Assembly (NCBI RefSeq): GCF_038070105.1
Contig: NZ_JBBPBZ010000006.1
Span: 1-64,000 of the forward strand
Direction: 5' to 3'
DNA length: 64,000 nucleotides
From: Methylocystis sp. IM3
GTDB taxonomy: Bacteria; Pseudomonadota; Alphaproteobacteria; Rhizobiales; Beijerinckiaceae
Shown: piece after piece, positions 1 to 64,000 of the stretch
How the letters are laid out: each line of letters opens with the position of its first letter
How positions within the stretch are numbered: the first letter of the stretch is position 1
The notes under the pieces: model-generated
What the model was told of the DNA's origin: nothing
Database searches by the model: none
Seen by the model: only the letters and a program-made list of their open reading frames with translations
Made by a program: the position numbers and the translations under genes

Positions 1-2122
1 GCTCCGCGAAGGGAATGTCCACGATCTGCGGCTTCATGAGACAGTCGCCGCTGCGCCACTGGCCGATCGTGCAATAGCCGTTCTGAGTGTTCATGACGGC
101 GTCCCGGATCGCCGGAGTCCTGAAGGTCGTGATCTGGAGCGGCACATTGTCCTCCATCACGCCGGCGCCGATGCGCGGATCGAGCGTCGGCGACAGCGGC
201 GAGTTCGCGGCGTTTGGCTGAATGGCGCGGAACTTGGTTTGATGGATGTGGAAATTGTGGTTCTCGGTTGCGAGATTGACGATCTCCCAGACTTCCCGGA
301 CCGGCGTCTGGCCGGCGCCGAGCGGCAGGCAGATGAAGGGATTCGACGTATCGAAGGCCGTGACCGGAAGCGAGGAGTTCGGCACGACGGCGCCGCTTCT
401 GTCGAGGATTTCATAGCCGAGGCCGAAGACGTTCGGATTGGACGTATCGACGAGTCCGAAGAAGATCCTGCGCCGGAAGCCCTCCGGCAGCGGCGCGCAG
501 TTTTGCGGCGGCGGCGCGGGCCGCGCATAGGGCACTTTCTCGAAGAAAATGCCTTGCGGGCGGTTCGCCGCAAGCGCGTCGCCGAGCAGATCGAGCGCGA
601 CGAGGCCGTTGCTCACATTGCCCCGGCCGAATCTCACCTCCGCCAGATCGACGGCGGGCCAGGGATCGCCGACGCCGCTCGCGCCGGTGGTGATGCCGAC
701 GGTCTGGAAGGTCGCCGTCGCGCCGCCGCCCGGCGGCGTCGCGATCCTGCCGTCCCTGTCGCGATAGGTGACCCACACCTCCGCGCGCGCGCCCGGCATC
801 ATCACGAAATCCTTGACGCAGATCGGATCGGCCTTGAAGCCCAGGGGCGTCTTGACCGGGCAGGGGACGACGGTGAAGCGCGCGCCGCCGAGCGTCACCT
901 CGTCGCCTTGCGACGTGCCGGCGGGAACGTGAATGCTGACGCCGTCGACGGCGATGAGCTGCACCACGATCGGATAGGCGCCGCGATTGTCCTGGATGCG
1001 CAGCTTGTAGGTTGCGCTCGCGCCGATGTTGCTGATGCGCCAGATCTCGCCGCCCGGCCGGTTCACCTCGATCGTCGGGAAGACCGTGCCGCTGACCGGG
1101 AAATACCAACGTCCGCCGGTGTAATTATTGTCGCCCGAACTCGTATTGTCGGCGCCGGGGCAGGAGCCCCGCCGGATTTCTCCGGCGCCCGGCAGCTGCG
1201 TGCAGAAGGCCGGGTCCTGCTGATCGTTCAGCACCTCGCCATTGGAGACGGGAAGCGTGACATTCGCCGTGCCCTGTGCGAACTGGATGGCGCCCGCGGC
1301 GAGCACCTGCATGTCCTTCAGGGTCAGATGACGCACCTGGCTCTCGGGAAAGGAAAAGCCCCATTTCGATCCGCCGCCGAGATAGTCGTTGACGCCGCCG
1401 ATCGAGATGATGCCCGCCAGTCCGCTCGACAGGCTGTCCGCCGTGACGCCGTGAACATGGGGATGATACCAGTCGGCGCCCGAGGGCTCGTTGCGCGGAA
1501 TGTCGATTTCATAATCGAGAACGCCGCCATCGACCACCGCGCCATGCTGATGGGGCTGCGGCAGCGGACGCCCGTTCTGAGGATTGTAGAGATCGACGTA
1601 GATGTTGTCGCCCCAGGTCGGGTTCCTGGGCGACGGCGCCCGCGCCTCGACGACGAGCCCGTGCGTATGCAGATTGAGGGGCGTCAGAGGCAGGTTGATT
1701 CCGTGCGGATCGGGAACCGACGGCAGGCTCAGATTCCAGTAATGCGACACTTTCGCCTTGTCCTGCGCCGGCAGCTTGTTCACGAGCCGAACTTTCAGCA
1801 GATCGCCCTTTTTCAGCGCGAGGCGAACGCCGCCGAAGTCCGACGAGGGAGCCGCATAGGCGGGGCACGTCGTCTGTTCGTCGCGCATCCGGTAACAGAT
1901 GTCATAGACCCATCCGGTCGGATGGATCGGCGCGCGCGCGCCCGGCGGAAGGAAATCGATCGCCTCGACGGGCTTGGGTTTTGCAATCATGACAATATCG
2001 AGACGGCCGTTGCGGCTTGCAAAGACCGGCGGCTCCCGGAAGGGTGCGGCATAAGCCGCTGAGGAAAAGAGCACTCCGATACAGAAGGCTGTCAGAAATA
2101 ATCGCGTTTTGCCCAAAAACAT
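1..2122 (-). CDS. Multicopper oxidase, C-terminus cut by window edge
   Basis: An open frame of 707 codons runs off the left end without a stop, so the protein is partial. It is a multicopper oxidase: a signal peptide (hydrophobic stretch ending near SSAAYA) precedes copper-ligand motifs LNLHTHG and WYHPHVHG, and near the window edge comes HNFHIHQ. The last type 1 copper motif (HCH...H) must lie outside the window. Such periplasmic enzymes oxidise phenols or metal ions and reduce oxygen to water; the substrate cannot be read here. Two in-frame ATGs lie at 2134 and 2122. The second is preferred because a GGGGGCG run sits just upstream. The protein is longer than a typical laccase. A long frame on the other strand is a GC-rich shadow. 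Confidence 0.9.
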   Translation of the reverse strand, partial: MFLGKTRLFLTAFCIGVLFSSAAYAAPFREPPVFASRNGRLDIVMIAKPKPVEAIDFLPPGARAPIHPTGWVYDICYRMRDEQTTCPAYAAPSSDFGGVRLALKKGDLLKVRLVNKLPAQDKAKVSHYWNLSLPSVPDPHGINLPLTPLNLHTHGLVVEARAPSPRNPTWGDNIYVDLYNPQNGRPLPQPHQHGAVVDGGVLDYEIDIPRNEPSGADWYHPHVHGVTADSLSSGLAGIISIGGVNDYLGGGSKWGFSFPESQVRHLTLKDMQVLAAGAIQFAQGTANVTLPVSNGEVLNDQQDPAFCTQLPGAGEIRRGSCPGADNTSSGDNNYTGGRWYFPVSGTVFPTIEVNRPGGEIWRISNIGASATYKLRIQDNRGAYPIVVQLIAVDGVSIHVPAGTSQGDEVTLGGARFTVVPCPVKTPLGFKADPICVKDFVMMPGARAEVWVTYRDRDGRIATPPGGGATATFQTVGITTGASGVGDPWPAVDLAEVRFGRGNVSNGLVALDLLGDALAANRPQGIFFEKVPYARPAPPPQNCAPLPEGFRRRIFFGLVDTSNPNVFGLGYEILDRSGAVVPNSSLPVTAFDTSNPFICLPLGAGQTPVREVWEIVNLATENHNFHIHQTKFRAIQPNAANSPLSPTLDPRIGAGVMEDNVPLQITTFRTPAIRDAVMNTQNGYCTIGQWRSGDCLMKPQIVDIPFAE

Positions 2123-2221
2123 GTCCGCCCCCATTAGACGATACAGGTCAGCATCTTATTGAATCGGAGACGGCGCCGTATGGCAAGCTCGACGACGCGG
2201 CTGTGTGACATTTGCCTTGCA

Positions 2222-2578
2222 ATGAAACGTGCTGCGACAAAATCCGCGCGAGCCGCGGGCATGAAGATGGCGCGGGCGACCTTGGCCCTCGTCGCGCTTG
2301 CGCGGCCGGCCTTCGCGCATCATCTCGACGATTACGACAGGCGCCTGCGCCGGGACGCCGATCTGCCGGCCGCATGGTTCACATGCGGGTCGGCGAAGGA
2401 GTGCGAAATGGTTTCGGTCCCCTGCCAGTCGGACCTTGCGGTGGCGGCGCGCCACGCCGCGCAGGCGCGGGAGCGTCTCGTCGAGACATACCCGTTCTGC
2501 CTCGGCTCGAGCCTGCACGACACCGAGGCCGCATGCGAAGAGCATGAATGCGTCACGAAGGCGACCAAGCCGAAATGA
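2222..2578 (+). CDS. Small secreted cysteine-containing protein
   Basis: A protein of about 118 aa, or 105 aa if the ATG at 2261 is used. The N-terminus is basic then hydrophobic, ending in ARPAFAHH, which looks like a cleavable signal peptide. The mature part has six cysteines (TCGSAKEC, VPCQSD, PFCLGS, AACEEHEC), suggesting disulfides in the periplasm. It is divergent from the multicopper oxidase, with about 100 bp between starts, so the two may share a regulatory region. No family was recognised and no strong ribosome binding site decides the start. Confidence 0.5.
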   Translation: MKRAATKSARAAGMKMARATLALVALARPAFAHHLDDYDRRLRRDADLPAAWFTCGSAKECEMVSVPCQSDLAVAARHAAQARERLVETYPFCLGSSLHDTEAACEEHECVTKATKPK

Positions 2579-2602
2579 AGACGCTTTAGAAGTAAGCTCT
2601 TT

Positions 2603-3394
2603 CTACTGCGTCGATACGGCGCCAGAGGCCGCGACGCTCGCCTGTGGGCGGCGCTGCTGCGGCCCCTGGGCGAGTTGCAGAAGAATCGCCCTGTCGAGCC
2701 GCGCGACGACGGCCAGGCGTTTCAGCTCGCCGGCGTCGAAGGCCTGCAAGAAGACGCTGTAGTCCTTGAAAACCACGCATCCGTTCGAGTCGCCCCTCGG
2801 CCCGAGCATGTAGGTGTGCGCGAGCAGGCCCTTGCGTCCATAGACCTCGCGCTCGTCCAGCGGCTTGAGGCGCAGGGCGCGGACGCCGTGGAAAGGCTTT
2901 TCCCTCAGTTCGAGCGCGTAGACGCTCGGCGGCGTCGGCCCGCGCATGTGCTCATGCACATAGCGGGGATCGTCCATCCTGGCGCCCAGTCCCGAATGCG
3001 CTTCGAGCATCGTTCCATTCGGGAGATAGACGGTATGGGTCGCAATGTCGTAGACGGCCGTCCACCGATCCAGGCCGGGCAGGAGCGCCGGACCGTCGTC
3101 TTCGAAAGACGCCGCCTCGGCCGGCGTCGTGCGCGGCGCGAGATCCTCGGCCGGCAGAGGTTCGGCCGACGACGGACCGGCCGTGCGCATGGGCGCCGGG
3201 CCGAAGAGATCGAATGTGAACGCCGCCCAGACGGCGCCTCCTGCAAGGAGGAGACCCGCTCCGAGACGCCCGGGGGACATTGCCCGCCGGCCAGGCCAGA
3301 CCGTCGCACCAAGACAGACCGTCGCGCCAAGCCAGATCGCCGCGCCGAGCGGCGCGCCGACGAGAAGGATCAGAAAGAATTCCACGCCGTGCAT
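2603..3394 (-). CDS. DUF2778 (tlde1-like) transpeptidase-fold protein
   Basis: 263 aa. The N-terminus carries one or two hydrophobic segments (about residues 5-30 and 43-62), then a linker, then a DUF2778 domain from about residue 105. Recognisable blocks are DIATHTVYLPNG, EAHSGLG, MRGPTPPSVY, PFHGVRALRL and the cysteine block RGDSNGCVVF. This family is related to L,D-transpeptidases and includes the Tlde1 type VI effector, but many hyphomicrobial copies are ordinary envelope proteins. The catalytic-type Cys is present. No immunity-type neighbour is evident, so a housekeeping cell-wall role is more likely than an effector role. Confidence 0.75.
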   Translation of the reverse strand: MHGVEFFLILLVGAPLGAAIWLGATVCLGATVWPGRRAMSPGRLGAGLLLAGGAVWAAFTFDLFGPAPMRTAGPSSAEPLPAEDLAPRTTPAEAASFEDDGPALLPGLDRWTAVYDIATHTVYLPNGTMLEAHSGLGARMDDPRYVHEHMRGPTPPSVYALELREKPFHGVRALRLKPLDEREVYGRKGLLAHTYMLGPRGDSNGCVVFKDYSVFLQAFDAGELKRLAVVARLDRAILLQLAQGPQQRRPQASVAASGAVSTQ

Positions 3395-3539
3395 TGGACT
3401 CCACCGTTTTCATAACGAGTCCATGACTGTCGTGCAGTCTTGCCGGCGATGCTGTCCATGGTCAACGGCGGCGGCGGCGCGAAGGGCGCCGTCCGCGATG
3501 GTTTATTTCATATCGTTGCATATCCATCACATGCGTGGC

Positions 3540-5090
3540 CTATTCCGCCGCCGACCGGCGGTCGCGCCGCGCCCAGACGAGCCCCTGCCGGGCGAAATAG
3601 CGCTCGAGCGCGGCGGGCTGGCCGGCGGGATCGGCGAGAGCGACATAACCGTCCGGCCGGACGAGATAGAGCGCGTCGCGCGCCAGGCCCGCCGCAAGCG
3701 GCGCCGGCCCCCAGCCGAAGACATGAAGCGGCAGGCCGCGATCGTCGCACCACGCCGAGAGCGCGCGCCCGGCCGCTCCATAGACATGCGCCTGCCAGCA
3801 CATGTCCGAAAGCGGCGCGAAATTGTCGCGCGTCCCGTCGGGCGCCCAGGGAAGACGGTCGCCGCCCGCGACGGCGCCGGCCGAGCCCTCGCTGAGCGGG
3901 CCGCCGCGATAGTTCAGCGCGATCTGCGAAACCGTGCGGAAGACATAATCGCGCACCGGCTGGAGCGCCATGAGCCTCGGCAGCAGCAGCGGCGTGAGGC
4001 GCGTGCGCATCAGATCGGCGACGCGTCCCTCCGCGGTCGCGAAACTGAAGACGCGATCGGTCGTCGCCACGAGCCGCCGCGCGAAGCCGATCCGCTCTGC
4101 CTCGTAACTGTCGAGCAGGCTGTCGGGCGCGAAGCCGCCGAGCGCCGCGGCGAATTTCCAGGCGAGATTGATCGCGTCGCCGATGCCGGTGTTCATGCCC
4201 TGGCCGCCGGCGGGGCTGTGAATATGCGCGGCGTCGCCGAGCAGGAACACGCGGCCGAAGCGGAAATGCTCCGCGACCCGGTGATGCACGCGATAGGTCG
4301 AGAACCAGTTGAGCGTCTCGACCGCGACCTTCATGTGCGCGATGGCGCGCGCGCCGACATCCGTGAATGTCAGCGTCTCCGCGCGCGCGGCCCGCTCGTC
4401 GCGCACCGTGCCGATGAGCCGCGCGCGTCCCGCGCCGGCCAGCGGAAACACCGCGAGAAAATCGGCCTCGTCGAGGTCGATGTGCAGCTCGCCGTCGAGC
4501 GCCGGCCCGGACGCCTCGACATCGGCGACATAGAACACGCGCCCATAGGTTCCGCCCGGAAAGCCCGCCTGCAACAGCCCGCGCACGGTCGAATGCGCGC
4601 CGTCGCATCCGGCGAGATAGGTCGCCTCGCAGATTTCCTCCGTTCCGTCCGGGCCGCGCAGCCTGGCGCCGACGCCGTCGCCTTCGTCGAAAAAACCGAT
4701 CAGTTCGGTGTTGCGCTCGACGGCGACGCCGAATGTCGCGAGGCGGTCGATCAGCAGGCGCTCATGTTCGTCCTGCGGAAAGATTTCCAGAAAGGGGAAG
4801 GCGGTGAGGCCCGCGCCGACCGCGTCGAAGGAAATGCGCGCGGCCTTTTCGCCGCGCGCCCAGAGATTGACCGCCGGCACGCGCCGGCCGCGCGCCAGCA
4901 CCGCCTCGGCGAGGTCGAGTTGGCGATAAAGCTCAAGAGTGCGCGCATGGATGGCGAGCGCCCGCGAGGTTTCGCCGGGCCCCGCGTCGCGGTCGACGAT
5001 CCTGACGGCGACGCCCAGTCTCGAAAGCCACAGCGCCAGCGCGAGGCCTGTCGGTCCGGCGCCGACGACGAGAACGCCCGTGCGGTTCAT
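3540..5090 (-). CDS. FAD-dependent aromatic-type monooxygenase
   Basis: 516 aa of the PheA/TfdB/UbiH-like flavoprotein hydroxylase family. It has the N-terminal dinucleotide motif VVGAGPTGLALA (residues 7-18), the middle motif GCDGAHSTVR, and the second FAD motif GDAAHIHSPAGGQGMNTG followed by DAINLAWKFA. The C-terminal thioredoxin-like extension of about 150 aa is usual in the family. Members hydroxylate aromatic or polyketide substrates with NAD(P)H and oxygen; the substrate is not evident. It stands alone, downstream of the DUF4142 gene by 49 bp on the same strand. Confidence 0.85.
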   Translation of the reverse strand: MNRTGVLVVGAGPTGLALALWLSRLGVAVRIVDRDAGPGETSRALAIHARTLELYRQLDLAEAVLARGRRVPAVNLWARGEKAARISFDAVGAGLTAFPFLEIFPQDEHERLLIDRLATFGVAVERNTELIGFFDEGDGVGARLRGPDGTEEICEATYLAGCDGAHSTVRGLLQAGFPGGTYGRVFYVADVEASGPALDGELHIDLDEADFLAVFPLAGAGRARLIGTVRDERAARAETLTFTDVGARAIAHMKVAVETLNWFSTYRVHHRVAEHFRFGRVFLLGDAAHIHSPAGGQGMNTGIGDAINLAWKFAAALGGFAPDSLLDSYEAERIGFARRLVATTDRVFSFATAEGRVADLMRTRLTPLLLPRLMALQPVRDYVFRTVSQIALNYRGGPLSEGSAGAVAGGDRLPWAPDGTRDNFAPLSDMCWQAHVYGAAGRALSAWCDDRGLPLHVFGWGPAPLAAGLARDALYLVRPDGYVALADPAGQPAALERYFARQGLVWARRDRRSAAE

Positions 5091-5139
5091 TCCGATCCTC
5101 CAGCGGCGGTCATTTCGGCCCTTCGGGGCGCGCGTGCGT

Positions 5140-5706
5140 TTACATCACGCCCGAAGGTTCGCGCAGACTCTCGGCCTGGTCCAGATGCTTCTGGAGCATG
5201 GCGATGGAATTCTGCGCGAAGCTGCGCAGCCCGGCGTCGTCGCCGTTCGAGGCGTAGCTCTGGAAGAGTCTCAGCGCCTCCTGATGGCCCTTGATCTGCT
5301 GCATGCGGAAGGTCTTGTCGAAGTTGCGCTCGGCGCTCGCCCTGAGCTGGTTGAGCTCCGCCTGCCGCTCATTGTCGAGCGCGCCAGGAAGCTGCATTCC
5401 GCCCGCCTTCTGAACGAGCGACTTCAGCTCGTCGTTCATCCTGGTGTGATCGTTGATGATCATCTGGGCGAATTGCTTGAAGCCCTGTCCGGTCGCCTTG
5501 TTTTCGGCCTCCTGTCCGGCCTGGATTTCGAACTGGCCGATGTTCCACGCCTGGGTGATGAACTGATCCGTCGTGAGCCGCTCGGCCTGGGTCAGGGGCG
5601 CCGTGGCGGCGGGATTTTGCTGGCTCTGCTGGCGCATCGTCTGGGCCTGCAGCGGCGTCGAGAGAGCGATGGCGAGGACGGCGCTGGATGCGATTGCCAG
5701 TTTCAT
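5140..5706 (-). CDS. DUF4142 family secreted protein
   Basis: 188 aa with an N-terminal signal peptide (MKLAIASSAVLAIALS, cleavage probably after LQAQ). The mature part is a helical DUF4142 domain: TDQFITQAWNIGQFEIQAG, KQFAQMIINDHTRMNDELKSL and KGHQEALRLFQSYA are typical. The fold resembles ferritin-like four-helix bundles; function is unproven, though such proteins are often linked to envelope stress. The gene starts 188 bp from the divergent cupin gene. Confidence 0.85.
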   Translation of the reverse strand: MKLAIASSAVLAIALSTPLQAQTMRQQSQQNPAATAPLTQAERLTTDQFITQAWNIGQFEIQAGQEAENKATGQGFKQFAQMIINDHTRMNDELKSLVQKAGGMQLPGALDNERQAELNQLRASAERNFDKTFRMQQIKGHQEALRLFQSYASNGDDAGLRSFAQNSIAMLQKHLDQAESLREPSGVM

Positions 5707-5894
5707 GTGGGACTCCCTTGTCGCCCCCCGCGCTCAACGCGCCATGCGCCCCGCCGTTCCTGTCCGATCCGATCGACGACGGGCCGCGAGGGCAAATTGC
5801 CCGGCCGCGCCGGGGCGTTCCGCCCTAGGCGCGGCGCGCCCGCCTGCGCCAGTCTCGACCGCGCAGAACGCTTCGAGACAGTGGAGATGAACAT

Positions 5895-6326
5895 ATGACC
5901 GCCTTCGCCTTCGACGATCGACATGTCAGATGGAAAGAGATCGAGGGAATCGACCATCTGGCGCTGTCCGTTCTCGACATGGATGAGACGAACCGCGTCA
6001 GTCACGTCCTGTTCAAATTCGCCGCCGGGCGGAAGATCCTTCTCCACCGGCATCTGACGATGAACAAGACGATGACGCTGCGCGGCGAACATCGCATCTA
6101 CGAGCCGGACGGGCGGCTGAAGGAAATCCGGCCGGCGGGACGCTTCACGGTCGCGCCGCCCTCGGACGAACCCCATCGCGAGGGCGGCGGCGCGGAAGAC
6201 GCCATCGTTCTCTTCGCGATCCACGGCGACGGTGCGCTCTATGAGGCGCTGGATGACAGGCTGAGCGTCCTGCGCACGCTCTGCGCGCAGGATTTCGCGC
6301 GCCTCTTCGACCGGGAGGGAAACTAG
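5895..6326 (+). CDS. Cupin-fold protein
   Basis: 143 aa. The central part shows a cupin barrel with candidate metal-binding histidines: KILLHRHL, then MTLRGEHRIYEPDG, then an acidic turn and FAIHGDG. This resembles the ChrR-like and dioxygenase-like cupins, but no exact family is assigned. A GTGGAG lies 8 bases before the ATG. It is separated by only 4 bp from the next gene, so the two are probably one operon. Confidence 0.65.
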   Translation: MTAFAFDDRHVRWKEIEGIDHLALSVLDMDETNRVSHVLFKFAAGRKILLHRHLTMNKTMTLRGEHRIYEPDGRLKEIRPAGRFTVAPPSDEPHREGGGAEDAIVLFAIHGDGALYEALDDRLSVLRTLCAQDFARLFDREGN

Positions 6327-6330
6327 CGCC

Positions 6331-6744
6331 ATGCCGCTCTCCGCCTTCGCCCTATGCGGCGCCCTCTGCCTGTCGATGGCGCTGATCGAAGCCTGGCTGC
6401 TCGTCGCGCTGCGCGCCCCCGGCGACGCGCTGGCGCGGCTCCTGCCGAACCGGGCCGATCTCGTGCGCTCCCATATCGATTATCTGATGATGGCGCTCTT
6501 TCTCTTCGTCTTCTACGGCCTGTGCCGCGCGACGGGCGCGGCGCCCGCCGGCTGGCTGATCGCCGCGGCCTGCCTCGGCGCCGTCTTCAACCCCTTCGCC
6601 TTTCTCGTCCATGCGGCGCGGCCGGCCTTCAAGGAGGCGCCGCCCGCGCCCTTCTTCGCCGCCATCGTCGCAAGCTGCGTCGCCACGACGATCGGCTTCG
6701 CGGCGACGGCGTGGACGCTCGCGGCGGCCGCCGTCCTTTCGTGA
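6331..6744 (+). CDS. Four-helix membrane protein
   Basis: 137 aa with about four hydrophobic helices (residues 5-28, 50-68, 73-92 and 108-135). Charged residues are confined to short loops, including a PNRADLVRSHID loop after helix 1. No family was recognised. It follows the cupin gene by 4 bp and is probably co-transcribed with it, so it may act in the same small-molecule process. It converges with the scpB-like gene. Confidence 0.6.
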   Translation: MPLSAFALCGALCLSMALIEAWLLVALRAPGDALARLLPNRADLVRSHIDYLMMALFLFVFYGLCRATGAAPAGWLIAAACLGAVFNPFAFLVHAARPAFKEAPPAPFFAAIVASCVATTIGFAATAWTLAAAAVLS

Positions 6745-6775
6745 TGAGGACGGCGCCCCCCAAGCGCGCCGTCGC

Positions 6776-7465
6776 TCACCCCTCGGCCTCGGTCTCGTCG
6801 AAGGCGGCGTCTTCCGCCTCGTGGACTCCGAGCGCGTCGTCGAGCGCGGCTTCGATCGCCGCGTCGGCCGCCTGTCCGAGCGCGCCGTCGAGCGCGTCCA
6901 TGTCGGGCAGATCGGACAGGCTCGCGAGCGCGAAGACCTCGAGGAAGCGCGGCGTCGTCACCCAGGCGACCGGCGCGCCGGGCGCGGGCGCGCGCGGACC
7001 GGGCGCGATGACGCCGGCGCGGCTCAGGCGGCCGAGAATGTCGCGGGAAATCTCGCAGCCGAGCAGGCGCGAGAGTTCGGCGCGGGTGACGGGCTGCTGA
7101 TAGGCGACGCCGGAGAGCGCCAGCATTTCGAGCCTGGTGAAGGCGGGCGGCCCGGCGTCTTTCGCCTCGCCGAGCGCGCGCAGCGCCTCGGCGTAGCGCG
7201 GGCGCGTGCGAAACTGAAAGCCCCCGGCGACGGCTACGATCTCATAGGGACGCCCGCCCAGTTCGGCGCGGATGTCGGCGAGAAGATCGTCGAGCCGGCA
7301 GGCGTCGCCGACGAGGGCCGCGAGCGTCTCGCGCGACGCCGGGCCCGAAGAGGCGAAGATCGCCGCCTCGACGCGCCCCATCCATTCGCGCCAGCGCAGG
7401 CCCTCCGGCAGGTCGGCGAGGTCGCGGTCGAGGCCCCTGGCGGGTTTCGCGGGACGGCGGCTCAC
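6776..7465 (-). CDS. scpB: ScpB-like segregation/condensation protein
   Basis: 229 aa with a GTG start. The body is the ScpB double winged-helix fold: MGRVEAAIFASSGPASRETL, then LADIRAELGGRPYEIVAVAGG, then the second winged helix LEMLALSGVAYQQPVTRAEL. ScpB bridges ScpA and the SMC head in chromosome segregation. The GTG overlaps the stop of the upstream DUF1403 gene as GTGA, so translation is probably coupled. The acidic tail (EAEDAAFDETEAEG) is a divergent extension. No scpA or smc lies nearby. DUF1403-ScpB pairs are often found on alphaproteobacterial plasmids, so this may be a plasmid-type paralogue. Confidence 0.8.
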   Translation of the reverse strand: MSRRPAKPARGLDRDLADLPEGLRWREWMGRVEAAIFASSGPASRETLAALVGDACRLDDLLADIRAELGGRPYEIVAVAGGFQFRTRPRYAEALRALGEAKDAGPPAFTRLEMLALSGVAYQQPVTRAELSRLLGCEISRDILGRLSRAGVIAPGPRAPAPGAPVAWVTTPRFLEVFALASLSDLPDMDALDGALGQAADAAIEAALDDALGVHEAEDAAFDETEAEG

Positions 7466-8553
7466 AGGCCGTAAATCCGGAAGGCCGCGCGCCCGGTGAG
7501 TTCGCGCGCGGCCCCGAGCGCCACCAGGCGGTCGAAGAGGCGCCGCGCCGCGCGGTCGGACATGCCGCTCGCGCGCGCCGCGGCCAGGGGCGTCGCGCCG
7601 TCGTCGGCGAGCAGCATCTCGACGACGCGGCCCGCGCCCCTGGCCCGCAATCCCGGCGCGACGCGCAGGAGCCTGTCCGCCCGCCGCGCCAGATCGGCGG
7701 CGCGCGCATGGGCCTGCGCGGCGGCGAGTCCATAGGCGCGGGCGACCGCCTCCGGCCAGTCGGCGTCGGCCGGGCGCGGCCGTCTGGCGATGGGCCCGCG
7801 CCGCGGCGACGCCTGCGCGACGGCGACAGCCAGCAAGGGGACCGGCCGCGCCCAGCCGAGCCGGGCGGCCAGGGCGAGATCGGCGACGAACAGGGCGAAA
7901 ATCTCCGCCTCGACGCCGCCGCCCGCGGCGCAGAGCGCCGGCGCCGCCGCGCTGGCGCGGGCCGCGGCGGCGAGCGGATCGGGCGCGGCGGCCACGCTCT
8001 CCCGCAAGGCCGCGGCGGCCGCGTCGGCGTCGAAAAGCGGCCCGAGCAGCGCGCCGGCGCGCGCCAGCGTCTGCGCGTCGAGACCGGCGGGGCGCGCCGC
8101 GCAGAGCCGGAACAGCCGGTGCAGCCGCCCCGCCGGGCTCGTCGCCCCGCCTTCCGCCGCCGCCAGATGCTCGGCGTCGCGCAGGGCGCCCGCATCCTCG
8201 CGCAGCCGCGCAAAGCCCGCGCAGGCGGCGGCGGCCGAAAGCGCGAGCCGCTGGCGCAGGACCCCCGCGAAAGGCGGCTCGGCGCCCGCGGCGGCGCCGC
8301 GCAGGACGGCGTCGAAACGGGCGAGGCCCGCCCCGGCGAAAAACGCCGCCGCGCCGTCGCCCGCGTCCGGAACCCGCGCCCATTGCGGAAAGGGCTGAGG
8401 CTCGGCCAGCTCCGCCGGCGCGGCCGCGGCCCGGCGCGCGTGGCCGCGTCGCCGGGCAGGGGTAGGGGCGGTTGGGACAAAGGCAGAAGAGGTTGGGGCG
8501 GGGGCAGAGGTTGGGGCGCCGGTTGGGGCCGCCGTCGAATCAAGGGAGCTCAT
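7462..8553 (-). CDS. DUF1403 family protein
   Basis: 363 aa, Ala/Arg-rich. The first 50 residues are Pro/Thr/Ala low-complexity. The rest matches the DUF1403 pattern: GVLRQRLALSAAAACAGFAR, ADLARRADRLLRVAPGLRA and the closing SDRAARRLFDRLVALGAA with RIYGL at the end. The C-terminal part looks like a winged helix. Function is unknown. The gene is coupled to the ScpB-like gene downstream, which points to a role in replicon segregation. The ATG at 8553 has only a weak ribosome binding site. Confidence 0.7.
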   Translation of the reverse strand: MSSLDSTAAPTGAPTSAPAPTSSAFVPTAPTPARRRGHARRAAAAPAELAEPQPFPQWARVPDAGDGAAAFFAGAGLARFDAVLRGAAAGAEPPFAGVLRQRLALSAAAACAGFARLREDAGALRDAEHLAAAEGGATSPAGRLHRLFRLCAARPAGLDAQTLARAGALLGPLFDADAAAAALRESVAAAPDPLAAAARASAAAPALCAAGGGVEAEIFALFVADLALAARLGWARPVPLLAVAVAQASPRRGPIARRPRPADADWPEAVARAYGLAAAQAHARAADLARRADRLLRVAPGLRARGAGRVVEMLLADDGATPLAAARASGMSDRAARRLFDRLVALGAARELTGRAAFRIYGL

Positions 8554-8610
8554 GGGCGAATCGTAGCCGCCGGCGGCGCTTTGTCATTCGATTTCGACGC
8601 CGATCCGCCG

Positions 8611-8907
8611 TCAGCCGCCGCGCCCCAGCTCCTCGATCCGAACCAGACGATCGTTCTGGAAGGTCAGTCTTCTGAGGAATTTCGTCGGCCCGAAGTCATA
8701 GATCCACGCCTCCTGCTCGATCGGATTGGCGGGGGCGCTGATCCATGCCGGCGGCCCGCAGATCTTGAGCACCTCATAGGCGCTCAGCCCCTCGGTCACG
8801 AGCCGGGCGCCGCAAGTGAAAGCGAAGGCCGGACAGGCCGACGCGGCGCAGGCGAGCGCCCCCACGGCCAGCCTGCCCGCCGCTTTTGCCGCCAGCCTGC
8901 CCGTCAT
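8611..8907 (-). CDS. DUF2845 family secreted protein
   Basis: 98 aa. A signal peptide ends near CPAFA. The mature domain carries CGARLVTEGLSAYEVLKICG, then WIYDFGPTKFLRRLTF and VRIEELG, the typical DUF2845 blocks. The two cysteines probably form a disulfide. The fold is expected to resemble SmpA/OmlA (BamE-like) lipoproteins, though no lipobox is present. GGAG lies 9 bases before the start. It is transcribed toward DUF1403, 57 bp away. Confidence 0.8.
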   Translation of the reverse strand: MTGRLAAKAAGRLAVGALACAASACPAFAFTCGARLVTEGLSAYEVLKICGPPAWISAPANPIEQEAWIYDFGPTKFLRRLTFQNDRLVRIEELGRGG

Positions 8908-9325
8908 GTCGTTCTCCGCGCCGAATGCCGCTCAACGGGCGAGGAGGCGGGATGTTCCGCGGCGCTTTGGGGGCGCCCGCCGCTTGGTTGCAACCCTTGC
9001 GGCGCTTGGACGTTGTCTTGCGTGGAGCGTTTGGACGCGAGCGAAGAGGGGGAATTGCAATGCTCGATTTTCTCAGGGATTTTCTCGCCGCCCTTCTGGG
9101 CTGGTTCTGACCGCGCCCGGCCGGGGCGGCGCGCGCGGGCGTCCCCTGTCGCGCGGCGCGCCGCCCCGAAACGACGCCGGAGCGCAAGCGGGGCCGGGCG
9201 CCCAAACAATACGCGTTCGACAAGCGATCCGGTTCGAGTTGCCGTTACATTCGAAGATCGCTAGGTTTCGCAAGGGTCGCCGGCGCGTCCAACCGGATCG
9301 GGGCGCCGTCGAGCGGAGCGTTTCA
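8908..9325. other. 418-bp intergenic region before the radical SAM gene
   Basis: This stretch between the DUF2845 start and the radical SAM start holds no convincing long gene. It is very GC-rich around 9110-9200. The only item worth naming is the very short frame at 9060-9110. It probably holds divergent promoters, but no clear -35/-10 pair could be picked. Confidence 0.5.
9060..9110 (+). CDS. Possible 16-residue hydrophobic peptide
   Basis: ATG to TGA gives a 16-residue peptide, MLDFLRDFLAALLGWF, that would form an amphipathic helix. A good AGAGGGGG ribosome binding site lies just upstream. It sits 215 bp before the radical SAM gene on the same strand. It could be a leader peptide, a small membrane-active peptide or chance. 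Confidence 0.25.
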   Translation: MLDFLRDFLAALLGWF

Positions 9326-10333
9326 TTGCCTGAATACAAAGTCGTCGGATTGCTCTACACGCGCGCCTGTCCGCTCGCGTGCGCCCATTGCATCACGGAG
9401 TCGTCGCCGCAGGCGAAGGAGCGGATGCGTCTGCGCGAGGCGCGCGACTATTTGCCGGCCATCGCCGGTTTCGGCGCGCAACTGTGTTTCACCGGCGGCG
9501 AGCCCTTCCTGCATTACAAGGACATCGCCGAATTGATCCGCGAGGCGAAACGCCTCGGCCTGCACGTGTCGCTCGTCACCGGAGCCGGCTGGGCGCGCAC
9601 GGAAGCGACGATGCGCGCGAGGCTCCAAACGCTGGTCGACGCCGGACTCGACGGGCTGTGCATTTCATGGGACCGCTATCACGAAGCCTTTGCGAAGGCC
9701 GACGGCGCGGCGACGCTTGCGAAGATCGCCGTCGATCTCGGCGTCAAGGTCAATGTGCGCGCCGTCGTCGCCGCAAAGGGCGACATGGACGCCTATCACA
9801 GGACCTTCGACGGCCTGCCGGTCTCGCCGGACGGACATGAGGTCATCCGGCTGGGACGCGCGACGTCCCTTCCCGAGGACCATTTCAGTTTCGAGGAGGA
9901 GCCGCCGCGCGGGGTCTGCAACACGGTGTTTTCGCCGGTGGTGGAGCCGGACGGAAACGTCTATGTCTGCTGCGGGCCGGCGCGGTTCTGCCGCAGGCCG
10001 TCGCCTCTGCTGCTAGGAAACGCCAGGCAAGAGCCGCTCGAACGGATATTGTCGCGCGCGCTCGAGGATCCAATCCTGGAGATCATCTATAATCTCGGCC
10101 CCTACGGACTCTACCACCTGCTGAAAAGCCATGGGGCCGACATGAGCGCATTCACGCGCCGGGCGGAATATACGGGCATCTGCGAATTGTGCCTCGACAT
10201 CACCGACTCCCCCGAACTGGTCAGCGCCCTTCGCGAGATCCTCAGCGGACGGGACGCCTCGCGGCTTCTCGCGGTGTCGAGATTGTGGAGAACCGCCGCA
10301 TTCGGCGCGGCGCAGCAGCTTGCGCCGGGATGA
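9326..10333 (+). CDS. Radical SAM enzyme with SPASM-like C-terminus
   Basis: 335 aa with a TTG start, chosen because GGAG sits 7 bases upstream and the coding signal begins there. The SAM-cluster motif is C15-PLA-C19-AH-C22 (CxxxCxxC), followed by the GGEPFLHYKD block that binds SAM. The C-terminal third has further cysteines (GVCNTVF, NVYVCCGPARFC, GICELCLD) as in SPASM/twitch domains that bind auxiliary iron-sulfur clusters. SPASM enzymes commonly modify ribosomal peptides by thioether, C-C or epimerisation chemistry. The gene converges on the lasso-type precursor, with 20 bp between stops, so a role in maturing that peptide is the simplest inference, but it could serve another substrate. 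Confidence 0.8.
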   Translation: MPEYKVVGLLYTRACPLACAHCITESSPQAKERMRLREARDYLPAIAGFGAQLCFTGGEPFLHYKDIAELIREAKRLGLHVSLVTGAGWARTEATMRARLQTLVDAGLDGLCISWDRYHEAFAKADGAATLAKIAVDLGVKVNVRAVVAAKGDMDAYHRTFDGLPVSPDGHEVIRLGRATSLPEDHFSFEEEPPRGVCNTVFSPVVEPDGNVYVCCGPARFCRRPSPLLLGNARQEPLERILSRALEDPILEIIYNLGPYGLYHLLKSHGADMSAFTRRAEYTGICELCLDITDSPELVSALREILSGRDASRLLAVSRLWRTAAFGAAQQLAPG

Positions 10334-10353
10334 GCCGATCCCGGACCGGCGCC

Positions 10354-10557
10354 TTAAAGGATCAGACCGCTCGTGCGCAACAATTGCAGGATCGAGAGAA
10401 GCAAGCCTCCATCCAGGGCTCCCGCTGTGCTCAAGCGGAGGGTTATCTCCTTGAGGTCGCCATATTCCCTGAGTTCGGGCGTAGTGTAGACCTGCTTTTG
10501 CACCCGCTTTGGCGCCGCGCCCGGACCGTCCGGACCGCTTGCGGAAAAACTGTCCAT
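10354..10557 (-). CDS. Lasso-type RiPP precursor peptide
   Basis: 67 aa. The leader contains the canonical lasso-leader pattern YxxPxLxxxGxxxxxT as YTTPELREYGDLKEIT (residues 24-39), which PqqD/B1 proteins recognise. The downstream segment is residues 41-67. If the conserved Thr39 is the -2 residue, cleavage falls after Leu40. The core is then 27 residues, beginning RLSTAGALD, with Asp at position 9, suitable for a 9-residue macrolactam ring. The rest of the core is strongly hydrophobic (GGLLLSILQLL). Arg at position 1 is unusual. GGAG lies 9 bases upstream of the ATG. The gene is divergent from the kinase-B2-C-B1 operon. Confidence 0.75.
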   Translation of the reverse strand: MDSFSASGPDGPGAAPKRVQKQVYTTPELREYGDLKEITLRLSTAGALDGGLLLSILQLLRTSGLIL

Positions 10558-10668
10558 GCCGGCTATCTCCGCATGATTTCCCGAGCAGATCGAACCGCGT
10601 GACTGTCTGCTTAAAATCACGCTGAATATGACATATGACTTGCTTGCTCTCAACTGCAAGGGGAAGAA
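10558..10668. promoter_or_regulatory. Divergent promoter region, precursor versus biosynthetic operon
   Basis: This 111-bp AT-richer gap separates the precursor start (minus) from the kinase start (plus) and must hold promoters for both. A TATGACATATGACTTG stretch near 10627 is a possible -10 area, but no confident -35/-10 pairs are called. The kinase ribosome binding site AGGGGA is at 10659-10664. Confidence 0.45.
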
Positions 10669-11625
10669 TTGGCCGCGGCGCTCCCGTTCCGTTACAGTGT
10701 TTACGGCGTGACGCTCGACTCCGACGTCAGCTTCGCCTTGCCCGCGGCGCGCGACGGAGCGACGGGGGACAGGATCAGGATCGCGCGCGGACGGGGCCGC
10801 GAATTCGACACCCGTCTGGCCGGTCTCGCCCTCGACGCCGACGCGCCCGTCCACCAGCTTCTTCTGGAAGACGGCGGCCTCTACATGCGTTGGTCGGGCG
10901 TCTTCGACCTCCTCGTCGCGCCCGACGGCGGCCGCATCTCGTGCCGCAGCTTCGGCGCGCATGCGCTGGACTATGTCGAAGCCTATCTGCTCAATTACGC
11001 CGTCAGCGCGGCGCTTCTCCTGCGCGGCGAGGAAACCTTGCACGCCACCGCCGTCGATATCGGCGGACGCGTCGTCGGCCTGCTGGGGGCGAGCGGCTCG
11101 GGCAAGTCCACGCTGGCCTCGTTCCTGAGAACCAAGGGCGCGCGCATCGTCACCGACGACGTTCTGCGCATCGGCGGCGCCGACGCGCCGCGCGCTTATC
11201 CGGGGCCGCATCGGCTGAAGCTCTTCGACGAATCCGCGACGCGTTTCCTCGCCGGCGCGTCGCCGTCCGGGCGATGGAGCCCGATGCGGGACAAGTTCGT
11301 TTACGATCTCGGCCTCGCGGAGCCCGCCCTTGATCCGCAGCCCCTTGTCGCCCTCTATCATCTGCGGGCGCCGCAGAGCGGCGGCGACGGCCGGATCGCG
11401 CTCACGCGCCTGCGCGGCCTGGAGCTGTTTCGCACGATCGGAGGATCGACGATGAACAATGCGCTGCGCACGCCCGGCCGGCTCGAACGTCATTTCCGCT
11501 TCGTCGAACGCCTGGCGAGACGCCTGCCCGTCCATGCGCTCGCCTATCCGCGCGATTTCGTTTCGCTCGAAGAGGTCGCCGCCGCGATCTTCCGCACGGC
11601 GGACGCAGCAGGGACGGGCGCATGA
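10669..11625 (+). CDS. HPr-kinase-like protein of a lasso locus
   Basis: 318 aa, TTG start supported by AGGGGA 4 bases upstream. The C-terminal half has the P-loop GASGSGKST (residues 140-148) and a VTDDVL Walker-B-like block at 161-166, as in HPr kinase/phosphorylase domains; the N-terminal half is the less conserved region of this family. Homologues in lasso peptide clusters (PadeK, ThcoK types) phosphorylate a C-terminal Ser of the precursor. Here the core has Ser15, Thr22 and Ser23 as possible acceptors but no C-terminal Ser. The stop overlaps the next start as ATGA, so expression is coupled to the B2 gene. Confidence 0.8.
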   Translation: MAAALPFRYSVYGVTLDSDVSFALPAARDGATGDRIRIARGRGREFDTRLAGLALDADAPVHQLLLEDGGLYMRWSGVFDLLVAPDGGRISCRSFGAHALDYVEAYLLNYAVSAALLLRGEETLHATAVDIGGRVVGLLGASGSGKSTLASFLRTKGARIVTDDVLRIGGADAPRAYPGPHRLKLFDESATRFLAGASPSGRWSPMRDKFVYDLGLAEPALDPQPLVALYHLRAPQSGGDGRIALTRLRGLELFRTIGGSTMNNALRTPGRLERHFRFVERLARRLPVHALAYPRDFVSLEEVAAAIFRTADAAGTGA

Positions 11626-12062
11626 GGCGCGCGGCTTTGGCCCGGCGCCGGAGCGCATCGGACTGGCGGCTCTTCACGGAGGCGGCGGCGACGATCGTGA
11701 TCTGCCGCCTTTCTCTGCGGCGGCGAGACTTCACCAAGACGGGCGCCTGGGCCGTCCGGCCGACGCGGCGCGTCGGAGCGGCGCCAGTCGAGCGGCTCGT
11801 TTGGGCGGTCGAAGCCGCGGCGCGCAGGCTGGGCGGCGTGACCTGCCTGTGCAAGGCGCTCGCGCTTCAGCGCATGATGACGCGCGCCGGCCATGTCTCG
11901 GAGCTGAGGATCGGCGTCGATAAATCGGGTGGCGCGCTCCTCGCCCATGCGTGGCTCGTCCACGACGGCGCCGCTCTGGTCGGCGGCCCAGAGGCGGCCG
12001 GCTACACGGTGCTCGCCGCCTGGCGGTCCGACCGGAGCGAGGACGAATGGCGTTTCTCGTAA
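11622..12062 (+). CDS. Lasso peptide B2 protein (leader peptidase)
   Basis: 146 aa with a transglutaminase-like cysteine protease fold. The catalytic Cys is probably Cys75 in TCLCKALALQ, with His109 in LLAHAWL, matching the CLxxALA and AHAW signatures of lasso B2 proteins. In split systems B2 cuts the leader while PqqD/B1 delivers the precursor. It overlaps the upstream kinase by 4 bp and the cyclase by 16 bp, so the three form one translational unit. An unusual point is the second cysteine, Cys77, two residues after the presumed nucleophile. Confidence 0.85.
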   Translation: MRRAALARRRSASDWRLFTEAAATIVICRLSLRRRDFTKTGAWAVRPTRRVGAAPVERLVWAVEAAARRLGGVTCLCKALALQRMMTRAGHVSELRIGVDKSGGALLAHAWLVHDGAALVGGPEAAGYTVLAAWRSDRSEDEWRFS

Positions 12063-13852
12063 TCTTCAACGAAGACGGCGCGCCGGTCGATGACGACCTG
12101 CGCGGCCTCTGGCCGGCGTGCGCCGGGCGCGTCGAGCGCGTCGAGCGCGCATCGGCCGGCGCGCCGCAGCTCGCCATGTTCCTGTCGAACCCGGCGGAGC
12201 TTGGCGACGCCGGCCGCGCCCGCCATGAACAGGCGGGCAAGGACGACGCCCACGACGCCTCCCTGCACGGGCTCGAGCTCATTGGCCGGATCAGGCTCGA
12301 CCGGCGCGACGACATTCGCGCGGCGCTGGGGGCGCCGGCGTCGGCGTCCGACGCCGCGCTGTGCCTGCGCGCCTATGGCCGATGGGGCGACGGCTGCGTC
12401 GATCATTTGCGCGGGGATTTCTGCTTCGTCCTGTGGGACGCGCCGCGCCGACGCCTGTTCTGCGCGCGCGATCAGCTCGGCGTGCGGCCGCTGTTTCACG
12501 CGCAGGCGAAAGGGAGATGGGTCATCGGCGATTCGCTCGACGTCGTCGCGCGCGCGTCGCGCCTCACGAACGAACTCGACGACGCGTGGATCGCGGATTT
12601 CCTGCTCGAACCTTTCTGTCAGGATTTCGAGCGGACGGTGTACAGCCATGTGAAGCGCCTGCCGCCGGCGCATCTGCTCATCGCGTCGCGCGACGGCGGC
12701 GCCATACGGCGATACTGGTCGCTCGAAATCGAAACGCCGCTTTTTCTGCAAAGGCCGCAGGATTATCTCGATCGCTTCCACGAGACGCTGGCGCGCGCCG
12801 TCAGGGATCGCCTTCCGCCGGGAACGGTCGGCGTGACGATGAGCGGCGGCCTCGATTCGACGACGCTCGCGGCGAAGGCCGTCGAGGTCGCGGGCGACGC
12901 GGCGCGCGTCGTCGCCTTCACGAGCCATTTCGAACGGCTCATTCAGGACGATGAAGCGCGTTTCAGCGCGCTCGTCGCGGCGCGGCTGGGACTCTCGCAA
13001 AAATTCGCCGCCATGGACCGCATCTGCGAGCTGCACGCCGAGGCGCCGCATCTCCCCACGGCGGAGCCCGGCGGCCCCACGGCGAAGGCGCCCGCGCGGC
13101 AGGCGATCGAGACCGACATGGCGCGGCAGACGACGGTCTGGCTCTTCGGCGAAGGGCCGGACAATGCGCTGACATTCGAATGGCTGTCTTATCTGCGCTG
13201 GCTCGCCGGCCAGGGCGACTGGCGCCGATTCGCCGGCGCCGTGGGGCGTTACATTCGAGACAAGCCGCCGCGCGACTGGATGCGCGTCCTCGAGGCGCCG
13301 GGACGTCTCGCGCGGCGGATCGACGGCGCGCCGCCAAACGATCCGCCGCCGTGGATCGACGCGGATTTCGCGCGGCGCGCCGGTCTTGCCGAACGCCGGA
13401 CGCAAAGGCTCGCGACAGCGTCTCACCCCTGGCGGCCGGCCGCCATGCGGTCCTTCGCCAGCCCGGTCTGGCAAAGGCTTTTCGAACACATCGACCCCGT
13501 GATTGCGGGCTCGGCGCTCGATTATCGCCACCCCTATCTCGACCTCGACGTTTTGACCTTCATGCTGGCGACGCCGCCGATCCCCTGGGCAAGGCGCAAG
13601 CGCCTGATCCGGGACGCCATGCGCGGCAGGCTTCCCGACGAAATCCTTTCGCGCGACAAAACGCCCCTCGCCGTCGATCCTCTCGCGGTCGCCGCGCGCG
13701 CCGCGACGCCAAGGCCCCTTTCTGCAAACGCGGCGCTGTCGCGCTACGTGGACGCGGCGCGATTGCAGATCGGCGGCGCGGCGCCGACGGCGGTCGAGTC
13801 CCTCGAGAAAGTCAGACTGCTCGACGCCTGGCTCCGCGACCGGCCGCGATGA
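12047..13852 (+). CDS. Lasso macrolactam synthetase (asparagine-synthetase-like)
   Basis: 601 aa. The N-terminal glutaminase-like domain begins MAFLVIF rather than Met-Cys, so the amidotransferase nucleophile is missing, as is usual in lasso C proteins. Blocks such as DHLRGDFCFVLWD and CARDQLGVRPLFH confirm the fold. The synthetase domain has the ATP pyrophosphatase loop SGGLDST at residues 266-272. Lasso C enzymes adenylate an Asp or Glu side chain and close the ring with the N-terminal amine. The ATG at 12047 overlaps the B2 gene; an upstream in-frame start at 11951 would only add shadow sequence. Confidence 0.85.
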   Translation: MAFLVIFNEDGAPVDDDLRGLWPACAGRVERVERASAGAPQLAMFLSNPAELGDAGRARHEQAGKDDAHDASLHGLELIGRIRLDRRDDIRAALGAPASASDAALCLRAYGRWGDGCVDHLRGDFCFVLWDAPRRRLFCARDQLGVRPLFHAQAKGRWVIGDSLDVVARASRLTNELDDAWIADFLLEPFCQDFERTVYSHVKRLPPAHLLIASRDGGAIRRYWSLEIETPLFLQRPQDYLDRFHETLARAVRDRLPPGTVGVTMSGGLDSTTLAAKAVEVAGDAARVVAFTSHFERLIQDDEARFSALVAARLGLSQKFAAMDRICELHAEAPHLPTAEPGGPTAKAPARQAIETDMARQTTVWLFGEGPDNALTFEWLSYLRWLAGQGDWRRFAGAVGRYIRDKPPRDWMRVLEAPGRLARRIDGAPPNDPPPWIDADFARRAGLAERRTQRLATASHPWRPAAMRSFASPVWQRLFEHIDPVIAGSALDYRHPYLDLDVLTFMLATPPIPWARRKRLIRDAMRGRLPDEILSRDKTPLAVDPLAVAARAATPRPLSANAALSRYVDAARLQIGGAAPTAVESLEKVRLLDAWLRDRPR

Positions 13853-13933
13853 GAAAGAACGAGACGCAACGCGCCGCTTCGGTTAGGAGACGAAAGCGCA
13901 AGGCCGTAACCTGCGCCACAGGAGGTGAACTCA

Positions 13934-14209
13934 ATGGATCCAGCCGCCCGCATTCGGCAGGCGAACAATCAGGTCTCCTGCGATCTGGATGAGGAAACCG
14001 TGATCCTCCACCTCGAGAATTCGCTCTATTACGGAACCGATCGCGTCGGCGCCTGCATCTGGGAGGCGTTGCGCCGGCCCGCCCGCATCGACGAGATATG
14101 CGCGGCGGTCATGGAGCGCTTCGAGGTCGACGAAGACCGCTGCCGCGCCGATGTGGCGAAATTTCTGGACCGGTTGCGCGCGGCGGGCCTGCTCGACGTG
14201 ATCGCGTGA
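13934..14209 (+). CDS. PqqD-family lasso B1 protein (precursor recognition)
   Basis: 91 aa of the PqqD/RRE fold: VSCDLDEETVILHLENSLYY, then ACIWEALRRPARIDEICAAV and VAKFLDRLRAAGLLDV. In lasso systems this domain binds the YxxPxL leader motif and presents the precursor to B2. AGGAGG sits 8 bases before the ATG at 13934; an in-frame GTG at 13925 overlaps the Shine-Dalgarno and is less likely. The last 101 bp overlap the tail of the nucleotidyltransferase gene on the other strand. Confidence 0.88.
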   Translation: MDPAARIRQANNQVSCDLDEETVILHLENSLYYGTDRVGACIWEALRRPARIDEICAAVMERFEVDEDRCRADVAKFLDRLRAAGLLDVIA

Positions 14210-15362
14210 GAAGCGTCAGGCCGTATTTGCGCGCCAGCCGCAGATAACGCAGCAGCGCATACAGAAAAAAGAGGCGATCCGGCAGAAGGACGGCGTCGAG
14301 CTCCAGCGGAGTCGGACGCAGGACGGCCGCCGCGAGATAGCGCAGCCTGTCGCCGCGCGGCATGACGGCAAGATAGGTCCACGGTTCGAAAAGCGTCGCC
14401 GGCAGGTCGCGACGCGCGCGAATCCGGCGCGCGATCGCGCAAACGCGTCGATCCGATTCCGCCCACGCCGCCACGGCCGGCGGAAGAGGCGCGGCGAGAG
14501 AGGCGCGCGCGAGGACAAGTCCGAGCTGGAGCATCCGGGGCGCGCCGATCGGCAATCGGCCCGACATCAGCCGGTCCCAGTCGAGATCGGGACGCCGGCG
14601 AATGAAATCGGCGACGTCGCTCATGTGACGAAACGCCGCCCATCCATGCTTGGACCCATGGAAACAGAGATAGCACAGGGTCTCCTCGGGGCCGAAGGTG
14701 AGGATGGAACGGCCGCCGAGTTCGATCGCGCATGTCGCGAGCGGCGCGCGCGCGGCGAAGGAATAATCATTCTCGGTCAGCGCCCAGTGCAGATCGACGC
14801 AGACGCCGGAGACCGGATTCACGAAGCAGAGTTCGTTCGATAGTCTCCGCAGCAGGCGCTCATGGCGCGAAGACGCAAGCGCATGGACCGGCTCATAGCC
14901 ACAGGCCTTCAGCGCGCGCGTCGCGCATCCGAGGCGATCGGGCGGCGCGAAAAGGTCGAGGTCCGAAAATTCCCGCATGAGAACATTGGCGTAAATCTGT
15001 TGCGCCAGAACCGGACCCTTGAACCAAACCGGCCGGAGTCCTTTCGCGGCGAAGGCGCGATCCAGCCGGAGAAGTTCGCCCGTGAGCCAGAGATTGCGGA
15101 AAGCGACCGCCTTGTTGCGGGTTTCAAGCTCGCCGCGAAGCGGGGCCGGCATTTTTCCGCAGGCGAGCGCGTCGATGTGGGCGTGCGCGAGCGGCGCGAC
15201 GCCGTGCCGGATCGCGAGCGCGACAAAACGGCTCCAGTCGAGGTCGCGGCGCGCCGCAAGCTCCTGCGCGCAACGTCGCGCATGGGCGTCGAGACGCGTT
15301 CTGATGCAAAACAGAAGGAGGCGTTGTTCTGGCAGAATATCCAAACCGGCCCATGCGCTCAT
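14109..15362 (-). CDS. Nucleotidyltransferase-like protein of the lasso locus
   Basis: 417 aa of the nucleotidyltransferase family common beside PqqD and HPr-kinase genes. It shows WFKGP around Lys115 and the metal-binding pair Asp134/Asp136 in EFSDLDLFAP. Homologues occur with kinase genes in some lasso clusters, where nucleotidylation of the peptide has been proposed; the reaction is inferred here. It is transcribed toward the B1 gene and overlaps it tail to tail by 101 bp. The last 35 or so residues (after about 14213) are Arg/Pro-rich and may be a non-conserved read-through. The start has only a weak ribosome binding site. Confidence 0.75.
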   Translation of the reverse strand: MSAWAGLDILPEQRLLLFCIRTRLDAHARRCAQELAARRDLDWSRFVALAIRHGVAPLAHAHIDALACGKMPAPLRGELETRNKAVAFRNLWLTGELLRLDRAFAAKGLRPVWFKGPVLAQQIYANVLMREFSDLDLFAPPDRLGCATRALKACGYEPVHALASSRHERLLRRLSNELCFVNPVSGVCVDLHWALTENDYSFAARAPLATCAIELGGRSILTFGPEETLCYLCFHGSKHGWAAFRHMSDVADFIRRRPDLDWDRLMSGRLPIGAPRMLQLGLVLARASLAAPLPPAVAAWAESDRRVCAIARRIRARRDLPATLFEPWTYLAVMPRGDRLRYLAAAVLRPTPLELDAVLLPDRLFFLYALLRYLRLARKYGLTLLTRSRRAGPPRATGPEISPHRRGSGLRRPRSAP

Positions 15363-15712
15363 TAATATCGGCGGCGTCCAAGCTCGCTTACATGAGCTGT
15401 AGGATTACATGAGAGCTTGACGGGGACGAGATAAAAATTAAACGATAAACTGTAGTTTTGCTGTGCGTCTCCTCGGCGCGGGGCAGGATGGATGTAAAGC
15501 GTAAGCGTAACCTCTTGTCCTTGTCCTCACGGGAGCGTTCGACGCGCTTCCTTTACACGGCGACGACTTGACCTTCACCAAGCGAGTCTCATGGCGAAGC
15601 TGCGGCTTCTTGTTGCGATCGAACGATCGGACGAGCCCTTGAGCGGCGGACACGAATTTCTGTCGCCTGTCCCGTTACAGCAGCGGCCGCAAGGCTCGTC
15701 ACGAAAGGCAAG
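15363..15712. other. 350-bp intergenic region
   Basis: This lies between the divergent nucleotidyltransferase and polysaccharide kinase genes. The first third is AT-rich (ATAAAAATTAAACGATAAAC around 15431) and probably carries promoters. The octamer TACATGAG occurs twice, at about 15390 and 15407. No gene is convincing. Confidence 0.45.
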
Positions 15713-17998
15713 ATGCGCGCGAACGGAAACCGCGAGATGAGCGATGAGCCTCGCCGCCAACCGCCGGCCGAACGCGACGCGCCCGCGCGCGGCCTGACGG
15801 TGGGCGGGTCCTACAGCCCGCGGGAGGGATATCGTTACGCCGACATCGCCGCCTCGCTCGTGGAAGGCCCCGCCGCCGATCTGCGCAAGCTTCTGCGCCT
15901 GCTCAAAAAGCGGAAATGGCTGATCTGCGGGATCGCCGTCGTCGTCGGCCTCGCGGGACTCATGCGGGCGCTCATGCAGGAGCCGCTCTACGCATCGACG
16001 GTTCGGCTGCAACTGAACCGCGGCATTTCCACTTTCGGCAAGAACGGCGGGTTCCAGCTCCTCGAAATCGACGAGTCCTGGTTCGACACCGAAGTGGAGC
16101 TCCTCAAGAGTCGCGATCTCGCCGAACGGGTGGCCGCCATGACGCAGACGCGAGGCGGCGGCGGCGTGGCGTCCGGCGGCCCGCGCCGCGCGGTACGCAC
16201 AGCCGAACCATCCGAGCAGGAGCTTGCGACCGAGACGATCCTCGCCCATGTCGCGGTCGCGGCGCTCAAGCCGACGCATCTCGTGGACATCACCGTCACC
16301 GATCGCGATCCGGCGCGCGCGCAAGGGATCGCCCGCGCCTATGGCGAGGCGTCCCTCGCGGTCAATCGCGACAAGCGGCTCGAGGCCAACGCCGACGCCA
16401 AGACCCTGCTCGAAGATCAGATCAAGCAGCTCAAGCATCGGCTCGAGGACGCCGACAAGGCCGTGCTCGCCTTTGCGGAAAAGGAACGCATCGTCAGCAC
16501 CAACGACAAGGTTTCGGTCGCCGAGAGCAATCTCTCCGCCGCCAGCGCCGCGCTGAGCGGCCTCATCGCCGAGCGCATCAGAAACGGGGAGCTCTGGCGC
16601 CAGGTCGAAGACGAATCGAAGGACCTGCCGCAAATCCTCGCCAACAAGGCCGTCGAGGAGCTGCGCAGCCAGCGCCGACAGATTCTCGCCGAGTATCGCG
16701 AAAAGTCCGAGACCTTTCGCTCGGACTATCCGACCATGATCCAGCTCAGGGGCAAGCTCCAGGAAATCGACCGCCAGCTCGCCGCCGAGGTGAAAACCGT
16801 CAGAGCCTCGCTGAAAGCCGCCTATGAAGCCTCGCTGCATCAGGAAGGCGAGATGCGGCAGAGAGTCGACAAGCTGCGCGGCGAGATGCTCGAACTGCAA
16901 AGACACGGCATTCAGTACAACATCCTGAAACACGACGCGGACGCGACGCGCTCGCTCTACGACAGTCTGCTCGAGCAGTACAAGCAGCTCGACATCGGCG
17001 GCGGCGGCGCGAGCCGGGTGCTTGTCGTGGGCAAGGCGCGGCTCCCGCGCGCGCCGATCCGGCCCGATCCCCTGAAATGGTTTCTGATCGGCCTTTCGCT
17101 CGGGCTCGGCGTCGGCGTCGCCCTCGCCTGGGCTCTGGACCATGCCGACGACCGCGTCCATCTGCCGCCCGATGCGGAACAGGCGTCGGGCCTGCCGCTG
17201 CTCGGCGTCATTCCGAGGCCGAGCCGCAAGCACAGTTTCGAAACCGAAGCCGAGAATCCCGCGTCAGCCGTCTCCGACGCCTTTCGCGCCGTCTGCCTGC
17301 TGCTGCGCTTCTCGACGCAACACGGCGTGCCGAAAACGCTGATGGTCACGAGCGCCAATCCGGCCGAGGGAAAATCGAGCGCCTCGCTCGGCATCGCGCG
17401 CGAATTCGCCGCCATGGGCCTCAAGGCGCTCGTCATCGACGCCGATCTGCGCAAGCCGTCCCTGCATGTCAAAACCGGGCTCGGCAACAGCGTCGGGCTC
17501 ACCACCTATCTGTCGCGCAATTGCGGGGTCAACGACGCCATTCAGCCGTCCGGACGCGACAATCTCTTCGTCATGACCTCGGGCCCGACGGCGCCCAATC
17601 CGGTGGAGCTTCTCAGCGGCCCCCGCTTCGCCTCGCTGCTTACGGGAAGCGGCGAGGTCTTCGATCTCGTGGTCGTCGACGCGCCGCCGGTGATGGGGCC
17701 GGCGGAGACGCTTCTGCTGTCCAACACGGTGGCGGCCACGGTGCTGATCGTCGCCGCCGGAGAGACGCGGATCGACCAGGCGCATAATGCGGTCAGATTG
17801 CTGCAACAGGCCCGCGCCACGACGCTCGGCGTGGTGCTCACCAAATTCGACGCCAGCGCGGGCTATGGTTACGGCTATGGCTATGGCTATGGATACGGAT
17901 ACGGGCGCGAGGACAGGGAAGAGGCTGGCGCGGACGCGCCGGAGGAACTCGCTTCCCCGGCGCGGCCGTCGTCCGACGCGCCGCCCCTCATGGGATGA
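15713..17998 (+). CDS. Wzz/BY-kinase polysaccharide tyrosine autokinase
   Basis: 761 aa. The N-terminal Wzz domain is bounded by membrane helices near residues 66-85 and 450-470, with a long periplasmic coiled coil between. The cytoplasmic kinase has an A-type P-loop SANPAEGKSS (547-556), Walker A' LVIDADLRKP (573-582) and Walker B LVVVDAPPV (652-660). The C-terminus has a tyrosine cluster made of repeated GY units (about 717-731), the usual autophosphorylation tail. Such ExoP/Wzc-type proteins control chain length and export of exopolysaccharide. No glycosyltransferases lie next to it, which is unusual. An alternative ATG eight codons in is possible. Confidence 0.88.
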   Translation: MRANGNREMSDEPRRQPPAERDAPARGLTVGGSYSPREGYRYADIAASLVEGPAADLRKLLRLLKKRKWLICGIAVVVGLAGLMRALMQEPLYASTVRLQLNRGISTFGKNGGFQLLEIDESWFDTEVELLKSRDLAERVAAMTQTRGGGGVASGGPRRAVRTAEPSEQELATETILAHVAVAALKPTHLVDITVTDRDPARAQGIARAYGEASLAVNRDKRLEANADAKTLLEDQIKQLKHRLEDADKAVLAFAEKERIVSTNDKVSVAESNLSAASAALSGLIAERIRNGELWRQVEDESKDLPQILANKAVEELRSQRRQILAEYREKSETFRSDYPTMIQLRGKLQEIDRQLAAEVKTVRASLKAAYEASLHQEGEMRQRVDKLRGEMLELQRHGIQYNILKHDADATRSLYDSLLEQYKQLDIGGGGASRVLVVGKARLPRAPIRPDPLKWFLIGLSLGLGVGVALAWALDHADDRVHLPPDAEQASGLPLLGVIPRPSRKHSFETEAENPASAVSDAFRAVCLLLRFSTQHGVPKTLMVTSANPAEGKSSASLGIAREFAAMGLKALVIDADLRKPSLHVKTGLGNSVGLTTYLSRNCGVNDAIQPSGRDNLFVMTSGPTAPNPVELLSGPRFASLLTGSGEVFDLVVVDAPPVMGPAETLLLSNTVAATVLIVAAGETRIDQAHNAVRLLQQARATTLGVVLTKFDASAGYGYGYGYGYGYGYGREDREEAGADAPEELASPARPSSDAPPLMG

Positions 17999-18188
17999 GC
18001 GCGCCTTGCGCCCGTGCGGAGATGTCGGCGGGCGCAGCCCTCTCGAAGAGAGAGAGGTGCAACCTTCTCGAAGAGAAAATCGTTTCTTTCACTGTCTTCG
18101 AAAGAGCGGACGACCGGACGCCGCCTTGATCGACTTCTGGCGCGTCGCATGCTTCGGCCGAGCGCCGAACCAGCCGCAGGAGGAAGAA

Positions 18189-18800
18189 TTGTCCGATGGC
18201 TCCACGCCCCGCCCCGCCGAGGACGCGCACGAGAAACTCGATCGCGACGAATTGCTCACGCGCCTGCGCGACGTGACCGACCAGCGCGACAAGCTGCTGT
18301 CGCAATTCGAGGCCATGGCGCTGCAGGTGGACGAATCCGTCAGGGAAATAGACGACGCCCAGCTCGACGCGCAGCACAATGCGCAGCAGGCGCATGACAG
18401 CGCGCGCCGGGCGGAGGCGGAGGCGGCGCGGGCCGAAGATCTCGTGCGCCAGCTCGACGAAGAGCGCCGCAGGCGGGACGAGCTCGCCGCGGAATTCGAC
18501 AGATTTCGCGAGACGGCCGCGCATCGGATCGAGGACGACCCATGGGGTCTGCTGTGGGCCGCCCTCGCCCAGATCCTTCACGACGCCGTCGCCTGGCTGC
18601 GCGCGAAACTCCCGCCCGACAGCGCGCTGCTGCCCTGGTTCGACCGGACGGTGGAGGGGGCGAAGACGGCGTTTCGCCTGGCGGTGAAGGCGATGGCCGC
18701 CTTTTTCGACTGGGCGAAGCCGCACGCGCTCGCCATCTGGGCGCGGCTGCGTGCCGAAGCCGCGCGGCTCATGGGCGGGAGCCAATCCGGCCCGCGCTAG
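18189..18800 (+). CDS. Coiled-coil protein of unknown function
   Basis: 203 aa. The TTG start is preferred because AGGAGG lies 5 bases upstream. Residues about 18-120 are heptad-like and highly charged (DELLTRLRDVTDQRDKLLSQ, then Glu/Arg/Ala-rich helices), predicting a long coiled coil. The C-terminus has amphipathic tryptophan-containing helices (PWGLLWAALAQILHDAVAWL; FFDWAKPHALAIWARL) that may contact the membrane. No family was recognised. It follows the tyrosine kinase by 190 bp and may belong to envelope or export functions. Confidence 0.6.
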   Translation: MSDGSTPRPAEDAHEKLDRDELLTRLRDVTDQRDKLLSQFEAMALQVDESVREIDDAQLDAQHNAQQAHDSARRAEAEAARAEDLVRQLDEERRRRDELAAEFDRFRETAAHRIEDDPWGLLWAALAQILHDAVAWLRAKLPPDSALLPWFDRTVEGAKTAFRLAVKAMAAFFDWAKPHALAIWARLRAEAARLMGGSQSGPR

Positions 18801-18916
18801 CGTCCCGGCCCGCCCATGGCGCGCGAAAGCCAGAGCGCGAGGCGCACGAGGCGGCTGTTCGCCGCCAGAAACAAGGTGGCCCGCGCCCACAGGCGGCGGA
18901 TGCGCCCCAAAGCCAT
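18797..18916 (-). CDS. Possible 39-aa basic amphipathic peptide
   Basis: A short frame with a strong GGAAGGGG ribosome binding site 6 bases before the ATG at 18916. It encodes a 39-residue Arg-rich peptide with a central hydrophobic helix (ATLFLAANSRLVRLALWLSR). The stop overlaps the end of the coiled-coil gene on the other strand. It lies divergent to fhcA. It may be real, but short frames are frequent in this composition. Confidence 0.3.
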   Translation of the reverse strand: MALGRIRRLWARATLFLAANSRLVRLALWLSRAMGGPGR

Positions 18917-19062
18917 ATCGGCCCCTTCCGTTGCGTGCAGAAACATTTTCGTCACTTGTAACGCGACAGGACGCGCGTCTTGCGTTAGCCTCCGGGCGCG
19001 CCCGCTCGCGCGGCAGGCGCTGGAGGACGGCGAGACGTTCCCGATCGTTTTTGGAGAAGCCC

Positions 19063-20703
19063 ATGCTGACCCGTCTTCGCGGCGGCCATGTCGTCGACCC
19101 GGCCACTGAACGCGACGCCGTCGAAGACCTCTGGATCGAGGATGGACGCATCGTCGCGCGGCCGCAAGGCCGAAAGGCCGACGCCGAATATGATCTCTCG
19201 GGACACGTCGTCATGGCCGGCGCCATCGACGTTCATTCCCACATCGCCGGCGGCGGCGTGAACACGGCGCGGCTGCTTCTGCCCGAGACCCATCCGGGGC
19301 ATCGTCCGCGCCCGGCGAGCACGCCGCTGTCAGAAGCGGGCTGGACCGCTTTCGAGACGGGCCGCCTCTATGCGGGCATGGGTTTCACCACCGTCATCGA
19401 GCCGGCGGTGCTGCCGCATCACGCCCTGCACGCCCATCTCGAAATGGCCGACATTCCGATCATCGACAAGGGCTTTCTGACGGTTCTGGGCAATGACGAC
19501 ATTCTGCTCGGCGCGCTGCGCGGCCGCGAGAGCGACAGCGCGCTCGCCGATTATGTCGGCGCCACGCTCGCAGCGACCAGAGGGATCGGCGTCAAATGCG
19601 CCAATCCCGGCGGCGTCTGTGGATGCAAGCAGAACATGCGCTCGTTTTCGCTCGACGACGAGGTTCCCGAATATGGCGTGTCGGGTCGCGACATCTTCAC
19701 GCGTCTCCAGCGCGCCGTCGTCGCGAGCGGCATTCCGCATCCGCTGCATCTGCACATGAGCAATCTCGGGCTCGGCGGCAATATCGACACCGCGCTCGAC
19801 ACCATCGACGCCGCAGAGGGCCTCCCCCTGCATCTCGCGCACGCCCAGTTCTACGCCTATGGCAAGGAGGGCGCGCACGGCTTCTCCTCGGCGGCCGCGC
19901 GACTCGCCGAGAAAATAAATGCAAACAGGAATGTCACGCTCGACGTGGGGCAGGTGATGTTCGCCGAGACGGTGACGATTTCCACCGACGTGATGAAACA
20001 GCTCAACAGCCTGCCGAGCGCAAGGCCGAAGAAGGGCGTCATCTACGACGGCGACAGCAGCGGCCTCGGCGTCGTCCCTTATTCCTATCGCATCTCGGAT
20101 TACTATAACGCCGTGCAATGGGCGGCGGGCCTCGAACTGTTCCTGCTCACGCATGATCCGATGCGCGTCTTCTTCACGACCGATCATCCCAACGGCGCGC
20201 CGTTCACGACCTATCCGGAAGTCTTCGCCCTCCTGATGAGCGCGGACAAGCGGGCGCAATGGATGTCGCGGCTCCCGGCGCAGGTGCTGGAGATGACGAC
20301 GCTGCCCTCGATCAAGCGCGAATATACGCTCTACGAGATCGCTGCGATGACGCGCGCCGCGCCGCGCAAGCTCTATGGTCTCGAGGATCGCGGGACGCTC
20401 GGGGAGGGCGCCGTCGCCGACATTGCGGTTTACAGGACGCAGAAGGACAAGGCGGCGATGTTTCGCGATGCGGCCTATGTCTTCAAGGACGGCGAGCTGG
20501 TCGTGCGCGACGGCGAGGCGCTCCGCTTCACGCGCGGCCGGACGCTCTTCGTGCGGCCCGGTTACGACGACCAGATGGACAGGCGCCTCGACGCCTGGTA
20601 CGCCGACGCCTACGGCCTTCCGCGCGCCATGTTCGGCGTCTGTGACGCGGCGCTGCCGAACCGGGACTTTTTCGAGGAAGTTCCCTCCCGCCGGCGCGCC
20701 TGA
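19063..20703 (+). CDS. fhcA: Formylmethanofuran dehydrogenase-type subunit A
   Basis: 546 aa of the FwdA/FhcA amidohydrolase family. Metal-site residues are all visible: H58 and H60 in IDVHSHIAGG, Lys178 in GVKCANPGG (the archaeal carboxylated lysine also lies near 178), H229/H231 in PLHLHMSN, H260 in LAHAQFY and the late Asp in FFTTDHPNGAPF. In methylotrophic bacteria FhcA belongs to the formyltransferase/hydrolase complex that releases formate from formyl-tetrahydromethanopterin. The length is normal. Oddly, fhcB, fhcC and fhcD are not adjacent; the next gene is COQ4-like. GGAG lies 7 bases upstream of the ATG. Confidence 0.88.
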   Translation: MLTRLRGGHVVDPATERDAVEDLWIEDGRIVARPQGRKADAEYDLSGHVVMAGAIDVHSHIAGGGVNTARLLLPETHPGHRPRPASTPLSEAGWTAFETGRLYAGMGFTTVIEPAVLPHHALHAHLEMADIPIIDKGFLTVLGNDDILLGALRGRESDSALADYVGATLAATRGIGVKCANPGGVCGCKQNMRSFSLDDEVPEYGVSGRDIFTRLQRAVVASGIPHPLHLHMSNLGLGGNIDTALDTIDAAEGLPLHLAHAQFYAYGKEGAHGFSSAAARLAEKINANRNVTLDVGQVMFAETVTISTDVMKQLNSLPSARPKKGVIYDGDSSGLGVVPYSYRISDYYNAVQWAAGLELFLLTHDPMRVFFTTDHPNGAPFTTYPEVFALLMSADKRAQWMSRLPAQVLEMTTLPSIKREYTLYEIAAMTRAAPRKLYGLEDRGTLGEGAVADIAVYRTQKDKAAMFRDAAYVFKDGELVVRDGEALRFTRGRTLFVRPGYDDQMDRRLDAWYADAYGLPRAMFGVCDAALPNRDFFEEVPSRRRA

Positions 20704-20745
20704 CGCGCGCCGAAAACTCCAAAACGACCAGGACCGAAAAGCCTC

Positions 20746-21708
20746 ATGTTTCTCGTGCACAATTCGCCCGAGCAGGCGCCCCTGCTGGCCGCCGCGATCG
20801 TTTCCGCCTGCCGAATGCCCGACGGCTGGCCCGCGCCCGCCCAGCCGCAGGTCTTGCAGGTTCTCTTCGACAGGCTGCTCGGCTTCCATGCGGATTTCGA
20901 GCAGCTTGCCCCGGCGGAGCCCGCCGAGGCCGCGGCCCTGCTGCCCGACCCGGAGCAACGCCGCGAACTCATCGAGCTGATGGCGACGATGGAGATGATG
21001 TGCCGGCCCATCCCGCCCGCCTTGCAGGCGTCGGTGGACGGCTGGGCGAGGGCGCTCGGCGTGGAGGACAGGACGCTCACCCTCGCGCGCGATCTCGCAT
21101 GCGACGCGCGGCAGCGCGCCACGGCGGATTTCTACCGGCTGAACTGGATCGGCGACGCCGATCCGCAGCAGGACGAAAGCTTCCGCCAGTCTCTCGAACG
21201 CCATGGCGCGCCGGCCTACGCCCTGACCTTCGAGGAGAACCCGCAGGAGCGGGCGCGCTGGGCGCGGCTCGCGGACTGTCCCGAGGCGAGCCTGGGACGG
21301 GCGCTCGCGCAATTCTATCAACAGCGCGGCTTCAAGCTTCCCGGAGAGATCGGCGGCGCCAATGCGGCGCTCGCGCAGCACGACTGGGTGCATGTGATCG
21401 CCGATTACGACACGACCGCCATCGGCGAGCTCGAGGTGACCGCCTTCATCGCGAGCGCCAGCCGCTCTCCGGGCGCGGTGCTCGGATTCGTCGGCGCGGT
21501 CAGTCTCTATGAAACGGGCCTGCTCGAAAGCGTCGTGACGCACAGCTATTCCGCAACGCTGTCGGCGCCCGGCGGCGCGGAGCGCGTCGCGGCGGCCATT
21601 TTGAACGGGAAGAGATGCCGCATCGATCCGCTCGTCGGGATCGATTATTTCACCATCGCCGACGAGCCGCTCGACGCCGTTCGCCGCCGCTTCGGCCTCG
21701 CGCCCTAG
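20746..21708 (+). CDS. COQ4-like protein with TerB-like N-terminus
   Basis: 320 aa. The C-terminal region holds H212-D-W-V-H216 followed by 11 residues and E228, exactly the HDxxH-x11-E zinc motif of COQ4, within LAQHDWVHVIADYDTTAIGE. COQ4 acts in ubiquinone biosynthesis as a ring-processing or scaffold protein. The N-terminal 110 residues (LLPDPEQRRELIELMATMEM) look like a helical TerB-type domain; that part is a weaker call. It follows fhcA by 42 bp and is probably co-transcribed, an unexpected pairing of a C1 enzyme and a quinone-type protein. Confidence 0.65.
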   Translation: MFLVHNSPEQAPLLAAAIVSACRMPDGWPAPAQPQVLQVLFDRLLGFHADFEQLAPAEPAEAAALLPDPEQRRELIELMATMEMMCRPIPPALQASVDGWARALGVEDRTLTLARDLACDARQRATADFYRLNWIGDADPQQDESFRQSLERHGAPAYALTFEENPQERARWARLADCPEASLGRALAQFYQQRGFKLPGEIGGANAALAQHDWVHVIADYDTTAIGELEVTAFIASASRSPGAVLGFVGAVSLYETGLLESVVTHSYSATLSAPGGAERVAAAILNGKRCRIDPLVGIDYFTIADEPLDAVRRRFGLAP

Positions 21709-21968
21709 CCCCTCCGACGCCGTCGCCGCATTCTAGCGCTTGGCGCTCATCGAGCCGGTCCCCGTCGATTCATTGCGCGACGATTGGCCGTTGGCGGGCG
21801 TCGCCGTGAACATTGCGATGGAATTCGGGCCGATGATCATGGTGAGGCGCGGTCGAAAGGCGCCGGGCGAGCGGAGACCAGCGACGCCCGGACGCGCGCC
21901 GTCGCGCCTTGCCGCGCGGGCGGCGTCGCTTAGTTTGACCGCAACGCCGCGCGAACGGGATGCCGGCC

Positions 21969-22505
21969 ATGAAATTCGCTCTCGGATTCATCGTCGCGGT
22001 CGTGGTCATCGCGGTCGGCGCGGCGATCACGGCGCTGTTCTACGACGTCGCCGCCTCCGCGCCCGAGCCGGAGGCCGTCTCCTCGATTCTTCACTCCGTC
22101 ATGAGGCATTCGGTGCAAGCCCGCGCCGCAGCCGCGGGCCGCGAAAGCTGGAGCCCGGCGGAGTTGCAAAAGGGGTTCGAGGAATATGACGAGATGTGCG
22201 TCATCTGCCATTCGGCGCCTGGAAAGGAGCGGACGCCCATCAGCAAGGGACTGCAGCCGCAGCCTCCCGACCTTGCCAAGGCCTCGACGCAATGGACGAC
22301 GGCGCAGCTCTTCTGGATCATCAGCAATGGCGTCAGAATGACGGGGATGCCCGCGTTCGGCCGGACGCACGGCGACGCCGAGATCTGGAACATCGTCGGA
22401 TTCGTCCGTCTTCTTCCGAAAATCCCGGCGCAGACCTATCGGGACATGGAGAGCCGCGCCGCCGCGACCCGGCGCGAGGAGGAAACCCGTCACGGCAGAC
22501 CGTGA
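21969..22505 (+). CDS. Membrane-anchored c-type cytochrome
   Basis: 178 aa. An N-terminal hydrophobic segment (FALGFIVAVVVIAVGAAITA) is an uncleaved anchor or signal. The haem motif is CVICH, and the distal ligand is probably the Met in GMPAFGRTHGD. Size and motifs fit a class I mono-haem cytochrome c. It probably carries electrons in the periplasm. The ATG at 21969 has GGGA upstream; an in-frame ATG at 21960 would add three residues. Confidence 0.85.
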   Translation: MKFALGFIVAVVVIAVGAAITALFYDVAASAPEPEAVSSILHSVMRHSVQARAAAAGRESWSPAELQKGFEEYDEMCVICHSAPGKERTPISKGLQPQPPDLAKASTQWTTAQLFWIISNGVRMTGMPAFGRTHGDAEIWNIVGFVRLLPKIPAQTYRDMESRAAATRREEETRHGRP

Positions 22506-22538
22506 TCTCTCAGGCGCCCGGAACGACCGCGCGCGCGG

Positions 22539-23093
22539 TTATTTCGGAGGCGTCCATTCCTTGCTCAGCACGCGCCGGACCATTGGTTCGAAGGTCGCCA
22601 AGGGCTCGTTTTGATAGTCGGGATCGAAAGAAATCTCATCGTATTTCGCGCAGAACTCGACCGTGCGCGCATAGGCGGGATCGGATTTGAACTGATCGCG
22701 CGCATTGGGGTCGAGCCCCAGATGAGACGCATAAAAATAGGTTTGAAACAGCCCGTGCTTTGCAAGCATCCAGCAATTGTCGCGCGAGACGAAGGGGCGC
22801 AGGATGGCGGCGATCACCTCGCCATGATTGAAGGGGCCGAGAGGCTCGCAGGCGTCGTGCATCAAGGCGACGACGACATATTCCTCGTCCCTTCCGTCGC
22901 GAAGCGCCCGCGTCGCCGTCTGGAGACAGTGATCATATCGGCTGATGTTGTAGGCCGTGTCGTCGCGCAGCGCGCGCAGCACTCCGAAGAGCCGGTCGGG
23001 CAGCTTTTCCAGGGTCTGTTCGTGAACATGCCTGAGCGTCTCGAAATCGGCGTCCGTGCCCTGATCCATGCGCGAGAAATGCATTTTTTCCAT
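22539..23093 (-). CDS. HD-domain protein
   Basis: 184 aa. The metal-binding core is visible as RYDHCLQTATRA, then VVALMHDACEPLGPFNHGEV (HD pair plus a later His) and KHGLFQTYFYASHLG. This resembles HD hydrolases and the PhnZ/TmpB type HD oxygenases that act on small organic substrates; which one applies cannot be told. The ATG at 23093 is preceded by GGGGGAGGG. An upstream ATG at 23114 would overlap the GNAT gene stop, so coupling is likely either way. Confidence 0.75.
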   Translation of the reverse strand: MEKMHFSRMDQGTDADFETLRHVHEQTLEKLPDRLFGVLRALRDDTAYNISRYDHCLQTATRALRDGRDEEYVVVALMHDACEPLGPFNHGEVIAAILRPFVSRDNCWMLAKHGLFQTYFYASHLGLDPNARDQFKSDPAYARTVEFCAKYDEISFDPDYQNEPLATFEPMVRRVLSKEWTPPK

Positions 23094-23113
23094 AAAGCCC
23101 TCCCCCTCTGTCA

Positions 23114-24541
23114 TCAGGGCGCGCGGGACGCGCGGTCGTCGGCGATGAACGCGGCGAGCCGCCGCGCCTGATCCGTGAAGAGCTGAAGCTTTCCGACATC
23201 GAGGGGATCGCGCAAATACTGCAGCATCAACACGTCTTCCCCGTCCAGAACGGCCGGCCCGACGCCGCAGAAGAAGAAGCCGAGGCCGCGCGCTTTCTCG
23301 ACGATATGCGGCAGGCCGGGGTCGGCGACGCGCGCCAGCAGTTGCGTCGCGCGGGCGCCGAGGCTGCACACATCCTGAAGGGCCTGCGCGAGCTCCACGC
23401 CGGCGTCGAGCCCCACCTCCTCGAATTCTATTTTGCCGTATCCGCGCTGGTCGATCGAGATGCGCGTTTTCGACGCGCCGGCGCGAGGCGATCCGGGCGG
23501 GCAGGGCGACGCCGCGACGCCCAGGCTCTCGTAGATGCCCAGCATGATCTCGCGATAGGCTTGCGGCGCGTGAAACGCCCGCTTCGGCGGCTCCGCCAGA
23601 AAGCGGAAGGTCAGGAGATAGCTTTGCCGCTGTCCCGCGGTCGGCGGCGGCGCGCCCTTTGGATGCGCCGCCTCCGGAGCCTTGCCGAGCAGGATTGCGC
23701 AAACGGGCATTCCCGCCCGCTCGTCGTTGCGCTGGGAGAATGTGTGGAGGGTGACGGGGAGCGCATAGACTCCTGTCAGGCCGAGCTTGCGCGCCTCCTG
23801 CGAGAGCCGCTCGGTCATCCGTTCGAGCAGATGGCGCCCGCGATAGGAGTCGAGGACGACCGCTTCGCCGCGTTCGGCGATGACGGCGCCGTTTTCGCGT
23901 TCGAGCGCGACATGGCCGATCACCTCGCCCTTTTCGTCCCGCGCCACCACCGGAAGCAGCGCGCCGCTTTCGACCCTGCTCCAGTACCGCTGCGGCGAGA
24001 ACACTTCCGTATGAACGTAATTGTGGCCGTAGATCGCAAGGAAGCATCTGGCGATGGCGGCGGCGTCCTCGCGCCGGGGCAGATCGATCGAGACGTCCCC
24101 TGCGGGCGGCGCCTCGGCCGGCGGCGGCGCGGTCGCCGGATCGAACGAAACGGGCGCTTCGCTCTCCGCCTCCAGGCCGCGATGAAAGCTCGCCTCGAAA
24201 CCGTCGACGCCGCGCTCGCGGACCGAAAGCCCCGCGTCCCGCCGCGCCAGATCGCCGAGCGCGCCCGCGATCGACGAAAAGCGCGCATGTCCCTTGAGCC
24301 GAATCCGGCAGCGCAGGTCGCGGCGGGACGAAGACACGTCGATGTCCGCGATGTCGTGACCCGACGCGAGCGCGCACAGGGCCGTGAAGGCGCAGAGCGC
24401 ATCCTCCGCCAGGAGACTTGCGACCGACGGCGGCGCGCCCTCCAGCAGGGCGGCCTCCCGCACGAAGGCGCGAAGCAGCTCGCCGCGGCTCCTCTCCAGC
24501 GAAATCCGGATTTCACAGGGACGGGGATCGGTCTTCTTCAT
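23114..24541 (-). CDS. GNAT acetyltransferase with extra N- and C-terminal domains
   Basis: 475 aa. The N-terminal 120 residues resemble a small ATP-binding, anti-sigma-like domain (weak call). Residues about 150-310 form a GNAT fold: PRREDAAAIARCFLAIYGHN, then GEVIGHVALE, then VVLDSYRGRHLLERMTERL, where the acyl-CoA loop lies. The C-terminal part (DPLDVGKLQLFTDQARRLAA) looks like a second, incomplete GNAT-type unit. The acyl acceptor is unknown. It is the upstream partner of the HD gene; together they look like a two-gene metabolic unit. The ATG at 24541 is preferred over one 12 codons upstream because GAGAGAAG precedes it. Confidence 0.65.
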   Translation of the reverse strand: MKKTDPRPCEIRISLERSRGELLRAFVREAALLEGAPPSVASLLAEDALCAFTALCALASGHDIADIDVSSSRRDLRCRIRLKGHARFSSIAGALGDLARRDAGLSVRERGVDGFEASFHRGLEAESEAPVSFDPATAPPPAEAPPAGDVSIDLPRREDAAAIARCFLAIYGHNYVHTEVFSPQRYWSRVESGALLPVVARDEKGEVIGHVALERENGAVIAERGEAVVLDSYRGRHLLERMTERLSQEARKLGLTGVYALPVTLHTFSQRNDERAGMPVCAILLGKAPEAAHPKGAPPPTAGQRQSYLLTFRFLAEPPKRAFHAPQAYREIMLGIYESLGVAASPCPPGSPRAGASKTRISIDQRGYGKIEFEEVGLDAGVELAQALQDVCSLGARATQLLARVADPGLPHIVEKARGLGFFFCGVGPAVLDGEDVLMLQYLRDPLDVGKLQLFTDQARRLAAFIADDRASRAP

Positions 24542-24625
24542 GTGCGGCTTCTCTCGCGCCCGACGCGCCGGCCTCACGCCAGCCGGGCGCAGACTAAAGC
24601 CTTTTGCGATCGGACCGAACCGGTT

Positions 24626-26257
24626 TCACGCGCTCTCGCGATACAGCAGCAGGACGGCGCCGGCCGCGATGAAGGCGACGGGCCAGACGAGGCCGGCGAC
24701 CCGGCCGAGCGCCGGGGAGGGCAGGCGCAGCTCCAGCCAGCGCGCCGCCGCCGCGATCACGCCGAGCAGGGCGACGGGCGTGTGGCTGATCTCGACCAGC
24801 ACCTCCTGCTTGTCGCCGCTGTGGCCGTAATGGGTCAGAAGCAGCGCCGCCGCCCCGGCGATCGTCAGCGGAAAGATGAACGACGGCCACGCCGCGCGAA
24901 ACTTTTTCGCCTGCGCGCGCCATTCCACCAGGGCGAGCGCCGCGACGAGCGCGATCATGAGCTTGTGCTGCGCGATGCGCGGATTGGCGAGGCTTTCGAA
25001 AAAGCCCGTGGGGCCGAGCGGCCAGGCGTCTTCATCCGCGACGATGAAGAGATAGGCGGCGAGCGCGAGAAACAGCAACGGCCAGCGCCGCCCGAGGCGC
25101 CCGAGACGCCCGGACCGGGAAACGAGCGCGACCAGTCCCGTCGCGACGACGAAGAGCGCCGCATAATGATGATGGGCCTCCGACCAGGCGATGTCGAAGG
25201 GGCTGCGCGCCGTCTCGTCCTCGAAGACGTCGCCCCCGGCCGCCGACGCGGGCGAGGGTCCGCGAAGGCCGTCGGCCGCGAGCGGCGGCGGGGCGGGGCT
25301 CGCGAGCCGCGGCCAGGCGAGTTCGAAGCGTTTCGATATTTCGGACGCATCGGGCCGCGCGGCGCGCGTGTCCGCGGCGAGCGGCGACGAGGCGAGCGCC
25401 ACCGCGCAGAGAATGGCGATGACGCCGACGCCGACCTCCGCTTCCGCGAGAACGGGAAGGCTGCGGAGGGCCGCGCATCCGTCGCGGCGTTGCCTGCGCA
25501 CGGCGTGAAGATTGACCGCGCCCATGCACAGCAGAAGGGCGAGCAGCACGGCCTTCGCGCCGAGCAGCAGGCCGTAGGTCGTTTGATAAAGCCCCTCGGG
25601 CGTTCCCACATAAGGGACGGACATGAAGACGCCGGTCGCGACGAGAAGCGCGACGGCGGCGAGGGACACGAGCGAAAAACGCGCCGCCACGGCTGCGCGC
25701 TGGCCGCGATCCTCCAGCATCCGAAGCGAGGCGATGAAATAGGGAACGCCGCCGATCCAGGCCGCGAGCGCGAAGAGATGCAGCGTCTCCGCCGCGAGCA
25801 GCGCCGCGGCGGGCTGCGACCGGCTCGCGGCGTGCGTCACGCCCGCATGGGCGCCGACGAGAACGACGGACAGCAGAACGAGCGCCGCCGTCGCGCCGGA
25901 GGCGCGGCGCGCCACAGAGGCGAGCGCAAGGGCGGCGCAGGCGGACAGGAGATCGAAGATCACGGCGTCGGCGCTCATCGCCGTTGCGAGGTCCGCGCCC
26001 GTCGAGCCCATGAGAAAGGCCGTCAGCGCGACGGCCGTCAGCGCCTGCCCCAGGCACAGGACGAGGGCCGAAGAGACGAGGACGCGCCGGCAGAAGCGCC
26101 ACAGACCGACGCGCCCCGACGCCGGCCCCTCGAGAGGCGCGAGCATGAACGGCAGATAGAGCGCGCCGCCGACCGCAACCGTTTGCGCGACCATCGAGAC
26201 GCCGCGCAAGATCCAGTCGGCCATGCCGTAGATGGAGAGAAACGCCTGCATTCTCAT
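24626..26257 (-). CDS. copD: CopD family copper-resistance membrane protein
   Basis: 543 aa with about 12 hydrophobic segments. The order (first helices after ADWILRGVSMVAQTVAVGG, central LHLFALAAWIGGVPYFIASL, C-terminal helices) is that of CopD, the inner-membrane partner of CopC in copper uptake. The block SEAHHHYAALF adds possible metal ligands. The ATG overlaps the copC stop as ATGA, so the two are translationally coupled. AGGTGGGG precedes the start. Confidence 0.85.
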   Translation of the reverse strand: MRMQAFLSIYGMADWILRGVSMVAQTVAVGGALYLPFMLAPLEGPASGRVGLWRFCRRVLVSSALVLCLGQALTAVALTAFLMGSTGADLATAMSADAVIFDLLSACAALALASVARRASGATAALVLLSVVLVGAHAGVTHAASRSQPAAALLAAETLHLFALAAWIGGVPYFIASLRMLEDRGQRAAVAARFSLVSLAAVALLVATGVFMSVPYVGTPEGLYQTTYGLLLGAKAVLLALLLCMGAVNLHAVRRQRRDGCAALRSLPVLAEAEVGVGVIAILCAVALASSPLAADTRAARPDASEISKRFELAWPRLASPAPPPLAADGLRGPSPASAAGGDVFEDETARSPFDIAWSEAHHHYAALFVVATGLVALVSRSGRLGRLGRRWPLLFLALAAYLFIVADEDAWPLGPTGFFESLANPRIAQHKLMIALVAALALVEWRAQAKKFRAAWPSFIFPLTIAGAAALLLTHYGHSGDKQEVLVEISHTPVALLGVIAAAARWLELRLPSPALGRVAGLVWPVAFIAAGAVLLLYRESA

Positions 26258-26622
26258 CGCCCCACCTGAAATGCGACGTCGCCCCGGCTGGCGTGGCCGT
26301 CGACGCCCAGGACTTGCCAATGAAGACGGTAACGTCCTTCGCGAAGGCCGGTTCCCGTCGCCTTCAGCGCGTCGGACGGGCCTCCGGCCTCGATCCGCAA
26401 GACGGCCGCCGCGCCATCTTCCCTGACGAGCTTCAGTTGCGAAAAGCGCGGATCGAGCCGGCTGTCGAAACGCAGTTCGATCGACACCTCGCCGCCGGCG
26501 ACGACGGCCCCCGCAGCGGGAGCCGACGACACGAGCGACGCATGGGCCGCGGCGTCGGCGACGGAGCCGGCGAGGAGGATCATCGCGAGGATCATCGAAA
26601 GAACGCGCGCACGCCAGGCCAT
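26254..26622 (-). CDS. copC: CopC periplasmic copper-binding protein
   Basis: 122 aa. The signal peptide ends at DAAA, so the mature protein starts HASLVSSAPAAGA; an N-terminal His is a copper ligand in CopC proteins. The closing block LHWQVLGVDGHASRGDVAF contains the second conserved His. GGGGGAGG lies 7 bases upstream of the ATG. It is coupled to copD and follows the signalling operon by 89 bp. Confidence 0.9.
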   Translation of the reverse strand: MAWRARVLSMILAMILLAGSVADAAAHASLVSSAPAAGAVVAGGEVSIELRFDSRLDPRFSQLKLVREDGAAAVLRIEAGGPSDALKATGTGLREGRYRLHWQVLGVDGHASRGDVAFQVGR

Positions 26623-26711
26623 CGCCAACCTCCCCCGCAGCCGCTCGGGGCCTCGCGGCTTCGAGGTAAGTTTCGCTGTCTCTCTTCGAGGCAAGCGGCG
26701 CCTTTTGCGCG

Positions 26712-28340
26712 TCAGGCGGGCGGGGGCGCTCTCCCGATCAGGAAACAGGTCTCCATCCGGCCCTTGCCCTTGACCTCGAGGCTGCCGCGCGGCTCCAGAA
26801 CGAACGCGCCGCCCAGGCGCTCGCAGGTGGATTTCGACACATGGATGCGGCCGGGCAGGCTGTTGGCCTCGAGCCGGCTCGCGACGTTCACCGTATCGCC
26901 CCAGATGTCGTAGATGAACTTGTGCGCGCCGATGACGCCGGCGACGACGTCGCCGGAATTGACGCCGATCCGGATTTGCAGCGTCGCCGGCAGTTCCGCG
27001 TTGAGCCTGCCGAGGGTTTCGATCATCTCCACCGCCATGTCTGCGACGGCGTGGGCGTGATCCTCCCGCTTGCCGAAAAGCCCGCAGGCGGCCATGTAGG
27101 CGTCGCCGATGGTCTTGATCTTCTCGACGCCGAATTTGAGCGCGAGCGCGTCGAAGGCCGAGAAGACCCGGCTCAATATGTCCACGAGCCTGGCGGCCGG
27201 CAGCGTCGAGGACAACTCGGTGAAGCCGACGAAATCGGCGAACAGGATGGTGACGTCGTCGAGATGATCGGCGATCACCGTTTCCCCGCCCTTCAGACGC
27301 TCGACGGTCGGCGCCGGGAGAATGTTGAGGAGAAGCTTTTCGGATCGCTCCTTCTCGATCCTGAGCGCCTCCAGCGCCTCGCGCTCGCGGTCGCGCAGGC
27401 GCTTCTTCTCCAGCGACGATCCGATGCGCGCGCGAAGCAGCACGGGATCGAAGGGCTTGGCGAGATAATCCTCGGCGCCGGCTTCGACGCATCGGACGAT
27501 CGAGTCGATCTCGTTGAGCGCCGAGATCACGATGACGGGAATGTCCCTGAGCGACGCGTCGGACTTGAGCGCCGAAAGGACGTCGAAGCCGCTCACGTCG
27601 GGCATGAGCAGATCGAGCAGAATGAGATCGAACGGCGCCTCCCTGACGAGCGCGAGCGCGCGCGCGCCGTTTTCGGCGAGCGTCACCGCATGGCCCTGCC
27701 GTTCGAGACGCCGCTTCAGAAGATCGCGATTGGAGGCGTTGTCGTCGACGACGAGAATGCGGCTCGGCAGCTGCGCGGCGTCGTCGGCCTCGCCTTCCGC
27801 GATCGGCTGCACGGATGCGACGAAGCGGTCCGCCACCCGCGCCGAGACGAGCCCCGCGCCCGCCTCCGCCGGGTCCGCGCCCTCGCTTTGGGGCAGCGAG
27901 AAGCTGACGAGGCCGTCGATGCGTTCGAGAAAGCGGGACGCCTCCTCGAGGAGCCGATCGAGATCCGTGACGAGGCCGCCGGCGTCGACGAGATCCGCCG
28001 CGTCCTCGCGCAGCATCTCGCCATACCCCTTGATCGCATTGATGGGCGTGCGCAGATCGTGCCGCAGGCGCCGGCGATAGTCCTCCGGATCCTCGTCAGC
28101 CTCTTTCTCGCGCGCGCGGAGCGGGCTGAACGGATCGACGAGAGACGCGATGAGCGTGCTCAGCGAGCGGCTGGCGAGCCTGATCTTCTCGAGATCCTCC
28201 CGGAACTGGGCCTGATCGTTCTTTCCCGCTTCGTCGAGCAGGATCTCGACATAGCCCGCGATGGCCTCGGCGGGCGCGCTCAGCTCCTGCCGCACATAGG
28301 CGATCAGCGCGCGATCCGTCCTGTCGGCGACGCGGGTCAC
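26712..28340 (-). CDS. Receiver-adenylate cyclase with HisKA-like N-terminus
   Basis: 542 aa, GTG start overlapping the upstream receiver gene stop as GTGA. Residues about 85-145 are a HisKA-like helix pair with H94 in RHDLRTPIN, without an ATPase domain. A receiver domain spans 194-305 with phospho-acceptor D243 (LLDLLMPD) and KPFD near 295. A class III nucleotide cyclase occupies about 350-510: metal Asp369 in FADFVGF and Asp413 in IGDAY, with K409 in EKIKTIGD specifying ATP. It therefore probably makes cAMP when phosphorylated, as the output of this operon. Confidence 0.9.
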   Translation of the reverse strand: MTRVADRTDRALIAYVRQELSAPAEAIAGYVEILLDEAGKNDQAQFREDLEKIRLASRSLSTLIASLVDPFSPLRAREKEADEDPEDYRRRLRHDLRTPINAIKGYGEMLREDAADLVDAGGLVTDLDRLLEEASRFLERIDGLVSFSLPQSEGADPAEAGAGLVSARVADRFVASVQPIAEGEADDAAQLPSRILVVDDNASNRDLLKRRLERQGHAVTLAENGARALALVREAPFDLILLDLLMPDVSGFDVLSALKSDASLRDIPVIVISALNEIDSIVRCVEAGAEDYLAKPFDPVLLRARIGSSLEKKRLRDREREALEALRIEKERSEKLLLNILPAPTVERLKGGETVIADHLDDVTILFADFVGFTELSSTLPAARLVDILSRVFSAFDALALKFGVEKIKTIGDAYMAACGLFGKREDHAHAVADMAVEMIETLGRLNAELPATLQIRIGVNSGDVVAGVIGAHKFIYDIWGDTVNVASRLEANSLPGRIHVSKSTCERLGGAFVLEPRGSLEVKGKGRMETCFLIGRAPPPA

Positions 28341-28711
28341 GAAGCGCCGGAAGCGAGCAGCGCCGTGATCTTGCCCAGGAGCCGCGTGATCTCGACCGGC
28401 TTGGTGTCGTAGTCCTCGCAGCCCGCCTCCATCGCCTTCTCGCGATCGCCGGCCATGGCGTGGGCCGTGAGCGCGATCACCGGGATCTTTCGCGTCGCGT
28501 CGTCCTGCTTCACCCGCCGCGTCGCCTCCCATCCGTCGATCACCGGCAGGCTCATGTCCATCAGGATCAGATCGGGCGCTTCCGAAGCGGCCATCTCGAC
28601 GCCCTGCTGTCCGTCGACGGCGATGACGACGTCGTAGCCGTTGCGCTTGAGGCGTCTCGACAGCATGTCCCGGTTCATCTCATTATCTTCGACAAGCAGA
28701 ATCTTCGCCAC
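28337..28711 (-). CDS. Single-domain response regulator
   Basis: 124 aa CheY-like receiver. Visible residues are the acidic pair EDN near the start, the phospho-acceptor Asp in LILMDMSLP, the switch Thr in ALTAHAM and Lys in DTKPVE. The GTG at 28711 has GAGGGAGAG 8 bases before it. It lies between the hybrid kinase and the receiver-cyclase and overlaps the latter by 4 bp. It probably relays or competes for phosphate in that pathway. Confidence 0.9.
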   Translation of the reverse strand: MAKILLVEDNEMNRDMLSRRLKRNGYDVVIAVDGQQGVEMAASEAPDLILMDMSLPVIDGWEATRRVKQDDATRKIPVIALTAHAMAGDREKAMEAGCEDYDTKPVEITRLLGKITALLASGAS

Positions 28712-28728
28712 CTGGTCGCTCTCCCTCG

Positions 28729-31466
<2,738 letters not shown>

Positions 31467-31467
<1 letters not shown>

Positions 31468-32771
31468 CACTGCGCCTCCGTCGGATTCGCCCATCGGCCG
31501 CCCCAGCCATCGTACATCGCGGCCAGAAACGCCTCCCATTCCGCCTTGGTGCGGGAGGGCGGATAGGGAACCGGGCGGATCGGGTGGTCCACCGTCCAGA
31601 CCAGTTCGATGCCGCCGTCGGGACGGATCTTGCCCACCGAGAAGGAACGCCAGCTGTGTTGCGTATAGGGATCGACGGAAACGAGTCCTTCCGGCGCGTC
31701 GAGCGTCTCGGTCAGCATCGTCCGCCGGACCCTCTCGACATCCAGCGTCTGCGCCTCCTGCACCGCCTTGGCCCATAGCCTCACGCTGAAATAGGAGGTC
31801 GCGATCACGTCGCCCGTGACGCGGTTTTCGCCGTATTTGCTGCGAAAGGCGCGGATGAACCGCTCGTTTTCAGGCGTCCTGACCGCCTCGAAATAGCTCC
31901 ACGCGCTGTAATGGCCCTGCAAACTCTCGATCGGCAGGCTGCGCAGTTCTTCCTCGCCGATGCTGACGGAAACCACGGGGAGCCTTTGCGCCGTGAGGCC
32001 GGCGTCGGTCAGCGCGCGATAGAAGGCCTTGTTGGAATCGCCCACGACGGAGCTGAGAACGACGTCGGGCTGCGCCGCCTTTATCCGTTCGACGGCCTTC
32101 GACACATTGGAGCTGCCGAAGAAAATATAATCCTCGCCGACGAGCTCCGCGCCGAGCGCGCGGATCGTATCCTTCATGATTTCGTTGATGCTGCGCGGCC
32201 AGACGTAATCCGAACCGATCAGATAGAATTTGCGGCCGATGTGGTCGAGGCTCCATTTGATCGCCGGAATGACCTGCTGATTGGGCGCCGCGCCCGTGTA
32301 GATGATGTTGGGGGACTGCTCGAGGCCCTCATAGGCCATCGGATAGACCATCAGCTGGCCGTATTTCTCGATGACGGGCGCGACCGTCTTCCGGCTCGCG
32401 GAGGTCCAGCATCCAAAGATCACCGAGACCTTTTCCTGCGTGATCAGCCGCTCCGCCTCTTTCGCGAACGTCGGCCAATCCGACTTGCCGTCCGCAATGA
32501 CGGGCTGGATTTTCCGGCCCAGCAGGCCGCCCTGGGCGTTGATCTCGTCGATCGCCAGAAGCTCGGCGTCGACCATGGAATTCTCGCTGATCGCCATGGC
32601 GCCCGAGCGCGAATGCAGGATTCCGACCTTGATCGGGGCGCGCTCCTCCGCGAAGGGGTAAACCGCGGCGGCCAGAACCGCGCCGGCGGCAAGGACGACG
32701 GCAAGGACCGCGGCGATGGCGACGGCGCCTTTCGGGGCGCTGGGGGGAGCCTTGGAAGTTACGATCGGCAT
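31467..32771 (-). CDS. UrtA-like periplasmic binding protein as sensor
   Basis: 434 aa. A membrane anchor at about residues 15-37 leads into a periplasmic binding fold of the urea/amide type (UrtA, FmdD, AmiC): IKVGILHSRSGAMAISE, EINAQGGLLGRKIQPV, FGCWTSASRK, GSDYVWPRS and EDYIFFGSSNVS. No ABC permease or ATPase genes lie nearby. Instead the gene is coupled to a hybrid histidine kinase, so it probably senses urea, a short amide or a related C1/N compound and signals rather than transports. The retained anchor fits that role. Confidence 0.85.
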
Positions 32772-32993
32772 TGCGCCTTTCCAGTGACGAGAATCATGGT
32801 CGCGATGGAGCCTGAGCGGTCCAATTTATTTGAACGCCCCCGCGCATTCCAGAGAGGCGCGCGTCTGTTTTCGCGAAAAGCGTTCATTGCTACGCTCACG
32901 CTGTCGCCCATCTCATTTGCCTGCGCCCGGGAGTGGACCGTCGCGCGCGTCCGTGTACACTGCCGCGCCTCTGCGTGCGAAAGGCGACTGGGC

Positions 32994-33701
32994 ATGATCT
33001 TCATCGACTCGGCGGACCGGGCGGAGCTCTCTCAGGCGCTTTCGCTCCCCTACTGCAAGGGATTCACCACCAACCCGACGCTCTTCCTGCGCGCCCTCGG
33101 CGTTCAGGAGCTGAGCCTCGCCGAATATGTGTCGGCGGCCCGGAGCCTCGTCGATTTTGCGGCAGGCGACGCGAAGGCGCGGGACGTCATGATCCAGGGC
33201 GTCGGCGCGCCCGGGCAGGTCCTGGCGCAGCTTCACGCCTACAGGGACGCGCTCGGCGCCGTTCGCGACACGACGCTGTGGATCAAGCTGCTGCCGACGC
33301 GTGAGCATCTCTCCCTTTGTCCGGACATCGCGTCTCTCGGGTGCAAAAGTCTGGTGACGGCCGTTTTCACCCCGGCCCAGGCCTGCGCCGCGATGGAAAG
33401 CGGCGCGGACGGCGTCGCCGTCTATCTCGGGAGAACGATGAAGCAGGACGATTGGGAAACGACGCTCGAGTCAATCGCGCGCCTGGTTTTGCCGCGCGAG
33501 AAGATGCTGCTCATGGCGAGCCTGGCGGATGCGTGGAAAGTGGAGGCGGCCCTGCGCTACAGCGCGGACATCACCGTTCCCTTCGCCATGATCGACCAGT
33601 TGCTCCGCTCTCCTCATTCCGACGAGGCGATCGCGACCTTCACGGCGCAAGTCGGCGAGGACGTCGCGTCGGACGTGACGACGTCGGACATGGGGCAGTG
33701 A
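32994..33701 (+). CDS. Transaldolase-like protein
   Basis: 235 aa of the small transaldolase/fructose-6-phosphate aldolase group. It begins MIFIDSADRAE and has GFTTNPTL and the Schiff-base lysine K98 in LWIKLLPT, followed by TAVFTPAQACAA. The family transfers or releases three-carbon units in sugar-phosphate metabolism. Its stop overlaps the next start as GTGA, tying it to the FAD dehydrogenase genes downstream. That link suggests a sugar or sugar-phosphate pathway, not yet defined. Confidence 0.75.
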   Translation: MIFIDSADRAELSQALSLPYCKGFTTNPTLFLRALGVQELSLAEYVSAARSLVDFAAGDAKARDVMIQGVGAPGQVLAQLHAYRDALGAVRDTTLWIKLLPTREHLSLCPDIASLGCKSLVTAVFTPAQACAAMESGADGVAVYLGRTMKQDDWETTLESIARLVLPREKMLLMASLADAWKVEAALRYSADITVPFAMIDQLLRSPHSDEAIATFTAQVGEDVASDVTTSDMGQ

Positions 33702-34132
33702 TTTTCCCGGCGAACCGCATCGCGCGACGCGAGCTTCTGGCGGGCGCGGCCGTCAACGTCCTGCTTCTCGCCGTCCCCACAGCATTCGCCGACGCCCGAA
33801 GCCTCGATCTGTCGCGTTTTCTGCGGCTGAGCGAGAAACTGACCGCGCGTCCCAACCTCCCGCCGGAAATCGGCAGGATGTATCTTCAAAACATTGTCGG
33901 CGACGAAGGCTTGCGAAAGCGGTGGGAGAATGCGCGCGGCTCGACGACAGACGAGCGGGCCGCCCTCGAATCCCGAATTGTCGCAGACTGGTGTTCGGGG
34001 CAGACGCTCACGCCGAAGGGACTTGTCTGCATCGATTACGCCGGCGCGCTTTTGTGGGACGCGATCGGTTTCGCCAGACCGAGGGGCGTTCCCGACGCCG
34101 AGGCGGGGCGCTGGGCCCTGGCGCCATCCTGA
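33698..34132 (+). CDS. Small (Tat-exported) subunit of FAD sugar-type dehydrogenase
   Basis: 144 aa, GTG start coupled to the upstream transaldolase gene. The N-terminus has a twin-arginine-like signal (IARRELLAGAAVNVLLLAVP). The remainder fits the small, or gamma, subunit of FAD/3Fe-4S glucose- and sorbitol-type dehydrogenases: DLSRFLRLSEKLT, IVADWCSG, CIDYAGALLWDAIG and the C-terminal GRWALAPS. That subunit carries the folded large subunit through the Tat system. It lies 10 bp before the large subunit. Confidence 0.7.
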   Translation: MIFPANRIARRELLAGAAVNVLLLAVPTAFADARSLDLSRFLRLSEKLTARPNLPPEIGRMYLQNIVGDEGLRKRWENARGSTTDERAALESRIVADWCSGQTLTPKGLVCIDYAGALLWDAIGFARPRGVPDAEAGRWALAPS

Positions 34133-34142
34133 CGGAGCCGAC

Positions 34143-35756
34143 ATGGACATTCGCACGGAGGCGCTGATCATCGGTTCGGGCGTCGCGGGGGCGCTTCTCG
34201 CCTGCGAGCTTGCGAGAAATGGCGCAAGCGTCGTTCTCATGGAGGCGGGGCCGCGCGTCGACCGCGCGGAGGCCGTCAAACGATTTCACGCCGCATATCC
34301 GAAGACGCCCGAGTCGGCGTATCGACAGTCGGAGTTCACGCCGCATCCCACGACCGAGAACCCCCACGGTTTTTACGCTCAAAAAGGCGCGGATATCTTC
34401 AATTCGACCTATCTGCGGCAAGTCGGCGGAACGACCTGGCATTGGCTGGGAACCGCGATACGCCTCGTTCCCGACGACTTCCGCCTGAAGTCGCTTTTCG
34501 GCCTCGCGGTCGACTGGCCGATGTCCTATGAGGAGCTCGAACCCTGGTATTGCAAGGCGGAAGAAGAACTCGAGGTTTCGGGCGACGACGCCGACGATCT
34601 GGGGTCGCCGCGCTCGGCGCCCTATCCGCTGCCCGCCGTCCAACAAAGCTTTCTGGACCTCTACTGGAAGAAGGCGCTGCGCGGCTCCGGCTTCGACGTC
34701 CGCGCCACGCCACAGGCGCGACGCTCGCAGGCGTCGTCGAGCCGTCCATCCTGCCACGGAAGCGCGAGCTGCATCCCCGTCTGCCCCATCCAGGCGAAAT
34801 ATGACGCGACCATACATGTCGCGCGCGCCGAGCGCCTCGGCGTGCGCCTACTTGCCGAGACCTGCGCCACCTTCGTCGAGTGTCGGGAAGACGGGCGCGT
34901 CGAAGCGGTGCGGTTCAAGCGTCGCGACGGATCGACCGGGCGCGTGCTGGCGCGCATCGTCGTGGTCGCCGCCAATGCAATGGAGACGCCGCGTCTGCTG
35001 TTGGCCTCGAGATCCAATGAATGTCCGGAAGGCGTCGCGAACCGGTCGGGCCAGCTCGGCCGCAATCTGATGGATCATCCGATCCAGCTGAGCTGGGCCC
35101 TCGCCCGTGATCCGGTCTGGCCTTATCGAGGACCGGGTTCGACGTCGGGCGTCGAGCAGTTCAGGCGCTCGTCGAGGCGCGCGACCGACTCGGCGCTGAG
35201 ATTCGAAATCGGAAACGAGGGGTGGACCTGGCCGACAGGGGCGCCGGAATCGACGGCGCGGGATCTCGCCATGAGCGGCCTGCGCGCACAGGCGCTCTAC
35301 GCTGCGCTCGAACATCAGACATCCCGGCACATCCGTATCGCGGCGTTGACGGAGCAACTTCCGCTGGAAGAGAACCGTGTGACCCTGGACTGGAGCCGGA
35401 CCGAGCCGACGGGCTTGCCCGGAGTGCAGATTTCATATCGTCTCGATGGCTACACGCAGCGTGCGCTCGTCAATGCGCGGCGCATGCATGAGGAGATGTT
35501 CCAGCGCGTCGGCGTGACGTCGTTTTGGCACAAGGACGACGCGCAAGCGGCGGGCCATATCATGGGCACGGCGCGCATGGGCGACGATCCGGCGCAGTCC
35601 GTCGTCGACAAAAATCTGCGCGCGCACGACCATCGCAATCTGTTTCTCGTCGGCGCGGCGGTCTTTCCAACCGGAGGAGCCGCCAATCCGACGCTGACCA
35701 TCGCGGCGCTCGCCCTTCGCGCGGCGCGGCCCATTCTCTCGGCGCTTGCGGAATAG
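34143..35756 (+). CDS. GMC-type FAD dehydrogenase, 3Fe-4S large subunit
   Basis: 537 aa of the GMC oxidoreductase family. The FAD site is IIGSGVAGALLACELA (residues 9-24), with GGTTWHW as second signature and HIMGTARMG plus NPTLTIAALALR near the end. Cysteines C204, C210 and C214 in CHGSASCIPVCP match the 3Fe-4S cluster spacing of bacterial FAD glucose dehydrogenases. It likely oxidises a sugar or polyol in the periplasm and passes electrons to a cytochrome. No dedicated cytochrome subunit is adjacent; the usual third gene is missing. Confidence 0.88.
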   Translation: MDIRTEALIIGSGVAGALLACELARNGASVVLMEAGPRVDRAEAVKRFHAAYPKTPESAYRQSEFTPHPTTENPHGFYAQKGADIFNSTYLRQVGGTTWHWLGTAIRLVPDDFRLKSLFGLAVDWPMSYEELEPWYCKAEEELEVSGDDADDLGSPRSAPYPLPAVQQSFLDLYWKKALRGSGFDVRATPQARRSQASSSRPSCHGSASCIPVCPIQAKYDATIHVARAERLGVRLLAETCATFVECREDGRVEAVRFKRRDGSTGRVLARIVVVAANAMETPRLLLASRSNECPEGVANRSGQLGRNLMDHPIQLSWALARDPVWPYRGPGSTSGVEQFRRSSRRATDSALRFEIGNEGWTWPTGAPESTARDLAMSGLRAQALYAALEHQTSRHIRIAALTEQLPLEENRVTLDWSRTEPTGLPGVQISYRLDGYTQRALVNARRMHEEMFQRVGVTSFWHKDDAQAAGHIMGTARMGDDPAQSVVDKNLRAHDHRNLFLVGAAVFPTGGAANPTLTIAALALRAARPILSALAE

Positions 35757-35893
35757 ACGCGCAAGGCGCCGTTCAGGCTCGTGGCCGAGCTGAAAGACGA
35801 TCCTTCAAAACAATCGCCAGTCATGTTAGTGTGAAAAAGTTCTTTGGCGCGAAAAACGATCGTCGCGCGTTATTTATTTTTTTGAGGTCCGCC

Positions 35894-38875
35894 ATGACGC
35901 ATGATCTTGGCCGCGTTGTCCAGGACGGCCGAACCTTCAACGAAACGAATGGCGTCGATCTCACGCCCGTGTCGGGGCCGATTGGCAGCCCGCTTTTCGT
36001 CATCCTTCATTTCGATAGCGTCAATCTGAAAGGCGCCGCGAAACTGACCGTGGAGCTCGGCTACGGAACCGATGTGTTCAGCGCGGGCGCGGGCGCGGAC
36101 CTCTGGTCACGGCCGGCGGATGTTTCCAAGGGCCCGATCAAGATCCGCATCACGGGCGGCAAAGGGACGGCGCGGCTCAAGGAATATGGCGTGGGACAGC
36201 CCACGCGCAGCAGCGAGATCGGCGGCGGCGCGCCTGGCACCACGATCGGCAGCCAGAGCAATCCGGACGTGTTCCTGTCCGCCGCCGTCTATCAGGATCC
36301 GATTTTCGAAACGCGGCTCGAATGCACGCCGGGCTTCGCCTGGCGCAACGCCGCCTGCGCGCTGGCGACCATCCCCGACGCGGTCAAGGATCGCGTCGCC
36401 GCCGCGACCGGCATCATCGTCGAAGTGGACGGAAACCACTGCACCAGCTGTTCGGGAACGCTGATCGGCGCCGATCTCTTTCTGACCGCGCGCCATTGCC
36501 TGACCGACCCGAATGGCGAGGATTTGCGCAGTTCCTCCGTGACCTTCGATTATGCGACGGCCTGCGACTTCAGTCGGCCGTCCGGACACCAGACGCGCTT
36601 CTTCAAGGTTCTCGAGGAAGTTGTGTCGGGCGCGCCGCCAACCGGCACGGAGAATGTGCCGCAAAACTCCGATTGGGTCGTCGTGCGGCTCGACGCGGCG
36701 CCGGGCGCCTTGCCGGCGCCGGCGCCGTTGCGCGCAGCGGCGCTGATGACCGGCGAGACGATCTTCACCATGCACCACCCCAATGGCGCGGCGAAAAAGA
36801 CGCAGCAAGGAACGTTCGGCGGCGGATCGGTGACGGGCTTCGACTTTGCCGGCGGCAGTTCGGGCTCCGGCCTGTTCGACGCGCTCGGGCAGGTCGTCGG
36901 CGCGGCGTTGCATTCGGGCTCCGGGTGCTCGGTCGGCTACGCGCCGGTCGCGCCCGTTCAATCGGCTCTGGCGGCGCCGCCGCCGCCGCCAAATCCTCTC
37001 GATGTGGCGATCGTCTTCGACCGTTCCGGCAGCATGAGCGACGCCGCCCCGCCGATCGGCCGGCCAAAGCTGAAGGAAGCGCAGGACGCGGCCGCTCTCT
37101 TCGTGCAGCTCGTGCGCGAGGGCGCCGGCGATCGGCTGGGGCTCGTGACCTTCAGTTCGACCGCGGCGCTCGATCAGGGGCTGCTGCCGGCGGCGGCGGC
37201 GAAGCCCGCGCTCGTCGGCCCGGCGCCGTTCACCGGCGGAAAGATCGGGGCGATCGCGGCCGGCGGCAGCACGAGCATCGGCGCGGGCGTCGGCGCGGCG
37301 CTGCTGACCTATGGCGCGTCGACCAATGGCCGCGCCATCCTGCTGATGACGGACGGGTTGCAGAATACGCCGCCCTTCGTCGAGGAGATCGAGCCCTACA
37401 TGGGCGGCGTGACGCTCGGCGTCGTCGGCTTCGGCACCGACGCCGATATCGACGCGCCATTGCTCAACAGGCTGGCCCATGCGCACAATGGGCATTTCAC
37501 GCGCGCGACGGATGGTCTGGCGCTGCGCAAGTTCTTCGCCCTGTCCTTCGGCAACATCTTCGAAAGCGGGGCGCTGAGCGATCCCGATTTCATCCTGCGC
37601 GCCAGTCAGGATGTCTCCGAGCCGCATCTGTTCGACGTCTGCGGCGAAGAGCGCATCACTGTCGTGATCGGCTGGGACGATCCCGCGACGCCGTTGCGCG
37701 CGCATATCACGACGCCGGGCGGCACATTGATCGGCGGCAGGACGACGCCGGAAGTGCGCGGCGAAAGCTGGGCGTTCACGCGCGTGCCCCTGCCCTATCT
37801 CGGCGAGCGCGACGGAACCTGGCGGGTGACCGTCGACCGCCTGCCGACCGGCGGCGAATTTCCGCCGCCGCGCACGGATGTGCGGTATTTCTACCTCGTC
37901 GTCTGCGCGGGCGGCCCGAAGCTCTATCCGCTGCTCTCGACGCGGCGGCTCTACACCGGGGACCGTATCGATCCGCGCGTCGGCCTGCACTATCCCAATC
38001 GGACGACGCCGCGCGATGCGAAAGTCGAGCTCTTCATCGAGGCGCCGCGCGTGGCGCTCGGACAATTGACGACGCAGGAGGGGCTGCATCCGCCGACCGT
38101 CTCCGCCGATCCGGTCAACAGCTTCCACGCCACGCTCAAAGCCGTCGCGAAAAAGAACGGCGGCGCGCTGCCGGTGGCGACGACCACGATCAGCACGCCG
38201 CTGTTCGACGACGGCGCGCATGACGACGGCGCGCTGGAGCCCGACGGAATCTTCAACAATCCGCTTCTCGATCTGACGCGCGCGGAAGGAACCTACCACT
38301 TCCGGGCGGTGGCGTCCTATGGGCAGGGCTGCCGCGCCGCGCGCGAGGCGATCTGGTCGATTCACGTCGTCTGCGGCGTCGATCCCGGCCGCACGGGCGC
38401 GACGCTGACGGGCGTCGTCGATCTGCCGGACGGCCGTCACGGCGTTCTCGTCATCACGCCCCGCGACGTTTATGGCAATCCGCTGGGTCCGGGACGCGGC
38501 GACGGATTCACCCTATCGCCGATGCCGGGCGTCACGATCGGCGGGGCGGCCACGGACAATGGCGACGGAAGTTATGGCGTCGGCGTCACCTGGGATCCGG
38601 GCGTCATCGAGCCGCCCGGCGTCATCATTCAGCAGCCGGGCCGCGATCCCGCGCCGATCACGCCGTCGGGCGGCGGCGCGCCGCCCTGCGATCGCGACGA
38701 CGAATGCCGCGACGCCGCATCGGCGCTGCTCGACTGCATGGGCCTCCACGGTCGTCACGCGCGTCGCGTTCACGTCAAGAGCGTCTGTGTCGAGATCGAC
38801 ATCGACGATCCCTGCTGCAAGGAGGAGGACGACGGGAAGACGCCGCGCGCGTCGCCCCGCGGGACAGGCAAATAG
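35894..38875 (+). CDS. Trypsin-like protease fused to a vWA domain
   Basis: 993 aa. An N-terminal region of about 150 residues precedes a V8/trypsin-like serine protease with H201 (LTARHCL), D260 (SDWVVVRLD) and Ser323 in GGSSGSGLF. A poly-Pro linker (APPPPPN) leads to a von Willebrand A domain with the MIDAS motif D376-R-S-G-S (VFDRSGSMS) and MTDGLQN. The C-terminal half is beta-rich and resembles a prepropeptide-like carbohydrate or filamin-type repeat set, then a Cys-rich end (CDRDDECRD, DDPCCKEED). No Sec signal is visible at the start. Function is unknown; surface or secreted adhesion-protease is one possibility. Confidence 0.8.
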   Translation: MTHDLGRVVQDGRTFNETNGVDLTPVSGPIGSPLFVILHFDSVNLKGAAKLTVELGYGTDVFSAGAGADLWSRPADVSKGPIKIRITGGKGTARLKEYGVGQPTRSSEIGGGAPGTTIGSQSNPDVFLSAAVYQDPIFETRLECTPGFAWRNAACALATIPDAVKDRVAAATGIIVEVDGNHCTSCSGTLIGADLFLTARHCLTDPNGEDLRSSSVTFDYATACDFSRPSGHQTRFFKVLEEVVSGAPPTGTENVPQNSDWVVVRLDAAPGALPAPAPLRAAALMTGETIFTMHHPNGAAKKTQQGTFGGGSVTGFDFAGGSSGSGLFDALGQVVGAALHSGSGCSVGYAPVAPVQSALAAPPPPPNPLDVAIVFDRSGSMSDAAPPIGRPKLKEAQDAAALFVQLVREGAGDRLGLVTFSSTAALDQGLLPAAAAKPALVGPAPFTGGKIGAIAAGGSTSIGAGVGAALLTYGASTNGRAILLMTDGLQNTPPFVEEIEPYMGGVTLGVVGFGTDADIDAPLLNRLAHAHNGHFTRATDGLALRKFFALSFGNIFESGALSDPDFILRASQDVSEPHLFDVCGEERITVVIGWDDPATPLRAHITTPGGTLIGGRTTPEVRGESWAFTRVPLPYLGERDGTWRVTVDRLPTGGEFPPPRTDVRYFYLVVCAGGPKLYPLLSTRRLYTGDRIDPRVGLHYPNRTTPRDAKVELFIEAPRVALGQLTTQEGLHPPTVSADPVNSFHATLKAVAKKNGGALPVATTTISTPLFDDGAHDDGALEPDGIFNNPLLDLTRAEGTYHFRAVASYGQGCRAAREAIWSIHVVCGVDPGRTGATLTGVVDLPDGRHGVLVITPRDVYGNPLGPGRGDGFTLSPMPGVTIGGAATDNGDGSYGVGVTWDPGVIEPPGVIIQQPGRDPAPITPSGGGAPPCDRDDECRDAASALLDCMGLHGRHARRVHVKSVCVEIDIDDPCCKEEDDGKTPRASPRGTGK

Positions 38876-39125
38876 GCTTCGGCGCGGCGGCGGCGGAAAT
38901 CGAAGTTGCGCAAAGGCGGGAAGCGTGCTCCAAGAGCAATCGCCGGGGGTTGGATCGCGCTCGGGGTTTATCGACCCTCCCGAGGCGCCCAGCCGGGGCC
39001 GCGTTTGCTTCCTCGTCGATTTGAATCGTCGATCTGACGCGAGCAGCCCGTCGAGGACGGTGCCCCCTGTCCATTGCGTCGAAGGACATTCGACGGGTCT
39101 CCCACATAGCAGGCCAAACACCAAA

Positions 39126-40826
39126 GTGACTTTCTTTCAAACGGACGCCAAGCTCGCCCGCGCGCTCGCGGATCGCAACTACACCTCCGCCACGCCCGTG
39201 CAGTCGGCGGTTCTGGCGGAGGAGTCCCAGGGCGGCGATATCCTTGTTTCCGCCCAGACCGGTTCGGGCAAGACCATTGCGTACGGACTGGCTGTCGCCT
39301 CCGTCGTGCTGAGCGCCGCCGAGAGACGGGACGCGCGCGAGCCCGCCGCGCTCGTCGTCGCGCCGACGCGCGAACTCGCCCTGCAGGTCGAGAGAGAACT
39401 GGGCTGGCTCTACAAATATGCGTCGGCGCGCATCGTGGCCTGCGTCGGCGGGATGGACGCGCGCCTCGAACGCCGCAAGCTGTCGGAGGGCGCCGACATC
39501 GTGGTCGGCACGCCGGGGCGCCTGCGCGATCACATCGAGCGCGGCGGACTGAACACGGCGGGGCTCGCGGCCGTCGTCCTGGACGAAGCCGACGAAATGC
39601 TCGACCTCGGCTTTCGGGAGGATCTCGAATTCATCCTGGAGGCCACGCCGCCGGAACGGCGAACCCTGATGTTTTCCGCGACCATGCCGAAAGGCATCGC
39701 GGCGCTCGCGAAACGCTACCAGCGCAACGCGCGGCGGATCGACGTCGCCCGCGGCGAGCGGGGACACGCCGACATCGACTACCGCGCCGTCCGCGTGGCG
39801 CCGAACGAGACCGAGCTCGCGACCGTCAATCTCCTGCGCTATTTCGAGGCGCCGACGGCGATCGTCTTCTGCAACACGCGCGAAGCCGTCCGGCACTTGC
39901 ACGCGACCCTGCTCGAACGCGGCTTTTCCGCCGTTCTGCTGTCGGGCGAACTGAGCCAGCACGAGCGCAATCATTCCATGCAGGCGCTTCGCGACGGGCG
40001 GGCGCGCGTGTGCATCGCGACCGACGTGGCGGCGCGCGGCATCGATTTGCCCAATCTCGGCCTCGTGATCCACGCCGAGCTTCCGCATGATACGGAAGCC
40101 TTGCAGCACCGCAGCGGACGCACGGGGCGCGCGGGGCGCAAGGGCGTCAGCGCGCTGCTCGTGCCCGCGTCGCGCCGCCGTCGCGCCGAACGCCTGCTTG
40201 CCGACGCGGGCGTCGTCGCGCAATGGAGCGGGCCGCCCACGGCGGAGGACATCCACGATCTCGACCAGACCCGCCTGCTGCAGGACCCGCTGCTGACGCA
40301 GGCGGAGAGCGAAGAGGATTCCCGCCTTGCGCGGCTGCTGCTCGCCGAGCGCACCCCCGAGCAGCTCGGCGCGGCGCTGGTCCGTCTCTACCGATCGCGT
40401 CTTCCGGCGATCGAGCAGGTGGTGGACCCCGGACAGGAGCCCGAGCGCCGCGAGCGCGCGGCGGCGGGCCCCGCCGCAAGCCGCCGCGGCGGGCCGGACA
40501 GGCGTCCGCACGCCGCGAGCCTGCCGGGCGAGGCGACGTGGTTCCGCCTCAACATCGGCCGCAAGAGGAACGCCGATCCGAAATGGCTCCTGCCGATGCT
40601 CTGCCGGCGCGGAAACATCACGAAGCAGGACATCGGCGCCATCCGCATTTTCGACAATGAGACGAAAGTGGAAATTTCCGAGCGCGTGGCCGCGGCCTTC
40701 ATCGCCAACATGGCGCTCCCGAGCGGCGACAGCATCCGCGCCGAGAGATCCGGCGCGCCGACGGCGCCGCGACGCGCGCCATCGCCCGACGGCTCGAAAA
40801 GAAGCCCGAAGCCGAAGAGGGACTAA
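39126..40826 (+). CDS. DEAD-box RNA helicase, DbpA/CsdA type
   Basis: 566 aa, GTG start. Motifs in order are Q-motif (YTSATPVQSAVL), AQTGSGKT, PTRELALQ, GTPGRLRD, VLDEADEML, FSATMP, then FCNTREAV, TDVAARGID and HRSGRTGRAGR. A C-terminal DbpA-like RNA-binding domain follows (WFRLNIGRKRNADPKWLLPM, then DIGAIRIFDNETKVEI). These helicases act in ribosome assembly and cold-shock RNA remodelling. Its stop overlaps the convergent spermidine-synthase-like gene by 4 bp. Confidence 0.93.
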   Translation: MTFFQTDAKLARALADRNYTSATPVQSAVLAEESQGGDILVSAQTGSGKTIAYGLAVASVVLSAAERRDAREPAALVVAPTRELALQVERELGWLYKYASARIVACVGGMDARLERRKLSEGADIVVGTPGRLRDHIERGGLNTAGLAAVVLDEADEMLDLGFREDLEFILEATPPERRTLMFSATMPKGIAALAKRYQRNARRIDVARGERGHADIDYRAVRVAPNETELATVNLLRYFEAPTAIVFCNTREAVRHLHATLLERGFSAVLLSGELSQHERNHSMQALRDGRARVCIATDVAARGIDLPNLGLVIHAELPHDTEALQHRSGRTGRAGRKGVSALLVPASRRRRAERLLADAGVVAQWSGPPTAEDIHDLDQTRLLQDPLLTQAESEEDSRLARLLLAERTPEQLGAALVRLYRSRLPAIEQVVDPGQEPERRERAAAGPAASRRGGPDRRPHAASLPGEATWFRLNIGRKRNADPKWLLPMLCRRGNITKQDIGAIRIFDNETKVEISERVAAAFIANMALPSGDSIRAERSGAPTAPRRAPSPDGSKRSPKPKRD

Positions 40827-41578
40827 GGAACAGGGCGCGTCGCGATCCAGACGACGTGCCGGGCCCCGCCTCGTCCGCCATTGGCGCGCACCCTGATCTC
40901 CTCGACGCCGAAGCCGGCCCTGTGGAGTCGCTGGGTGAAGCGCCGGTCCGGGCCGGAAGACCATACGGCGAGGACGCCGCCGGGGCGCAAGGCGCCGCGC
41001 GCGGCGCTCAGTCCCGCCCTGTCGTAAAGACCGTCGTTGGCCTCCCGCGTCAGCCCCTCGGGGCCGTTGTCGACGTCGAGGAGGATCGCGTCATAGACGG
41101 CGCGCGCCGGGTCGATGAGCCGGCCGACATCCGTCTCCCGGATCGTGACGCGCGGGTCGGTCAGACTTGCGCCGTGGACGTCGGCCATCGGTCCGCGCGC
41201 CCACGCCACCACCGCGGGAACGAGTTCGGCGACGACGATCTGGGCCTTTGGGCCGACGGCCGCGAGCAGGGCGCGCAGGGTGAAGCCCATCCCGAGACCG
41301 CCGACGAGGATGCGCGGCGCCGGATTGGATTGAATTCTCTCGCAGGCGAGCGTGGCGAGCGCCTGCTCCGATCCGCTCAGGCGGCTGTTCATCAGCTCAT
41401 TGGCGCCCAGCATGATCGAGAATTCGGCGCCCCGACGCATGAGCCGCAGCATGCCGTCGCCGCCGGGGATCTGCGCCGTGTCGATCAGGGACCAGGGAAC
41501 CACGCCAAGCCTCTCCACGCCTTTGGTTTTCCACGCCCGTCGGCGCGACCCCTCGCGCTGCGCGACAGACGGGATCAT
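40823..41578 (-). CDS. Spermidine-synthase-like methyltransferase-fold protein
   Basis: 251 aa. The fold is that of spermidine synthase: GGDGMLRLMRRGAEFSIMLG, then MNSRLSGSEQALA, GGLGMGFTLRALL (nucleotide loop), VVAELVPAVV and ILLDVDNGPEGL. Bacterial proteins of this compact type are annotated as spermidine synthases, but the polyamine-site residues are not clearly complete. The start is uncertain: ATG at 41578, or GTG at 41518 nearer the conserved block. Confidence 0.7.
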   Translation of the reverse strand: MIPSVAQREGSRRRAWKTKGVERLGVVPWSLIDTAQIPGGDGMLRLMRRGAEFSIMLGANELMNSRLSGSEQALATLACERIQSNPAPRILVGGLGMGFTLRALLAAVGPKAQIVVAELVPAVVAWARGPMADVHGASLTDPRVTIRETDVGRLIDPARAVYDAILLDVDNGPEGLTREANDGLYDRAGLSAARGALRPGGVLAVWSSGPDRRFTQRLHRAGFGVEEIRVRANGGRGGARHVVWIATRPVP

Positions 41579-41793
41579 CGCACGATCGGCGCGCCGCCGG
41601 AACCGGCGCCTTGGGGATAGCGGTTCTTCGCAAGGCGGGCTATCCGCATTGTGCAACGTATTGTAACGCCGACCCGACCGAGTCGCGGGGATCGCCGGCG
41701 GGCGCGCCGCGTGCGCCGGCGCACGTCGGGCCTCGGCGCCTTCGGTTATGTTTGGATCATCGACAGACGACAAAGACCCAACGGGAGCCGATC

Positions 41794-41925
41794 ATGACCA
41801 AGCTGAGCGCCATCCTCGCCGCCATCGCCCTGACCCTGAGCGTCGGCTTCGCCACGACCGCCTCCGCGGCGCCCGAAGGCTTCAACAATTTCGACGGCGC
41901 CGCCTGCTATTGCGTCGATCCGTGA
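41794..41925 (+). CDS. Small secreted peptide, 43 aa
   Basis: 43 residues, of which about 28 are a signal peptide (MTKLSAILAAIALTLSVGFA, cleavage after ASA). The mature part would be only 15 residues, APEGFNNFDGAACYCVDP-like, with two cysteines (CYC). CGGGAG lies 7 bases upstream. No family known. Confidence 0.55.
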   Translation: MTKLSAILAAIALTLSVGFATTASAAPEGFNNFDGAACYCVDP

Positions 41926-42418
41926 CGGCGCGACGAGACGCCCGGGTGGCGAAAAATTTTCGCAAGCAATGAAACATCAAGGCGTTCAATTCATTATTCG
42001 CCTGCACGCCCCTCGGGGCGAGGCGATCGAGCGGTGGAAAGCTCCGGGGATCCGCCCCCAAAGACGGATCTTGCGACGGCCCAGCCCGACCTGGCGACGC
42101 GCCTGCGAGCTTCAGGCCGTCGCCAAAATTTTTGCCACGCGCGACAAAGGTCCCCCATCGGTTCGCCCGATGCGGGGTCTTTTCGTTTTGAGGTTCGTGT
42201 CGAACAAGCCCGGAAAAGCTCACGCTAAAGGCCGACGATCGAGATAATGAACCATCTGGATAATGTCACCGCCCTAAAACTGCCGGCTTTCGTTTTCCTA
42301 TTCCGGCAGGTTCGCAAATATGGTGAAATCTATGGGGTTAGCGGAGCGCGAAAAGAAAATGGAGTCGCGCCGCGCCCTGCTGATATCCGGGAAACCTCTT
42401 TCGAGATGATAGGCGCCG
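41926..42418. other. 493-bp intergenic region with hairpins
   Basis: The stretch contains a perfect inverted repeat (GCGAAAA/TTTTCGC, 41949-41963), a strong hairpin at 42146-42183 that looks like a terminator, and a lower-GC segment leading into the acyltransferase. A 61-codon frame at 42247-42432 overlaps the acyltransferase start but has no recognisable features. An sRNA ending at the hairpin is possible. Confidence 0.45.
42146..42183. terminator. Strong hairpin, probable bidirectional terminator
   Basis: A stem of about 16 base pairs with one mismatch: AAAGGTCCCCCATCGG pairs with CCGATGCGGGGTCTTT around a short TTCGC loop, ending in TTTT. It is symmetric, so it could stop transcription from either side. 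Nearest gene upstream is the small secreted peptide, 220 bp away. Confidence 0.6.
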
Positions 42419-44479
42419 ATGCTGAAAGATAACTGCTCGAGCGAGGGCAAAAATCATTCTATATCGAAGAAATCAGATTTCAGACCGGAAATTGAAGGAC
42501 TCCGTGCTCTGGCGGTTATTGCAGTAATCCTGAATCATTTCGACAAAGGGTTTCTTCCAAGTGGATATCTGGGGGTCGATATTTTTTTCGTGATCTCCGG
42601 CTTTGTAATTACCGCATCTTTATCCCGGTCGAGAGAAGCCGGTCTGGCAGATTTTTTGAAACTTTTCTACGTAAGGCGCATGAAGCGTCTGCTGCCGGGG
42701 CTTCTCTTGTGCGTCGCTATATCCTCTGTGCTCGCAAGCCTGCTCCTATCGGATCCACAGCTATCTTTGAGGACGGCGGTTTTTTCGGTCTTTGGCTTCT
42801 CGAATCTTTACTTGCTGCGTCAGGCTACCGATTATTTTGCGCCTTCCGCTGAAACAAACGTCTTCCTGCACACATGGTCTCTTTCGGTTGAAGAGCAATT
42901 TTACTTCTTGTTTCCGCTTTTATTTTGGCTTGGCAATACCTACATAAAAGGTCGAGGCACGGCGCTTGCAGTAGCCGCGCTTTCGGTGATTTCGCTCGGA
43001 GCTTTTATTCGTTTTTACACTGTCTACCAACCAGCCGCCTACTTCCTCATGCCGACAAGATGGTGGGAACTGGGCATAGGCTGTCTTTCTTTTCTTGCGC
43101 TGGAAAAATTCAGGGATGCCTTTCGGCATATCGAATTTCTGAGAAACAGATCGTTTTTTGTCTTGATATTGCTGATCTCATCGCTGTGGCTGCCGGTCAG
43201 TGCAGCGGTCATCGCAACTTTGATCGCTGTTGCTTCGACTGCCATTCTGATTGCGAATATCAGAGTTCAGGATACGTCCTACAAGATACTGTCTCACCCG
43301 ATTCCACAATTTATCGGCGCCATCTCATACTCGCTGTATCTGTGGCACTGGGTTGTCATCTCATTGGGCAGATGGACTACGGGCGTAAACGCATGGACCG
43401 CCCCTTGGCAGTTCGCGGTTATTTTTCTGCTTGCGCTCGGCTCCTACTGGCTCGTGGAAAATCCGGCGCGTCATTCAAAATGGCCGCAGAGCAGATCGCG
43501 CACAATCGCTTACGGGTTCGCTGCGTCGGCCAGTGTCGCCATATTGATACTGTGCCTCGCGTTTCCCTTGAAGCGACCGCTGGCCGAAATAGCGCATCGC
43601 GTGAATCCGCCGGCCTACGCCGGCCTCGAAATCATGCAGCGCTCATTGCCTTGTCATACGCCGCAAAGAGTCGAGACAGCCATTCAAGACTGTTTGCTTC
43701 CTGAAAAAAGCTCTTCGAACAACATATATGTGATCGGCGACAGTCATTCATCGAATCACGTCGCCAGCATCCAGGAAGCGGTTCAAGATCGCACGGAAAT
43801 AGGCGTGCGATACCTCGTCGAATACGGCTTCATCAACGATCTGGAAGGGAAGAAGTGTGCTACCGCATGTCTGGAAAACAGCATGCAGGCCCACATTGAT
43901 TTCTTTTCTCATTATCTGCGATCCGGCGACGTCGTCGTGTTTTCCTGGTCGAGGGATCGCGTCGATCAGGGAGACAAGATGCCGCGAAGGCCAAACAGCC
44001 ATGTTATCGACCGATTGAAAGGCAAAATTGACGTCCTCAAATCGCTTGTCCTCGCCCATCATGCCACGCTCATATTGGTGGATGACATTCCCAAGCCTTG
44101 TGGCCCAGCGATTTACTTTGAGACAGAGATCGCCCAAAGAGGAAATCTCAAAGCCTGTCAGGTGCAGGTCGAGACATCCAAATCAGATCGAGCCGGGCTC
44201 ACGGAGCTATATAAATCGCTGGTGGAACCGGGTGTTGTTTACCTAGACCCCCACGACGAACTTTGTGAGCGTGGAGCTTGTTCTTTAACTTTGCAGGGCG
44301 GCAATTTGATTTATGGAGACACATCGCCTCACTTTCTCCGCTCCAACTCCGCAATCCTGAAATCGTTCTGGAAATCGACACTGGTTTCGATGCTTTCAGG
44401 GCCGGTCAAAGTGGAGCAAAGCCAGACCGCAGCGAGTCCGATTGCGCCCACGGAGGCGAATGAAGGACAGAAGCGATAA
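42419..44479 (+). CDS. Acyltransferase-3/SGNH surface O-acetylase
   Basis: 686 aa. Residues about 20-360 are an acyltransferase-3 membrane domain with ten or so helices: RPEIEGLRALAVIAVILNHF, YLGVDIFFVISGFVITASLS and WSLSVEEQFYFLFPLLFWL carry the conserved His and Glu. The C-terminal half is an SGNH domain with the catalytic Ser in VIGDSHSSNH and a late TSPHFL block holding the His. OafA-type proteins O-acetylate polysaccharide or lipopolysaccharide. Base composition is clearly lower in GC, with more AT-ending codons than neighbours, so it was probably acquired horizontally. Confidence 0.9.
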   Translation: MLKDNCSSEGKNHSISKKSDFRPEIEGLRALAVIAVILNHFDKGFLPSGYLGVDIFFVISGFVITASLSRSREAGLADFLKLFYVRRMKRLLPGLLLCVAISSVLASLLLSDPQLSLRTAVFSVFGFSNLYLLRQATDYFAPSAETNVFLHTWSLSVEEQFYFLFPLLFWLGNTYIKGRGTALAVAALSVISLGAFIRFYTVYQPAAYFLMPTRWWELGIGCLSFLALEKFRDAFRHIEFLRNRSFFVLILLISSLWLPVSAAVIATLIAVASTAILIANIRVQDTSYKILSHPIPQFIGAISYSLYLWHWVVISLGRWTTGVNAWTAPWQFAVIFLLALGSYWLVENPARHSKWPQSRSRTIAYGFAASASVAILILCLAFPLKRPLAEIAHRVNPPAYAGLEIMQRSLPCHTPQRVETAIQDCLLPEKSSSNNIYVIGDSHSSNHVASIQEAVQDRTEIGVRYLVEYGFINDLEGKKCATACLENSMQAHIDFFSHYLRSGDVVVFSWSRDRVDQGDKMPRRPNSHVIDRLKGKIDVLKSLVLAHHATLILVDDIPKPCGPAIYFETEIAQRGNLKACQVQVETSKSDRAGLTELYKSLVEPGVVYLDPHDELCERGACSLTLQGGNLIYGDTSPHFLRSNSAILKSFWKSTLVSMLSGPVKVEQSQTAASPIAPTEANEGQKR

Positions 44480-44862
44480 CCGAAAGAATCAGGCCAGCTG
44501 ACGCGCCCGATTCCCTCGACCCCTGCAAGAGACCCTGCGGCCCGCGCGCCCTCACCGAGGACGGCCATCTGCGATCGCCGGCGAGAGGCGCGGTCAATGC
44601 CCGGCCGGGCCGCGCGTTGCAGGCGGCTCGGTCTGCGCAATCGGCGTGATGGACCGGCAGTCCAAGCCGGTGGAGCCGCCCGCGCGCCTGGCGCCACTCG
44701 GTCGCGATGTCGTGGCGCCGCGGCGCCGTGGCGGCGGCGGTCGAGGCAAGCGCCGCGCAGACCCGCGCCATTCGCACGGTTTGCGCCGCGCCATTCCCTC
44801 TGGCGATCGCCGTGGCGCGCGCTAGTTTCGCCGTCTATCGAAGTGAAAAATGGGAGGTCGTC
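44480..44862. other. 383-bp intergenic region
   Basis: Composition returns to high GC after the acyltransferase. No gene or clear regulatory motif was found, apart from the GGGAGG ribosome binding site of the next gene at its right end. Confidence 0.45.
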
Positions 44863-45270
44863 ATGCGGCCCGTTTTCGTTTCTTTCGTCGCTGCTGCAAC
44901 CCTGGCTGCGTCCGTGAACGCCGCCTCCGCTTCTCCCGGCATGGTGATCGACGCGGCCTATCTGCGCGCCGGACCGGCCGTCGCCTCCGCCGCCCTCGCG
45001 GAGCTCCCGGCGCAAACCTCGGTCGATGTCGGGCGCTGCATGCATGGCTGGTGCCGCGTCGCTTCGCCGGCGGGAACCGGTTTCGTCGCAGCGGCGCTGC
45101 TGGGGCCTTTACGGGCCGCCAGATATGCGTCGGCCCTGCAACCGCCGCTCGGCGCCGCCCCCACGAGCGCAGCCGCGACCGGCCCGCATTTCAACGCCAG
45201 AGGGCTGCTGTTCGTGGTCGCCGGCCTCGCCGGTCCTGCGGCGTTTCTCGTCGCCGCGCCGTCGCAATAA
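44863..45270 (+). CDS. Secreted SH3-type protein
   Basis: 135 aa. The signal peptide is MRPVFVSFVAAATLAASVNA with cleavage near ASA. The mature part has a bacterial SH3 pattern: AAYLRAGPAVASAALAELPA, VDVGRCMHGWCRVAS and GTGFVAAALL. The C-terminus has a hydrophobic helix (GLLFVVAGLAGPAAFLVAA), so the protein may be membrane-anchored. Such domains usually bind the cell wall. The ATG has GGGAGG 6 bases upstream. Confidence 0.75.
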   Translation: MRPVFVSFVAAATLAASVNAASASPGMVIDAAYLRAGPAVASAALAELPAQTSVDVGRCMHGWCRVASPAGTGFVAAALLGPLRAARYASALQPPLGAAPTSAAATGPHFNARGLLFVVAGLAGPAAFLVAAPSQ

Positions 45271-45417
45271 GCAGGAGATCGGATCGAAGCGCCGGGCGCC
45301 GAGGACAGGCGCTCCGGCGCAGAGCCCGCAAGCGGTCGTTACCCTTGCCTTGCCTCCCCTCCGCCTCACGCTCAAACGCGTCGCAAAGGCCATGGGGCGC
45401 GCGGCGTCACTCAGGCT

Positions 45418-45993
45418 CTAGCCCTTACGAACCGCCCCGAGCCCTTTCCAATCTTCGAGATCGAGATCGGGATGGTGGCGTCGATATTTGCCGTAAAGCG
45501 CGACACCCATCGGATCCTCGAGGATGTCCACCTTGACGCCCTTCGCGCGCAAAACTGCTTCATTTCCCGCCGCATTCGTTATGTCGCCGACCACCACGCG
45601 CTCGAACTGCCGCATGTAGAGCAGAGCCGCGCAGACATCGCAGGGACTGAGCGAGGTGTAGAGCGTCGTGCGGCTGAAATCCTGCCGCCCCGCGTCCCGG
45701 ATCGCGGACGTTTCGCCATGATTATAAGGGTCGTTCCCCTGCACGAGCGTATTGTGGCCCTTGCCGACGATCTGCTTCGTCTCATTGTCGACGATGACGG
45801 CCCCGATCGGGCAGCCGCCCTCGTCATAACTCTTTTGCGCCAGCCAGACGGCGATGCGCATGAACGCCTGATCGCCTAGCTTTCTGAAGAAGTCCGCCGC
45901 GACGACGGACGGAAGGCTGCGCGTGGGAAAATGGGCGATCGCGTTGAGGATTGCATCCGTCGCCGCGGCGTCTTCCTCGATAAGGGTGGACAA
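45418..45993 (-). CDS. Nucleoside/cytosine-type deaminase
   Basis: 191 aa of the CDA/TadA-like zinc deaminase family. Zinc and catalytic residues are in YNHGETSAIRDAG (His and catalytic Glu) and SPCDVCAALL (two Cys). GGCPIGAVIVDNETKQIVGKG is the substrate-pocket side. Related yeast-type enzymes deaminate cytosine, others guanine; the substrate is not fixed. The N-terminal 40 residues are an extra helical extension. Confidence 0.87.
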   Translation of the reverse strand: MSTLIEEDAAATDAILNAIAHFPTRSLPSVVAADFFRKLGDQAFMRIAVWLAQKSYDEGGCPIGAVIVDNETKQIVGKGHNTLVQGNDPYNHGETSAIRDAGRQDFSRTTLYTSLSPCDVCAALLYMRQFERVVVGDITNAAGNEAVLRAKGVKVDILEDPMGVALYGKYRRHHPDLDLEDWKGLGAVRKG

Positions 45994-46045
45994 TGCTTCC
46001 TCCTTGCAGCGCTCCGGGGCAGAAACGCCGTTACGCCAGACACGA

Positions 46046-47197
46046 TCAGGATTCGAGACGCATCTTCGGCAGGAGCCCGTCCCGAACGATCTCGACCATT
46101 TTTGATTGCAGCTGCGGCAGAAACGTCACTGTGTAAATTGCGCGCAGCGACGCGAGAAAATATCTGTTGCGCTGGAAGACGGACACTTCCGAAGCCGGCA
46201 GGTCGCTGAAATAGGCCTCGATGAAACTTTCGTAGAATTGCACGCCCTGCCCGGCCGGAATCTTCGTCGCCAGTTCACAGACGCCGAATTCGGGAAAAGC
46301 GTAAATGAAGCAGATGAGGCCGATATCGAAGAGATAGCCGCCACGCGAGAAATCGCCGAGGTCGATGATGAGCGCCTCGTCCTGGCGGATCATCACATTG
46401 CTGGAATGCAAATCGAAATGAACGCAATTCTCGCTGTCGGGGATGGCCTCCAGACGCTGGAGCAGATAGGCGACGTCCGACGCGTCGAGAAATGCGTCCA
46501 TGCGTTTGATGTAATCGGCGAGCTGATCCTTGAGGCGCGGAAAAACCGCGGGGTCGCCCTTGATGGCGTGGACGCCTTTGGCGATCTCGGCGAGCCGGCG
46601 GGCATGGTGCTGCGTATTGGCCGGATCGGCCTTGATGATGGCGCTGAACAGCGTCGCGTCGATCATTTCATAGACGACGCCCGTGCGCGAACCGCAAGCG
46701 ACGACGTCATAAGACAGGGCCGTCGGCACGCCGAGAAGAAAGGCGGCTTTGGCGAATCTCTTCTCCTTTTCGGCAATGGCGGGATCGACGCCCGCGCGAT
46801 AGAGCTTGACGACGGTCTCGCGGTCCAGACGATAACAATCCCCGCAGGCGCCGCTCGAAATCAGCTCCGCGCCGTCGAGAGAAATGGACCGCGCCGCCCG
46901 GCCGACGCGCAGGATCTGGTCCAGCCCGGTGGTTTCGAAAACCGCATGGACCAGCGGCGTGACGTTGATCAGGGACAATGAATGGCCCGTCCGGGCGAGA
47001 TCGCGATGCGCGATCAGCAGCACGCGAAGACCGGCGCTCGAAACATATCCGCACTCGGCCATGTCGAGGACGATCGATCGGGCGCCGGCGCCCGCGAGAG
47101 CGGATGCGAGAGATGCGCTCGTCTCCATGTCGAGACGGCCATCGAGACGCAGCAGCGCGGACGAACCCGTTTCGGAAGCGAGGATCTCGAGGCCCAT
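46046..47197 (-). CDS. STAS domain fused to a kinase-like (APH-fold) domain
   Basis: 383 aa. Residues 1-95 are a STAS/anti-sigma-antagonist domain (LRLDGRLDMETSASLASAL; VLDMAECGYVSSAGLRVLL, with the Ser pair at the usual phosphorylation site). Residues 105-380 are an aminoglycoside-phosphotransferase-like kinase: VVKLYR (Lys), HFDLHSSNVMI (catalytic Asp and Asn) and IIDLGDFSRGG (metal Asp). An antagonist and a kinase in one chain suggest a self-contained switch. The ATG at 47197 is preferred because GCGGG lies 6 bases before it; earlier ATGs exist at 47203 and 47218. Confidence 0.8.
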   Translation of the reverse strand: MGLEILASETGSSALLRLDGRLDMETSASLASALAGAGARSIVLDMAECGYVSSAGLRVLLIAHRDLARTGHSLSLINVTPLVHAVFETTGLDQILRVGRAARSISLDGAELISSGACGDCYRLDRETVVKLYRAGVDPAIAEKEKRFAKAAFLLGVPTALSYDVVACGSRTGVVYEMIDATLFSAIIKADPANTQHHARRLAEIAKGVHAIKGDPAVFPRLKDQLADYIKRMDAFLDASDVAYLLQRLEAIPDSENCVHFDLHSSNVMIRQDEALIIDLGDFSRGGYLFDIGLICFIYAFPEFGVCELATKIPAGQGVQFYESFIEAYFSDLPASEVSVFQRNRYFLASLRAIYTVTFLPQLQSKMVEIVRDGLLPKMRLES

Positions 47198-47331
47198 GCA
47201 CATCCCGCGGCTGAACACTCTTCAAAAAAGGGGGAGCACGGCGCGGCCTTGCCTTTCCTTGCCCGTCCTTTCCCTGTCGCCGGATTAACATAAAGCGAAG
47301 AGGCCCTCAAATTCGCGGGCGGGCGGGCGCG

Positions 47332-48414
47332 TCAGGGCGTCATCCATCGGCGGCGAAGCCGCAACTCGATTGCGGAGCGCCAGCCCGGCGTCAGCAGCCG
47401 CCGCGGCAGGCGCATGACATATCCGGCGAGAGCGTAAGCGCGGAAGAGACGCGGGCGGCGGATCAGGATCCACACGCGGCGTTCGGCGCGGCGGTTGGCC
47501 TGGCGCGCCGTCACCCCGGCCGGGAGCTTCTGGCCGAAGAGGCGTTCGGCCAGAAGCAGGTAGACGCGCAGCGGGTCGCCGACGCCGACGGCGTCGAGGC
47601 GTCTCAGTCGATCGCTCCAGTCGATCCCCGCCGCAGCGGGCGAGGCGCGCAGCTGCGCGAATTCGATCAGCGGGCGCAGCGCGCATGTGTCGGCGCGGAT
47701 GATCGCGTCCTGAATCTGGTGACCGAGCGCATTGTGGAGCAGACGGTGCTCGGGCGAGGGAATCCAGAGCCGCAGGCCCTCCCATTGCGCCGGCTCGGCG
47801 GCCGCGCAGACGTCCGCGAGCGGCAGGGCCCTGGCCGACGCTTCGTCGGCAAACAGCCTTCGATGGATTTCGAAATAGCCCGCGCCGCCGGGAGGGAACA
47901 GGGGCGCGAGGTGATGATGAAAGCGGCGGTAATGCGAAAGCTCGAAGGCGCCGCCCGCGCAGCGATAGCCCGCGGCGTAAAGCGCCGCCTCGCCGCGCTC
48001 CGGATCGGCGTTGCGCAGCGCAATGTCCAGATCGCTCATCATCCGCGCGCGCGCGACGGGCGGCTGGTCCGGCAGCAAGGCGACGGCGCCCTTCAAGAGC
48101 AGCGGCTCCAGTCCCTGCGCGTTGAGAAGGCGCACGGCGTCGCGCAGGATCGCTCTCTGGCGCCGGTTCCGCGCCTCGTTGAGCCGGCGCAATTCGCCCA
48201 GGGCGGCGCGCACTTCCGGCGGCGCCCGGCGCAAGCGTCCGGTCGCTTCGAGCGCCGCGTGGAGCGCGGGCGCGACGAGCTGCGCCGCGGCCAGCGCGTA
48301 AAGGCCATGCCAGTCGAGGGGCCGCCCCTCCTCGAGCGGATCGGGACAGAGGCCGGCCGGATCGAGCAGGGCGGCGAGGTCGCGCCAGTTTTGCGGAATG
48401 TCCGCCGCCGTCAT
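47332..48414 (-). CDS. Nucleotidyltransferase-like protein of the second peptide system
   Basis: 360 aa of the same nucleotidyltransferase family as the protein at 14109-15362: LLLKGAVAL around K108 and the Asp pair D128/D130 in MMSDLDIAL. The C-terminus is Arg-rich. The ATG overlaps the PqqD-HprK stop as ATGA, so translation is coupled. In HPr-kinase-related systems this protein is a constant partner; its substrate is not known. It ends the minus-strand run. Confidence 0.82.
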   Translation of the reverse strand: MTAADIPQNWRDLAALLDPAGLCPDPLEEGRPLDWHGLYALAAAQLVAPALHAALEATGRLRRAPPEVRAALGELRRLNEARNRRQRAILRDAVRLLNAQGLEPLLLKGAVALLPDQPPVARARMMSDLDIALRNADPERGEAALYAAGYRCAGGAFELSHYRRFHHHLAPLFPPGGAGYFEIHRRLFADEASARALPLADVCAAAEPAQWEGLRLWIPSPEHRLLHNALGHQIQDAIIRADTCALRPLIEFAQLRASPAAAGIDWSDRLRRLDAVGVGDPLRVYLLLAERLFGQKLPAGVTARQANRRAERRVWILIRRPRLFRAYALAGYVMRLPRRLLTPGWRSAIELRLRRRWMTP

Positions 48415-49655
48415 GGTGACGCCGCTGGCGCGGCGAGGGCGCGGCGAACCAGCGAGAGGCCGGCGTCGAGGTCCGGATAGGCGAGCGAAAAGGCCGGCAT
48501 GGAGGAAATCCAGCGGCACAACGCGTCGAGCCGCGACTGGGTGAGATCCCGGATCACCGCTTCGGCCTCGACGAGGCCGCGCAACGCCTGTTCGGGCGTC
48601 AGCGACGACGAGCTTGGCGCCGCGCCGGGCCGATAGGCGGGGAAGAGCAGGACGCCGGGCGCGACGGCGCCGGTGAAAGGCGGGTTTCGCGGCGTCAGCA
48701 GGCGAACCGCCTGGCCGAAGCGAAAGACCTCCGGCGCCTGCGCCACATCCGGCCGGCGGCCGGCCAGCGCGCCCCAGGCGCCGCGTTTGACGCAAGCCGG
48801 CAGGCCCAGGCCGAGCGCGGCGCCGTCGGCGCGGATCGGCACGACATCGTCGCTCAGCAAGCGGAAGCCCTCGGCCTCGAGCGCCATGGCGAGCGTGGTC
48901 TTGCCAGAACCGCCGGGGGCGACGAGCAGCAGGCCGGCGCCCTGCGGCGACAGGAGGCCGGCGCCATGGACGACGAGGAGCCGATCCCTCGTGCGGCATC
49001 CGAGCTCGGCGAGGGTCGTCATCAGGGCGACGACGGCCGCGTCCCGCCCGGCGCCGGCGTCAGGCGCTCCTGGCGATCCGGTCGAAAGCCCGTTGCTGCC
49101 CCGGACCGGCTCCCGCGCGGGCGGAAACCGCTCCATCTCCGCCCCGTTGACCGTCAGCCGCCAGCGCATGGGATCGCCCGCGAGGATCACGCGATCGGCA
49201 ACCGGCGCGTCGGCGCCGGCGCGCCGGCCGGTTGCGCCCAGCGGCGCCAGTAGGGGCGCGCAGAGGGCGCGCAACTCCGGGTCTTCGATGTCGGCGACGA
49301 TCGCCTGCCCGGCGATGTCGAGCCGCAGAGCGAGCCGAAGGGAATGCGGCTGCGGCGGCGCCGCGCCCGGCGCCGGAAAGGCCGGCGGCGGGGGAAACAC
49401 GTCGTCCCGCGCGGCCGCGACGGCGGCGTCGAGGAGACCCGCGCCGCGCCAGCTGTCGCGGAGCCGATCGAGGTGGCGCCCGGCCGCCTCGATCTCCATG
49501 CCGAAACGTCTGGCGAGCGCGTCTGCGATGGCGGCGGGCGCCACTCCGGCCGCCTGCGCGTCCCACAGGGCGCCGCTGACGGCGTCGAGCACCCACAGCC
49601 GGCGATCGCCCGGACGCGCCAGCACGCGGGCGCTCCCGAGATCGGCCCTCAGCAT
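48411..49655 (-). CDS. PqqD-HprK fusion (peptide chaperone plus kinase)
   Basis: 414 aa. Residues about 1-80 are a PqqD-type domain (WVLDAVSGALWDAQAAGVAP; DSWRGAGLLDAA). A Pro/Ala linker leads to an HPr-kinase-related domain with P-loop APGGSGKTT (246-254) and LLSDDVVPI near 267-275. The fused layout joins the precursor-recognition and kinase roles that are separate genes in the lasso locus. It begins 6 bp after the small peptide gene and overlaps the nucleotidyltransferase gene, so the three form one unit (the HPr-rel-A type of arrangement). Confidence 0.85.
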   Translation of the reverse strand: MLRADLGSARVLARPGDRRLWVLDAVSGALWDAQAAGVAPAAIADALARRFGMEIEAAGRHLDRLRDSWRGAGLLDAAVAAARDDVFPPPPAFPAPGAAPPQPHSLRLALRLDIAGQAIVADIEDPELRALCAPLLAPLGATGRRAGADAPVADRVILAGDPMRWRLTVNGAEMERFPPAREPVRGSNGLSTGSPGAPDAGAGRDAAVVALMTTLAELGCRTRDRLLVVHGAGLLSPQGAGLLLVAPGGSGKTTLAMALEAEGFRLLSDDVVPIRADGAALGLGLPACVKRGAWGALAGRRPDVAQAPEVFRFGQAVRLLTPRNPPFTGAVAPGVLLFPAYRPGAAPSSSSLTPEQALRGLVEAEAVIRDLTQSRLDALCRWISSMPAFSLAYPDLDAGLSLVRRALAAPAASP

Positions 49656-49661
49656 CGCGTC

Positions 49662-49874
49662 TCAGTTCGGATCGGGCGGCGGCGGATTGATCGACTGGGC
49701 GGAGGCGCGCTGCGACATCAACAGCGTCACGACCGTCGGCGGGGTGAGCGCCGCGAGCTTGCCCAGACCCGCGAGGATCGCCCGGCGCTCGGCGTCGGCC
49801 GCCTCGGGGTCGCCGGCCGCGCCGGGCGTCTCGTTTTCGCTGGCGGGATGAGCGGGATGAGTCTGGTCACGCAT
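49662..49874 (-). CDS. 70-aa peptide, candidate substrate of the PqqD-HprK system
   Basis: 70 residues. The N-terminal 30 are hydrophilic. Then comes RRAILAGLGKLAALTPPTVV, a twin-Arg-like plus hydrophobic segment, then LLMSQRASAQS and the proline-rich tail INPPPPDPN. It looks like a signal-bearing or precursor peptide; the ASAQ may be a cleavage site. AAGGAG lies 8 bases before the ATG. It sits 6 bp upstream of PqqD-HprK, the usual position of a substrate gene. Confidence 0.65.
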   Translation of the reverse strand: MRDQTHPAHPASENETPGAAGDPEAADAERRAILAGLGKLAALTPPTVVTLLMSQRASAQSINPPPPDPN

Positions 49875-49978
49875 ACGGATTGCTCCTTACCGGGGGCCTT
49901 GGCGCGCTTTCCACCGAAGCGGGAACCTGCCCGGAGCAAAGCGCGATGAAACGAGACGCCGGGGCCTCAAAAAAAGCT

Positions 49979-50560
49979 CTACGGCCCGAGATAGTCCCAG
50001 CTGAAGGGCCGGATCGCCGGGTTGAGGGTCACGGGATAGCCGTTGGCGTAGGCGGGATCGGTCGGGTCGATCACGCGGCCGGTGAATTTGTCGGTGAGGC
50101 GCGAGCGCGCGAGGATCGCCGGATCGCCCTCCCAGCGCAGCACCACAGTCGCGCCCGCCCTGTCGGCGCGCATCTCGAAAAGCCACTGGCCCGGCGCATT
50201 GTCGAAAGCGCGGAAGTCGGTGGCGTAATCGCCGGCCTTCGCGCCCCAGTCGGCATGGGGGAATACGAGCGTCAGCCACGGCGCGGCGAACGGCGCCATG
50301 GTCGCCAGATCGGCCCCGTCATAGCCCACGACCGAACCGGGGAACTGGCCCAGCGTCGCCCGCGCCTTGACGGCCTTCGCCGGGGTCTCGACGCGCAGCG
50401 TCACCCGCCAGCCCGGCGGCGTCTCCTGAGCCGACGCCGCCGGGACGAGCGCAGTCGCGGGGAGCGCGATGAGCGCGACGACCGCCGCGGCGATGCACGC
50501 CAACCGGGTTTTCGCCGATCTGGTCGAGGGCGTCCGGCGGGGTGGGCTCCGAAAGGTCAT
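49979..50560 (-). CDS. Secreted protein of unknown function
   Basis: 193 aa. A basic N-terminus precedes a signal helix (LACIAAAVVALIALPATALV, cleavage near ASAQ). The mature part is beta-rich (WRVTLRVETPAKAVKARATL; APWLTLVFPHADWG; GQWLFEMRADRAG) and ends in aromatic residues (IRPFSWDYLGP). No family recognised. It lies between the third repeat protein and the 70-aa peptide, so it may be exported with that system. Confidence 0.6.
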   Translation of the reverse strand: MTFRSPPRRTPSTRSAKTRLACIAAAVVALIALPATALVPAASAQETPPGWRVTLRVETPAKAVKARATLGQFPGSVVGYDGADLATMAPFAAPWLTLVFPHADWGAKAGDYATDFRAFDNAPGQWLFEMRADRAGATVVLRWEGDPAILARSRLTDKFTGRVIDPTDPAYANGYPVTLNPAIRPFSWDYLGP

Positions 50561-50647
50561 GGCACGGCTCGCGTTTTCAATTCGATACGCTTCGTTACAT
50601 TCAGTTTCGCCGCGGCGCAAGCCCGCGATCCCGGCCGGCGGCGAGGT

Positions 50648-52129
50648 CTAGATCGTTGAGTTGACCGGGATCAAAAGCTCGATCGTCTGGCCGGCGCCGC
50701 CCGCGAGCACCTTCATGAAGAAGGACTGCGAATATTTCAGATTGCCGGGCGTCGTCGCGTCGTCCCAGGTGTCGTAGGAGCTGCCGTTCCAGATCCAGAT
50801 CTGCTTGCTCACATAGCCGGCCGCATCGGCGGCGGTCGGCGTATAGACCGTGCCGGACGCGCCCCCGACGCGGATGCGGACCTGCGACCATGGGATATCG
50901 TAGCCGAAGGGATTGCCGAGCATCCGCGATCCCGCCGTCGTCGAACCGACCGCGACCACGACACAGCCGACGAGCGACTGGCAGCCGGAGACGCCGGTCG
51001 TGGGCGCCGCCGCCGCGCCGGCGACCGTGAGCTTGCCGTTGAGCGGCGCGGAGAAGCTCTTGATCCAGTAGCCTGCGCCGCTGCCGAGCGTGTCCGAAGA
51101 GGTCAGCAGCGTATTGCCGCTGTTGGTGGCGTTGCGCCCGTAGAGCGCCCATTGAGCGTTGTAGGTCGCGGCCGAAAGATTGGCGGTCGGGGCGTTGCCG
51201 AGCACGCTGGCGACGCTCGCCGGGCTGGCGCTCGCCGCGCAGGGCGTCGCGAACTGCCGCCAGTCCCCCGCCGTATAGGCGAGGCCGTCGCCGCAGTCCG
51301 TTCCCGAGGTCATGACGCGGTTGGTTCCGTCGAGCGAGACGGAAACGAAGCGGCCGCTGCCATAGGCGACGCCCGTCCAGACGTTGGCCGCGATCCCGGT
51401 GCGGGCGGTCCAGGCAATCCCGTCCGGGCTCGTCATCACCCGATTGCCGCTCCCGCTGGTGGCGACCGCCACGAACTGTCCGGCGCCATAGGTGACGCTT
51501 CTCCAGTTGTTGTCGACGGGGGACCGGCTGGTCCAGGCAATTCCGTCGGGGCTCGTCATCACGCGGTTGCCCGCCCCGGAGTTCGAGACCGCCACGAACA
51601 GGCCGGCGCCATAGGCGACGCCATACCAGTTGTTGCTTGCCGCCGCCGTGCGGGCGGTCCAGGCAATCCCGTCCGGGCTCGTCATCACAGCGCCGGAGCC
51701 GCCGACCGCCACGAACAGGCCAGCGCCATAGGCGACGCTCGCCCAGCCGTTGCTTGGGACGGCGCGGCTGGTCCAGGTGATCCCGTCCGGGCTCGTCGCC
51801 GCAAGGCCGCCGCCGCCAACCGCTACGAACAGGCCATTGCCATAGGCGGCGCCCTGCAAATTGACCGATGCGGCCATCGTGCGGGTGGTCCAGGTAATCC
51901 CGTCCGGGCTGGTCATCGCCCTCGTGCTGCCAACCGCCACGAACAGGCCAGCGCCATAGGCGATCCCACGCCAACTATTGCTCACCGAGGCGGTCCGGCC
52001 GATCCAATCGACGCCCGTCGTCGCCCGCGCCGGGAACGCGCCGAGGAGCGCAAGGAGAGCCGCGACGACGAGCGCCGGCCATCGCGTTTTCGTCAAAAGC
52101 GGCCGGCCGGATGCGCTCGGGAAAATCAT
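50648..52129 (-). CDS. Secreted repeat (propeller-like) protein, copy 1
   Basis: 493 aa. The signal peptide is LVVAALLALLGAFPARA. Six repeats of about 40 residues follow, each of the form W-x-x-V-x-Y-G-x-G-x-F-V-A-V-x with MTSPDGIxWTxR; this suggests a beta-propeller. After the last repeat (SGTDCGDG) comes a conserved C-terminal module of about 230 residues with GSGAGYWIKSFSAPLNG, GNPFGYDIPWS and the end IELLIPVNSTI. The three copies share this module almost exactly. Function unknown; surface adhesin or sugar-binding protein is plausible. Confidence 0.8.
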   Translation of the reverse strand: MIFPSASGRPLLTKTRWPALVVAALLALLGAFPARATTGVDWIGRTASVSNSWRGIAYGAGLFVAVGSTRAMTSPDGITWTTRTMAASVNLQGAAYGNGLFVAVGGGGLAATSPDGITWTSRAVPSNGWASVAYGAGLFVAVGGSGAVMTSPDGIAWTARTAAASNNWYGVAYGAGLFVAVSNSGAGNRVMTSPDGIAWTSRSPVDNNWRSVTYGAGQFVAVATSGSGNRVMTSPDGIAWTARTGIAANVWTGVAYGSGRFVSVSLDGTNRVMTSGTDCGDGLAYTAGDWRQFATPCAASASPASVASVLGNAPTANLSAATYNAQWALYGRNATNSGNTLLTSSDTLGSGAGYWIKSFSAPLNGKLTVAGAAAAPTTGVSGCQSLVGCVVVAVGSTTAGSRMLGNPFGYDIPWSQVRIRVGGASGTVYTPTAADAAGYVSKQIWIWNGSSYDTWDDATTPGNLKYSQSFFMKVLAGGAGQTIELLIPVNSTI

Positions 52130-52269
52130 GACAAGGCTCGCGGTTCGAGGACAGTCCCGCCCGGCTGGACCCAGCGCCGAAGCCGGACGGAGAAAGACGT
52201 GGCGTGATACGCCCCGTTACATTCAGTTTCGCCGCGGCGCAAGCCCGCGCTCCAGATCGGCGGCGCGGT

Positions 52270-53853
52270 CTAGATCGTTGAGTTGACCGGGATCAAAAGC
52301 TCGATCGTCTGGCCGGCGCCGCCCGTGAGCACCTTCATGAAGAAGGACTGCGAATATTTCAGATTGCCGGGCGTCGTCGCGTCGTCCCAGGTGTCGTAGG
52401 AGCTGCCGTTCCAGATCCAGATCTGCTTGCTCACATAGCCGGCCGCATCGGCGGCGGTCGGCGTATAGACCGTGCCGGACGCGCCCCCGACGCGGATGCG
52501 GACCTGCGACCATGGGATATCGTAGCCGAAGGGATTGCCGAGCATCCGCGATCCCGCCGTCGTCGAACCGACCGCGACCACGACACAGCCGACGAGCGAC
52601 TGGCAGCCGGAGACGCCGGTCGTGGGCGCCGCCGCCGCGCCGGCGACCGTGAGCTTGCCGTTGAGCGGCGCGGAGAAGCTCTTGATCCAGTAGCCTGCGC
52701 CGCTGCCGAGCGTGTCCGAAGAGGTCAGCAGCGTATTGCCGCTGTTGGTGGCGTTGCGCCCGTAGAGCGCCCATTGAGCGTTGTAGGTCGCGGCCGAAAG
52801 ATTGGCGGTCGGGGCGTTGCCGAGCACGCTGGCGACGCTCGCCGGGCTGGCGCTCGCCGCGCAGGGCGTCGCGAACTGCCGCCAGTCCCCCGCCGTATAG
52901 GCGAGGCCGTCGCCGCAATCCGAGCCCGAGGTCATGACGCGGCTGGTTCCATCGAAGGAGACGGAAACGAAGCGGCCGTTGCCATAGGCGACGCCCATCC
53001 AGGTGGTGGCCGCGGGCGCGGTGCGGGCTGTCCAGGTCACGCCGTCCGGGCTCGTCATCACGCGGGGGCCGGTGCCGGCGTAGGCAACCGCCACGAACAG
53101 GCCGTTCCCGTATGTAACCGAGCGCCAACTGGAGGCGAGGCCGCTCCGGCTGGTCCAGGTCGTCCCGTCCGGGCTCGTCATGACCGCGCCGTTGGTTCCA
53201 ACCGCCACGAACAGGCCGGCGGCATAGGTGACGCCATAGCATGTGCTGCTGAGTGCGGAGGTGCGGCTGGTCCAGGAAATCCCGTCGGGGCTCGTCATCA
53301 CGACGCCGCTGACGCCAACCGCCACGAACAGGCCGGCGGCGTAAGTGACGCTTTGCCAGCCGCCGCCAGAAGCTGGCGTGCGGCTGGTCCAGGTGACCCC
53401 GTCCGGGCTCGTCATCACGCCGCCGCCGCTGGCGACCGCCACGAACAGGCCAGCCCCATAGGCGACGCCGTACCAATTGTTGGATGGGACGGTGCGGCTG
53501 GTCCAGGTGACCCCGTCCGGGCTCGTCGCCGTGGAGCTGGCGCCAACCGCCACGAACTGGCCGGCGGCGTAGGTGACGCCATACCAGGTGCTCAAGGGAA
53601 ACGTGCGGCTGGTCCAGACGACCCCGTCCGGGCTCGTCATCAGCGTGGAGCCACTGCCAGTCGCCACGAACAGGCCATTGCCATAGGTCAGCGCACGCCA
53701 GGGGGCGGCGATTCCGGTCCGGGCGGTCCAGTCGACGCCCGTCGTCGCCCGCGCCGGGAACGCGCCGAGGAGCGCAAGGAGAGCCGCGACGACGAGCGCC
53801 GGCCATCGCGTTTTCGTCAAAAGCGGCCGGCCGGATGCGCTCGGGAAAATCAT
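52270..53853 (-). CDS. Secreted repeat (propeller-like) protein, copy 2
   Basis: 527 aa. The signal peptide is identical to copy 1 (WPALVVAALLALLGAFPARA). Seven repeats follow, more divergent at the start and closest to copy 1 at the last unit (RFVSVSFDGTSRVMTSGSD). The C-terminal module is nearly identical to copy 1 at the DNA level. It lies 140 bp upstream of copy 1; the spacer is also repeated. Recent duplication or gene conversion is likely. Confidence 0.8.
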   Translation of the reverse strand: MIFPSASGRPLLTKTRWPALVVAALLALLGAFPARATTGVDWTARTGIAAPWRALTYGNGLFVATGSGSTLMTSPDGVVWTSRTFPLSTWYGVTYAAGQFVAVGASSTATSPDGVTWTSRTVPSNNWYGVAYGAGLFVAVASGGGVMTSPDGVTWTSRTPASGGGWQSVTYAAGLFVAVGVSGVVMTSPDGISWTSRTSALSSTCYGVTYAAGLFVAVGTNGAVMTSPDGTTWTSRSGLASSWRSVTYGNGLFVAVAYAGTGPRVMTSPDGVTWTARTAPAATTWMGVAYGNGRFVSVSFDGTSRVMTSGSDCGDGLAYTAGDWRQFATPCAASASPASVASVLGNAPTANLSAATYNAQWALYGRNATNSGNTLLTSSDTLGSGAGYWIKSFSAPLNGKLTVAGAAAAPTTGVSGCQSLVGCVVVAVGSTTAGSRMLGNPFGYDIPWSQVRIRVGGASGTVYTPTAADAAGYVSKQIWIWNGSSYDTWDDATTPGNLKYSQSFFMKVLTGGAGQTIELLIPVNSTI

Positions 53854-53993
53854 GACAAGGCTCGCGGTTCGAGGGCATCCCCGCCCGGCTGGACCCAGCG
53901 CCGAAGGCGCACGGAGAAAGACGTGGCGTGATACGTCCCGTTACAATCTGTTTCGTCGCGGCGCAAGCCCGCGCTCCAGATCGGCGGCGCGGT

Positions 53994-55661
53994 CTAGATC
54001 GTTGAGTTGACCGGGATCAAAAGCTCGATCGTCTGGCCGGCGCCGCCCGTGAGCACCTTCATGAAGAAGGACTGCGAATATTTCAGATTGCCGGGCGTCG
54101 TCGCGTCGTCCCAGGTGTCGTAGGAGCTGCCGTTCCAGATCCAGATCTGCTTGCTCACATAGCCGGCCGCATCGGCGGCGCTCGGCGTATAGACCGTGCC
54201 GGAAGAGCCGCCGACGCGGATGCGGACCTTCGACCATGGGACATCGTAGCCGAAGGGGTTGCCGAGCATCCGCGATCCCGCCGTCGTCGAACCGACCGCG
54301 ACCACGACACAGCCGACGAGCGACTGGCAGCCGGAGACGCCGGTCGTGGGCGCCGCCGCCGCGCCGGCGACCGTGAGCACGCCATTGACCGGCGCGGAGA
54401 AGCTCTTGATCCAGTAGCCCGCGCCGCTGCCGAGCGCGGCTGAAGAGGTCAGCAGTGTATTGCCGCTGTTGGTGGCGTTGCGCCCGTAGAGCGCCCATTG
54501 GGAACCGTAGGTCGCGGCCGAAAGATTGGCGGTCGGGGCGTTGCCGAGCACGCTGGCGACGCTCGCCGGGCTGGCGCTCGCCGTGCAGGGCGTCGCGAAC
54601 TGCCGCCAGTCCCCCGCCGTATAGGCGAGGCCGTCGCCGCAATCCGAGCCCGAAGTCATGGCCCGGCTGGTTCCGCTCGAAGCGGCCGCGACGAAGCGGC
54701 CATTGCCATAGGCGAGGCCGAACCAGTTGTTGTTGGCGGCCGAGACGCGGCTGGTCCAGGTCACGCCGTCCGGGCTCGTCATCACCCGGTTGCCCGTCCC
54801 GGAGTTGGACGTCGCCACGAACAGGCCGGCGCCATAGGAGACGCCCACCCAATTATTCGCCGCCGCCGCCGTTCTGCCCGTCCAGCTCGTCCCGTTCGCG
54901 CTGGTCATCACCCGCAGGCCTGAGCCGCCGCCGCCGCCGACCGCCACGAACACCCCGCTGGCGTAAGTGACGGCATACCAGTTGTCGTTCGAGGCCGACG
55001 TGCGGAGGGTCCAGGTCACGCCGTCGGGGCTGGTCATCACGCGGTCGCTGGCGCCGCTTGCCGCCACCGCCACGAACAGGCCATTCCCATAGGTCACGTC
55101 GAACCAGGAGTAGTCCGCGGCCGAGACGCGGCTGGTCCAGTTCGTCCCGTCCTCGCTCGTCATCACCCGGTTGCCGGAGCCGCTCTGGGCGACCGCCACG
55201 AACAGGCCATTGCCGTAAGTGACGCTGAGCCAGTCGTTGTCGGCCGCCGATACGCGGATCGTCCAGTTCACGCCGTCCGGGCTCGTCATGACCCGCGAGC
55301 CCGTTCCGGTTTGGCCGACCGCGACGAACAGCCCGAGGCCGAAGGTCACCGACCGCCAGTTGTTGGCCGCGGCGGCGGTCCGGCTGGTCCATGTGACGCC
55401 GTCGGCGCTCGTCATCACCGCGCCCGAGGCGCCGACCGCCACGAACAGACCATTGCCATAGGCGACGCTATACCAGGCGGCCGAGTCGTTCGCCGAAGCC
55501 CTCGAGGTCCAGGTGGTCCCCGTGGCGGCGAGCGCCGAAACGGCGGAAAGCGGGCCGATGAGGCAAAGGACCGCCAGCGCCGACAGCGCCAGACAGGACG
55601 AAAGGGCGCGCCTCGAAGCGATCCAGAGCAGGCGGGAGGCGTTCGTGCGGCGACGGGTCAT
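53994..55661 (-). CDS. Secreted repeat (propeller-like) protein, copy 3
   Basis: 555 aa. It has a different N-terminus: MTRRRTNASRLLWIASRRAL, then a signal helix ending ALAATG. Seven repeats follow. The C-terminal module matches copies 1 and 2 with a few changes (NGVLTVAG for NGKLTVAG; YDVPWSKVR for YDIPWSQVR). GGAGCC lies 11 bases before the ATG at 55661. It is the first gene of the run and the most diverged, so it is probably the ancestral copy. Confidence 0.8.
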   Translation of the reverse strand: MTRRRTNASRLLWIASRRALSSCLALSALAVLCLIGPLSAVSALAATGTTWTSRASANDSAAWYSVAYGNGLFVAVGASGAVMTSADGVTWTSRTAAAANNWRSVTFGLGLFVAVGQTGTGSRVMTSPDGVNWTIRVSAADNDWLSVTYGNGLFVAVAQSGSGNRVMTSEDGTNWTSRVSAADYSWFDVTYGNGLFVAVAASGASDRVMTSPDGVTWTLRTSASNDNWYAVTYASGVFVAVGGGGGSGLRVMTSANGTSWTGRTAAAANNWVGVSYGAGLFVATSNSGTGNRVMTSPDGVTWTSRVSAANNNWFGLAYGNGRFVAAASSGTSRAMTSGSDCGDGLAYTAGDWRQFATPCTASASPASVASVLGNAPTANLSAATYGSQWALYGRNATNSGNTLLTSSAALGSGAGYWIKSFSAPVNGVLTVAGAAAAPTTGVSGCQSLVGCVVVAVGSTTAGSRMLGNPFGYDVPWSKVRIRVGGSSGTVYTPSAADAAGYVSKQIWIWNGSSYDTWDDATTPGNLKYSQSFFMKVLTGGAGQTIELLIPVNSTI

Positions 55662-55889
55662 GCAAAAGGGCTCCGGAACGGCCATTCTCGCCGGATGGGA
55701 ACGGCAGAGGGGGAAAGGCGGGGGCGGACAGAAACACGTTACTTTTTGTTGCGAGAAATGCATGAATTCGGGGGAAAGGCAACGGGTCCCGTGACGCGGC
55801 TTGCGGGCGTTGCGTCCCCGCGCCCGCCCGCCCAGAATGTCGGGGGCGCGCGCCGTCACGATCGGCCCGCGCCCATCGGAAGGACCGTC

Positions 55890-56369
55890 ATGGACGAACT
55901 CGCCGTCGCCAGGGGGTTGCATGTGCTCGCCGTCGTTCTCTGGATCGGCGGCGTCGGCTTCGTGACCACCGTGCTCTTGCCCGCCGTGCGCTCGATGGTC
56001 GAACCGGCCGAACGCATCGGCTTCTTCGACGCGCTCGAGCGCCGCTTCGCCTGGCAGGCCCGCGCGACCACGCTGCTTGCCGGCGCGACGGGCTTCTACA
56101 TGACCGACCGGCTCGATCTTTGGGACCGTTTCCGCGCGCCGGCCTTCTGGTGGATGCACGCCATGGTCGGCGTGTGGGCGCTTTTCACGCTCATGCTCTT
56201 CGTCGCCGAGCCGCTCTTTCTCCACCGCCTGTTTCACGCCCGCGCCAAGGCCGACCCCGAGGCCACATTCTCGCTCATCGAGCGCATGCATCGCGTGCTG
56301 CTCGCCGCAGGTCTCGTCACCGTCTTCGGCGCCGTCGCGGGCGCGCACGGCCTCGCGTTTTTTCGCTAG
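55890..56369 (+). CDS. CopD-like membrane protein
   Basis: 159 aa with four hydrophobic helices. The first, LHVLAVVLWIGGVGFVTTVL, is the CopD-type signature; MHRVLLAAGLVTVFGAV is in the last helix. Single-domain proteins like this occur as short CopD relatives. The role is uncertain: copper or haem-linked membrane function. GGAAGGA lies 6 bases upstream. Confidence 0.65.
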   Translation: MDELAVARGLHVLAVVLWIGGVGFVTTVLLPAVRSMVEPAERIGFFDALERRFAWQARATTLLAGATGFYMTDRLDLWDRFRAPAFWWMHAMVGVWALFTLMLFVAEPLFLHRLFHARAKADPEATFSLIERMHRVLLAAGLVTVFGAVAGAHGLAFFR

Positions 56370-56390
56370 GACAATGAGGCCGACCGCTCG

Positions 56391-56615
56391 CCCGCCCGCC
56401 TCACCGGACCGACGCTATCGAGAGAGCAGCTCGCCCATGCACGGGATGTGCTGGCGAGGGAAGGGCGCGGGACGCATGTCGATCTGCGGCTCGAGGACTA
56501 TCGCGACGTCGCCGGCGTCTTCGACCGCATCGTTTCGATCGAGATGATCGAGGCCATCGGGCGAGACTATTGGCCGGTCTATTTCGCGACCTTGCGCGAG
56601 CGCCGGAGCCGCGTC
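56391..56615 (+). pseudogene. Remnant of cyclopropane-fatty-acid synthase
   Basis: About 75 codons in frame with the end of the CopD-like gene, without a start of its own. The text LTGPTLSREQLAHA, VDLRLEDYRDVAGVFDRIVS and EMIEAIGRDYWPVYFATLRE matches the SAM-methyltransferase core of CFA synthases. The N-terminal part and the remainder are absent, and it runs into the opposite-strand cyclase. It is a decayed fragment. Confidence 0.75.
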
Positions 56616-58701
56616 ATTTTCCTTCAGCCGGAGACAGGCGGCTGTTCAGCATGTCGGCGATCTTTCGCAAGGTCGCGAGATCGTCCTCGGCGAGGCGGTC
56701 GAAATCGACGTTGATCAGCGCGCCGGGGCGCTGATAATGAAGGACGTCGGCGCCGGCCGCGGCGTCGGCGCCCACGGCCAGCACGCGATACACGCGGACC
56801 GGCTTGGCGAAGCCCTTGACGGTGATGGGCTCCAGTTCTTCCGACGGGATCTCGTCCTTCACCAGCGAATAGGTTTCGTGCCCGATGAGCACGCCGCCGA
56901 GTTCCGAATGGGACTGCAGCCGCGCCGCCAGATTCACCTCTCCGCCGATCACGGTGTAATCCATGCGATCTTCGCTGCCGAAATTGCCGACGGTGCAGAA
57001 GCCCGTATTGACGCCGATGCGCAACTGAAACGGGTTCTCTGCGCCGAGGCCGCGCCACTCGCGCTGGAGCGCGCGCATGCGCGATTGCATGGCCATGGCC
57101 ATGCGCACGCAGGCGAGCGCGTCCTCCCTGACGCCCCGCGTTTCCGGGTCTCCGAAAAATGCGAGGATGGCGTCGCCGATATATTTGTCGATCGTCGCGC
57201 CGTAAGAGAGCGCGATCTTGGACATCTCGGTCAGATAATGGTTCAGAAAGCCGGTCAGCTCCTCGGATTCGAGCGCGTCCGTCGTGCGCGTGAAATCGGC
57301 GATGTCGGAAAAGAAGATGGTGAGCTTTTTCCGCCGGGCGCAAATTTCTCCCGACTGCTCGCCGCTGAAGATCGATCGATAGATCTGCGGCGACACATAT
57401 TTCGACAGCTTGACGGACAGATCCTCGAGCTTCGCATTGGCTTCCGACAGCCTGTGCTGGGCGAGCCAGCGCTCGGTGATGTCGGTCAGGGCGCCCTGCC
57501 AGTGCGTGATCGTCCCATTCGCGTCTCGGATCGCCACCGTGCGGTCGTGAATATGATGCACCGCGCCATCCGCGGCGATGAGGCGGTAGTCCTGTTCGAA
57601 CACATCCTCGTCGCCCTCGATCATGCGCAAGACCTCCTGCAGCACGCGCGGCCGGTCGTCGGCATGCACGAAATCGGGAAAATTGAAGCGTCCCATTTTG
57701 CAATCCTCGACAGAGTAGCCGAAGCGCGTGACGTTTCTCGAGGTATAGACCCGCGGCGCGCCCTCGATGGCGAGCGCTCTGTAGATCACGGTCGGGCTCT
57801 GCTCGACGATGATGTTGGCGTATTCCAGCTCCTGCTCGATCCGCCGGCGCTGGAGAACGGTGGCGAGCTGATCGGCCGCCGTCTTGAAATTCTCGATGAG
57901 GCCGCTGACCGCGCGCCGGTCGAGATAGAAGACGAAGAGGGCGATGACGCCGTCATTCGCGGCGATCGGCTGCACATAGACGGACAGACGCCGCGCATGG
58001 GCCGGCGGCGCGGCGCATCGCTGCGCGGCGTCGATCAGCGTCTCGACGTCATCCGCCCACAGCGCGCGGCGCGTTCGCCACGAAAGCCCGATCGGGCTCC
58101 TGTCCATCTCATGGGAGGTTTCCCGTTGCGCCGCCGCGAAGGGCGTCCAGCCCGGATGCCCGTCGTCGACGACCGAACAGAGCGCAAGCTTCGAATCCGT
58201 ATGGTCCGGCGTCCAGGCTTCGCCGTAATCGGCGTTCAGCACGCGGCAGGCGTAACGCAGCGTCTCCGTGATCGCCGTCTCGTAATCGGGCGCCTCCGAA
58301 ATGGCCACGCCGACTTTGTGCAGCAGGCTGAGCGAGCGCTCCGCGCGCCGTCGCTCGGTCACATCGACCCCGACCGCCGCCCATCGGGGCGCGCCATCCC
58401 CGCCGACACGCGGCGCCACATGCGTTTCGAGGCAGAGCCTGCGCCCGTCGGCGGCGTCGACCCGCAGGTCGATGATGAAGGGCGCGCCATCCCGCGCCGA
58501 ATTCTCCAGCGCCCGCGCGAAAGCGTCTGCGTCCTCGCCCTCCAGCCAGTCGCGCCCCGCGCGCGCGGCGACGCCCATCGCCTCCCGCAATCCGCCGGTC
58601 ACATCGAAAAAACGAACGGCTCCGTCCGCGTCCCGGCCGCATTCGAAGATCAGGCCGGGATGGTCTTTGGCCCAGCCGGCCTGCGTCTCATCATCGCTCA
58701 T
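56614..58701 (-). CDS. PAS-GAF-PAS adenylate cyclase
   Basis: 695 aa. An N-terminal PAS (about 15-120, ending VGVDVTERRRAE), a GAF (about 125-290) and a second PAS (about 300-415, ending GALTDITERW) precede a class III cyclase: D466 in FFSDIADF, D510 in KYIGDAILAF, and K506 specifying ATP. No membrane helices are seen, so it is a cytosolic sensor. The ATG at 58701 is favoured; an upstream in-frame ATG exists at 58752. It probably makes cAMP. Confidence 0.88.
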   Translation of the reverse strand: MSDDETQAGWAKDHPGLIFECGRDADGAVRFFDVTGGLREAMGVAARAGRDWLEGEDADAFARALENSARDGAPFIIDLRVDAADGRRLCLETHVAPRVGGDGAPRWAAVGVDVTERRRAERSLSLLHKVGVAISEAPDYETAITETLRYACRVLNADYGEAWTPDHTDSKLALCSVVDDGHPGWTPFAAAQRETSHEMDRSPIGLSWRTRRALWADDVETLIDAAQRCAAPPAHARRLSVYVQPIAANDGVIALFVFYLDRRAVSGLIENFKTAADQLATVLQRRRIEQELEYANIIVEQSPTVIYRALAIEGAPRVYTSRNVTRFGYSVEDCKMGRFNFPDFVHADDRPRVLQEVLRMIEGDEDVFEQDYRLIAADGAVHHIHDRTVAIRDANGTITHWQGALTDITERWLAQHRLSEANAKLEDLSVKLSKYVSPQIYRSIFSGEQSGEICARRKKLTIFFSDIADFTRTTDALESEELTGFLNHYLTEMSKIALSYGATIDKYIGDAILAFFGDPETRGVREDALACVRMAMAMQSRMRALQREWRGLGAENPFQLRIGVNTGFCTVGNFGSEDRMDYTVIGGEVNLAARLQSHSELGGVLIGHETYSLVKDEIPSEELEPITVKGFAKPVRVYRVLAVGADAAAGADVLHYQRPGALINVDFDRLAEDDLATLRKIADMLNSRLSPAEGK

Positions 58702-59065
58702 TGTCTGTGGACCTATCGGGCAGGTTGCAGGAGGAGAGGTCGAGTGTAACACACCGTCACGCGCGCTGGCGCCGGCGCCGGGCTGCGCGCGCCTTGCCGC
58801 GCCTGGCGGATCGGCTCGCGTCTCGACATTACCGCTTGGCTCGAATGGGTCCTCGCCTGCTTGAATCGCAGTTCAGAGGCCAGCCAACTGCGCGGGTGGA
58901 AAAGCGCGCCGGTCGGCGAACGTCGGCGCCGCCGCTTCTTTCGCTCCGACTCCTTCGCCCGGTTTCGATATGCTGCCGGAACGCGGCGGGCCGGTCGCGC
59001 GCTTTCGAGTGAGAGGACAAGGCCGCGGCCCATCGACCGTCGCACGCCATAGTTCGAGGCTGACC

Positions 59066-61273
59066 ATGCACATCAGGCGCTTCGCCCTGCTCGCGGCCGT
59101 TTCGACGACACTGGCGTCGGCGCTTGCGCCGCCGGTGTCCCACGCCGCCGGAGACGTCGATTCCCTTCGGATGCGGGCGGCGAATTCGGAACCGCAAAAC
59201 TGGCTCGCCCTCGGACGCGACCAGAACCAGACCTATTATTCTCCCCTGTCTCAGATCGACGCCGGCAACGTCGGCCGTCTCGGGTTTGCCTGGGCCTATG
59301 ATCTCGGCGCCGCGCGGGGTCAGGAAGGGACCCCGATCGTCGTCGACGGCGTGATGTATGCGTCGAGCGCATGGGGTTACGTCTATGCGATCGACGCCTC
59401 GACAGGGAAAGAGCTGTGGCGTTTCGACCCCAGGGCCGACCCGCGCGCCGCGCGCAACCCCTGCTGTGACCTCGTCAACCGTGGCGTGGCGGTCTGGAAG
59501 GGCAAAGTGCTCGTCGCCTCCGTCGACGGGCGTCTCCACGCCCTCGACGCGGGAACCGGCAAGGAGCTTTGGAGCGCGGATACGATCGTCGACCACACGC
59601 TCCCCTATTCGAGCACCGGCGCCGTTTATGTCGCCGGCGATCTCGCGGTCGTCGGCAACAGCGGCGCCGATATGAACAAGGGCGGCGTGCGCGGTTACGT
59701 TTCCGCCTATGAGATCGAGACGGGCAGGCTCGCCTGGCGCTTTTACACCGTCCCCGGCGCGCCGGGCCGGCCGCCCGAGGACGAGGCCATGGCGCGCGCC
59801 GCCGCGACATGGAGCCCGAATCGATCCCCCGACTATCAGGGCGGGGGAACCGCCTGGGACGGCTTCGCCTATGACGACGATCTCAAGCTCGTTTATTTTG
59901 GAACCGCCAACCCCACGCCCTATGATCTGAGGCTGAGCGCGGGACCGTCGAAGGATGCGCTCTTCACAGCCTCGATCCTCGCCTTGCACGCGGACACGGG
60001 CCGGCTCGCCTGGCATTATCAGACGACGCCGGGAGATCACTGGGATTTCGACGCGACGCAGAAGCTCGTTCTCGCCGATCTGCCCATCGGCGGCGCAACG
60101 CGCGCCGTCCTCATGCAGGCCAACAAGAACGGCTTTTTCTTCGTTCTCGACCGCCGCACGGGCGAACTGATTTCTGCAAAGCCCTACACCTTCACGAATT
60201 GGGCTACGGGCATCGACGCCAGGACCGGGCGACCGAACCTTTCGAGCGACGCCGACTGGTATTCCGGGCCGAAAAACGTCTACCCCTCCTGGGCGGGCGG
60301 ACACAGTTGGCAGCCCATGTCGTTCAGCCCGTCGACCGGCCTCGTCTATATCCCCGTCATAGACGCGCCGAGCATATGGATCGATCTCCAGCACAATGGC
60401 GGGCGCATTCGCTTCGTCAACGGCTTCCTTTCCGCCTTGGGCCTTTCGCCGGACGCGTCCTATGACCCGGCGGCGCTCGCGCCGCTTTATGGGCCGTTGC
60501 CGGACCGCAAGAGGCTCGAGGCCGGGCGCAAGGTCAGGCTCGTGCGGGAGCTCATGAGGGCTTGGGACCCCGTGGCGCAAAAGCTCGTGTGGGAGCAGGA
60601 GACGAGCTCCGGCATGCGCGGATATGACGGCGGCGCGATGAGCACCGCCGCCAATCTCGTCTTCCAGGGCTGTGGCGACGGCGCATTTCGAGTCTATGCC
60701 GCCGATACGGGAAAAATCCTCAAGACCATTCAGACCGGAAGCCATATCATGGCGGCCCCGATCGCCTATGCGGTCGATGGCGTTCAGTATGTCGCCGTCC
60801 AGACCGGTTACGGCGGAACCGGCTTCGGCGTCGGCGAGATCCCGCCCTCGAGCGCGGCGTCGAAATTCGAGAATTCGAATCGCATCCTCGCGTTCAAGCT
60901 CGATGGCGGCGCGCTCCCCATGCCGCCGCCGCGCCGCGACGCGCCCTTCCCCAGACCGCCCGCCCGCAACGCCACGCCGGCGCAGATTCGATCCGGGGAG
61001 GCGGCGTTCATCGGCGAATGCTCGCGCTGCCATGCCTTTGGCCCGAATATCACGCCGGATTTGAGAAAGATGACCGAGGCGACCCACGCCCTCTTCAGGG
61101 ACATTCTGCTCGGCGGCGCTCTCGCCTCGCAAGGAATGGTGCCTTTCGACGACATTTTGAGCGAGACGGACGTCGAGAACATCCATGCTTACATCATCGA
61201 CCAGAGCTGGCAGGCCTACGACCGGCAGGACGCGTCGAAGGCGGGGCTCGGGAACGGCGCAGGGCGCAAATGA
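59066..61273 (+). CDS. PQQ-dependent quinohemoprotein alcohol dehydrogenase
   Basis: 735 aa. The signal peptide ends near VSHAAG. An eight-bladed PQQ propeller follows, with vicinal disulfide C133-C134 (NPCCDLVNRG). The catalytic Asp is D327 in W326-D-F-D329; the extra Asp two residues later is the signature of lanthanide-dependent PQQ dehydrogenases. A C-terminal cytochrome c domain has C652-SR-C655-H656. Layout is that of type II quinohemoprotein ADHs, so it oxidises an alcohol in the periplasm and passes electrons to its haem. No accessory genes are nearby. Confidence 0.88.
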   Translation: MHIRRFALLAAVSTTLASALAPPVSHAAGDVDSLRMRAANSEPQNWLALGRDQNQTYYSPLSQIDAGNVGRLGFAWAYDLGAARGQEGTPIVVDGVMYASSAWGYVYAIDASTGKELWRFDPRADPRAARNPCCDLVNRGVAVWKGKVLVASVDGRLHALDAGTGKELWSADTIVDHTLPYSSTGAVYVAGDLAVVGNSGADMNKGGVRGYVSAYEIETGRLAWRFYTVPGAPGRPPEDEAMARAAATWSPNRSPDYQGGGTAWDGFAYDDDLKLVYFGTANPTPYDLRLSAGPSKDALFTASILALHADTGRLAWHYQTTPGDHWDFDATQKLVLADLPIGGATRAVLMQANKNGFFFVLDRRTGELISAKPYTFTNWATGIDARTGRPNLSSDADWYSGPKNVYPSWAGGHSWQPMSFSPSTGLVYIPVIDAPSIWIDLQHNGGRIRFVNGFLSALGLSPDASYDPAALAPLYGPLPDRKRLEAGRKVRLVRELMRAWDPVAQKLVWEQETSSGMRGYDGGAMSTAANLVFQGCGDGAFRVYAADTGKILKTIQTGSHIMAAPIAYAVDGVQYVAVQTGYGGTGFGVGEIPPSSAASKFENSNRILAFKLDGGALPMPPPRRDAPFPRPPARNATPAQIRSGEAAFIGECSRCHAFGPNITPDLRKMTEATHALFRDILLGGALASQGMVPFDDILSETDVENIHAYIIDQSWQAYDRQDASKAGLGNGAGRK

Positions 61274-61387
61274 AACAGGGCGCCAAACAGGTCGCCAAGC
61301 CGCTGCCGGATTGTTGCGCAGGGGCTGAAGCGGCTTACCTGATAGGGGCCCGATGAAAGGTCGGCGTTCCTGACGAGAGACGCGGCG

Positions 61388-61756
61388 ATGACCATCACCC
61401 TCGACCATACGATCGTCCCTGCTCACGACAGGCAGGATGCGGCGCGCTGGTTCGCCGAGGTTTTCGGTTTGCCCCAGGAGGAAAAGAGCGGCCATTTCGC
61501 GCCCGTGCGCGTCAACGAAACGCTGACCCTGCTGTTCTCCGACGCCGCCGCGTTCGACGCCCATCATTATGCGTTCCACGTCGGCGACCTCGAATTCGAC
61601 GCCATTTTCGACCGCGTGAAACAAAAAGGCGTGGTCTTCGGGAGCGCGCCCTGGAGCCGGGACGACGGAAAGCTCAACGACTGGGGCGGCGGCCGAGGCG
61701 TCTATTTCGAAAGCCCCGACGGCCATCTCATGGAGCTGATGACCGCCCGCCAGTGA
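61388..61756 (+). CDS. VOC-family (glyoxalase/dioxygenase-fold) protein
   Basis: 122 aa, a single VOC fold with metal ligands probably in LDHTIVPAHD (His), HHYAFHVGD and GVYFESPDGHLMELM (Glu). The final SPDGHLMEL block is typical. Family members act in glyoxalase, dioxygenase or drug-binding roles; none is assigned. It lies 114 bp after the PQQ dehydrogenase. Confidence 0.8.
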   Translation: MTITLDHTIVPAHDRQDAARWFAEVFGLPQEEKSGHFAPVRVNETLTLLFSDAAAFDAHHYAFHVGDLEFDAIFDRVKQKGVVFGSAPWSRDDGKLNDWGGGRGVYFESPDGHLMELMTARQ

Positions 61757-61781
61757 CCGGGCGTGCGCCGGCGCACCTACG

Positions 61782-61985
61782 ATCCGATCGGCGCGCGTTC
61801 CGAAATCGTATCCTCTGCGGGTGATCCGCGACTTGGCCAACGAGGCCCTCGCCGCTCTGGCCGGGGAGTTTTCGACGCTCCACGCCTCGGCAGGCCGGCC
61901 TTCTATACCGCCGGAGAAGTTGCTGCGCGCCATGCTGCTGCAAGCCTTCTACTCAATCCGCTCTGAGCGCCTGCTCATGGAGCAA
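61782..61985 (+). pseudogene. IS5-family transposase remnant
   Basis: About 68 codons match the N-terminus of IS5 transposases: ARVPKSYPLRVIRDLANEAL and SIPPEKLLRAMLLQAFYSIR. Homology stops abruptly after SERLLMEQ, and the remaining frame is unrelated and AT-richer. No start, no C-terminal half and no clear terminal repeats are seen. Confidence 0.8.
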
Positions 61986-62172
61986 GCGAGCCGCAGAATT
62001 CATGCTCCAAAGTGCATAACACCATCTAGCTTTTACAATAGTGTATTGCAAAGGCGCAGATCATCGAAGCGTGTGCTAAAAAACATTTTACTCCGAACCG
62101 TATTGTAAATGAGCAAGGTGAATTTAGGTTTTGAGAGTGAGGAGCTTTGTACTCAGAGAATTGAGGTGGCCA

Positions 62173-62415
62173 ATGTCAATGATGAGGCGCCCTCTCCTTG
62201 CCACAGTCTGTATCGCTCTGAGCAGCTTAGCCCTTCCTTCGATCGGCTACGCCGATACCTGCCCTTGGGGTGGGGATAACTCGCAATCGATCCAGTGCTT
62301 CGATTGCATGGTGCGGATATGGACGCCGCAAGGATGGAGGCTAATGAACGGTTGCACACGACGCTCGCATCCGTTCAATGCATTAACTTTGGGAAGAAGT
62401 TCTTCGCAGTTCTAG
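62173..62415 (+). CDS. Small secreted cysteine-containing protein
   Basis: 80 aa. A signal peptide (MMRRPLLATVCIALSSLALP, cleavage after YA) precedes a mature part with CPWGGDNS, CFDCMVRIW and NGC, four cysteines in all. GAGGTGG lies 6 bases upstream of the ATG. It has lower GC than the main part of the window. No family recognised. Confidence 0.5.
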   Translation: MSMMRRPLLATVCIALSSLALPSIGYADTCPWGGDNSQSIQCFDCMVRIWTPQGWRLMNGCTRRSHPFNALTLGRSSSQF

Positions 62416-62567
62416 GCAAGCCTGTCCCGTTATCCGCATATGTGCGTCAGAGACAGCAGGAGTGTCGAAGCGAGCTGCGATAACGCCAGAGACTGGAGCT
62501 GCTGAGTGGAAACCGCGCAAGTCTGCGCACACGTTTGGGTTTGCCCAGATAACGGGAGAAAAGGGTA

Positions 62568-62816
62568 ATGTTGAGATTAAACTTACTTGGGCTCTTGTTT
62601 ATCGCCCTTGCGGGCACGGGATCTGCCCTTGCTCGGGATTGTCGCTGCTATGACCGTCAGGCAATCTTTCCCTCAACCCCGCGGTCGGTCCGGTCGGGCT
62701 CGTTAGCGGGTGGCTATTGGGGATACCCTCCATTGCGTAATGCAAGGCCTCAGGACCCCTCAGGCGGGATCGTTTTGGAGGGCGCGGCGGGAGCAGGCGC
62801 GCCGGATGGGGACTGA
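62568..62816 (+). CDS. Small secreted glycine-rich protein
   Basis: 82 aa. The signal peptide is MLRLNLLGLLFIALAGTGSA. The mature part begins RDCRCYDRQ, with two cysteines, and ends in a Gly/Ala-rich acidic tail (EGAAGAGAPDGD). AAAAGGG lies 3 bases upstream of the start. It looks like a partner of the preceding small secreted gene; no family recognised. Confidence 0.5.
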   Translation: MLRLNLLGLLFIALAGTGSALARDCRCYDRQAIFPSTPRSVRSGSLAGGYWGYPPLRNARPQDPSGGIVLEGAAGAGAPDGD

Positions 62817-63103
62817 ACTTTCATTGCATCAGTTTTGAAATTGGGACACTTTCGGGCCGCTATGTTTCATATGATGACATGACCTTCGCGGCGGCCTCAC
62901 GCCGCGGACTTCCGTTGAGTGCAGGGCTTTTAAAACGCAGGTCTCCGACGTGGTGCGTTCGGCTTGGTTGGCAGCTTTGCCCCCAGCTCTGTAATTTCCG
63001 CGGACACCCTCTTGCGGGCTATGATTACTGTATTAGCTTTAGCGATGTCCCGACCTTACCCTCGAAAACGGAGCGACAACTGCGAGTCTGATCTCCTGCC
63101 GGA

Positions 63104-63430
63104 TTAAGGCTTGTGTCCAGATTTGATCACCCGCTTGACCCTAAAACCAAAGTAGGGCTCGTGGGGCGTGCGCCTGCCAAGCGCCGAGTGCGGGCGCCGC
63201 TCGTTGTAAAAGGCCGGATATCGGCTGATGGAGGCGCGCGCCGCGGGCACGGTGTCGTAGGCGCGCAGATAGACCTCCTCATGTTTCACGCTGCGCCACA
63301 TCCGCTCGACCGCAACATTGTGGCGCCGAGCCCCTTGCCGTCCATGCTGATGGCGACTTTCGCATCCAGCAGCACGCTCGTGAAGTCGAGGCTGTTGAAC
63401 TGGGTGGACTCAACGATTTCGGGTCGTCGG
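63104..63430 (-). pseudogene. IS3-family transposase (OrfB) remnant
   Basis: The C-terminal part of an IS3 OrfB: LDFTSVLLDAKVAISMDGKG, then a frame break, then ERMWRSVKHEEVYLRAYDT and YNERRPHSALGRRTP. The frame is interrupted near 63330 and the N-terminal half is missing. The end VKRVIKSGHKP is probably host or IS-edge sequence. It is inactive. Confidence 0.8.
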
Positions 63431-63634
63431 GCCGAACGGAAACGGATTGGCCCGCGGATCGTAGGCGGCGTTCAGGGTTTGCCGCCCGGAAACATCAACC
63501 GTCGAAGATGATTTCTCTTGCGCTTCCAGCAACTAACCTTAATGCAAGCGCCAGTGGAGCGCAATCAGGCGAGCGCGTGCATGGCGGCGCTCGCCGTGAC
63601 TCCTCGTGGGCCGGGATTCAACCGAGAGATCAGC

Positions 63635-63883
63635 TCAGCAATTCCAATCTCTCGCGATATCACAACCTCCCGCGCTTTGAAGCGGCGGCGAGTACTGGAA
63701 AGGCGGCGGCGCGCGGAACACTACTACCGGCTGCGCGACATAGCCATAACTAGGCGCGCTATGAGCGCGCGCCGCGCTGTGACGGTGGGAAACGCGCGCG
63801 AGAGTCTCTGTAGGCGACATGCCCGCGCCCACACACGCCGCAATTACTGCTATGGCCATTCTGCGACCTGAGATAATAGACAT
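63635..63883 (-). CDS. Small secreted protein
   Basis: 82 aa. The signal region is GRRMAIAVIAACVGAGMSPTE; the mature part is His/Ser/Ala-rich (VSHRHSAARAHSAPSYGYVA), then aromatic-proline (FRAPPPFQYSPP) and closes CDIARDWNC with two cysteines. TTGGAGG lies 5 bases before the ATG at 63883, which decides it over an ATG four codons upstream. It lies in the decayed right end. No family recognised. Confidence 0.55.
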   Translation of the reverse strand: MSIISGRRMAIAVIAACVGAGMSPTETLARVSHRHSAARAHSAPSYGYVAQPVVVFRAPPPFQYSPPLQSAGGCDIARDWNC

Positions 63884-64000
63884 TTTAGCCTCCAACAGGC
63901 AGAGCTCGCCACTGGCGATGATGATCTTGGTCTCCTAAGAGACATGTAAAAAGCGTACCACTCGCTTTATTGAGACCACCACTAAAATCTTCTTTACTTA

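Follow-up and report, generated by a model that had tools for sequence, protein, structure and literature searches.

The lasso peptide clusters closest to the locus described here are those of pseudomycoidin (psm) and the paeninodin type, which, as far as the accessible descriptions go, combine a precursor, B1, B2 and C with an HPr-kinase-like protein, K, bearing a His/Lys/Asp/Asp set and a nucleotidyltransferase-like gene. A second point of reference is the YydF-YydG (EpeX-EpeE) system of Bacillus subtilis. According to the sections of the literature available here, the radical SAM enzyme YydG/EpeE epimerises Val and Ile, carries a second [4Fe-4S] cluster and is proposed to use Cys223 as hydrogen donor (PMC8326336, PMC5682303). 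D residues in lasso peptides are reported, in the accessible parts of reviews, for the MS-271/specialicin group alone; the C-terminal D-Trp of MS-271 is made by the dedicated epimerase MslH, and radical SAM epimerases are listed apart from MslH in the review text available. In the accessible text of the open-access literature, including PMC9266682, PMC8498205, PMC8326336, PMC5682303 and PMC10352776, radical SAM enzymes were not found as members of any lasso cluster, which is no proof of absence.

The locus of Methylocystis sp. IM3 at 9326..15362 shares the whole gene set of the pseudomycoidin and paeninodin-type clusters. It departs from them in that a radical SAM gene is added, no exporter is visible within the locus, the precursor does not end in Ser and the host is an alphaproteobacterium. 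It belongs to a real, conserved and small clade of lasso-type clusters with an enzyme of the YydG/EpeE lineage. The gene content, conserved linkage, conserved residues and core composition suggest that it is probably a lasso peptide cluster that captured a radical SAM peptide epimerase of this lineage, by which the Leu/Ile/Val-rich tail of the peptide would be epimerised. The product is accordingly predicted to be, most likely, an epimerised lasso peptide, which, like MS-271 and specialicin, would contain D residues set by a dedicated epimerase.

Gene content of the locus

The window, i.e. the whole stretch of DNA analysed, comprises the first 64 kb of the 155,113-base contig C6 of a 4.9 Mb genome in 6 contigs. 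Contig C6 is probably a plasmid because genes at about 6.8-8.4 kb have counterparts on Methylocystis plasmids in 8 of 25 records, the match being to ScpB and, in two records, to DUF1403 as well. The host is a methane-oxidising bacterium. Within the window an Rfam search at gathering thresholds returned no RNA features, and no tRNA was found. The order of genes is radical SAM (+), precursor (-), K (+), B2 (+), C (+), B1 (+) and nucleotidyltransferase (-). The first-pass annotation had listed a precursor with a lasso leader motif, B1, B2, C, an HPr-kinase-like gene, a nucleotidyltransferase and a CxxxCxxC radical SAM enzyme with SPASM cysteines, and domain or profile matches bear out every member of this list. 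Its remark that no ABC exporter is visible also holds for the eight ORFs of the locus and flank that were scanned.

The radical SAM/SPASM enzyme (9326..10333, + strand) is a YydG/EpeE-like protein of 335 aa with a TTG start, a CPLACAHC motif and matches to PF04055 (E 6.4e-12) and PF13186 (E 8.1e-5). The lasso precursor, a peptide of 67 aa with YTTPELREYGDLKEIT, is encoded at 10354..10557 on the minus strand and is recognised by its leader motif and by NCBIfam leader models scoring below cut-off. It is separated from K by a short divergent intergenic region (10558..10668), which by layout alone is a likely promoter region. K (10669..11625, +; 318 aa) matches Hpr_kinase_C with an E value of 1.5e-5 and 25.1 bits, under the gathering score of 33.3. 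Its His125, Lys146, Asp163 and Asp164 are invariant in three aligned homologues and, by our own residue assignment, appear to correspond to the His-Lys-Asp-Asp motif that the available text of a review names for paeninodin-type lasso kinases.

B2, the transglutaminase-like leader peptidase (11622..12062, +), scores 68.7 bits against a cut-off of 33 with NF033537, and its Cys75 and His109 are invariant in four aligned proteins. The asparagine-synthetase-like cyclase C (12047..13852, +) carries an SGGLDS motif at residues 266-271 and matches PF00733 (E 1.3e-21) and lass_lactam_cya (E 1.6e-66; 225 bits, under the cut-off of 525). B1 (13934..14209, +) is a PqqD-type leader-binding protein, or RRE (PqqD E 4.7e-20), and its 3' end is overlapped on the other strand by the nucleotidyltransferase-like NTP_transf_5 gene (14109..15362, -; PF14907 E 2.1e-57). 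The latter is the most divergent shared part of the locus, with 31-33% identity in the two relatives aligned versus at least 41% for the others. An exopolysaccharide-type Wzz/tyrosine-autokinase gene (15713..17998, +) flanks the cluster and is not claimed as a member of the pathway.

Linkage and history of the radical SAM gene

An order-wide search with the radical SAM protein at E 1e-30 found the enzyme in its own genome alone (1/397). Because the family is thinly represented in the order sample, a family-level search of 397 genomes was run at E 1e-10, which retrieved 12 genomes. Close copies occur in four of the 397, at five places: the window, L003 (genome G694), L004 (G743) and both L048 and L049 (G589, whose assembly is 86% complete with 6% contamination). 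The four copies outside the window are 58-99% identical to it, L003 being of the same species (99%) and L004 of the same genus (61%), and a contig scan confirmed these two as well as a distant locus, L005. At all five places a homologous precursor lies directly downstream of the radical SAM gene, tail-to-tail, with K beyond it in divergent orientation. The other genes are rearranged, B1 lying upstream of the radical SAM gene in L004 and apart in L048; homologues of B1, B2 and C are present in L003, L004 and L048, and L049 stops inside K at a contig end. Since the same neighbourhood of radical SAM gene, precursor and K recurs in four further loci, the locus is not a chance assembly, and its named genes are all confirmed in place.

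The eight remaining genomes of the family search hold distant copies of the enzyme (best E 3e-26). Distant relatives, of about 23-31% identity, adjoin other genes at eight family loci and in seven plasmid records. PLSDB contains no close copy; each of its 16 matching records is below 60% identity, and context was taken for seven of them (L028-L034, with L032 lacking annotation). The six annotated plasmid loci have different surroundings, for example CRISPR genes, or a hypothetical gene that lies immediately upstream. Among L050-L057 and L028-L034 no locus gives a second lasso-gene match at 1e-3; the isolated short matches, at 4e-4 to 7e-4, are to K (L057 and L030) and to B2 (L031).

The frequency of such a pairing in other lasso loci was estimated with the B2 model NF033537, which, with up to 10 candidates scored per genome, finds at least 33 places in the order sample, spread over at least 26 of its 397 genomes. 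An ORF of at least 180 codons with the pattern CxxxCxxC...GGE occurs within 8 kb on either side of none of 31 lasso-B2 places in 25 other genomes; three of these stretches are shortened by contig ends and some overlap, for instance L102 and L107. The same pattern recovers 14 of 15 distant radical SAM relatives. No such ORF is found at L023, the chromosomal B2 locus of the Methylocystis genome itself. It had been suggested that the radical SAM gene would be an unrelated neighbour if its homologues rarely adjoined this precursor family; it would then have a substrate of its own. The gene does lie on the strand opposite to the precursor and its distant relatives do occupy unrelated loci, but the pairing is kept in five of five close copies across two genera, including both G589 copies, despite the rearrangement of the other genes. 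This explanation is very improbable and was set aside on the combined strength of the linkage and the base rate of 0/31, and the initial reading of the locus as lasso-like and partnered by a radical SAM enzyme is supported by the neighbourhood search.

A K-profile search of the 397 family genomes at E 1e-20 finds it in six, namely the four that bear the radical SAM gene together with G631 (L065) and G526 (L066), and the 19.9-kb stretches of L065 and L066 contain no radical SAM match. In a tree of K (19 of 20 rows, with the K of L049 left out) the four rows from loci bearing the radical SAM gene form one clade (100/99), to which L065 is sister (99/98). The predicted core of L065 has Asp9 but is hydrophilic and contains Cys (GRAVY -1.33). 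Because the loci with the radical SAM gene form one clade, the association of this gene with a hydrophobic tail is a single evolutionary event. The linkage is weakened as evidence by the small number of close copies, all from one family, four genomes and one clade. L065 offers a ready comparison for the effect of the radical SAM enzyme.

The predicted core and the radical SAM enzyme

The leader motif YxxPxLxxxGxxxxxT is present in all five precursors, two of which have Ile in place of Leu. NCBIfam lasso leader models match the four precursors tested, always below cut-off; the window precursor scores 22.0 bits against 33 with lasso_cyano and 18.7 against 19 with lasso_leader_L3. Cores were predicted to start after Thr(-2)-x(-1), which in the window gives 27 residues following the T-L that ends the leader. 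Gly6, Asp9 and an LRTS motif are invariant in the five cores, and Asp9, whose spacing from the leader Thr is in each the canonical one for a ring, is the predicted ring acceptor. The first residue varies among R, T, A, Q and S and is never Gly.

All five cores are devoid of Cys, Phe, Trp, Tyr and His and are hydrophobic, with GRAVY values of 0.90-1.13 versus -2.08 to 0.51 in 14 control cores. A motif search of 33 loci supplied 15 candidate controls, and one (L103, lacking D/E at positions 7-9) was dropped, leaving 14 from 11 loci; they include L065 and L023, several near-copies and some, such as L111 and L122, that are probably not precursors. Two of the 14 likewise lack Cys and aromatic residues. 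Cores of this composition lack the residues required for thioether and aromatic cross-links, and sactipeptide- or ranthipeptide-type thioethers and aromatic cross-links were discounted for the five. The absence of aromatic residues also sets the cores apart from MS-271, where MslH acts on a C-terminal aromatic residue. MslH is not known to belong to the radical SAM enzymes.

The precursor is a gene, as the comparison of L004 with L048 fits a coding sequence: among 42 codons, 13 are identical, 18 differ silently and 11 change the amino acid. Between the window and L003 the precursor shows four changing and no silent codons out of 68 (stop included), as opposed to 14 changing and 33 silent codons summed over six other genes, with C left out. 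Two of the four changes lie in the ring, at core positions 1 and 7. The one-sided chance of 4:0 against 14:33 is approximately 0.012 by hand count, and given the small number of events this is only a hint of diversification.

The variable first residue, the very hydrophobic tail without aromatic plugs and the exopolysaccharide-type genes near several of the loci would also suit an unthreaded product, in which lasso-type enzymes make a plain macrolactam or other amide, and the hydrophobic peptide would work within the membrane or at the surface of the cell. This is an improbable alternative, since Asp9 stands at the canonical ring distance in all five cores and is retained in the sister L065, C has its SGGLDS motif and B2 exceeds its NCBIfam cut-off.

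The radical SAM enzyme points to membership of the YydG/EpeE epimerase lineage. Its residues 6-300 align with YydG/EpeE, and its best solved relatives are PDB 8ai6, 8ai1 and 8ai3 (E 9e-18 to 2e-16). EpeE also occupies hits 1-9 of a fold search with a low-confidence structure model (3-row alignment, pLDDT 57.8, pTM 0.54), which was used for the fold search alone and not for geometry. Among NCBIfam models, TIGR04078 scores highest for the four sequences tested, with 85.7 bits (E 3.8e-24) in the window, 77.0 in L004, 76.7 in L048 and 81.2 in L049, all below the curated cut-off of 300. The same model is also top for L053, a distant relative at a non-lasso locus (78.3 bits), so it does not single out the lasso-linked group, and the family name alone proves no epimerase activity.

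Eight cysteines are invariant in the five close sequences. C15, C19 and C22 are the radical SAM cysteines, and C198, C215, C286 and C289 are probable ligands of an auxiliary cluster, although phmmer aligns C198 with the column next to that of the EpeE cysteine. The eighth, Cys216, is the equivalent of the hydrogen donor Cys223 of EpeE, and the Cys215-Cys216 pair is kept in all five. The enzyme therefore resembles EpeE in its donor Cys and C-terminal cluster cysteines, but differs in falling below the TIGR04078 cut-off, in its proposed lasso-leader substrate, in being accompanied by B1, B2 and C, and in the replacement of Asp210 by Ser203, which is invariant in the five. Asp210 and Cys223 are the residues mutated in solved EpeE structures, judging from the PDB titles, and the change to Ser203 means that the chemistry could have shifted. 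This substitution, a score well short of the cut-off set for the YydG equivalog and the hydroxyl groups supplied by the invariant LRTS would fit an enzyme that acts on the precursor with another chemistry suited to aliphatic cores with Thr and Ser, such as a Thr/Ser-O to alpha-C ether, an Ile/Val cyclopropane or a C-C link, with C still cyclising the peptide. Such an outcome is unlikely, as the closest solved enzymes by both sequence and model are EpeE, the Cys223 donor is kept, and the 25 highest-scoring of 48 NCBIfam models for the window enzyme name none of the ether- or cyclopropane-forming enzymes.

A proposed route to an epimerised lasso peptide

It is proposed that B1 would bind the YxxPx(L/I)xxYGDLKxxT leader, upon which the radical SAM enzyme would abstract the alpha hydrogen from at least one Leu, Ile or Val of the hydrophobic core and Cys216 would return a hydrogen from the opposite face to give D residues. 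B2 would then cleave after the leader, and C would activate Asp9 and join it to the newly freed amino terminus in a macrolactam of nine residues, the tail presumably threading the ring. Counting against the epimerase reading are the TIGR04078 scores of 77-86 versus 300 bits, the change of Asp210 to Ser203, the lack of Gly at residue 1 and the missing C-terminal Ser. If the epimerase does act on a lasso precursor, D residues would be possible inside the chain, it could be asked how the altered tail threads the ring, and two RiPP maturation systems would be found in a natural pairing. A confirmed product would be an unusual lasso peptide with mirror-image residues, made by two partners that have remained linked in the few relatives known. 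Tentatively, this could be the first lasso lineage matured by a radical SAM epimerase, with internal D-Leu, D-Ile or D-Val in the tail and possibly a phosphate or phospho-sugar on LRTS; the product would combine lasso peptide and epipeptide in one membrane-active hybrid.

K and the nucleotidyltransferase may modify the peptide further, and several enzymes would then act on one peptide. A C-terminal Ser, the known target of lasso kinases, is absent from all five precursors linked to the radical SAM gene. Six of the 14 control cores (L100, L105, L107, L110, L113 and L114) have TFS as their last residues and a K homologue close by, the arrangement that paeninodin-type kinases would predict. LRTS is a candidate site for K, which may phosphorylate its Thr or Ser, and on the model of pseudomycoidin the nucleotidyltransferase may add onto this phosphate.

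Export could use a related ABC exporter acting in trans. L048 encodes an ABC exporter between the transferase and B1, and the best of 14 matches to it on the Methylocystis chromosome, 55% identical, is an ABC exporter at C2:3363866-3365608, which sits in L023, the second lasso-like cluster of the same genome.

A second lasso-like cluster and the exopolysaccharide-type neighbourhood

The chromosome of the same strain carries a second lasso-like cluster (L023, G000:C2:3357000-3376000), composed of a precursor with the leader YARPELTVYGTVKKLV, the K, B1, B2 and C genes, a nucleotidyltransferase gene and an ABC exporter gene. An O-antigen-ligase-like gene adjoins this cluster, as does a tyrosine autokinase that shares 50% identity with the tyrosine autokinase of the window.

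Exopolysaccharide-type genes adjoin several of the clusters, namely those in the window (9326-17998), in L003 (the corresponding locus of the same species), in L004 and L049, which also pair a close radical SAM copy with a homologous precursor, and in L023. The tyrosine autokinase is a neighbour in the window, L003 and L023, L004 is flanked by sugar-nucleotide and glycosyltransferase-like ORFs (translations judged by eye) and L049 by a WsaF-like protein. Towards its C-terminal end, the window autokinase has a stretch of Gly-Tyr repeats (about 17861-17905).

Precursor variation and distant YydG-like enzymes

Between the precursors of the window (10354-10557) and L003 (6513-6716), which belong to one species, all four codon differences change the amino acid, and two of these changes lie inside the predicted ring. 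In six plasmid loci (L028-L031, L033 and L034) the ORF immediately ahead of the distant YydG-like enzyme is hypothetical, spans about 130-245 aa and may encode the substrate.

Other genes of the window

Two long adjacent ORFs on the reverse strand (50648-52129 and 52270-53853) are identical over their first 40 residues (MIFPSASGRPLLTKTRWP...) and are perhaps the result of a recent tandem duplication. The same strand encodes a protein that combines HisKA and response regulator domains with an adenylate/guanylate cyclase domain (26712-28532) and a Tlde1-domain protein (2603-3394; PF10908, E 2.8e-27).
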